Assembly (NCBI RefSeq): GCF_002243045.1
Contig: NZ_MBKP01000041.1
Coordinates: forward strand, 1-33,393
DNA length: 33,393 nucleotides
Direction: 5' to 3'
DNA from: Methanolobus psychrotolerans
GTDB taxonomy: Archaea > Halobacteriota > Methanosarcinia > Methanosarcinales > Methanosarcinaceae
Shown piece by piece: positions 1-33,393 of the stretch (positions within the stretch are counted from its first letter, which is position 1; the number at the start of each line of letters is the position of its first letter). Made by a program: the position numbers and the translations under genes. Below the pieces are notes generated by a model. The model did not search any database. It was given only the letters and a program-made list of their open reading frames with translations, and was not told where the DNA came from.

Positions 1-26
1 TATATATATATATATATATATATATT
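1..26. repeat. (TA)n dinucleotide run at window edge
   Basis: Thirteen uninterrupted TA units begin the window. The next 150 bases to about 174 are very AT-rich and hold no open reading frame I can support. This is probably the intergenic spacer downstream of the leftward gene block. The run may continue outside the window. Confidence 0.9.
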
Positions 27-174
27 ACAGCAATAGATTCTCAGTTTTTGCATTTCCTTAATGTACATAACATATTTATTAAGTTATCGAAATTATTCAT
101 ACATAACAATGATATATATTAAAAATATAATAACTAAACTAATAAAATACGAACTTTGTGATTTTCGCAACCAA

Positions 175-717
175 TTAGCACACTAAAGTTTCATCTTCTG
201 GATTTTTTCTTATATCATCTATATGCATCATCCTGTTAGCATCGATGCCTACAAGGCACATTCCTTTTTTGTCCATTGCCCATATACAGTATCTTTCACC
301 GATATCTTTTGGTATTTTCTCGGAAGGTAATTCTGCAGGATTGATGCTGCAAGCCTGAAGACAAGGATATTCATCAGGATTCAGTTCCATTATTGTAACT
401 ACTTTTTTTAACAAGGACAAGAGGACACTTATATCTTCATGGTCCCACTTACGTATTCTCTCACCGATCAGAGGGATAAGGGTCTTTGCTACTTTTGTAT
501 TTGAAAGTATCTTATTTGAAACGCATATGGATGCATTATCATATTTGACATTATCATTTGGGCCCCTGAAGCAGAATATACCTTCACTGACCATTGCATC
601 AATATCCAGTGATTCATCTGAAAAAATAAGAGCATTTTCTACAGTTCCAATGTCGAAACCGTACTCATCTGCAATTCTCCGGATGGCTTTCTCTATAATA
701 ATACCATTGTCTATCAT
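175..717 (-). CDS. Unknown protein downstream of mobA (about 180 aa)
   Basis: I do not recognise the family. The protein is soluble-looking, with an alpha-helical N-terminal half and a C-terminal half containing several cysteines (YPCLQAC, RYCIWAMDKKGMCLVG). It ends in a Cys as the last residue. A longer frame opens with TTG at 744, but ATG at 717 is a better start because GGGATG sits just upstream and the TTG has no ribosome site. It is the last gene of a leftward run after MobA, starting 36 nt beyond the mobA stop, so co-transcription with mobA is likely. A link to molybdopterin metabolism is only suggested by position. The cysteines could bind metal, but there is no recognisable CxxC pair. 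Confidence 0.75.
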   Translation of the reverse strand: MIDNGIIIEKAIRRIADEYGFDIGTVENALIFSDESLDIDAMVSEGIFCFRGPNDNVKYDNASICVSNKILSNTKVAKTLIPLIGERIRKWDHEDISVLLSLLKKVVTIMELNPDEYPCLQACSINPAELPSEKIPKDIGERYCIWAMDKKGMCLVGIDANRMMHIDDIRKNPEDETLVC

Positions 718-753
718 CCTGACACATCCCTGCTGGCAGAACAATTACAAATC

Positions 754-1365
754 TTACGGATGCCAGTTATCCAGTTTCATCATATCTGATGGAGTATTAA
801 TGTTGACAAAACTCTTAAGGTCTTTGTCTATTTTTTGAATAACGACGGCATCCAGATACAGAACATTTTCCAGAGAGGAAACTGGTGCAAGTATGCTCCT
901 GTATCCTTCGTCCATAGCATTTTCAATTGCCTCCAGCATCACACCTCTGCGATATACTGCATGCAGAGGCTCTTTGATGCCGTTCTCACTGATCGGTATC
1001 AGGGCATCATGCTCCCCCACCATATGAAACATCATGTCAATTAACGTTTCACTGATAAATGGCATATCGCATGCCACTGTAAAAACATAGTCACCGCAAG
1101 CTCTTTCAAAGCCTGCCTGCATTCCAGCAAGCGGACCCGCATTTCTTATTTTGTCAGTCACTACTTTCCTTTCTTCGAGGTATCCGGAGAACTGCTGCAT
1201 CTGGTCATTATCCCTCAGGGATACGAGCACCTCATCCGACACGTTATCAAGTACCTTCAGGGCACGTTCAAGTAAAGTAGTTCCCTGGTACACCATCAAT
1301 GCTTTTTCCTTGCCACTGAGACGTGTTCCAAGTCCACCTGCCAGCAGGAGTGAAGACCTTATCAT
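754..1365 (-). CDS. mobA: Molybdenum cofactor guanylyltransferase (MobA)
   Basis: The protein has the nucleotidyltransferase signature LLAGGLGTRLSGKEKALMVY at residues 7-26. In this family the loop binds GTP and the Lys-Ala-Leu follows. VACDMPF near residue 117 carries the metal-binding Asp. At 203 residues it is full length for MobA. MobA transfers GMP from GTP to Mo-molybdopterin in the cytoplasm, giving the guanine dinucleotide cofactor used by formylmethanofuran dehydrogenase and related enzymes in methanogens. The ATG at 1365 has an AGAGGT ribosome site 8 nt upstream. It follows the DUF460 gene by 43 nt on the same strand. A related sugar-nucleotide transferase is possible, but the motif order fits MobA best. 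Confidence 0.88.
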   Translation of the reverse strand: MIRSSLLLAGGLGTRLSGKEKALMVYQGTTLLERALKVLDNVSDEVLVSLRDNDQMQQFSGYLEERKVVTDKIRNAGPLAGMQAGFERACGDYVFTVACDMPFISETLIDMMFHMVGEHDALIPISENGIKEPLHAVYRRGVMLEAIENAMDEGYRSILAPVSSLENVLYLDAVVIQKIDKDLKSFVNINTPSDMMKLDNWHP

Positions 1366-1408
1366 TAATATTGACCTCTTGTTTCGTTTTCAAGCAGGTA
1401 TCCCGGGT

Positions 1409-3388
1409 TCAGGCAAGCCCCCTCCTGCGTTCACTCTGATATTCTTCAAGAATGGATTGGACCTGTTCATGTTCTTTTTTCCGACGTCGTTCATCGGCTT
1501 CTTTTTTCCACACACCAATGGCATCTTTAAGTAACCCAGGGTCCACAGAGGCAAGATCATCAATGCGGTGGATCTGTATACCCTTTAGTACCGGAACCTC
1601 GCCATCATAGAAGAATTCCAGCGCAGCATGTGGCATATCCTCACTAATGAGCACAGCTTTTACCTTAGATTCAACCAGCAATGAAGCGGTCATGGGGCCA
1701 CCGCCGCTGGGGTCATCAAGGTAAATAACATCATTTTCCTTTATACCGTAAAGCTCCTTTGTGTGTTCTATTGATTCTCTGGTAAAAGATGAGATTATTT
1801 TAACAGGAAGTCCTTCACCCCTCAATTCTTTTTTGCGTATCTGTTTGAGGCGTTTGTTCTGTTTGCGCTGGTTACGCAATGATTTTTGTGTTTTGGAAAT
1901 TTCCTTCCTGAGACGTTCTATCTCACTGTCTCTTATATGTATCTCTTTTTCCTGTCTCACCTGCCGGTAAACGGAATTCTTTACCTTATTAATACGTATC
2001 TCCAGGTGCTCAATGAACCTGTCCTTTTGTCCGGATTCGTATTTCAGCTCCGCAACATATTCTTTGAGCTGCTTTATCTGGGAATTCTTCTGGTTAAGTT
2101 CCTCACGCAGCTTTTTTATATGCCCATCCACATCAGGAAGTTCTTCTTTTGTCAGTTCGGGTTCTGGTTTGACCTTTACCTGCATCCTGGACTCAGATGC
2201 AACCTTTTCAATGGCTTCTTCTATGGAGTCACCGTTGATAACATGAAACTTAATCCTGTCAATATCAAGATATTTTGGAGCCCTTTTCTCAACCCTTGAG
2301 AAAACATTCTTATATGCTTTGTATGTGGTCAGTGCCGCAGCAAGTGAGTCACGCTCATGGTCATTGGAATAACCGAATTGCCGTGCAAGTGCTATTTTGT
2401 CTTCAGACCTGATCTCTCCTCCGGGAGTCCAGATGACCGCATTGAAACTGCGGCGTATTTTTTCAACCGCCGATGGTGTAGGGTAAACGTCTGTAGCTAC
2501 AATTGCCGGTTTTCCATACTCCGCAATCATTCGGACAACTTCATCATGAGATATACCACGTATGCTGTTAGAGAGAAGCAGTTCCCCATCAAGCGAAAGG
2601 ATTGCAATTCCAACTGTTGTTCCGGGGTCAATCCCGACAATTGTGTATTTCCTCCCTGACTTTTTGATCGGAAGGTACTGGATCTTATCCCTTTCCACAC
2701 TTTTGACGGTGACCTGCACATCAGCATTGACAGACGGTTTGACCGGGACACGCTCACGCCTTGTGTTCACAATGTATTCGGCCCTCACATAGCCACCAAA
2801 GCCTTCTGTGATACGTTCTGCAAAAGTAAAACCGGTCTCCCGGGAGAATTTACGCAGGATGTTCTCGATCTCCCTGCTTTTTTCCCTGACAGCCCCGTGG
2901 ACTTTCCTGCGATAGCGGTTCTGGCTCCATCCGCCTCTGCCGAGGGAACGGGCACGGCTCACTTTTATACGGGTGATATCTTCAAAGAGGGAAACTTCAT
3001 CACCTACACCCAGGCCTGCAAGAATAGCGCAGGTTTCAGCCTCCTGAATTGGGTCGAACTGATTAAAGGAAAGACCATGTTCCTGCCCCAGACGAAGCAA
3101 GGATTTCTGGCGGACACCTCCGGTAACCTGCACCAGTTTTGTATTCTCAGGAAGTTTTTCAAGAAAACGGATAAGCTCCTGTTTATTTGCTGCAAGTTCA
3201 AAAATATTGTCAACAGCAATGTAATCAGGACGATCCATGCCCAGCATACGGAGTATCCTGTGAAGCCGGACCATTGTGTGGTGGGTGATCTCCCCATCCT
3301 TGAGAACGGCAACGGCATATCTTGGAACCTCCTGTGCCCTTGAAGAACCCTTTGCTATGTCAATGCCGTATATGACACCGTTTTGCAT
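1409..3388 (-). CDS. DUF460 / COG2433 RNase H-like protein
   Basis: 659 residues. The N-terminus has IYGIDIAKGSSRAQ, a DUF460 hallmark. A second RNase H-fold core begins near residue 250 with IVGIDPGTTVGIAIL, the RuvC/YqgF-type first strand with its acidic residue. Between about residues 425 and 525 is a long charged coiled coil rich in Lys, Glu and Gln. A small C-terminal domain follows (VIYLDDPSGGGPMTASLL). COG2433 proteins are archaeal and annotated as predicted nucleases; no activity is established to my knowledge. The gene starts 33 nt after the rio2 stop. A GATATATC sequence about 28 nt upstream of the ATG could be a TATA element giving a leaderless transcript. The pairing with RIO2 hints at RNA or ribosome work, which is inference. 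Confidence 0.85.
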   Translation of the reverse strand: MQNGVIYGIDIAKGSSRAQEVPRYAVAVLKDGEITHHTMVRLHRILRMLGMDRPDYIAVDNIFELAANKQELIRFLEKLPENTKLVQVTGGVRQKSLLRLGQEHGLSFNQFDPIQEAETCAILAGLGVGDEVSLFEDITRIKVSRARSLGRGGWSQNRYRRKVHGAVREKSREIENILRKFSRETGFTFAERITEGFGGYVRAEYIVNTRRERVPVKPSVNADVQVTVKSVERDKIQYLPIKKSGRKYTIVGIDPGTTVGIAILSLDGELLLSNSIRGISHDEVVRMIAEYGKPAIVATDVYPTPSAVEKIRRSFNAVIWTPGGEIRSEDKIALARQFGYSNDHERDSLAAALTTYKAYKNVFSRVEKRAPKYLDIDRIKFHVINGDSIEEAIEKVASESRMQVKVKPEPELTKEELPDVDGHIKKLREELNQKNSQIKQLKEYVAELKYESGQKDRFIEHLEIRINKVKNSVYRQVRQEKEIHIRDSEIERLRKEISKTQKSLRNQRKQNKRLKQIRKKELRGEGLPVKIISSFTRESIEHTKELYGIKENDVIYLDDPSGGGPMTASLLVESKVKAVLISEDMPHAALEFFYDGEVPVLKGIQIHRIDDLASVDPGLLKDAIGVWKKEADERRRKKEHEQVQSILEEYQSERRRGLA

Positions 3389-3420
3389 ACAGATTATTTT
3401 ATGTCGTTAATAAGATATAT

Positions 3421-4317
3421 CTATGACTCCACACCACTTTTTATCAGCGATATAACTTCACCCAGATCTCTGTTGATGTTGTATTTCCGTTTGAAGTGCT
3501 TCAGTACGTTTGAAACATCCCTTTCAAGCAACTCATCAGCATGGGGGTGACTTGTTTCCACGCACTGTGGCCAGTCTATGAACTGAACCAGGCCATCGTT
3601 CACAAAGATATTGTACTCGCTAAGGTCTGAGTGAATGTAACCTTTTTCATAAACGATAGCTACCTGCCTGAGGATCTCATCAAGGAACCACTGTGGCTCT
3701 GAAAGCTTTGTTCTGTAAAGAAGGGTCCCTTCTGCAACATCCATAACCAGTGCATGACGATTGTTATCAAGTAGCTTTGGTACAGATACATCCGGGTACA
3801 GATTTCGGATAACTTCTGCCTCTCTTTTTGCGGCAAGCCTTGCGGCATATATCCAAGAGAAATGCTCCTTGCCATCAAGATGGGAGCGTGATCTTTTGAC
3901 ACTCTTGAAACTGGTCCTGCCTTCCCTGTGGAACTTCAGGATGACACCCTGTGGTTCTCCCAGGCCAAGTGCCGGCTCTTTCACAGCTTCGTGGACCACA
4001 GATTCCTTTCCAACACCGATCTCATCACCAATGGCAATGATGGTTCCTCTTTTTACCAGTGTGTTAAGAGCAAGGGCATCGTAACCATCGAAGTATATCT
4101 GGTAACCTTCATATGGCTGATTGGTTCCAATTACCATATTATTCCTTATCAGTGATTTCAGCTTATATTCGAGGGAAGAATACGGCAGGCGGGTGTACTT
4201 CATTAGCTCCTCCACCGGCACCCATTCGAAATCCTTCATACTGATCTCAATACCGGTCAGTATGCGCAGGTCCTTACTGTCCAGTTCCTTGAATAACTTC
4301 ACAACGTCGTCTATCAT
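3421..4317 (-). CDS. rio2: RIO2-family serine protein kinase
   Basis: 298 residues with the RIO2 architecture. A winged-helix domain covers residues 1-90. The kinase follows, with glycine loop IGDEIGVGKESVV (97-108), ATP lysine K128 in VILKFH, catalytic loop YIHSDLSEYNIF (Asp231, Asn236) and metal-binding FID (Asp248). Rio2 associates with the pre-40S (archaeal pre-30S) particle and acts as an ATPase in late small-subunit maturation. All catalytic residues are present. The gene lies 97 nt downstream of larC on the same strand. Its ribosome site is weak (AGAGAG), so it may have its own promoter. No truncation is seen. Confidence 0.95.
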   Translation of the reverse strand: MIDDVVKLFKELDSKDLRILTGIEISMKDFEWVPVEELMKYTRLPYSSLEYKLKSLIRNNMVIGTNQPYEGYQIYFDGYDALALNTLVKRGTIIAIGDEIGVGKESVVHEAVKEPALGLGEPQGVILKFHREGRTSFKSVKRSRSHLDGKEHFSWIYAARLAAKREAEVIRNLYPDVSVPKLLDNNRHALVMDVAEGTLLYRTKLSEPQWFLDEILRQVAIVYEKGYIHSDLSEYNIFVNDGLVQFIDWPQCVETSHPHADELLERDVSNVLKHFKRKYNINRDLGEVISLIKSGVES

Positions 4318-4414
4318 TTGCTCTCTAATTGCCGGGATGGTTTAGATTGTTTGTGGTAGAACGAATATCAAAATGAAAGAAGAAAATGGTCAAAAACAAA
4401 ACATGACGAAAATC

Positions 4415-5599
4415 CTACGTAAACCTCCCCCACGCCTCTTCCTCGACCCGCCTGATAACTTCCTTCAGCGGCAGACCAACCTTATCAGCAACCTTGCGGC
4501 AGTCCTCATACTCGGCGGAAATGTGCAGTATCTCGCCTGTCCGGTCCTGTGCTATCTTCACGGCAACGGTGAATTCCTCACCTGTGACAGATAGAGTAAC
4601 TTTATCCATCCTGCGGTCAGCCACAAAACGATGTACAGTAGGGATGACACGTATTCCCAGAGTACCGGTTTCCTTCATAATTTCCCGGGCAATCCTTTCA
4701 CTGTTCTCTGACTTTGTGATTACTGTGATAATATGACCGGACCTGCCTTTTTTCATTATTGTAGGCGTGATGGCAACATCCCTGGCACCTGCAGCAAGCA
4801 GCTTGTCAAACAGATTTCCCAGAACCTCACCTGTAACATCGTCTACATTGGTTTCCAGGACTTCGATATGGTCCTTAGTCAACACATCATTGACTTCCAT
4901 GAGCATAGTACGCAGTACATTCGGATCTTCCGTATCAGCATCTCCTGCTCCGTATCCAACTGAAAGGACTTTGCCTTTGGGGAGATTCTCAATGGGTTTT
5001 GCAAAATATGATAATAAAGCGGCACCAGTTGGTGTGAGTAGTTCCCGGTTGCCCATCCCATATGAGAGAAGACTGCCTGACCTTAAGATCTCAAGGGTTG
5101 CAGGTGCCGGTACAGACATTGTCCCATGTGCAGCCTTTACCCTGCCACCGCCTACATTAACAGGAGTACAGAATATGGAATCAACATTCAGCTCATGGAT
5201 GGCTGCACAGGAGCCAATAACATCTGCAAGAGCATCGTTCTGTCCTACCTCATGAAAATGGATCTCTTCCAGTGATTCGCCATGGACCTTTGACTCCGCT
5301 TTTGCCATGATCTCAAAAACATCAAGGGCACTCTTCTCAACCTGAGGAGGAAGTCCGGCAGCCTTGATGATGTTAACAAGCTCATGATAATGTCTTGAAT
5401 GCTCTTCATGTGGTACATGTATGTGAACGTCAGTGGCATCGATCCCCTTCTTGTTAACCCGGTCCACAGAGACCGATACATCTACTGCGGATTCGATGAT
5501 CTCACGGATCTTTGAGCCATCTGCACCAAGATCGATGAGACTTCCAAGGATCATATCTCCGGCTGCACCTGAGAATGGATCGAATATAAGGGATTTCAT
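4415..5599 (-). CDS. larC: LarC: nickel-pincer nucleotide nickel chelatase
   Basis: 394 residues beginning with MKSLIFDPFSGAAGDMILG, the DUF111/LarC N-terminal signature. A histidine-rich stretch follows near residue 118 (EEIHFHEVGQNDA). LarC inserts nickel into pyridinium-3,5-bisthiocarboxylic acid mononucleotide to finish the cofactor first found in lactate racemase. Here the protein is a single unbroken frame, unlike the frameshifted LarC1/LarC2 of lactobacilli. It follows larB by 50 nt on the same strand, an operon. LarE (the sulfurtransferase) and LarA are not in the window, so the cofactor's client enzyme is unknown here. Confidence 0.93.
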   Translation of the reverse strand: MKSLIFDPFSGAAGDMILGSLIDLGADGSKIREIIESAVDVSVSVDRVNKKGIDATDVHIHVPHEEHSRHYHELVNIIKAAGLPPQVEKSALDVFEIMAKAESKVHGESLEEIHFHEVGQNDALADVIGSCAAIHELNVDSIFCTPVNVGGGRVKAAHGTMSVPAPATLEILRSGSLLSYGMGNRELLTPTGAALLSYFAKPIENLPKGKVLSVGYGAGDADTEDPNVLRTMLMEVNDVLTKDHIEVLETNVDDVTGEVLGNLFDKLLAAGARDVAITPTIMKKGRSGHIITVITKSENSERIAREIMKETGTLGIRVIPTVHRFVADRRMDKVTLSVTGEEFTVAVKIAQDRTGEILHISAEYEDCRKVADKVGLPLKEVIRRVEEEAWGRFT

Positions 5600-5649
5600 G
5601 TTATCACACCTAAGTTGTATATTTCAAACTGTAAACATTAAACAAGCGG

Positions 5650-6447
5650 TCATTTCTGATGCTTAGCGTTCCTTGCCCCAGCAACCATGTTAGCTATCCT
5701 TGCAGCAAAGGCACCTGCTACAAAACCCGCATCAATGTTAACAACAGAAAGTACAGAACATGACTGTAACATCGAAAGCAGGGCAGCTTCACCCTTTGCA
5801 CCGGCACCATATCCTGTAGATACAGGAAGCCCAATTACAGGAACATCCATAAGTCCTGAAACAACGGTAGGCAGAGTACCTTCCCTTCCTGCTGCAACGA
5901 CAATGGAATCCGGTTTTATCTCCTGCAATATCTGCATTTCACTGATAAGTCTGTGGAATCCGGCAACTCCTACATCATAGATAGCGATAGTCTCACATCC
6001 CATTTCGGATGCCACCATCCTTGCCTCCTCCGCAACGTCAATATCAGCAGTACCGGCAGTAATTATCGCAACAATGCCACCGGTCCTTGGCACAGGAGTG
6101 CCGTTATGGACCACAGCAGCCGTGGAGTGCAGGTTCCATTCAAGTTCTTCAGGCTTGAAACTGGAGATTAGCATTTCCCTGTGCTTATCACCTAGCCTTG
6201 TAATAAGCACCCTGCCGGTTGCAGCAACCTGCGCTTTTGCTATTTCCACAACATCCTTAGGATCCTTGCCCTCAGCAAGTATCGCTTCCATTATACCTGT
6301 GCGATGCTTGCGGAAAATATCTATTTTGGCAATATCTGTGACAGGGACATATCCCATGGAACGGATCAGGGACTCGGCAGTCTCCATGTCCGTTTCTTCA
6401 TTCTTAAGCTTGTATAATATGCTTTTCAGGTCCATTTCTACTCGCAT
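5650..6447 (-). CDS. larB: LarB: pyridinium-3,5-biscarboxylate nucleotide synthase
   Basis: 265 residues with an AIR-carboxylase (PurE)-like C-terminal domain. Key segments are VVAAGREGTLPTVVSGLMD and PVIGLPVSTGYGAGAKGEAA near residues 182-220. LarB carboxylates and hydrolyses nicotinic acid adenine dinucleotide, the first step to the nickel-pincer cofactor. The ATG at 6447 has no ribosome site. A TATA-like TTAAATAC (in the leftward sense) is centred about 23 nt upstream near 6470, suggesting a leaderless mRNA. A second in-frame ATG is at 6435. The gene is divergent from the small membrane protein at 6530, which also looks leaderless. Confidence 0.92.
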   Translation of the reverse strand: MRVEMDLKSILYKLKNEETDMETAESLIRSMGYVPVTDIAKIDIFRKHRTGIMEAILAEGKDPKDVVEIAKAQVAATGRVLITRLGDKHREMLISSFKPEELEWNLHSTAAVVHNGTPVPRTGGIVAIITAGTADIDVAEEARMVASEMGCETIAIYDVGVAGFHRLISEMQILQEIKPDSIVVAAGREGTLPTVVSGLMDVPVIGLPVSTGYGAGAKGEAALLSMLQSCSVLSVVNIDAGFVAGAFAARIANMVAGARNAKHQK

Positions 6448-6464
6448 CTATTTTGGATGAACTG

Positions 6465-6508
6465 GTATTTAAGGGTAAACCGAGGAAATGAATAGAAAAC
6501 TATAATAT
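6465..6508. promoter_or_regulatory. Back-to-back promoters of larB and the 71-aa membrane protein
   Basis: Two TATA-like boxes lie in an 83-bp divergent spacer. TTAAATAC reads leftward near 6466-6473. TATAATAT reads rightward at 6501-6508. Each is centred 23-25 nt before the start codon of its gene (6447 and 6530), the archaeal TATA-to-start-site distance. Transcription would begin at or within a base or two of each ATG. No ribosome site precedes either ATG, which fits. Confidence 0.5.
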
Positions 6509-6529
6509 GGATAAAATGTTGTACCAACT

Positions 6530-6745
6530 ATGGAAGGACCACTTGGGAAAATTTACAGTATGCCAGCAGCTATATTGCTGGTGATTGGCATGTTTTTGAG
6601 TGCTTTTCTTTTCTATAGCCTCATGAAGGCAGCAGAAAACGGGAACTTATTGATGGTAATAATGCTTGCAGTGTCAATATCTATTGTAGCTTTTGTAATA
6701 AGCAAGGCAATTAAATATCAGAAAATGAAAGAATTTTTAAAATAA
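6530..6745 (+). CDS. Small two-helix membrane protein (unknown)
   Basis: 71 residues. Two hydrophobic segments are clear: about residues 11-31 (MPAAILLVIGMFLSAFLFYS) and 39-58 (LLMVIMLAVSISIVAFVIS). A Lys-rich tail (KAIKYQKMKEFLK) likely faces the cytoplasm. I do not recognise the family. The ATG at 6530 lies 25 nt after a TATAATAT box with no ribosome site, so the mRNA is probably leaderless. The gene converges on the DUF2111 gene with only 8 nt between stops. It is short, but the regular codon structure and promoter support it. Confidence 0.65.
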   Translation: MEGPLGKIYSMPAAILLVIGMFLSAFLFYSLMKAAENGNLLMVIMLAVSISIVAFVISKAIKYQKMKEFLK

Positions 6746-6768
6746 TGAAAAACTCATTTCATTTTTCT
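6744..6768 (+). terminator. Hairpin plus T-rich tract between convergent stops
   Basis: AATGAAA (6744-6750) and TTTCATT (6757-6763) form a 7-bp stem around AACTCA, followed by TTTTCTTCTT. It overlaps the 3' ends of both the membrane-protein gene and the opposing DUF2111 gene, so it could end the rightward transcript. Confidence 0.45.
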
Positions 6769-7173
6769 TCTTGAGTCTTCCACCTCATCTATTATGCCAG
6801 GATACTCCCTGAACATTGAAAGTATGTCAAGGGCTGCAACAATATCTACAACGCCTATTGCTGCGATAGCTTCTCCCTGAACTGTCCTGATAGGTGCCAC
6901 TACAACAGACTTACCCCTGTATGTACCATCTGTAGGCACAGTCCTGATCATGTGGTTTGTCCTGATGACTTCTTCCAGGATCGGACCGGTATATTCCCTG
7001 TCAACAATTTCCCCTCTTTCCATCCTGATCCCTTTACAATTAAGACTACGAATGGTAATTGGTATCCCAAGAAGGGAGTGTATTGCAATTGCTATCGGTT
7101 CCAGGTCATCAGCCGTAGAGTCTGAGCATATCTTCAGGCAAACTGCACCATTAAATTCTTCATCGCACATCAT
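6754..7173 (-). CDS. DUF2111 family protein
   Basis: 139 residues; I recognise the methanogen-restricted DUF2111 type. Segments include LEPIAIAIHSLLGIPITI (24-41), YRGKSVVVAPIRTVQGEAIA and IGVVDIVAALD. Its function is not established. The fold looks like a small ligand-sensing alpha/beta (GAF- or PAS-like) domain, which is inference. Two adjacent ATGs lie at 7173 and 7170. The AAGGTGA ribosome site 7 nt before 7173 favours the first. It is the third gene of a leftward operon after a glutaredoxin-like protein and thioredoxin reductase (36-nt gap), so a redox-linked role is plausible. Confidence 0.8.
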   Translation of the reverse strand: MMCDEEFNGAVCLKICSDSTADDLEPIAIAIHSLLGIPITIRSLNCKGIRMERGEIVDREYTGPILEEVIRTNHMIRTVPTDGTYRGKSVVVAPIRTVQGEAIAAIGVVDIVAALDILSMFREYPGIIDEVEDSRRKMK

Positions 7174-7208
7174 TTTTGAGTCACCTTCTTTAAGTGAATG
7201 TAAAGTAA

Positions 7209-8123
7209 TTATTGGTCATATTTTATAGATGTGATGTACTCATGCGCAGATATGGCGGCTACTGCGCCGTCAGAAACTGCTGTGACAACCTGCCACACAG
7301 AAGTTCTGCGGCAATCACCAGCTGCAAATATCCCTCTTACAGAACTTTCCATCCGGTCATTAGTCTTAATGAAACCCACATCTGTCTTGTCAACATCCAC
7401 CATTGTAGTGTTAGGGTTGATACCTACGTAGATAAAAATGCCATCGACATTCATCTCAGTAAGTTCACCTGTCTTCATGTTTTTCAGGACAACCTTTTCA
7501 ACAAGTTCATCGCCCTTTATTTCCTGCACAACAGTGTCCCATATGAAGCTGATATTTTCTGTACCAAAAGCCCTTTTCTGAAGAATAGAACAAGCCCTCA
7601 GTTCGTCACGTCTGTGTACAACATAGACTCTGCTTGCAATACCTGAGAGTATCAGGGCATCCGTAACTGCAGATTCACCACCGCCTACAACAATTACTTC
7701 CTGCCCACCAAAGAACGGACCGTCACATGTAGCACAGTAAGAAACGCCTTTTGCAAGCAATTTGTCCTCTCCCGGAACTCCCAGTCGTTTGGGATTTGCC
7801 CCGGTTGCGATTATCACTGCAAGTGCCTCATACTCGCCATCATCTGTTATGACAACCTTTTTGTTGCCTTCATCCCTGACAATCTTTACATCAGCACTCT
7901 GTATCCTGACCCCAGTGTGCTCTGCATGGTCCCTGAACTTCTGCATCAGTTCCATGCCGGATATTGAAGAAAAACCAGGATAGTTCTCAACTGTATCCGC
8001 AGTTGATATCTGCCCGGGAATTACATTCTTTTCAAGCACAAGGGTGTCAAGACCATAACGTACTGCATAGATGCCTGCAGTCAGTCCTGCAGGACCTCCT
8101 CCGATGATAATAAGATCATGCAT
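7209..8123 (-). CDS. trxB: Thioredoxin reductase
   Basis: 304 residues from ATG 8123. An FAD-binding IIGGGPAGLTAG occupies residues 6-17. The redox-active CATC pair is Cys130 and Cys133 in YCATCDGPF. An NAD(P)-binding VVGGGESAVTDAL follows, then VHRRDELRA, whose arginines usually indicate NADPH preference. The C-terminal FAD motif is GIFAAGDCR. It reduces thioredoxin- or glutaredoxin-like partners in the cytosol. The frame also opens at a TTG at 8132 overlapping the upstream stop (TTGA). ATG 8123 fits family N-termini better. Translation is probably coupled to the upstream glutaredoxin-like gene, whose product is an obvious substrate. Confidence 0.94.
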   Translation of the reverse strand: MHDLIIIGGGPAGLTAGIYAVRYGLDTLVLEKNVIPGQISTADTVENYPGFSSISGMELMQKFRDHAEHTGVRIQSADVKIVRDEGNKKVVITDDGEYEALAVIIATGANPKRLGVPGEDKLLAKGVSYCATCDGPFFGGQEVIVVGGGESAVTDALILSGIASRVYVVHRRDELRACSILQKRAFGTENISFIWDTVVQEIKGDELVEKVVLKNMKTGELTEMNVDGIFIYVGINPNTTMVDVDKTDVGFIKTNDRMESSVRGIFAAGDCRRTSVWQVVTAVSDGAVAAISAHEYITSIKYDQ

Positions 8124-8128
8124 ATCGA

Positions 8129-8377
8129 TCAACTATTATCACAAACATTGCTTGCCTGTTGTTTGTCAGGAACACCCACAAAAGCAACCTTGTCATCAAT
8201 GATCGTAGTAGGTATTGAACGGATCTTAAACTTTTTTGCAAGCTCTTTTCCTTCAGGAGTGTCCAGTTCTACTTCCTCGTACTCAAAATCACACTGTTCT
8301 TTCAAGTCTCGCCATATTTTCTTTGCAGTCGGACAAAAATGACACCATTCAGAATGAACCAAAGTAACTTTTACCAT
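8129..8377 (-). CDS. Glutaredoxin/thioredoxin-like redox protein
   Basis: 82 residues from ATG 8377. The active site is WCHFCP (Cys12, Cys15), with the cis-proline loop SIPTTII (Pro56). The size is that of a single thioredoxin-fold domain of the NrdH/glutaredoxin or archaeal small thioredoxin type. The frame also starts at GTG 8389, but that codon directly abuts the AAGGA ribosome site. ATG 8377 is therefore preferred, with GGAG 11 nt upstream. It heads a redox operon with thioredoxin reductase, the likely electron donor. The CHFC active site is unusual compared with the CGPC of thioredoxins, so assignment to a named subfamily is uncertain. Confidence 0.88.
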   Translation of the reverse strand: MVKVTLVHSEWCHFCPTAKKIWRDLKEQCDFEYEEVELDTPEGKELAKKFKIRSIPTTIIDDKVAFVGVPDKQQASNVCDNS

Positions 8378-8423
8378 ATAATTCCACACTCCTTTTATTG
8401 GTCATTATTCTATTAGCTAGTAG

Positions 8424-8522
8424 AGTATATCAAATTAATGACTGTGAAAAGTTAATTTAACCAATGAATGTATTAATGTGAGACCATCAAATTAGAACAA
8501 GATTTTTAGGAGCTAATTTGAT
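8424..8522. promoter_or_regulatory. Three ATCAAATTA sites between redox operon and regulator
   Basis: ATCAAATTA occurs at 8429-8437 and 8486-8494, and its reverse complement TAATTTGAT at 8514-8522. The last two form a 9-bp perfect dyad with a 19-nt spacer. The first overlaps a leftward TATA-like TTTGATATAC (about 8425-8434) lying upstream of the glutaredoxin-like gene. Repeated identical 9-mers in a divergent spacer suggest binding sites for a regulator, possibly the adjacent winged-helix protein. Confidence 0.4.
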
Positions 8523-8577
8523 AGCCTCTCAATAACTTTGCAGGAATCTAATAACTTATCTATATCTTCAAACTATA

Positions 8578-8592
8578 CATAACAGTTGTTAT
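8578..8592. promoter_or_regulatory. ATAAC-AGTT-GTTAT dyad before FilR1-type regulator gene
   Basis: CATAACAGTTGTTAT contains inverted ATAAC/GTTAT arms around AGTT. It directly follows ACTATA, a possible TATA element. A 14/15 identical sequence, CATAACAGTTGTAAT, lies at 12493-12507 upstream of the CheB-CheR-PAS gene. The sharing suggests one factor controls both genes, perhaps the regulator encoded here. Confidence 0.45.
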
Positions 8593-8633
8593 ATGACAGG
8601 ACATCTATTTATTGCTAAGAGGATGGTGACTTA

Positions 8634-9419
8634 TTGAAAAAGCCAATTGTTGAAGTACTACTTGCATCTGAAAAGAGGAGAAATGTGCTTTTACTATTGC
8701 TGGATGGCCCTAAGGAAATGGAAATACTCGTCAAGTCACTGAAGACTAACAGAACAGCGCTACTTCCACAGTTACGAATTTTGAAAGAAAGTCACCTTAT
8801 AACTAAAGATGCAGATACTTATCAGTTGACAACTATTGGAAAATTGATCGTTGAGGAAATGATAGTTTTTCTGCGCACTACGGACATGTTTGGTGAGAAT
8901 CGTGACTATTTAGGAACCCATTTCATAGATTTTATTCCAACCTATCTTCTTAAAAAATTACCGCAGCTTGGCTCTTGCAATGTGATTGACATTCCCATTG
9001 GTGATTTCTTTGATTCTGATACGGATTTTCTTGAAAAAGCCATAACGTCGAAATACATGTTACAGATTACCTCTACCCTACACCCTATGTTTCACGAGTT
9101 CTATGCAGAGGTGATCGAGCAGGGTGTAGATGTATCAGTAATTATGTCCCCGGAAGTCTACGAGAAGATCAAACATGAATATTATGATGACTTTAAAGAA
9201 TTGATTGATATCAACCTTATCTCATTTTACGTGTATCCTAAAAGTCTTGAGTTTGTATCTTTTATTCTGGCAGATCAATGCATTAACTTCAGATTATTCA
9301 CACAAGAAGGTAAATCTGACAATAAAAAAATGCTCATTTGCAGCCCGGCTGCACTTGAGTGGGGAAAAGAGCTATTCGAATATTACAGGCGACAGTCCAC
9401 ACCCATAATTGAGATATAG
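8634..9419 (+). CDS. FilR1/DUF1724-type winged-helix transcriptional regulator
   Basis: 261 residues. The N-terminal 75 residues form an ArsR-like winged helix (EKRRNVLLLLLDGPKEMEI, then TNRTALLPQLRILKESHLIT). The middle and C-terminal part resembles the methanogen DUF1724 domain of FilR1-type regulators (YMLQITSTLHPMFHEFYAE). FilR1 proteins are proposed regulators of methanogenesis and cell morphology, but the ligand here is unknown. The start is TTG at 8634. GGTGA lies 4 nt upstream and no in-frame ATG is closer. A dyad at 8578-8592 may serve autoregulation. It converges on the CheB-CheR-PAS gene. Confidence 0.85.
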   Translation: MKKPIVEVLLASEKRRNVLLLLLDGPKEMEILVKSLKTNRTALLPQLRILKESHLITKDADTYQLTTIGKLIVEEMIVFLRTTDMFGENRDYLGTHFIDFIPTYLLKKLPQLGSCNVIDIPIGDFFDSDTDFLEKAITSKYMLQITSTLHPMFHEFYAEVIEQGVDVSVIMSPEVYEKIKHEYYDDFKELIDINLISFYVYPKSLEFVSFILADQCINFRLFTQEGKSDNKKMLICSPAALEWGKELFEYYRRQSTPIIEI

Positions 9420-9434
9420 ATGTATCATGGCATC

Positions 9435-9454
9435 TTGAGGGGATTAGCCCTCAA
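9435..9454. terminator. Hairpin between convergent genes
   Basis: TTGAGGG and CCCTCAA form a perfect 7-bp stem with a GATTAG loop. It lies between the regulator stop and the CheB-CheR-PAS stop. No long T tract follows on either strand, so whether it ends transcription is inference. Confidence 0.5.
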
Positions 9455-9479
9455 AAGCATGGTCCACTTTTCACCTTCC

Positions 9480-12473
9480 TTATGATTTGACCTTTCGCTC
9501 GGTGGTCGCAATTGAATACACTTTACCATCTGCATTTACCAGAGGGGTAGCCGTCATCCAGACATCTACGATCCGGCCGTCTTTGGTTAACCTTTTTATT
9601 CGGCAAGGTTTTGGAACTTCGGCCTGAACAAGCGTCTTCAATAAAGCCAAAGCTTCATTTTTCTTGTTCTCCGGGACTATTCTACTGACATTCATAGTCA
9701 GTGCTTCGGTTTCGCTCCAACCGTACATCTGCTCAGCCATTGGATTCCATGCAAGGATACGGCCTTCCATATCCTGCAGCGTTATCGCATCTCCCGAGTC
9801 ACGCACCACGGTAGCCAGGCGGTTCAGTGCCTCGGTTTGCTTCATAAATGTGATGACTGCCCCCTCAATACTATTTTTCAAAGTACGATAAGGTTGTATC
9901 CTTACAATGTACAACTCCCCATCATGGGTGTGACTTTCAATCTCTCTGGGGACCAGGGTGTCCAGCACAGCCTGTATGTCCGGTATCATGTTATATTCTA
10001 ACAGGTTTGAAACGGTATGCTCAAGAGGACGTCCCACATCTGTAGGAATAAGATTTATCACCTTTGTGGCAGCAGGAGTAAAGCGCTGGATAAGCAATTG
10101 ATTGTTCACAAAAATAATGCCCACACCAGTGCGGGCTAGCAAGTTATTCATATCTTCATTGGCTTCTGACAGTTCTGCCACCTTGGATTGCAGTTCAGCA
10201 TTGACAGTAGACAATTCCTCATTAAGGGATTGTAATTCTTCCCTGGAGGTTTCCAGTTCCTCGTTTGTAGATTGCAATTCCTCGTTCATTGACTGCATCT
10301 CTTCGTTGGAAGATCTTAGCTCTTCGTTGGAGACTTCCAGTTCTTCATTAACAGCTCTGAGATACTCTTCCATGGTTCTGAGTTCCTCTTTCAGAGCTGA
10401 AACGCTTTCTTCTCCATCCGCACTCTCAGCAACGCCTTGTTCTTCATTCATTGAGTTCTCCTTCTCTCTTTGGTTCGGATTTGGCTCTGGCGGCACATCA
10501 AAAATTACCAGGTACAATTTTTTATCAATAGCTTCTTCCACTGGCTGCACCTTTAGATCTACGGTTGTAAAGTCCCCGTTGGTTTTGACCCTGATCCCGG
10601 AGTGAACGACCTGTTTTTTCTGAGTCACTGCTCTGCTCAGAGTTGTGGTCAATGCCTGCTGCAATCCTTCCCGGGCCATCTTCAGGATGTTATAACCAGG
10701 TTCACCGGGTGGAAGTTCAAGATAGAGGCCGGTACGACCATGAAGATAGAGGATCTCGCCGTGTTCATTGACCAGCGCACCTGCAGGGGCGTACTGTTGC
10801 AGCAACTTCCTTTCGGTCAGTTCACGCATTTGGAGTTTGTTTTCACTCGGAAGCTTGCCAGAAGGCCGCTTGGATACACCGGTTTCAAGGGGTGAAGAGA
10901 AAAATGTTCCTATTGAAAAGTTGTATTCACCAGAAACCACTTTACATTGATATAGTTTAGACTGTTTATCCAGCGTATCAAACAGGTACGAAAACTCCCC
11001 AATGCTCTCGGAAGAGCCAAGTAAGAGAAATCCCCCGGGATTCAGCGCATAATGGAACATAGGAATGAGTTTTTTCTGCAATTCCTTGTTCATATAGATC
11101 AGCAGGTTGCGACAACTGATCAAGTCAAGTTTGGAAAATGGCGGATCTCTGATTACATCTTGTTCGGAAAAGATAACCATTTCACGGATATTTTTCTGGA
11201 TTCTGTAGGTGTTGAGATCGGAATCGTAAATAAAAAAACGTTTCAGTCTATCAGGTGGGACATCAGTTAAGATGCTGGAGGTATAGACGCCTTTGCGGGC
11301 CTGCTCGATGGCTGGGCTGTCAATGTCAGTGGCGAAGATTTGTACTTTGAAAGTCTGCTTCAATTTATCCATGTACTCCTTAAGCAGGATGCCGATGGAA
11401 TATGCCTCTTCACCGGAGGAAGAGCCGACCACCCATATACGTACGAATTCATCCGGAGACTTGCCGACAAAGAGATGTGGGATTACTTGCTCCTGAAGTA
11501 CATCAAAAACCTTTGGATTGCGGAAGAAACTTGTAACATTGATCAGAAGGTCACTAAAAAGTGCCTTCACCTCCTCCGGTTTATGTTGCAGATAGCGTGC
11601 ATACCCGTCCAGATTTTTGATATCGTTGACAGCCATGCGACGCCCTATACGGCGGTCTAATGTTTTCTGCTTATATTGGGAAAAATCGTGATCTGTTTGA
11701 GTGAGCAATTGAGTGAAGATCGTCTTCATCGCCTCTTCGGCATTGAAGGAAGGATCGAGCTTCTCCCCGAATATGTGTGATATCATATCAAGGAGTTGAG
11801 CTGGCATCTTGGCCGGTTTCAGGATATAGTCTATTAAGCCGGTTTCAATAGCACTTAAAGGCATGCCATTGTATTCGCTGGATTCCGGATCCTGTGCCAT
11901 TAGTATACCACCTTCAGCCTTGATAGCCCTGATACCATGTGTGCCGTCACTACCAGTGCCCGAAAGTATAATTCCAATGGCCCTATCCTGCTGATATGAA
12001 GCCAGAGACCTGAAGAAAGAATCGATCGGCATACGATGGCCATGCGCCTCAGCTGGTTCCATCAAATGCAGAATACCATTCATTATTATCATATCACGGT
12101 TGGGTTGGATGATGTATACACAATCGGGTTTAACAGCCATCCCGTCCTTGACATCATAAACCTCCATCCTTGTATAACGTCTGATAATCTCAGAAAGCAT
12201 GCTTTTGTGGGCAGGTGCCATATGCTGCACGACGACAAAGGCCATACCCAGGTTTGTATCTGCTTGTATTGCTGAAAAGAATTGTTCCAACGCAGCAAGC
12301 CCGCCAGCCGATGCACCAATACCTACAACGAGAATTTTCTCATTTGGAGATACATTTACAAATGTATCTGAGGCAGGATGAGCAGTGACAGACGTTTCTG
12401 CCGAATGCTGCATTTGGTTCTCGCTTGCAGGTTCTGTTTTCTCTTTGTCTGTGTTTTTCTTACTTTTGACCAT
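9480..12473 (-). CDS. CheB-CheR-PAS fusion signalling protein
   Basis: 997 residues. A CheB methylesterase domain lies at about 45-235 with its triad: Ser55 in GIGASAGG, His84 in VVQHMAP, Asp176 in SGTGSDGTHG. A CheR methyltransferase domain follows at about 245-515 (VVGSSSGEEAYSIG, FATDIDSPAIEQARKGVY, ISCRNLLIYMN). After a PAS-like segment at about 560-665 comes a striking heptad helix, about 690-780, repeating NEEL/NEEM every seven residues. A PAS domain (GVGIIFVNNQLLIQRFTPAA) and a C-terminal PAS (VRDSGDAITLQDMEGRILAW) end the protein. There is no kinase or receiver domain and no receptor gene nearby. The N-terminal 40 residues are polar and probably disordered. The ATG has AAGGTGA 4 nt upstream. 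The architecture is common in bacteria, so horizontal acquisition is likely. Substrates are unknown. Confidence 0.92.
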   Translation of the reverse strand: MVKSKKNTDKEKTEPASENQMQHSAETSVTAHPASDTFVNVSPNEKILVVGIGASAGGLAALEQFFSAIQADTNLGMAFVVVQHMAPAHKSMLSEIIRRYTRMEVYDVKDGMAVKPDCVYIIQPNRDMIIMNGILHLMEPAEAHGHRMPIDSFFRSLASYQQDRAIGIILSGTGSDGTHGIRAIKAEGGILMAQDPESSEYNGMPLSAIETGLIDYILKPAKMPAQLLDMISHIFGEKLDPSFNAEEAMKTIFTQLLTQTDHDFSQYKQKTLDRRIGRRMAVNDIKNLDGYARYLQHKPEEVKALFSDLLINVTSFFRNPKVFDVLQEQVIPHLFVGKSPDEFVRIWVVGSSSGEEAYSIGILLKEYMDKLKQTFKVQIFATDIDSPAIEQARKGVYTSSILTDVPPDRLKRFFIYDSDLNTYRIQKNIREMVIFSEQDVIRDPPFSKLDLISCRNLLIYMNKELQKKLIPMFHYALNPGGFLLLGSSESIGEFSYLFDTLDKQSKLYQCKVVSGEYNFSIGTFFSSPLETGVSKRPSGKLPSENKLQMRELTERKLLQQYAPAGALVNEHGEILYLHGRTGLYLELPPGEPGYNILKMAREGLQQALTTTLSRAVTQKKQVVHSGIRVKTNGDFTTVDLKVQPVEEAIDKKLYLVIFDVPPEPNPNQREKENSMNEEQGVAESADGEESVSALKEELRTMEEYLRAVNEELEVSNEELRSSNEEMQSMNEELQSTNEELETSREELQSLNEELSTVNAELQSKVAELSEANEDMNNLLARTGVGIIFVNNQLLIQRFTPAATKVINLIPTDVGRPLEHTVSNLLEYNMIPDIQAVLDTLVPREIESHTHDGELYIVRIQPYRTLKNSIEGAVITFMKQTEALNRLATVVRDSGDAITLQDMEGRILAWNPMAEQMYGWSETEALTMNVSRIVPENKKNEALALLKTLVQAEVPKPCRIKRLTKDGRIVDVWMTATPLVNADGKVYSIATTERKVKS

Positions 12474-12492
12474 ATGCTCACCTTTTTAGACC

Positions 12493-12507
12493 CATAACAG
12501 TTGTAAT
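12493..12507. promoter_or_regulatory. Second copy of the CATAACAGTTGTWAT site
   Basis: CATAACAGTTGTAAT differs at one base from the dyad before the FilR1-type regulator (8578-8592). It lies 20-34 nt upstream of the CheB-CheR-PAS start, downstream of a leftward TATA-like TTTATATC near 12528. That position suits a repressor that blocks initiation or elongation. Confidence 0.4.
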
Positions 12508-12751
12508 ACATACAATGAAAGTAAACAAGATATAAATCAGTGCCAACATAATATTCAATAATTCTCTTTAGTACTTATACTCCGCAGATGTCTCACAATT
12601 TTGTCAATTGTCAGAATCACATAGATTTGTCCATTCATAGTGTTACAACTAATTCATTGATTCCAAATTGATTCGCATTAGTGTCTCCACTTTGAAAGAA
12701 GATACTTTCTATTAATGATTGGATCTGCAGAATATATAGTAACGTTGTTGA

Positions 12752-12774
12752 AAATTATAACGCCATTATAATTT
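12752..12774. promoter_or_regulatory. 23-bp AT-rich palindrome (copy 1)
   Basis: AAATTATAA and TTATAATTT form perfect 9-bp arms around CGCCA. The same palindrome is conserved in copy 2 at 18536-18558. It is centred about 67 bp upstream of the copy 1 TATA box. The preceding AACGTTGTTG is also identical in both copies. It is probably a regulator-binding site, though it could instead act as TATA elements in both directions. Confidence 0.55.
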
Positions 12775-12825
12775 GAGAGTGCGTGATATGTTTTGTTACA
12801 TTTGTGTTAAGTAGACAAACAACAT

Positions 12826-12835
12826 ATTATATAAT
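12826..12835 (+). promoter_or_regulatory. TATA box of module copy 1
   Basis: ATTATATAAT is matched by TTATATAA at the equivalent place in copy 2 (18474-18481). Transcription would start about 25 nt downstream, near 12855-12860, at the edge of the conserved GTCTCAAT. Confidence 0.55.
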
Positions 12836-12856
12836 TGTAAGATTGAGAAAGAAACG

Positions 12857-13012
12857 TCGGTCTCAATTGAGCATATATATGGGTTGGGGACTGGAGAGTT
12901 CTCAAGCAATTGGGGGTACATAACTTGTTTCAAAAATCGTTTCCTGTAAGTCTGTAGGATATCAACCAACCTCTATAGTCAAAAAAGGAAAGTAGGATTT
13001 TTGAAACAAGTT
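12857..13012 (+). ncRNA. Candidate structured RNA / leader, copy 1
   Basis: The predicted transcript begins at about 12857 and includes the 34-nt G-rich block at 12884-12917 (starting TTGGGGACTGG). It ends in a hairpin with 17-bp perfect arms at 12922-12938 and 12996-13012 (outer part AACTTGTTTC/GAAACAAGTT). An inner TTTCCT/AGGAAA pairing (12940-12945 with 12986-12991) extends the stem. The matching hairpin in copy 2 has compensatory changes at two base pairs and one A-U to G-U change. That supports selection on pairing. The ends are estimates. It may be a free RNA or the 5' leader of the downstream small genes. Confidence 0.5.
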
Positions 13013-13061
13013 TATTCTTAAAGAATCATTCATCTGTTCTGTCCTCACGAGCAATGGTAAC

Positions 13062-13172
13062 ATGGCAATAATAAAGAACACAGAAGGAACAAAAGCAGAA
13101 GAAATGGAAAAAGCAAATAGATTAAGAAAGTCGTATCGGAATCTATTAAAAAATGAAAGGTCCATCACATAA
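13062..13172 (+). CDS. Possible 36-aa lysine-rich peptide
   Basis: ATG 13062 opens a 36-residue frame beginning MAIIKNTEG, rich in Lys, Glu and Arg, and ending with TAA inside the first 15-bp repeat unit at 13166. No clear ribosome site precedes it. It follows the structured RNA candidate directly and could be its first reading frame. A longer frame on the opposite strand (12962-13198) overlaps it. I do not recognise either. Composition alone resembles small soluble stress peptides; support is weak. Confidence 0.28.
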   Translation: MAIIKNTEGTKAEEMEKANRLRKSYRNLLKNERSIT

Positions 13173-13210
13173 AAATCCTCCACATAAAAATCCTCCACAT
13201 AAAATCCGTC
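13166..13210. repeat. 15-bp tandem repeat, three units
   Basis: CACATAAAAATCCTC occurs at 13166-13180 and 13181-13195, then a degenerate third unit (CACATAAAATCCGTC). On the minus strand each unit reads as GAGG, then ATTTTTATG, resembling a ribosome site plus start. On the plus strand each junction gives CCTCC, an anti-ribosome-site sequence. The function is unknown. Confidence 0.75.
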
Positions 13211-13284
13211 CTCCTATAACTATGGATTCGTGGGAGTACTAACTTCCACTATTTTTTTATAAAGGTGTTTTGGAAGGATAACTG

Positions 13285-13377
13285 ATGAGGATATCAAATA
13301 GAACTGGATTTATGGGACCTAATTTAAGAGCCCCTATTAACGAAGCTCTTCAAATAGCGACTAATAGATACTTCTGA
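13285..13377 (+). CDS. Possible 30-aa peptide
   Basis: ATG 13285 opens a 30-residue frame (MRISNRTGFMGP..., ending NRYF) with AAGGAT 5 nt upstream. A TTTATAAA box at 13256-13263 is centred 25 nt before the ATG. The evidence is therefore ambiguous between a ribosome-site start and a leaderless start. It lies 49 nt upstream of the DUF1328 gene. The family is not recognised. Confidence 0.35.
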   Translation: MRISNRTGFMGPNLRAPINEALQIATNRYF

Positions 13378-13426
13378 TCTAATATCATCAGAAATATAAC
13401 GTTAAATATGTAAGGAGTGGTAGAAT

Positions 13427-13582
13427 ATGGCAAATTTAATAGGACTAGCTATTATATTCCTGGTACTGGCTTTTATTGCCTATGTATTGGGTGCACGTGG
13501 GGTTGCCGGATTTTCGATGGGTATCGCAAAGTGGCTTGTGGTAATCTTTGTAATACTGGCGATAGTAACGTTCATCCTGTGA
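13427..13582 (+). CDS. DUF1328 / UPF0391 (YtjA-like) small membrane protein
   Basis: 51 residues, nearly all hydrophobic, with two transmembrane helices separated by the conserved glycine-rich turn ([16 protein letters not shown]). This is the DUF1328 pattern. In bacteria the family is small, widespread and often associated with stress; the mechanism is unknown. An AAGGAGTGG ribosome site lies 7 nt before the ATG. It is the first convincing gene of the rightward island group and precedes the repeat peptide and CsbD. A bacterial origin is likely, judged from family distribution. Confidence 0.85.
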
Positions 13583-13651
13583 TGGGATCCTATGGCTGAT
13601 AGCCACTACGGATCAACTATTTTTTAATGAGTAGCAACATGAGGTAACAAC

Positions 13652-13774
13652 ATGAAAGAAGAACAGTTGAACAAGATCACTTCGAGCGATCTGAAGAAGA
13701 TCACTTCGAATGATCTGAAGAAGGTCACTTCGAATGATCTGAAGAATGTCACTTTAGAACCAAAGAAAAAATAA
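13652..13774 (+). CDS. 40-aa micro-protein made of octapeptide repeats
   Basis: The frame starts at ATG 13652, with GAGGT 6 nt upstream. After MKEEQ it consists of the octapeptide pattern (K/N)K(I/V)TSxDL. There are three full copies and a partial fourth, then a LEPKKK tail. The DNA repeats with a 24-bp period, AAGATCACTTCGAATGATCTG-like units with few changes. It is highly charged and has no membrane segment. I know of no such family. The good ribosome site and position between DUF1328 and CsbD support translation. The near-identity of units suggests recent expansion. Confidence 0.55.
   Translation: MKEEQLNKITSSDLKKITSNDLKKVTSNDLKNVTLEPKKK
13658..13756. repeat. 24-bp tandem repeat within the micro-protein
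   Basis: About 3.6 units with core ATCACTTCGAATGATCTGAA at 24-bp spacing (units near 13670, 13694, 13718 and a partial at 13742). The changes are few: AGC or AAT, ATC or GTC, AAG or AAT. The period is a multiple of three, so the reading frame is kept. Confidence 0.8.
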
Positions 13775-13775
13775 G

Positions 13776-13816
13776 AGATTTATGTATCTCATTGAGGATT
13801 TATGTATCTCATTGAG
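13776..13816. repeat. 20-bp direct repeat with small dyads after the micro-protein
   Basis: GATTTATGTATCTCATTGAG occurs twice in tandem (about 13777-13796 and 13797-13816). Inside each, ATCTCATTGAGA-like bases can pair. The block lies just after the micro-protein stop. It could be a processing or termination region, but it has no T tract. Confidence 0.6.
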
Positions 13817-13940
13817 AGATGTAACATCAAGCGCTTTAAGTTGTTAGATTCGTAGAAGGAATAACCTTCTGAAAATCTTATTGTAAATCACTTATTGGAA
13901 TATATGGAATATAAAGAAACTTTATAAAAAGGCGAGTATC

Positions 13941-14120
13941 ATGAAAACAAGCAGAACGGATAAAGTGGAAGGAACGATTCACAAAGTGAAGGGAGGGGTC
14001 AAAGAGACTGTAGGTGAACTCACAAATAATCCCCACCTGGAAGCCGAAGGTAAGGTTGAAAAGGCCAAAGGCAAAGCACAAGAAAAGGTAGGTCATATCA
14101 AGAAGGTATTGGGGAAGTAA
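13941..14120 (+). CDS. CsbD-family stress protein
   Basis: 59 residues. It shows the CsbD pattern DKVEGTIHKVKGGVKETVGE, then a repeat-like second half (EAEGKVEKAKGKAQEKVGHI). CsbD proteins are small, hydrophilic, highly charged bacterial general-stress proteins of unknown mechanism. AAGGCGAG lies just upstream of ATG 13941. The gene follows DUF1328 and the repeat peptide on the same strand, forming a small stress group. A bacterial origin is likely. A short GGCG/CGCC hairpin at 14127-14141 may end the transcript. Confidence 0.88.
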   Translation: MKTSRTDKVEGTIHKVKGGVKETVGELTNNPHLEAEGKVEKAKGKAQEKVGHIKKVLGK

Positions 14121-14126
14121 AACAGC

Positions 14127-14141
14127 GGCGTATTATGCGCC
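14127..14141 (+). terminator. Small GC hairpin after csbD
   Basis: GGCG (14127-14130) and CGCC (14138-14141) can pair around TATTATG just after the CsbD stop. There is no T tract. From here to 14477 I see no supported gene, only a 36-codon frame at 14246 without a ribosome site. Confidence 0.3.
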
Positions 14142-14477
14142 TGCAGCCAGTTGCCTAATTCTGTATCATGTGTCATCGGTTAAGAAGATAATTACACATA
14201 TCATCTTAACTTCTTTAACAGTTTGCAAGAATTCGAACCAATTATATGCTGGAACTTGGCGTTGATTTCATGAAAATTGACCATAATTTACACCAGGTAT
14301 TTGGTATAGGTATAAAATCGATAGCAAACAGGCAAAAAAATCTCCTTGACCGATGACCAATGAATTCCTTATACGTTTGAGCGCCCGGGTTGTTAATTTG
14401 GTAGATATCTTCTGGAGAACACACTGATTGAGAAATCGGCCGCACTGACTCTGCGTAACTGATTGTTAGGGATTAAT

Positions 14478-15365
14478 ATGAAAGAACAACAATCATTCAA
14501 CCTCGATGGACATAAAGAAATTGGAAAATTAGAAGTGTCAAAAGAAGTTGTAGTTACACTACTTGGCATGGGGACATTATCTTTATTTGCATTTGGATTT
14601 ATTTTCATTTCACTATCTACATTATTTACTGGAAGAAGCGATTTTAACTTTGAATTCACAAGTGGCACAATTCTGATTTCAGTAGCTCTCTTCCTTGGTA
14701 CATTGATACTGCACGAACTCATACATGGCATATTTATATCAAGATATGGTGGCAAGCCGCATTATGGTGTGGGCATTGCTCACTTCATTCTCCCCTATTT
14801 CTACACTACTACAAAAACTGTTTTTCCACGCAACCAGTTCATTGTGATCTCTATTGCTCCGTTGATATTGATCTCCCTTGTTGGGATTGGTTTAATGGCT
14901 GCTTTCCCATTGATCGCGCACTGGATTTTCATCCCTTTTGTAGTAAATGCTTCCGGGGCAGTGGGCGATTTGTGGGTGACACGCAATCTATTGAGATATC
15001 CGAAACATGTATTTCTGGAAGATCAAAAAACCGGGCTGATAATTTATGGCAAAGAAACTGATAAACCCATTAATCTATCTACAGCAGGATTTGGCTCCAG
15101 ATTTTTCAAAGTCTTCATACTCTGTTTTTTTGCGCTGGGTATTTTAATGAGTATAGCGCCAATAGTTCTGGATATTTTAGGAGTGGGATCTTTTGCAATT
15201 GGACCCACGAATAGTCTTTACACGATATTTGAATTTCATAGCTCGCAGGACAGTTTCGGTTTCAGTTTCTTCCCCCTGTCAATATTAGCAATAAGTGTTA
15301 TTGCCGGATTGGTTTACGCGATTATCAAAACATGTGAGCTGGAAACACCTGGCATGAGTGGATAA
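14478..15365 (+). CDS. DUF3267 putative membrane zinc metalloprotease
   Basis: 295 residues from ATG 14478; an upstream TTG at 14463 is less likely. There are about five to six hydrophobic segments. The zinc-protease motif HELIHG (His79, Glu80, His83) lies inside a membrane helix, as in DUF3267 and site-2-protease-like families. A conserved region follows (PHYGVGIAHFILPYFY). Family proteins are predicted intramembrane or membrane-bound proteases with unknown substrates. A polar N-terminus with no signal peptide places it at the inner face. AGGGAT precedes the start. It lies in the stress island and converges on psiE. Confidence 0.85.
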   Translation: MKEQQSFNLDGHKEIGKLEVSKEVVVTLLGMGTLSLFAFGFIFISLSTLFTGRSDFNFEFTSGTILISVALFLGTLILHELIHGIFISRYGGKPHYGVGIAHFILPYFYTTTKTVFPRNQFIVISIAPLILISLVGIGLMAAFPLIAHWIFIPFVVNASGAVGDLWVTRNLLRYPKHVFLEDQKTGLIIYGKETDKPINLSTAGFGSRFFKVFILCFFALGILMSIAPIVLDILGVGSFAIGPTNSLYTIFEFHSSQDSFGFSFFPLSILAISVIAGLVYAIIKTCELETPGMSG

Positions 15366-15464
15366 TGATGAACCTGTTTCAAAATGTCTCCATTTCCTTT
15401 TTTGGCTGATCTCGGCTCTGTAGAAATCCTCGAAATTCAAGAGATAGTAAAGTTAACAATACTT

Positions 15465-15497
15465 GCAAATATGCTTCTAGATATTGAGAATATTTGC
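15465..15497. terminator. Dyad between convergent protease and PsiE genes
   Basis: GCAAATAT (15465-15472) and ATATTTGC (15490-15497) form an 8-bp stem with a 17-nt loop in a 231-bp convergent spacer. I see nothing else there. Confidence 0.35.
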
Positions 15498-15596
15498 TTA
15501 CTTTAGTTACTTGATGTCTATTTTGATAGGTTTTCTATAGCCGATACGTCATATACCACCTTAGTTCCCAAATTTTAAGCGTATATGAGGAAGTAC

Positions 15597-16001
15597 TCAT
15601 AATTTGGTTGGATACTTGACGGCCAGAGCTCTTATTATACCTAATGAGAACAACAATATCGAGAGGCCTAGAACAAATGGATAATCAAATCTTTGGGCAT
15701 ATACCCCTACCGCAATTTCACGCATGACTATCAAAATCGTAGCATCGGTTACATATGTAATTCTAATCTCTTGATGTTCACGATAATCAATAAAAGTCTT
15801 GAAAAGATCAATCAGAACAAAAATTGTGAGGACACTGGATACTATCTGACCAAAACCACCCCCAAGAGTCCCAAATAGTATTGAGTTGATATCCTGGAGG
15901 ATATGTATGACCCCCACAAATAGGGCCAGTAGCAGTATATAAAGGATGACTATAGTGACTAAATCAATAACTATCTTAAATATTTTATCCTGACTTATCA
16001 T
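15597..16001 (-). CDS. PsiE-family (phosphate-starvation-inducible) membrane protein
   Basis: 134 residues with four hydrophobic helices: about 12-34, 43-66, 87-101 and 110-127. The polar loop FIDYREHQEIRITYVTDAT is the family's most recognisable part. PsiE is named for phosphate starvation induction in E. coli; the molecular role is unknown. The ATG at 16001 lacks a near ribosome site. A leftward TTATAATG box near 16043 suggests a short leader. It lies 78 nt downstream of the amylase gene on the same strand. Confidence 0.83.
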   Translation of the reverse strand: MISQDKIFKIVIDLVTIVILYILLLALFVGVIHILQDINSILFGTLGGGFGQIVSSVLTIFVLIDLFKTFIDYREHQEIRITYVTDATILIVMREIAVGVYAQRFDYPFVLGLSILLFSLGIIRALAVKYPTKL

Positions 16002-16078
16002 ATATGTTTTGTAATGAACTCGTATTTCACTCCCCCCATTATAATTTGTTCAATTAAAGCTTCTTTAACGCTTTTGTC

Positions 16079-17527
16079 CTATTCTTTTTTTGTATAGCAG
16101 GAAACCGAACCTCCAGAAACCTGAAATACCCCCTTTCCGAGTTCATCAATAACTACTTCTGCAGGATTATCGCCCAGACGGTCAATCCATATCTCACCTG
16201 AATGGATCTTCCCTACATACATCTCCTTTTCTCCGTCTGATCCGTTAGTTAATACTACGGCGCAGCCGTCAGGATGCTCTTTGGTTCCAAGCCTTGTCCA
16301 TCCGATCGTATTTTCATGGTCAAGGTAGTCCTCTTGTGTTCCGTAGGCATTCTCTTTTCTGATCCGGATCAGATTGTCAATAACGTTTCGAATTGGCATG
16401 TACTCTTCCACATTAGCAATTCCATAGTAATCCCCGAAAAATATCGCAGGGAAGCCATCCTTCCTTAACAAGATCAATGCATATGCCAACGGCTTGAACC
16501 AATCCTCCACAAAGGATTCTAATGCCTGCATCGGTTGTGAGTCGTGGTTGTCTACAAAGGTTACTGCAAGCTGGGGATGGGTCTGGACTAATGAATTGTC
16601 GAAAATTGTCCTCATATCAAACTTGTTACTCTCTTTAGACGCCCTGTAGAAGTTAAAATGCAGTGAAACATCGAACATATCCAGAAGATGTTCTTCTATA
16701 TCCAGATAATCGTCTAATACTTCATGGTTTGATTGCCAATACTCGCCTACAACATAGAACTCTTCACCCTGCTCATTTTTAATGAACTTTAAGAAGCCTC
16801 TGATAAAATCCTGATTTATATGCTTGAGCGCATCAATTCTTACACCATCGATCCGTGTTTCATTTACAAACCACTTAAACCATTTGTATATTTCATTTTT
16901 AACGTCCGGGTGATTAAAATCAATATCTGCAAACATTAAATAATCAAAGTTGCCGAGGTCTTTATCAACATTCTCTGCCCAATCCTTGTTGTCTCCGAGA
17001 ATTTTATAGACGGCAGTCTTCCCGTTTGCGTTATTGTAATCAATACCGGTAAAATGTTCAAAGGACCATTTAAAATCAGAATATTTATTATTTCTTCCCG
17101 GGAAGGTGAATTTAGTCCAGCCTTTAACATCATAAGGCTCTGAAATAACTTTGGTTCTATTGTTAATTTCAACTTCCATTACTTTAAAGGTCTGGGTTTC
17201 ATCGCTTCCAGCTTTATGGTTAAGCACTATGTCAGCATATACCTGTATTCCGTTTTCATGCAGTGCATTAATAGCTTCGATCAGCTCATCTTTAGTTCCA
17301 TACTTCGTTCTTACGGTACCCTTCTGGTCAAATTCTCCCAAATCATATAGATCATAAACAGCATAACCTGTATCACTGGAAGAAGTACCTTTGAAACAAG
17401 GTGGTATCCAAACAGCCGTAATCCCCAGTTCACTTAAATGAGGGGCGTCAGCTTTTAAGTTTTTCCAATGTTGACCATCATTTGCCATTGCATATTCAAA
17501 ATATTGCATCAGTATACCGTTTCTCAT
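16079..17527 (-). CDS. Cytoplasmic alpha-amylase (GH13, AmyA-like)
   Basis: 482 residues. All four GH13 regions are visible: DIVLNH (99-104), GVRIDALKH with nucleophile Asp232, VVGEYW with acid/base Glu262, and FVDNHD with Asp329. The opening GILMQYFEYAMANDGQHW and lack of a signal peptide match the E. coli AmyA cytoplasmic type. It should hydrolyse alpha-1,4 glucan, such as intracellular glycogen. A GGTGG ribosome site precedes ATG 17527. The overall pattern is bacterial, suggesting transfer. Neighbours are phasin-like and PsiE genes, so storage or stress carbon use is a reasonable guess. No glycogen synthesis genes lie in the window. Confidence 0.95.
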   Translation of the reverse strand: MRNGILMQYFEYAMANDGQHWKNLKADAPHLSELGITAVWIPPCFKGTSSSDTGYAVYDLYDLGEFDQKGTVRTKYGTKDELIEAINALHENGIQVYADIVLNHKAGSDETQTFKVMEVEINNRTKVISEPYDVKGWTKFTFPGRNNKYSDFKWSFEHFTGIDYNNANGKTAVYKILGDNKDWAENVDKDLGNFDYLMFADIDFNHPDVKNEIYKWFKWFVNETRIDGVRIDALKHINQDFIRGFLKFIKNEQGEEFYVVGEYWQSNHEVLDDYLDIEEHLLDMFDVSLHFNFYRASKESNKFDMRTIFDNSLVQTHPQLAVTFVDNHDSQPMQALESFVEDWFKPLAYALILLRKDGFPAIFFGDYYGIANVEEYMPIRNVIDNLIRIRKENAYGTQEDYLDHENTIGWTRLGTKEHPDGCAVVLTNGSDGEKEMYVGKIHSGEIWIDRLGDNPAEVVIDELGKGVFQVSGGSVSCYTKKE

Positions 17528-17736
17528 AAGTTACCACCATTACTCCATAAGCCTTCTTTTTGTAATTCTGCGAGTAGAGAATGTTGGACATGCATTTTAG
17601 AACCAACAAATGTTGACATTTCAAGTACAACATACCGTTTTAAAGCAGCCATAATTCTCTTGCTCTTTCATTACATTCTTTTGAATATACAAGTCCGTAA
17701 GCAAGCTGCCTAATGATATATAACTAAAAAAGTAAC

Positions 17737-17763
17737 ATGTTGCTGGCCAAAATCACGCAACAT
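17737..17763 (-). terminator. Terminator of the phasin-like gene
   Basis: On the minus strand ATGTTGC and GCAACAT form a 7-bp stem. GTTACTTTTTTAG follows, a T-rich tract. It lies about 30 nt after the stop at 17793. The same ATGTTG/CAACAT word recurs at about 17580, 17608 and 17627 in the spacer before the amylase gene. Confidence 0.6.
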
Positions 17764-17792
17764 TTCAATAAGTTAATTGTATTGATCAGGTC

Positions 17793-18134
17793 TTATTCTG
17801 CACTTTTCTGCTGGTTCTTCATCTTTTCAAGCGCAGCTTCAAGTTCCTTGATTTTGAGTTCCTTGATCCTGTCCTCAAGGTCTGAGAGTTCCTTATCAGT
17901 TTTCAGGACTATCGTATGTATCTTTTCAACAACGTTCTTCTCCAGGCTAAGTCTCTGTTTATTGATTTCGCTAACCAGATCTTCTGCCAAAGCCTTACCC
18001 TCTTCCATGCTCAGAGTACCTGCATCAACCTTTTCTTTAACGAAATCCCTTATTCTTTCTTCAGACAAAGCTGCTAATCCTACACCTATCAGTGCAGCTG
18101 CTCCAAGAATACCTACTTTTGTCATTTTGTCCAT
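17793..18134 (-). CDS. Phasin-like coiled-coil protein (COG3937 type)
   Basis: 113 residues. A short hydrophobic N-terminus (KVGILGAAALIGVGLAAL, residues 6-23) is followed by a long amphipathic helix and a Leu/Glu/Lys coiled coil (about 65-108, ending KMKNQQKSAE). The layout resembles COG3937 'polyhydroxyalkanoate synthesis regulator phasin' proteins. I see no PHA synthase, so granule binding is not shown. The hydrophobic N-terminus could anchor it to membrane or a lipid surface. GGGGG lies 7 nt before ATG 18134. A leftward TATATAAA box near 18200 gives it its own promoter, inside the region downstream of module copy 2. Confidence 0.6.
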   Translation of the reverse strand: MDKMTKVGILGAAALIGVGLAALSEERIRDFVKEKVDAGTLSMEEGKALAEDLVSEINKQRLSLEKNVVEKIHTIVLKTDKELSDLEDRIKELKIKELEAALEKMKNQQKSAE

Positions 18135-18226
18135 ATAAAAACCCCCATTAATAAATCAAAAACTCTAACCGAGTTAGCAATGTTTAATTAACAATACCAT
18201 TTATATATCTCATATAGAACGATAGA

Positions 18227-18247
18227 AGGATGGGCAAGAGCCATCCT
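18227..18247. terminator. GC hairpin between RNA candidate copy 2 and phasin promoter
   Basis: AGGATGG and CCATCCT form a perfect 7-bp stem with a GCAAGAG loop. Reading leftward, TTCTATCGTTCT follows. The place fits a terminator separating the copy 2 RNA from the phasin-like gene, whose TATA box begins just beyond. Confidence 0.45.
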
Positions 18248-18330
18248 CCCCTTTGTGGTCCACCATTGATTGCAGCTTCCATTCCCCTATGAAAATGACA
18301 TCTTCTTAATGAATAAACCATTCTCTCTAC

Positions 18331-18455
18331 GCTTATTTCAAAAATCCTACGTTAATCTTATGAATAACAGATAATGACTTTTGAAATAAGCTTTAGAACC
18401 CACAATTGCTTTAGAACTCCCCAGTCCCCAATCCGCACGCATGTTCGATTGAGAC
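18331..18455 (-). ncRNA. Candidate structured RNA / leader, copy 2
   Basis: The predicted start is about 18455, 25 nt after the TATA box. The conserved G-rich block at 18398-18431 is followed by a hairpin with 16-bp arms at 18376-18391 and 18331-18346 (outer part GCTTATTTC/GAAATAAGC, one G-U pair). The loop is 29 nt against 57 nt in copy 1. Compared with copy 1, an A-U pair becomes G-C and a G-C pair becomes A-U. A 31-codon frame (18442 to 18347, starting MRADWGLGSS) overlaps the same region, so a leader peptide is an alternative. Confidence 0.5.
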
Positions 18456-18535
18456 AGAATTTCTTTCTCAACATTATATAAGTATGATCGTTTATTTATT
18501 TAACATAATTTGAATAAAACATTAAACGTGCTATC

Positions 18536-18558
18536 AAATTATAATGGCCTTATAATTT
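18536..18558. promoter_or_regulatory. 23-bp AT-rich palindrome (copy 2)
   Basis: AAATTATAA and TTATAATTT flank TGGCC. The arms are identical to copy 1 (12752-12774). It is centred about 70 bp upstream of the copy 2 TATA box, nearly the same spacing as in copy 1. Confidence 0.55.
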
Positions 18559-18707
18559 TCAACAACGTTATCATATGTTTTGCAGATGTCCAGTACTAAA
18601 AAAATATCTTCTTTCAGGTTGGATGCATACTAATATCGATCAATTTGTAATCTATGAAATCGTCGTAACACTGTAGACTGACAAATCTCTGAAATTCTGA
18701 CAACTAG

Positions 18708-18918
18708 CTCACATTCCGCAGGTACTAATTCATTTTGAATAATTTTGCTTGCTAACGTTTTTCTAGTCCGATTCTTATTGATTTATTTGTATTTATTTTA
18801 TAATGCCCCGTTTTGATAGCATTCCCCGAGGAAGTATAACATATAATTATTACAATATATTATAAAAACAGCATCAAGCAAAATTATGAACTTTTGTTAT
18901 CAACCTGCGGAATGTGAG
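18708..18918. mobile_element. 211-bp terminal-inverted-repeat element (MITE-like)
   Basis: CTCACATTCCGCAGGT at 18708-18723 is a perfect inverted repeat of ACCTGCGGAATGTGAG at 18903-18918. A second pair, ATAATTTTGCTTG (18739-18751) and CAAGCAAAATTAT (18875-18887), sits at the same distance inside. The termini are therefore about 44 bp with a diverged middle. The interior is AT-rich and non-coding. No target duplication is obvious (flanks ACTAG and TTAAA). It fits a non-autonomous transposon remnant inserted next to module copy 2. No matching transposase is in the window. Confidence 0.6.
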
Positions 18919-19440
18919 TTAAATAAAATAGAAAATAGGTTTTCTACAGATTCTTTCAACTACTGACGTATAAATGCTCTGGATCTAATATTATTTCTGC
19001 CTTTTCTGCAGATGCCCAGAAAAAACTGATAATTATCTTTTTTGCGGGTGTCTGCATATCATTATAGATATGAGGCTTAAATTTTATTATATTATTATTA
19101 CTATTATTATATTATGATATTATTATTATTTAGCGTTAAGAACCATTTTTTTGAAACTGATGGTATTGATCTCACGACATATTGAATGCTATTTTAGCAC
19201 TCATAAGTTACAAACCATGAGTGTTTAACTATAATTACATCTTAGTATTATCAATTGACAAATCCATGTGATTCTGATAATTGGCAAAATTGTAAGCCAT
19301 CTGCAGAAGGTCAGATGAATGGTTTTATCTGATATACTTATTTTTCTTCACTCTCATGGACCTGATTTAGAGAGTTTTTCTACAACTCCAAAAAAGCAAA
19401 TAGAAACAGGTCTGAGACAGAGTAACTGCTATGTAATTCA
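18919..19440. other. Gene-free AT-rich spacer with repeat fragments
   Basis: No coding frame is supported here. The stretch has an ATT-rich low-complexity tract near 19085-19135. A small hairpin, CACTCAT/ATGAGTG, lies at 19198-19223. A 54-nt piece at 19253-19306 matches the 5' end of module copy 1 on the opposite strand. Confidence 0.6.
19253..19306 (-). repeat. Fragment of the non-coding module (third partial copy)
   Basis: Read on the minus strand this matches 12590-12643 at 47 of 54 positions, including AGAATCACAT and GATTTGTC. Similarity stops there; no palindrome, TATA box or G-rich block follows. It may be a relic of duplication or a conserved upstream element that was separated from copy 2 by insertions. 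Confidence 0.6.
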
Positions 19441-19487
19441 ATACTTATTTATATCAGTGTTTCCCAGTATTATAGGGAGGTGAGTTG

Positions 19488-19664
19488 ATGGTAGATAAAC
19501 TTTCATGCCACGACATGAAGAAAGGGGAGATTTACATGTGCGAAACTTGCGGAATTGAGCTGCAGGTACTCAAGGAAGGTAGAGAATCCCTTAAACCCGG
19601 AGAAACCGATTCCGAACATCCAGGATTCGAATGCTGCGGCAAACCACTTACTTTAAAAAAGTAA
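19488..19664 (+). CDS. Desulforedoxin-like small metal-binding protein
   Basis: 58 residues. YMCETCGIEL gives a CxxC pair (Cys18, Cys21) and FECCGKPL gives an adjacent Cys-Cys (Cys49, Cys50). This is the four-cysteine metal site of desulforedoxin and the N-terminal domain of desulfoferrodoxin, which binds iron. The superoxide-reducing C-terminal domain is absent. An extra Cys7 lies near the N-terminus (LSCHDMKKG). GGGAGGTGAG is a near-perfect ribosome site 4 nt upstream. It probably acts as a small redox carrier in oxidative stress, or may bind zinc. A TTATTTATA box near 19450 is a likely promoter, and a strong terminator follows. Confidence 0.88.
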   Translation: MVDKLSCHDMKKGEIYMCETCGIELQVLKEGRESLKPGETDSEHPGFECCGKPLTLKK

Positions 19665-19691
19665 ATTAATTTCCTGCTATTGAATATTAAG

Positions 19692-19723
19692 ACGTTTGCA
19701 GGTGAAAAACGTTTTTATTTTTT
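19692..19723 (+). terminator. Hairpin and T-tract after desulforedoxin-like gene
   Basis: ACGTTT (19692-19697) and AAACGT (19707-19712) pair, followed by TTTTATTTTTTT. This is the most classical terminator in the window. From here to 19955 I see only a weak 29-codon frame at 19756 lacking a ribosome site. Confidence 0.7.
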
Positions 19724-19955
19724 CCAGACGTAAGCCGCAAGATAAATAACTATTAATGTGTGGCATTGAGTACATGGATGATACTAAGACTTATATAAAG
19801 TACAAGGGTCGCAGTAAGCTTGAAGTGTGCAAACTGGTAGCGTAAGGGTTTGTTGATATCTGTGAGTATAAACAGTAGGTTTCAACGTGGCATCTTAGAC
19901 GGATCAACTGTTAAATAGCAAATGTGATCAAATTATAAGTGGGGGTAAGTAGTGT

Positions 19956-20726
19956 ATGGTTAATAATTTATTTGATCTAACTGGCAAAGTTGCGATTGTA
20001 ACTGGTGCCTCCAGTGGATTAGGGGTACAGTTCGCTAAAGCATTAGCCAGTGCCGGAGCAAATATTACTATTGCAGCAAGAAGAGTTGAGAAGTTAGAAA
20101 CACTTAAGGTAGAACTGGAGAAAATGGGCATAAAGTGTCTCACAGTAAAGTGTGATGTTTTAAACGAAGATGATATTATAAATGTAGTCCAACGTACATT
20201 TGAAGAATTTGGGAAAATCGATATACTGGTAAATAACGCAGGAACCGCTTCTTTTGCACAGGCAGAAGATGTAACTAGGGAAGAATGGGATACAGTAATT
20301 AATACAAATCTTAGAGGTGTGTTTTTCTTCGCAAAACATGTTGCCAGAAAGATGAAAGAACGCAATCATGGAAGAATAATTAACATAACTTCAATGTATG
20401 GTGTAATTGGAAATACACAAAATCCACTCTCTTCCTATCATGCATCAAAAGGAGGAGTAACCAATCTTACTCGAGCACTAGCGGGTGAGTGGGCAAAATA
20501 TGGAATTACTGTAAATGCCATAGGACCTGGATTCTTTGAATCTGAAATGACAAAGGAAATGGTTTCTGATGATAGTTTTAAGGATTTCATTGAGTCAAGA
20601 TGTCCTATGAAACGAATTGGTAAACCGGGTGAGATGGATGGTTTGCTAATATACCTTGCATCTGACAATTCTAGCTATTTGACAGGACAGGATATCTGTG
20701 TTGATGGTGGATGGACTGCTGTATAA
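19956..20726 (+). CDS. SDR-family oxidoreductase
   Basis: 256 residues of the classical short-chain dehydrogenase type. The cofactor loop is TGASSGLG (16-23), with NNAG at 93-96. The catalytic Ser146, Tyr161 and Lys165 lie in NITSMYG and YHASKGG. The C-terminal VDGGWTAV is typical of FabG or gluconate/glucose dehydrogenase relatives. AARR at the second strand end suggests NADP(H). The substrate cannot be told from sequence. GGGGGTAAG precedes ATG 19956, and an AAATTATAA box lies about 22 nt upstream. It stands alone between terminators, and is possibly bacterial in origin. Confidence 0.9.
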   Translation: MVNNLFDLTGKVAIVTGASSGLGVQFAKALASAGANITIAARRVEKLETLKVELEKMGIKCLTVKCDVLNEDDIINVVQRTFEEFGKIDILVNNAGTASFAQAEDVTREEWDTVINTNLRGVFFFAKHVARKMKERNHGRIINITSMYGVIGNTQNPLSSYHASKGGVTNLTRALAGEWAKYGITVNAIGPGFFESEMTKEMVSDDSFKDFIESRCPMKRIGKPGEMDGLLIYLASDNSSYLTGQDICVDGGWTAV

Positions 20727-20766
20727 TAATCAGTTCTGTCGAGATCCTATTAGAATAACTAAAATG

Positions 20767-20788
20767 ACCTTGACATACCTGTCAAGGT
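20767..20788. terminator. Strong hairpin after the SDR gene
   Basis: ACCTTGACA and TGTCAAGGT form a perfect 9-bp stem with a TACC tetraloop. It sits 40 nt past the SDR stop in a convergent spacer. No T tract is adjacent. Confidence 0.55.
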
Positions 20789-20869
20789 TATGGACCAATA
20801 AATTAAATTTAACTTCTTTTGTTTGATTACTATACTTTTGTCGGCAGGTAAAGTGGTGAAAGTGTGCAG

Positions 20870-20944
20870 ATGGCTTTCAGAGAAGAAGGATTTGTCGTTA
20901 TACAGCCATACGAGGAAATACCTTATGTCACTCCGGTGGCATAA
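20870..20944 (+). CDS. Possible 24-aa peptide or gene remnant
   Basis: ATG 20870 opens [12 protein letters not shown]... ending YVTPVA, then TAA. GGTGA lies 10 nt upstream. The composition looks like real protein (aromatic and charged, no low complexity). It may be a micro-protein or the surviving piece of a broken gene. It lies between the SDR hairpin and the UPF0280 stop. Confidence 0.28.
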
Positions 20945-20973
20945 TCTTTCTTTATATCCTCTTTCTTCTTTCG

Positions 20974-21687
20974 TTACCCTTTTGTGATACACTCATACCT
21001 TACATCAGCCCTTTGGAGTTCAGGCACATCGCCCCAGAAGCCCATATATTCGTCTTGAATGACAATTGCACCTTTTATTCCTGCAACATCCTTTACAGCA
21101 TCAAATGAAAGTTCTACAGCCTCTTTTCCAATACCTGTGGCATTTCCAAGAGCAGTTGCCGCGGCGTCTGCAAGTGAAACATTATCGGAAAATACGACGG
21201 CTGCATCTGCCATCCCGAAACTGATGGAAGGTCCGACATTGCCTGAAGAAGTACAGACGCCGGTAATCGAATCCCTGGGCTCCATAACAAAGCCAATGTT
21301 CTTCAGGGGAGAATTACCGGCGTAGATTCCCATAAGCACTGGGCGGTCGTTGATGAGGGCTATATCCCCGCCATTATCCACCATTGCAAAACTCGCACCT
21401 GCATCCACCATAGCTTCAACGGCAAGGGCAGAGATCGTACCTGCAACGGCACTCATGGGACCGATACCCATCGTATTTCCGGCATCAACCATCCTCCTTA
21501 CAACCTCGGGGAAGTCGCCATTAATGTCGTAGGGCTCCAGGGTGCTCTGGAAGAACGGGTCCGAAGTAATGTAAGATTCCAGCTCCCTGCGATGTATCCT
21601 TATAGACCCGCGAGCCAATTCTATGTAAAAAGGAATATCGGCCTGGATAGTTACAATGGTTTCTTTCAACCTGAAATGTTCTTTCAT
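20974..21687 (-). CDS. UPF0280 / COG2122 protein, homocysteine pathway
   Basis: 237 residues from ATG 21687. The frame runs open further upstream across the NIL-ferredoxin gene, but family N-termini start like [20 protein letters not shown]. Core motifs are [20 protein letters not shown] and DNGGDIAL, an ApbE-like fold. COG2122 proteins were genetically linked in Methanosarcina acetivorans (MA1715) to sulfide-dependent homocysteine synthesis alongside the two upstream genes. The gap to the ferredoxin stop is 22 nt, and the order is an operon. The exact chemical role is unsettled. Confidence 0.85.
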
Positions 21688-21709
21688 GGTACAATGAAAA
21701 AAGGAAGTA

Positions 21710-22105
21710 TTATTTGTTGTTATTTCCAAGTGACAGGGCTTTGTGAGGGCACATATCAACACAGGTTCCGCACTGGATGCATTTTGCTTCATCCACAAGC
21801 AAACTGAAATCAGCGTCCAGGGAGAATACCTTAGTAGGGCATACTGAAATACAGGCACCACATTCTACACACTCGTTCTCGTCCCATTTTATGGGAGTAT
21901 CCAGTTTCGAGACCCTGGCACCTTTATTTGTTAGTGATTTACACATCAGGTCAAATTTATCATCGGCCACATCAGCAACGACCTCACCACGTGAGCGGTC
22001 AAAATGAGCCTGGGATATATTTAGCAGGACGCCGGTTTCAAGTATTGATTCTGCTATAATTGGCTTTATGAGTATATCACTTGAAATATTGATCTTTATT
22101 TTCAA
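21710..22105 (-). CDS. NIL-domain ferredoxin, homocysteine biosynthesis
   Basis: 131 residues. An N-terminal NIL ligand-binding domain occupies 1-75. Two 4Fe-4S motifs follow: [12 protein letters not shown] (79-90) and [12 protein letters not shown] (108-119). This matches M. acetivorans MA1822, which works with the DUF39 protein to reduce and transfer sulfur to aspartate semialdehyde. The start is TTG at 22105. A strong AGGAGGT ribosome site lies inside the end of the upstream gene, 8 nt before it. The upstream stop is only 2 nt away, so translation is coupled. Confidence 0.92.
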
Positions 22106-22107
22106 AA

Positions 22108-23610
22108 TTATGACCTCCTGGCAAATAGTTTGCTGATATCATCACTTGTGATCATACCTATGACATGCCTTTCCTTATTGATCACAGGCATTGCAGAAAC
22201 GGAATTCTGGTCCAGCCTTCTCGCAACAACAGCCACTCTTTCATCTGCAGTGGCTGTTATGACCTTACGGGTCATGATACCTTCCACAAGATCAAATTTA
22301 TTCTGTGAGACTGCCTTTGAAATATCCCAGGCAGTTACAATCCCAACAAGTGTATTATCATCATTGACAACAGGAAGATGGTTAAAAGCGGTGTCCATTA
22401 TAGTCTTTGCAGCATCATAAACACTGGCATTCTTGGCAATTGTTACAACACTGACTGCCATGATATCGGAAACAAGGGCAATACCTTCTGTCTGCTTCAT
22501 CGGTTTGGCAGATATATCCTTTGGAAGCCTTTCAGCAGGTAGTGACACAAAGAACTCACCTCTAAATATCCATTCCTTAAGCTCGGATGCTATAATTCTT
22601 GATTTTTTGAAGCTTGAAAGGGAAGATGTCGGGACATCGCGTCCATCGATATCAACATAACCACTGCGCAGTTCCTCATATGTCACATCACGTAATGAAG
22701 GCCTGTCCCGGCTGGGGATTCCATAATCCAGGATCTTTGTAGTAACCCCGGCATCCGTCACAGCAGTGGCCTGTGCCATCTGCTCGTTGAGTATGGGGAT
22801 CGGAACACCCATTCCAACATAAAGGGAAGTGCCATAACCTGTGAAGTTTGCCGCTCTTATATAATCAGGATTCATTTTCTTAAGGTCTCCCTGAACCATA
22901 AGAGTTCCAAATCCACCTCCAGAAGAATGTTGAGTCCCCTGGCCTGTTATGTAGCCCTGGGCACCACCCAGAAATATTCTTGTTCCGGTACCAATTGTCA
23001 TGTAATCAGGATCGTTGGAAAGCGGTGAAAGGACACCGGCACCTGAATAGGTCACATTGCCAAACGAAGGGAGTAAAGAACCCATGTAAGTATGTATGGT
23101 GCTCTTGGTGCTGTTAGTTGCAGCATTGTATTTCTGGTATGCATTACGAGGATTCATCATTATGACCTGATTCATATCCTCAAGTGTCAGGTTAGTATCG
23201 AGCACTTTTCGCGGATAACAGTCAGTTCCGTGAGATACCGCATGCAGGTGAATGGATTTTCCCCGGATTAGATCTTCTATTACATGGGCACCGCCGTAAT
23301 CCATACCAAGAGACTCGGATAACTGTGTAGCCCCGATGAAAGCATCAACAGCAGCAACACCTGTGTAAGCTTCAACATCATTCAAAAACACTTTTTGCAT
23401 CTTGATCGGAGGTTCCGAATGACCAAAGTTTAACCAGACACCTGATGAGCACATCGCACCGAAAGTCCCGGTAGTTACTACATCAACTTCCTTTGCAGCA
23501 TCTTCGGCACCAAGTTCACCTACGATGTGAACCATTTCTTCGGCAGTAACTACGTTGACACTCCCATCCCTAATCCTACCGTTGATTTCATGAATTGTTT
23601 TTTTGACCAT
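22108..23610 (-). CDS. DUF39 (HcyBio)-CBS homocysteine biosynthesis enzyme
   Basis: 500 residues from ATG 23610, with GAGGT 7 nt upstream. A 13-residue upstream extension of the frame is rejected. The DUF39 catalytic domain covers about 1-360. Cys54 (GAMCSSG) and Cys131 (GTDCYPRKV) match by number the conserved cysteines reported for M. acetivorans MA1821, which forms a persulfide. Two CBS domains follow: 385-440 (VSDIMAVSVVTIAKNASV) and 445-497 (VEGIMTRKVITATADE), probably binding adenosyl nucleotide. It makes homocysteine from aspartate semialdehyde and sulfide in methanogens. It leads a three-gene operon with NIL-ferredoxin and UPF0280. Confidence 0.93.
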   Translation of the reverse strand: MVKKTIHEINGRIRDGSVNVVTAEEMVHIVGELGAEDAAKEVDVVTTGTFGAMCSSGVWLNFGHSEPPIKMQKVFLNDVEAYTGVAAVDAFIGATQLSESLGMDYGGAHVIEDLIRGKSIHLHAVSHGTDCYPRKVLDTNLTLEDMNQVIMMNPRNAYQKYNAATNSTKSTIHTYMGSLLPSFGNVTYSGAGVLSPLSNDPDYMTIGTGTRIFLGGAQGYITGQGTQHSSGGGFGTLMVQGDLKKMNPDYIRAANFTGYGTSLYVGMGVPIPILNEQMAQATAVTDAGVTTKILDYGIPSRDRPSLRDVTYEELRSGYVDIDGRDVPTSSLSSFKKSRIIASELKEWIFRGEFFVSLPAERLPKDISAKPMKQTEGIALVSDIMAVSVVTIAKNASVYDAAKTIMDTAFNHLPVVNDDNTLVGIVTAWDISKAVSQNKFDLVEGIMTRKVITATADERVAVVARRLDQNSVSAMPVINKERHVIGMITSDDISKLFARRS

Positions 23611-23738
23611 TCGACATACCTCTGGAACACAAAAGTAATTTTTTAGCAACTATATATTACTTATGGTTATTTCGTATTGAAAGAACATACGCAGGAATAA
23701 TGGACAGAGGTTATATTTGCAATTCTTAATTAAAGTTG

Positions 23739-26489
23739 TCATTCAAAATTTTCAAGCCCATCAGCCATTCTGACAGTGAACCAGAAAGTACTACCCTTAC
23801 CAGTCTCATTATCAATAACATGCAGTTCTTCTCCGTGACACTTAATTGCCATTTTAGATATTGCAAGTCCAAGGCCTTTTCCCTCAATTTTGGAAGAAAC
23901 TGCCCTTCTGAACCTGCCAAATATTTGCCGCTTGTCTTCATCAGATATGCCCGGACCAGAATCTGATACGCTGACCTTCCATTTGCCGCCTGCCTCAGTT
24001 ATGTTCACAATTACCTCAGCGCCACTTGGAGAGTATTTCAAGGCATTGGAGATCAGGTTGAAAAAGACCTCCTCTACAATTGGATTGACATAGGCAGGAC
24101 ATGACTCGGGAGCATTTAGTATAATGTCATTATTCAGAACTTTATCGCCAAGTCTTACGATCGAATTATAAAAAACAAACCGAAGATCAAGTGTCTCAAG
24201 TTCCAGGTCTGCTGAACTGTTCAGTCTTGTAAAAACCGAAGCTGCATCAATTGTTTTTCTTAGTTTATCAGTACTGTTCCTTATATGGACAATAATGCTC
24301 TTTTTCTCTTCATTATCCTCAATACCAGAAAGATATTCTGCAAACCCTTCTATCAACGCGACTGAGCTTATAAGATCATGACTTGTAACATCAGCAAACA
24401 TGTCTTTGATCTCATTGGAGTACTGAAGTCTATCGGCATGTTCCCGGATTGCTTTTTCCAGTATCCTTCGTTCATTTATGTCGCGACCTATAGAAAGAAG
24501 ATGCTTTTTACCATTGTATTCGATCAACTGGGCATTAAACTCCATGGGAATACAATCGCCCTTCTTTGTAAGAATATCAATTTCCACAGTAATTATTTCT
24601 CTATCCTTTATCTCGTTCAGAAGTTCAGGCACTTTAAAACGAATATCTTGAGCAGTTATATCTGCAATTGACATTCCGACTAATTCGCTTTTCGGATAAA
24701 ACAGACGTTTTTCCATTGTCCTGTTAACTTCTATAATAGTACCATCAATCTCTGAAAGGCATATCAGGTCACTGGCATTATCAAATATCGCACTCAATTT
24801 ATTTTCAGATTCTTTTAGCATCTGGTGGGCCTTCTTTCTTTCAGTTATATCACGCCCTATCAACACCATGTAAATATTGCCGTCATTCTTTACAAATGAA
24901 AAACTTATATCCACCGGGAAAGAAGTACCGTTTTTTCGCATGAATTCGGCTTCTGCCAATAAGAAGCCTTCAGCAGCCACTTTCCGGATCGCACCGAACA
25001 TATCAAGGCCTTTCATAAAACAATCAGGTTCTAAGATACTCTGATCCATTATTTCAGATTCAGAATAACCAAGGTCCTGAATTATCTTCTCACTCGCATA
25101 GATGAACTTCTTAGATACCATATCCAAGACCAAGATATAATCATTGGACTGGGTCATCAGGGTCCGATACAGTTCTAATGAATTAAATGTCTCACGCAAC
25201 CCGATAGTTTCTGCCAGTATGGCCGAAACGGATTGAAGGAAATTAATTTCGTGCTCTGTAAACTTTCTTTTTTTGTTTGTCTGCACGCATAATGTTCCAA
25301 AAGCCCTTTCTTTGCACCCGATAATGACGCTGATCCCACTTACAATTCCGTGCTCATGTAAAAAATTAGGGACTTTAAAACGATTTTCATTGCCAAGATC
25401 TGTGATTATAAGTGGTCTGCCGGAAAATATAGTATAGCCTGCCTGAGATCCTTCATTTTTGTCTACAACAACCGAACCGATGCACATGTCGCTTATTCCG
25501 TATCCGTACCTGAGAAGAAAACGTTCATCTGGGAGCTGTTCCATGATCGTGCAATACTGCATATCAAGGGTATTGGCTACAAGCTTCACTGTGTAGTTCA
25601 TAATGGCATGTACATCATTGCAGGAAATAGCTTTTTTACACAGTTTTGAAAGGGATCTTTCCTGATGGTTCACACTTTCCAGTTCCTTTTCATATTTTTT
25701 CCTGTCATCAATATCGAGAATAGCACCGTGAAAATGGGTTATTTTAGTGTATTCATCATGAACAGCATATGACCTTTCAAGAACCCAGCGAGATTCCCCT
25801 TTTGAGGTTAAGAGCATATATTCTTTCGAGAAATGATCCCCGGTGCACAAATCAACTGCATTTCTGACACTTTCCAGATGTTCAGGGTGTATAATATCTG
25901 CATATGAAAATTTTCCGGATATGAAGTCTTCAGGATTATAACCGAACTGAACTACATTTTCTGATACATATTCTACAGACCACATATCATCCTTTTTCCG
26001 CAGAAATGACACAAATGGAAGATGAGAAGTGTCAAGTTCAACATCAGCAAACAAACATTTATTTGAACAAATTGTTTTTATAGTTTCATCTTTCAATAGA
26101 AATAACGTGCCATTATAGTAACCTCCATCCTCTGTATATGGAATGAACTCACATGATAAATATTTCAGACAGCCATCATGCGCTACTATTTTCACAGAAC
26201 CTTGTTCATTGGGATTACCTGTCTGCTTCATTAAAAGCAGGTAATCGAACAACCCGGAATATTCCTGCAACATGGTTGAAGTCAGATTTTGTAGGTACTT
26301 ACCGATAACCTCCTCAGCCATAGTTCCTGTAAGGGCCTGAAATACTTTGTTATAACAGAGAACTTTATCACTTTTATCCAGACACATGACTCCTATTTCC
26401 AGCCTGGAAAATATATCTGGATCAGCAAACTGTAACATTTCTGGCATAATACTGGATTTGACATTCATTCCCCCTGAATGAGCAGACAT
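23739..26489 (-). CDS. Multi-PAS/GAF sensor histidine kinase
   Basis: 916 residues from ATG 26489, with GGGAG before it; the frame also opens at TTG 26501. There are no membrane segments, so it is cytoplasmic. An N-terminal PAS lies at about 20-130 and a PAS_3 at about 160-265 (YVSENVVQFGYNPEDF). A GAF domain covers about 285-430. Two PAS domains follow at about 440-560 and 565-685, with DITERKK and DINERR ends. The kinase core has phospho-accepting His704 in VTSHDL, N-box NLISNALKYSP, DSGPGIS and GKGLGLAI. The H-box lacks the usual HELRTPL and reads HDLISSV, as in some archaeal kinases. No response regulator is adjacent. The signal may be redox or a small ligand. Confidence 0.92.
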   Translation of the reverse strand: MSAHSGGMNVKSSIMPEMLQFADPDIFSRLEIGVMCLDKSDKVLCYNKVFQALTGTMAEEVIGKYLQNLTSTMLQEYSGLFDYLLLMKQTGNPNEQGSVKIVAHDGCLKYLSCEFIPYTEDGGYYNGTLFLLKDETIKTICSNKCLFADVELDTSHLPFVSFLRKKDDMWSVEYVSENVVQFGYNPEDFISGKFSYADIIHPEHLESVRNAVDLCTGDHFSKEYMLLTSKGESRWVLERSYAVHDEYTKITHFHGAILDIDDRKKYEKELESVNHQERSLSKLCKKAISCNDVHAIMNYTVKLVANTLDMQYCTIMEQLPDERFLLRYGYGISDMCIGSVVVDKNEGSQAGYTIFSGRPLIITDLGNENRFKVPNFLHEHGIVSGISVIIGCKERAFGTLCVQTNKKRKFTEHEINFLQSVSAILAETIGLRETFNSLELYRTLMTQSNDYILVLDMVSKKFIYASEKIIQDLGYSESEIMDQSILEPDCFMKGLDMFGAIRKVAAEGFLLAEAEFMRKNGTSFPVDISFSFVKNDGNIYMVLIGRDITERKKAHQMLKESENKLSAIFDNASDLICLSEIDGTIIEVNRTMEKRLFYPKSELVGMSIADITAQDIRFKVPELLNEIKDREIITVEIDILTKKGDCIPMEFNAQLIEYNGKKHLLSIGRDINERRILEKAIREHADRLQYSNEIKDMFADVTSHDLISSVALIEGFAEYLSGIEDNEEKKSIIVHIRNSTDKLRKTIDAASVFTRLNSSADLELETLDLRFVFYNSIVRLGDKVLNNDIILNAPESCPAYVNPIVEEVFFNLISNALKYSPSGAEVIVNITEAGGKWKVSVSDSGPGISDEDKRQIFGRFRRAVSSKIEGKGLGLAISKMAIKCHGEELHVIDNETGKGSTFWFTVRMADGLENFE

Positions 26490-26614
26490 TATTACTCCCA
26501 ATGACCTATTCTAAAAATCCAAATATTGATTATATGTAGAACATATATACATTTCGGTAACAAATTAATACGAAAATATAAAAGAAGAATAAATAAAGAA
26601 AAATGTGAAGAAAA

Positions 26615-27154
26615 CTATTCAATGTTAATTGAACGAGCCACGCCCAGCTCTTTAATATCCATAACAACCTCAAGGACACCGTTGTGATATGTTGCTTTTG
26701 CAGTATCGGGATCAACACTTGAAGGAAGCTCGATGCTTTCAGAGTAAGACATATCATCAGCCTGTGCCTTCAGCTTAAGCAATGTTTCAGTAACATCCAG
26801 ATCAATATGATCTTTTTTCACATCTGGAAGCTCTACCATTACGTGAATCTTATCGTCTATTTCAAATACATCCATCAAAGGTTTTCTTTCGTTAACCCTG
26901 AAATGCTGTTTTCCAGACTCGAAATCATCCTCATCCTCATCGTCCGGGAAAATATTTCCAAATTCCCTGATCTCAGGTTCCTCTCCGGGATGTCTGGTTA
27001 CGGAAAAGCCATAGAAAAATGGTTGCTTCTCAAAATCATCGAGGTTAAGGCCAAATCGTTCCATCATATGTTCTATAATATCATCGATATCATTAAAGTT
27101 ACCTTCATCAAAGATATCATCAAAAAAACCTCGCTTTTTCTTTTTATCAGCCAT
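26615..27154 (-). CDS. Hsp20 / alpha-crystallin small heat-shock protein
   Basis: 179 residues. A long acidic N-terminal region of about 90 residues (FDDIFDEGNFNDIDDII, DDEDEDDFE) precedes an alpha-crystallin domain (LMDVFEIDDKIHVMVELPDV to NGVLEVVM). The C-terminal INI gives the I-x-I assembly motif. The acidic N-terminus resembles archaeal or GvpH-like Hsp20 variants. It should act as an ATP-independent chaperone. GGTG lies 7 nt before ATG 27154. It is 125 nt upstream of the kinase stretch but likely transcribed separately. Confidence 0.92.
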   Translation of the reverse strand: MADKKKKRGFFDDIFDEGNFNDIDDIIEHMMERFGLNLDDFEKQPFFYGFSVTRHPGEEPEIREFGNIFPDDEDEDDFESGKQHFRVNERKPLMDVFEIDDKIHVMVELPDVKKDHIDLDVTETLLKLKAQADDMSYSESIELPSSVDPDTAKATYHNGVLEVVMDIKELGVARSINIE

Positions 27155-27331
27155 TGGTAAACACCGCTTTGGTAGGTAGATGGAATTTGCACTATTTATC
27201 TTTTGGCAACTATTTCATCCTTTTGGAACATGTTAAAATTAATATCCGGATACTTAATACATCCAATCAACACATATATTAAAAATTAATCAGATGGTAT
27301 TAATAATTGGCAGTTATTGGCAGGGAGCAAA

Positions 27332-27529
27332 ATGCAATCGTTTATTCTTAAAAATTTCATGGGAAAAGATGTTTCCGTTTATTGTGGAGGAATACTTACA
27401 TTCCGCGGAAAGGTAAAAGCATGTAATGACGGGGTTTTGACACTTGAGATTACAAACCAGCGTTATTCACACATATCCCTCAGCAAGATAATAAGCATCC
27501 AGCCGGGTGAACAGACAGGTGTGAACTGA
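27332..27529 (+). CDS. MM0924-like small protein (Sm-like beta fold suspected)
   Basis: 65 residues from ATG 27332, with GGGAG 4 nt upstream; an upstream TTG at 27317 is less likely. The sequence MQSFILKNFMGKDVSVYC then alternating strands ending ISLSKIISIQPGE resembles the MM0924 family of Methanosarcinales. The pattern of short strands recalls an Sm/SH3-like barrel, which is inference. The function is unknown. It is divergent from hsp20, and two tandem T-rich terminator-like units follow. Confidence 0.65.
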   Translation: MQSFILKNFMGKDVSVYCGGILTFRGKVKACNDGVLTLEITNQRYSHISLSKIISIQPGEQTGVN

Positions 27530-27568
27530 TTACTGGTTTTTATTTGATTACTGGTTTTTATTTTTTTT
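27525..27568 (+). terminator. Duplicated T-rich terminator
   Basis: TGATTACTGGTTTTTATTT occurs twice in tandem right after the stop at 27529, the second copy running into TTTTTTTTCC. T-rich runs alone act as archaeal terminators, so the repeat looks like a doubled terminator between this gene and the opposing MFS gene. Confidence 0.65.
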
Positions 27569-27585
27569 CCATTTTCTTGCCTGAT

Positions 27586-28899
27586 CTATTCAGGAGCATG
27601 CTCATTCATTGAAACGTCATAAGAACGAAGACGCAGAGAGAGCGCAAATACAAGATATATAATAAGTGCAGACACTATGAATGCCCCTCTTCCCATGAGT
27701 TCATATATAAAACCGCCACCAATAAGTCCCAGAATGCTGGCAATGCTCACAAAACTGCCTGAAACTCCCTGGACAAGTCCCTGATTATCTTTTCCTGCAA
27801 GTTTTGATAACATGGACTGAATAGATGGCCACATGAAACCATTGCCAATTGCGAAAAGTACCGCTGCAGCATATGTTAGAAGCGTATTACCAAATGCCAG
27901 CAGTACAAAGTTGCTTCCAAGTATAAGGCTTCCTGATATTATCAAAAAAGTGTCAGAGTACCTTTTGGAAACGTATGATAGTACCGGGCCTTCAACTATC
28001 ACAAGCAGGATGCTCAGGAAAGAGAAATAGAAACCAAGCTCGGCAATGCTCCATTGCAGATCATTTGCTGCGTGCACGGGAAAAGCCGTATAGAAGGTAT
28101 TAAAACCAAGGAAGATGAGGAAATAGATAAGGAACAAGTAAGGTATGTGCTTCAAACCCATTACATCCCTGAACTTCTGTTTTTGCATGGTCGTGGTATT
28201 AGCACATCCTCCTGGCTTATCAGCCAACATTGGTAATTCCTCTGGGGGCTTGTGCTTTGAAACACACCTGAGCGATTCCGGGACATAGAGAGCTATCAGG
28301 ATGGTACCGGTAAGGGATATGAGAATGGCTGCAAGCACTGGCAGAGCTTCTCCATATATTGTCACACTGAGAATTCCGGCAATTGCAGGCCCTACTATAA
28401 AACCAAGGTTTGTGGAAACAGACATTTTTCCGAAGTTCTTACTCCTGTCCTTGTCCTCAGTAATATCGGCAATATATGCATTTGAAACGGAAACGTTACC
28501 TCCGGTAAGTCCGTCAAATCCTCTTGCAATGAAAAGAAGAATTAGTGGTACAGTAATTACAAAACTACCCAGGATGCCGGAACTTACATCTGCCAGCACA
28601 ACTACCGGTACAAAGAGAGCAATGAAGAAAATTATCCATGAGAGAAGCGTACCTGCCTGGCTGAGAAAAAGCACCTTTTTCCTCCCGTAGATGTCGGACC
28701 ATCGCCCCAATAACGGTGAGCCTATCAACTGGAAGAAAGGATACATTGAGGAAATAATGCCATATATCAGCGCGTTGCCCCCGAACCGTTCAACAAGAAA
28801 AATGAGGAAAGGGAGGACTAAACTGATCCCCATGGTGCCTATAAAGTTCACCAGAAGAAGAGGGTAGATAGGTACTTTTTTTTCTCCTTTGTCGGTCAT
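27586..28899 (-). CDS. Major facilitator superfamily transporter
   Basis: 437 residues with about twelve hydrophobic helices. The MFS loop 2-3 signature is GRWSDIYGRKKVLF near residue 65. A polar central loop (about 205-245) lies between the two six-helix bundles. The overall pattern is TetA-like drug or metabolite antiporter; the substrate is not predictable. The start ATG 28899 has AGGG 3 nt upstream. That AGGG is part of a small CCCT/AGGG hairpin at 28903-28918 which could limit initiation. It is a single gene, convergent with the MM0924-like gene. Confidence 0.92.
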   Translation of the reverse strand: MTDKGEKKVPIYPLLLVNFIGTMGISLVLPFLIFLVERFGGNALIYGIISSMYPFFQLIGSPLLGRWSDIYGRKKVLFLSQAGTLLSWIIFFIALFVPVVVLADVSSGILGSFVITVPLILLFIARGFDGLTGGNVSVSNAYIADITEDKDRSKNFGKMSVSTNLGFIVGPAIAGILSVTIYGEALPVLAAILISLTGTILIALYVPESLRCVSKHKPPEELPMLADKPGGCANTTTMQKQKFRDVMGLKHIPYLFLIYFLIFLGFNTFYTAFPVHAANDLQWSIAELGFYFSFLSILLVIVEGPVLSYVSKRYSDTFLIISGSLILGSNFVLLAFGNTLLTYAAAVLFAIGNGFMWPSIQSMLSKLAGKDNQGLVQGVSGSFVSIASILGLIGGGFIYELMGRGAFIVSALIIYLVFALSLRLRSYDVSMNEHAPE

Positions 28900-29074
28900 T
28901 TTCCCTATATTTTTAGGGTACGGCTATTATATGATGTTTTTGTGACTTTGCAGAATACGCAAAGGATAGTTATCTGGAGATCAGCTTTCATTCTCCCAGA
29001 CTGATAATTCTTTTGTTCCTTTAGATTCTGTTCGAATATATGGCTCTGGTTGTAATAGGTTTTCTGTGACTGTT

Positions 29075-29095
29075 CCCACGACTAAAGTACGTGGG
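29075..29095 (-). promoter_or_regulatory. Right-end hairpin overlapping tnpB stop
   Basis: CCCACG and CGTGGG form a 6-bp stem around ACTAAAGTA. On the minus strand the loop includes the tnpB TAG stop. This is where TnpB guide (omega) RNAs normally form. The sequence just outside (29074 leftward, AACAGTCACAGAAAACC) would supply or adjoin the guide. Confidence 0.6.
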
Positions 29096-30206
29096 CTTCT
29101 ACGAATTTGATACCGACAGATTGCAATCCCAATCTGAGAATGTTGATAGCCACATTGTGGTCACGGTCTAAGACCAGACCACAGCTATTACATTTGTGTG
29201 TTCTATCTGATAATGTTTTTCCAACCAACAGACCACACCTTGAGCACATCTTAGAAGTATTCGCAGGGTTAACAAATGCAACTAAAGAACCAGCACTTTC
29301 AGCCTTGTACTTTGTTGCGGCGATTAACATGTTCCATGAGGCATCTGATATACTCTTTGCAAGACAATGATTTTTAAGCATGTTTTTGATGCTCAGGTCC
29401 TCAAAGGCAATGAAGGAATATTCATCTACCAATTGTCTGCTTAATTGATGAATGAGATCATAACGCTTGTTTGTGATTCTTTCATGCACTCTTTGTACTA
29501 CCCTTATAGCTTTTTTACGTTCAGAAGAACCTTTTGCGGCTTTGGATAACTTTCGTTGAGCCTTTGCGAGTTCTTTTTCTTCCAGACGGAAAAAGCGAGG
29601 ATTTGGTATTGCTGTACCATCGGACAATGTAGCGAAATTCGATAACCCGACGTCAATGCCTACAACGTGTTCTATAGTTTGTTCTGGGATTTCTATATCT
29701 TCACATTCTGTTATTATGGAAACGTACCACTTTTTGCATGCGGAGCGTCTGACAATGATCCTTTTAATGTCACCTTCGACTTTTCGATGTACTTTTACAC
29801 GGACATTTCCGATTTTAGAAAGGTATAACAGGTTTCCATCGAGTTTAAATCCCATTTGAGGATAAGTGAAGCTGTCGTACCAACCGTTGCCTTTGAATCG
29901 AGGGTATCCGGGCTTTTCTCTGTTCCTTACACGTCTGAAAAAGTGCTTAAAGGCAAGGTCTACTCTTTCCTGTACTTCCTGAAGGGTTTGAGAGAACACT
30001 TCTTTATACTCAGGATTCTCTTTTTTCCATTCAGGAAGTAGTTTATTGAGAGTATATTTCGATAATGTTTCTCCCCTTTCTTCATAAGCAGTTTTTCGTT
30101 CCGCTAAAGTACGATTGTACACTTGTCTGCATATCTCTAAGCTCCGCACCATCTGCTTTTGTTGTGATTTATTCAGATAGATACGGAACTTGTATGTCTT
30201 ACGCAT
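29082..30206 (-). CDS. tnpB: TnpB RNA-guided nuclease (IS200/IS605 family)
   Basis: 374 residues, full length. RuvC-like catalytic residues are all present: Asp185 in GIDVGLSNFA, Glu269 in AFEDLSIKNM and Asp349 in DRDHNVAIN. The zinc finger is CSRC (321-324) and CNSC (339-342). The N-terminus (KTYKFRIYLNKSQQKQM) is typical. TnpB proteins cut DNA guided by an omega RNA from the element's right end, which helps retain the element. With all motifs intact it may be active. The gene stands alone, with tnpA missing. Confidence 0.95.
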   Translation of the reverse strand: MRKTYKFRIYLNKSQQKQMVRSLEICRQVYNRTLAERKTAYEERGETLSKYTLNKLLPEWKKENPEYKEVFSQTLQEVQERVDLAFKHFFRRVRNREKPGYPRFKGNGWYDSFTYPQMGFKLDGNLLYLSKIGNVRVKVHRKVEGDIKRIIVRRSACKKWYVSIITECEDIEIPEQTIEHVVGIDVGLSNFATLSDGTAIPNPRFFRLEEKELAKAQRKLSKAAKGSSERKKAIRVVQRVHERITNKRYDLIHQLSRQLVDEYSFIAFEDLSIKNMLKNHCLAKSISDASWNMLIAATKYKAESAGSLVAFVNPANTSKMCSRCGLLVGKTLSDRTHKCNSCGLVLDRDHNVAINILRLGLQSVGIKFVEAHVL

Positions 30207-30282
30207 TATACTTTCTTATGCTTTAATTGCTTAAGAAATTTGTGATAACATTAGATTAATTAAAGAGTTGGGTACGATTCAT

Positions 30283-30302
30283 CCCACAGCTAAAGCAGTG
30301 GG
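30283..30302. repeat. Left-end hairpin of the TnpB element
   Basis: CCCAC and GTGGG pair around AGCTAAAGCA, about 77 nt before the tnpB start. The loop and the following bases (GGGCCTTCT) resemble the right-end hairpin in the same direction. Confidence 0.65.
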
Positions 30303-30375
30303 CCTTCTCTACCCCTACACCCCGTTAATCGTAAAAACCAAAAAATTAATCTGATAAGGACATTTACCTGTATCT

Positions 30376-31089
30376 ATGAAAGAATTATACCTTACTGACT
30401 GTTACCTGAAAGAGTTCGATGCAACTGTTGAAAGTGTCAAGGAAGATAAATTCGTAGTACTTGACAGAACAGCATTCTATCCAAATTCCGGTGGCCAGCC
30501 CAATGATACAGGAATGCTCGTCAGAGAAGACGGAGCTGAATTCCCTGTGACCGGTGTAGCAAAATTCGATGGCGATATCAGCCATGAAGTCACAGTGCCG
30601 GGACTGAAAACCGGTGATAAGGTAAAGGGCATTATTAACTGGGACAGGAGGTATCTGTTCATGCAATATCACACAGCATGCCATATACTGAGTGCCATAA
30701 TACACAACGAGACCGGAGCAAAGATATCAGGCAACCAGCTTGGCGAGGATAAGACCCGTGTGGATTTCAATCTTGAGGACTTTGACCGGGAGCAGATCAG
30801 ATCCTATGAGGATAAAGTCAATGAGATAATAGACCGTAAGATGCCCGTGAGAATTGATATTATGCCGCGGGAGGAAGCGTTCAGGATACCTTCTGTAGTG
30901 AAACTCAAGGACGCGTTCCCTCCCGAGATCGAGGATATCAGAGTCATAATCATCCCCGAAGTCGACACACAGGCATGCGGTGGCACTCACATGGCAAATA
31001 CCGGGGATATACCCCATATAGAAATAATCAAAGCCGAAAATAAGGGAAAGAACAACAGGAGAATATACTTCCAATTCAGAAGTAACTAA
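30376..31089 (+). CDS. alaX: AlaX-M type alanyl-tRNA editing protein
   Basis: 237 residues. The editing-site histidines are in HTACHILSA (His99, His103), and the second metal-binding pair is in ACGGTHM (Cys201, His205). FYPNSGGQPNDTG near residue 35 is the conserved N-terminal glycine-rich motif. AlaX-M hydrolyses Ser-tRNA(Ala) (and possibly Gly-tRNA) in trans. All four zinc ligands are present. The ribosome site is weak. The stop lies 10 nt from the stop of the opposing kinase gene. Confidence 0.94.
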   Translation: MKELYLTDCYLKEFDATVESVKEDKFVVLDRTAFYPNSGGQPNDTGMLVREDGAEFPVTGVAKFDGDISHEVTVPGLKTGDKVKGIINWDRRYLFMQYHTACHILSAIIHNETGAKISGNQLGEDKTRVDFNLEDFDREQIRSYEDKVNEIIDRKMPVRIDIMPREEAFRIPSVVKLKDAFPPEIEDIRVIIIPEVDTQACGGTHMANTGDIPHIEIIKAENKGKNNRRIYFQFRSN

Positions 31090-31099
31090 CATTAGTTCC

Positions 31100-33393
31100 C
31101 TATTTGTGAATATCAGGGTTAAACAGAGGAATGGACACGTGTACGACTGTACCAGCGCCTTCCTCACTTTCAATCTTAATTGTCCCAGAATGCAGTTCTA
31201 CTATATTCTTTGAAAGATAGAGACCAAGTCCGTTACCTCCGTATATGCGGGTAGCTGAACCATCCACCTGATAGAACCTGTCAAATATCCGGTCCATGCA
31301 ATTTTGAGGAATGCCTATTCCCTTGTCAATGACGGTGATGTGTATATTCTCGTCATCTTCCTGGGCAGATACAGATACTTCAGAACCTCTTGGTGAGAAT
31401 TTTATTGCGTTGTCCAGTATATATACGAAGAGGTATTTCAGAAATTCGCAGTTACCGTATACAAGGTTCATATCAAAGGTATATTCTTCATTCACATGAA
31501 TGTCCTTTTCCTCTATCCTCATGGAAAGACTGGTAATAGCATTGTCAAGAACATCTTTCAGGTGAATGGGCGAGAAAACATGGTATTTTTCAAAATAAAG
31601 GGAATTCATGTTAAGCAGAGATTCTATCAATCGCTCCAGGCGTTCAGAATTAGAAACAACGACTTTCATGCACTGCTTTTGTTTCTCATTCAATTCACCA
31701 AGAAGCCCTTCATAAATTACCTCACTATATCCTTTTATGGAAATGAGGGGTGTTTTAAGTTCGTGAGTTATATTGGCTACGAATTCATCTTTCATCCTGT
31801 CAAGAGATTTTAGTTCTTCATAGGCTTTCCGGGTTTCATCAAGAAGGCGGATATTTTCCACTGTTATTCCAACCTGGTGACCTACATTACCAAGTATTTC
31901 CAGGTCATTGTCTGAGATAATAGCTCCAGGCTCAGGGAATAGTAATATTATGCCAACAAGATCTTCCCTGGAGATTACAGGAACAAAAACAAATCTCTCA
32001 ACATTTTCTTTTAAGATCAGCTTTTTCAAACTGCCTGAAATATCATTTACTTTTTCTGCAACCCATGTATGTTTCGTATGGGGTACTATCCGGAATAAAG
32101 GATCATCCGGGAGGATACATTGAACTTCATCTTTTAATGCATCATCTTTGAATCCGTTTGAAGAACAAAGTCTGAAACTCTGGTCTGGAGAATTAAACTG
32201 GTAAATTAAACCGTGATCACATCCTACATAAGAAATGATCTCTTTAAGGATATCCTCCAGAAAATCTCTGAGTTCAAGTGAACTGGCGGCTATCATAGCT
32301 GTGGATTGCAGAATGAGAAGATTGCGGTTCTTTCTCTGAAGGTCTTCCTGAGCAAGAGATATGTCAGTAATATCTTGGGTTGTTCCCTGAAAGAGCATTT
32401 TTTTGCCTTTGTTATCCCATGTTACTTCACCAAGGGAATGCAGGATGCATATTGAGCCACTTTTCTTTATAACCCTGGTTTTCACATTGAATCTATAACC
32501 CGGAATGGAAAGAGCTTTGTTAACACAGGAATTGAATAAAACCTGGTCATCTGGATGGATGAGGTTTAAATAAGTATCTCTGTTTATAGCTATTTCGTAA
32601 GGGGAAAAACCCATTATGCGGTACATTTCCTCAGACCAGAAATGCTTTTTTGTCCGCAGGTCTATTTCCCAGCTTCCTGTGTGCGATATTTCCTGTGCCC
32701 TTGCAAGTCTTTCCTTGTGCTTCAGAACGGACTCTTCCACGTTTTTTCTTTCTATAGTGTCTACAAAAATATCGCCAACGATTCTCATTAGTTTAATATA
32801 GTTTGGAGGCCAGGATTTATTCCGGGTGAAAGAATCAAAACCCAGAACACCAATTAACCGGGAATTAGATATCAGAGGAAGTGAAAGTGTGGACCTGATG
32901 CCTGCTTTTTGCAAAGCTTCCTTTTCCATGCTTGCTGAAGGTGGTAGTTTTGATACATCAGATACGTGGACGATCTCCGGATTCTCAAGTTTTTCCATCC
33001 ACCAGGGAAAATTCCTGCCAGGAAGATTATCAGTATGGCTATTTTCAACGTGCTCTGCATGCCATTCGTAGACGGTATCATTTTCGGACCGGTATAATGG
33101 GAAAAGTATAAGGTAACTGCGATCAACATCTGCAAACTCAGCTATTTTTTTAAGGGAAAGGTATATGCCATTGTCAATATGCTCTGATTTCTTTCCAATG
33201 AAATGTGAAGATATCTCTGCTACAATATTTTCAAATTTCAACTGTGAGAGCAGTTCACTTTCAGCAGACTGACATTTGTTAGCCATTTTTGAAATTGTCA
33301 TGCCAAATAAAAGGAAGCCAAGGAAGACAAAGGACCTTCCATAAACATCGTGGAAAAGTTCTTTTTGTGCTATAGAAAAAGGCAGGAATTTTG
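31100..33393 (-). CDS. GAF/PAS sensor histidine kinase, N-terminus beyond window
   Basis: The frame is open to the right edge. The ATG at 33301 lacks a ribosome site, and about 30 sense codons precede it, including a hydrophobic SFVFLGFLLFG typical of a membrane helix. The true start therefore probably lies outside and a membrane sensor region is cut off. From ATG 33301: GAF at about 25-175, PAS_3 at about 205-315 (FSPYEIAINRDTYLNLIHPD), GAF at about 330-480. HisKA has His513 in ITHELKTPL. The ATPase has LDNAIKFSP, DKGIGIP and GGNGLGLYL. This kinase core is canonical, unlike the HDLISSV core of the kinase at 23.7-26.5 kb. No regulator is adjacent. Confidence 0.9.
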   Translation of the reverse strand, partial: KFLPFSIAQKELFHDVYGRSFVFLGFLLFGMTISKMANKCQSAESELLSQLKFENIVAEISSHFIGKKSEHIDNGIYLSLKKIAEFADVDRSYLILFPLYRSENDTVYEWHAEHVENSHTDNLPGRNFPWWMEKLENPEIVHVSDVSKLPPSASMEKEALQKAGIRSTLSLPLISNSRLIGVLGFDSFTRNKSWPPNYIKLMRIVGDIFVDTIERKNVEESVLKHKERLARAQEISHTGSWEIDLRTKKHFWSEEMYRIMGFSPYEIAINRDTYLNLIHPDDQVLFNSCVNKALSIPGYRFNVKTRVIKKSGSICILHSLGEVTWDNKGKKMLFQGTTQDITDISLAQEDLQRKNRNLLILQSTAMIAASSLELRDFLEDILKEIISYVGCDHGLIYQFNSPDQSFRLCSSNGFKDDALKDEVQCILPDDPLFRIVPHTKHTWVAEKVNDISGSLKKLILKENVERFVFVPVISREDLVGIILLFPEPGAIISDNDLEILGNVGHQVGITVENIRLLDETRKAYEELKSLDRMKDEFVANITHELKTPLISIKGYSEVIYEGLLGELNEKQKQCMKVVVSNSERLERLIESLLNMNSLYFEKYHVFSPIHLKDVLDNAITSLSMRIEEKDIHVNEEYTFDMNLVYGNCEFLKYLFVYILDNAIKFSPRGSEVSVSAQEDDENIHITVIDKGIGIPQNCMDRIFDRFYQVDGSATRIYGGNGLGLYLSKNIVELHSGTIKIESEEGAGTVVHVSIPLFNPDIHK

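Follow-up and report, generated by a model that had tools for sequence, protein, structure and literature searches.

The window, by which we mean the whole 33,393-nt stretch of Methanolobus psychrotolerans DNA analysed here (contig NZ_MBKP01000041.1), carries two copies of a real and previously uncatalogued folded RNA of Methanolobus, one on each strand. The features of the two copies and of the small genes that accompany them are as follows.

12752-12774, plus strand: upstream palindrome of copy 1, AAATTATAA-CGCCA-TTATAATTT, a putative regulator site, from a pattern search of the genome
12802-12813, plus strand: copy 1 TATA-like box, which nearly all aligned loci share at this distance of 50 nt from the palindrome start
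12838-12909, plus strand: RNA core of copy 1 (hairpins I and II), scoring 86.2 bits with covariance model R1, in whose training set it is included
12841-12868, plus strand: hairpin I (P1) of copy 1, from the fold and cross-species covariation
12884-12905, plus strand: hairpin II (P2b) of copy 1, with a G-rich loop and the core motif GGTTGGGGACTGG, from the fold and orthologue comparison
12922-13012, plus strand: long hairpin III of copy 1, with 17-bp arms (12922-12938 pairs exactly with 12996-13012)
13062-13172, plus strand: 36-aa ORF directly downstream of copy 1, judged by eye to be of equal length in the Methanolobus orthologue L004
13230-13249, plus strand: terminator-like hairpin followed by a T run, a plausible end of the copy 1 transcript, of a kind no commoner in the scanned region than in shuffles
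13427-13582, plus strand: gene for a DUF1328 small membrane protein (Pfam PF07043, E 3e-13)
13941-14120, plus strand: gene for a CsbD-like stress protein (Pfam PF05532, E 4e-18)
17793-18134, minus strand: gene for a 113-aa protein downstream of copy 2, with an orthologue behind the homologous RNA in L011
18224-18249, minus strand: terminal hairpin (P4) of copy 2, GGAGGATGG-CTCTTGC-CCATCCTTC, recognized by reading and common to other loci
18331-18391, minus strand: long hairpin III of copy 2, with 16-bp arms (18391-18376 pairs with 18346-18331)
18406-18476, minus strand: RNA core of copy 2 (hairpin I, 18448-18472; hairpin II, 18410-18431), 79.7 bits with R1, copy 2 likewise being in the training set
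18497-18508, minus strand: TATA-like box of copy 2, at the 50-nt offset from the palindrome start
18536-18558, minus strand: upstream palindrome of copy 2, from the pattern search of the genome

Several further elements lie close by. Three tandem repeats of about ACATAAAAATCCTCC follow the 36-aa ORF (13168-13212), and genes for a PsiE-family protein and an alpha-amylase are located between the two modules (15597-17527). Small ORFs with Lys/Glu-rich repeats (KKITSNDLKK..., KKAEEAKKAEEA...) and a hydrophilin-like composition adjoin RNA modules in the window (13652-13774) and at loci L009 and L095; at L095, where the RNA copy is truncated, a GGGGAGTGG motif directly before a small ORF could act as a ribosome-binding site. 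No tRNA or tmRNA turned up when the window was scanned for them.

Alignment of the two copies shows that their similarity begins about 100 nt upstream of the RNA, takes in the perfect 9-5-9 palindrome and continues through two short hairpins into hairpin III. Taken whole, both modules fold more than five standard deviations below shuffled sequences (z-scores of -5.17 for copy 1 and -5.48 for copy 2, with none of 200 dinucleotide shuffles equally stable), and most orthologues also have negative z-scores, some of which are not significant singly. An earlier note on this DNA had proposed a structured RNA on the strength of the long hairpin, and this proposal is borne out: re-reading of the sequence gives the arm lengths that the note had claimed (17 and 16 bp), and the three arm changes between the copies (A-U to G-C, G-C to A-U and A-U to G-U, one each) all keep the pairing. 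The note's TATA box stands only in part, as a TATA-like box does lie approximately 25-30 nt before hairpin I, but TTATATAA, near the RNA start, is not the box shared by the family. Hairpin III, on which the note had concentrated, is less conserved than any other part of the RNA, and it is hairpins I and II that form the family core.

The order of elements in the module is the palindrome AAATTATAA-N5-TTATAATTT, the TATA-like box, hairpin I, hairpin II with its G-rich loop and then further hairpins. Nearly every locus has its TATA-like box 50 nt from the start of the palindrome, with hairpin I a further 25-30 nt or so downstream. Minimum-energy folds of several orthologues predict an outer helix around hairpin II, formed between the linker and a downstream GUGG; such a helix would explain why linker and GUGG are both conserved. 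By eye, UUGAGA could alternatively pair with the 3' arm of hairpin II. Hairpin III is restricted to the duplicated copies. A different long hairpin, GAAAATGG...CCATTTTC, stands behind hairpin II in Methanomethylovorans and in other Methanolobus loci, and remnants of it persist in L005, L011 and copy 2, so that hairpin III seems to have been added. A GGATG..CATCC terminal hairpin, often with a U-rich tail, closes many loci, copy 2 among them.

Searching at the DNA level brought up a third copy in this genome, as well as homologues in further genomes from the family. The palindrome pattern AAATTATAAYNSCNTTATAATTT has six sites in the 3.16-Mb genome, compared with none for a reversed control, and an RNA copy lies downstream of all six, the RNA being diverged at the three newly found sites. 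The covariance model of hairpins I and II, whose training set includes two of those three copies, reports five of the six; the sixth (L020) is too diverged. DNA similarity, palindrome pattern and covariance model, the search tools from which the copy number derives, thus give at least six copies of the RNA in M. psychrotolerans. Among 112 genomes of the family the palindrome clusters in Methanolobus and Methanomethylovorans, and relatives of the window RNA are found in other Methanolobus and in Methanomethylovorans. M. vulcani and M. bombayensis are among the Methanolobus species with type-1 copies. Across the order (186 Methanosarcinales genomes, strict filters) R1 matches nine genomes of three genera, the third genus being represented by a single marginal match, the only one outside Methanolobus and Methanomethylovorans. 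A palindrome match in WOR-3 (L114) has no RNA and was taken as chance. At three palindromes (L075, L076 and L078, in genomes G042 and G045) apparent short hairpin RNAs lie on one or both sides, and this group includes a small GGNGTGGGAC...terminator-like RNA on the opposite strand.

With one tRNA excepted, neither the window nor any of 18 sources with relatives of the RNA had a match to an Rfam 15 family at its gathering score, and Rfam searches by E-value returned chance matches only. Absence from Rfam 15 makes this a new RNA family, its general type being that of a structured leader or sRNA. The coupling of operator, leader and micro-protein gene described below is unusual.

An alignment of 12-14 sequences taken alone gave no convincing covariation beyond that of shuffles; covariation emerged once the diverged loci to which the palindrome had led were included. 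With hand-assigned arms, a choice that favours the structure, and a permutation that ignores relatedness, the arms of hairpin I pair at 85.0% with their own partners compared with 74.9% when permuted (0 of 20,000 permutations as high), or at 89.2% compared with 77.5% when each group is reduced to one representative (13 diverse loci; again 0 of 20,000), while hairpin II, whose G-rich loop is kept, has weaker covariation support (338 of 20,000). For hairpin III the figure is 30 of 20,000. Arm pairs of hairpin I that change with pairing kept include GATTGAGA/TCTCAATT, CCGATTGAGA/TCTCGATTGG, GCGATTGGGA/TCTTAATCGC and ATGATCGGAC/GTCCGGTCAT. The earlier note had held that homologues whose arm substitutions broke the pairing would speak against its reading as a small RNA or riboregulatory leader. 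Pairing is in fact preserved in homologues, since more than one standard pair type occurs at all ten pair positions of hairpin I and 97.2% of the cells of hairpin III are paired in 11 copies, and at the level of sequence that reading is supported. The idea that the RNA contains a conserved reading frame was also weighed and, by eye, dropped, as start codons and frames are not kept.

These data bear on the view that only the promoter and palindrome were spread by duplication and that the RNA is a functionless by-product. Some 200-300 nt of upstream DNA was duplicated too and is also alike between copies, as such a view would have it, but pairing in hairpin I has been kept through two-sided changes at many positions in distant orthologues, which is strong evidence to the contrary, and hairpins I and II persist while the surrounding sequence has diverged. 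We therefore consider a by-product RNA very unlikely.

In all 29 loci the transcribed strand folds more stably than the complement, by a mean of 10.6 kcal/mol, and hairpin III contains 13 G-U cells compared with two A-C cells. Together, the G-U preference and the difference in stability between sense and antisense indicate selection on one RNA strand. This is not what would be expected of a mobile or repetitive DNA element, a MITE- or REP-like hairpin instead of an RNA gene, as several copies per genome and long hairpins might suggest. Such an element is further contradicted by the oriented promoter and gene context that the copies retain and by hairpin III itself, which is not a dispersed repeat: its arms are found paired in the genome only at three copies of the module. 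The MITE reading was rejected on this last ground, and we regard any element of this sort as highly improbable.

In most species the RNA forms a leader of 230-320 nt before a tiny zinc-ribbon gene, ZnR1, encoding 44-54 aa with the pattern CPxC...CxxCGYWT. ZnR1 lies 310-400 nt from the palindrome in most single-copy loci, usually followed by ZnR2 (about 41 aa), and several of these loci are opposite an ATP-grasp gene. ZnR1 is present in 97 of the 112 family genomes. The duplicated copies precede other genes: a small charged ORF and/or a DUF1328/CsbD cluster (window copy 1, L004, L014), the 113-aa protein (window copy 2, L011) or a PRC-barrel protein (L003, L010). The position of a 5' UTR is thus conserved, before ZnR1 in most loci and before stress-type genes in duplicated ones, with L022, L075 and L078 as exceptions. 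Leaders of other kinds were seen before ZnR1 as well: Methanolobus paralogues of the gene (L161-L166) have a second conserved leader, AGTGGGAATTGAGCCATCTGGCTCAA ... GGCCTG, which looks unrelated and is without a palindrome, and ZnR1 leaders of Methanococcoides (L156, L158) retain a GTTTGGGGAGTGGG core beyond the reach of the covariance model. No sequestration of the ZnR1 ribosome-binding site by the leader was visible.

The exceptions are important in considering whether the RNA might instead be mainly a trans-acting sRNA or a protein-binding decoy, its repeated G-rich loops following a CsrB-like logic and the downstream genes being passengers or read-through products. L022, in the same genome as the window, has no downstream gene on its strand, so that a purely cis role is not general, and the minimal L075 and L078 look like short stand-alone RNAs. 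The terminal hairpin with a U-rich tail recurs, stems change while G-rich loops stay constant, and in Methanolobus psychrophilus R15 conserved cold-induced transcripts are classed as sRNAs, some cold-induced sRNAs being confirmed by northern blot (PMC5378194, in the part of that report drawn on here). However, most copies are directly upstream of a gene, and ZnR1 follows very different leaders across clades, which fits a leader; a mainly trans-acting RNA therefore seems to us rather unlikely.

Bacterial cold-shock leaders of the cspA type are long, structured 5' leaders before a small protein and take part in cold control. Here too a long structured leader precedes a small protein, which probably binds nucleic acid, and cold control is possible; the difference is that this protein is a zinc ribbon whereas cspA encodes a cold-shock domain. 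ZnR1 and ZnR2 resemble the zinc-finger micro-proteins of Haloferax, which, in the part of the report used here, have one domain with paired Cys-x2-Cys motifs and are linked to stress adaptation (PMC6562870); ZnR1 differs in that its likeness to Pfam zinc-ribbon families is only sub-threshold.

Within the genus, the same portion of the R15 report describes nine sRNAs that are highly conserved, induced by cold and preceded by a 'cold box' motif, and some genes whose 5' UTRs are longer in the cold (PMC5378194). As there described, the R15 sRNAs resemble the window RNA in genus, in being multicopy conserved intergenic transcripts and in having a conserved motif upstream of the promoter. We take genome G044 to be that of R15; the positions of its four TRAM genes agree with the gene numbers given in PMC5572242. 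In G044 and seven related genomes ZnR1 has a structured leader (model R2) that differs from the window RNA in sequence, and in R15 also in fold, yet is preceded at the same TATA offset by an operator-like sequence. In R15 this sequence is a diverged version of the palindrome and scores poorly under the type-1 palindrome weight matrix. Five leader matches and six ZnR1-like places were found in G044, compared with the nine published sRNAs; the R15 loci in question are at G044 positions 243025, 2063399, 2862623, 2928075, 2931249 and 2932992. No match was obtained with a narrow-gapped pattern of the R15 leader, which reflects a limit of the pattern, and the palindrome weight matrix gave no convincing site before the cold-only TRAM genes of R15, where the reported AT-rich repeat was not convincingly matched either. 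The agreement in genus, copy behaviour and architecture, as far as that portion of the R15 report describes them, makes it likely but unproven that the window RNA family and the cold-box sRNAs are the same.

Our current working hypothesis, which we consider probable, is that the RNA is a palindrome-controlled structured 5' leader, probably induced by cold or stress and also able to be a stand-alone sRNA; it probably belongs to a cold- or stress-response circuit. In the model that we infer for its induction, its start and end and its mode of action, each copy would couple transcriptional control to an RNA. The 9-5-9 palindrome, some 70 bp before the start, is probably the binding site of a regulator which, to judge from M. 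psychrophilus, would activate an archaeal TATA promoter in response to cold or related stress. The transcript, with a predicted start near 12837 (plus strand) in copy 1 and near 18473 (minus strand) in copy 2, would open with hairpin I, followed by hairpin II with its G-rich loop (in several orthologues inside the outer helix), then by at least one long hairpin and, in many of the copies, by the terminal hairpin and U-rich tail. It would act mainly as a 5' leader, most commonly before ZnR1 and usually then ZnR2; a stand-alone sRNA would be released where transcription stops early at the terminal hairpin or where no gene follows. The whole module appears to have been duplicated in Methanolobus before other small stress-type genes, the window copies presumably gaining hairpin III. 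The RNA itself would most likely serve to control expression post-transcriptionally in cis, with folding of the leader setting read-through, stability or translation. It is tempting to speculate, although we hold it to be possible and no better than doubtful, that the module is a portable archaeal stress cassette, in which one palindrome-binding regulator and one structured leader, spread by duplication, place unrelated stress-protective genes under joint control at the transcriptional and RNA levels, the RNA either sensing temperature or being bound by its zinc-ribbon protein in autoregulation.

To our knowledge, few structured regulatory leaders are known in archaea. The window RNA has covariation support, near-constant promoter spacing and up to six or more copies per genome, and it may be connected with a set of cold-induced sRNAs that has been published but not characterised. 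Should the R15 sRNAs belong to the same family, the present data would supply a structure, a promoter element and a candidate protein partner for them and would suggest that some 'sRNAs' are leaders of unannotated zinc-ribbon genes of 45-55 aa; control of cold adaptation in methanogens then becomes a directly testable question. Two further observations concern the genome taken as R15. At L170 (G044, 2931249-2931821) tandem, partly degraded copies of ZnR1 stand behind one leader, and L105 and L244 near G044 2934070 are related stand-alone RNAs that share GCGGGT, GGAGTGG and a terminal hairpin, GAGGCGCC...GGCGCCTC, and come from M. psychrophilus and a relative (G064).
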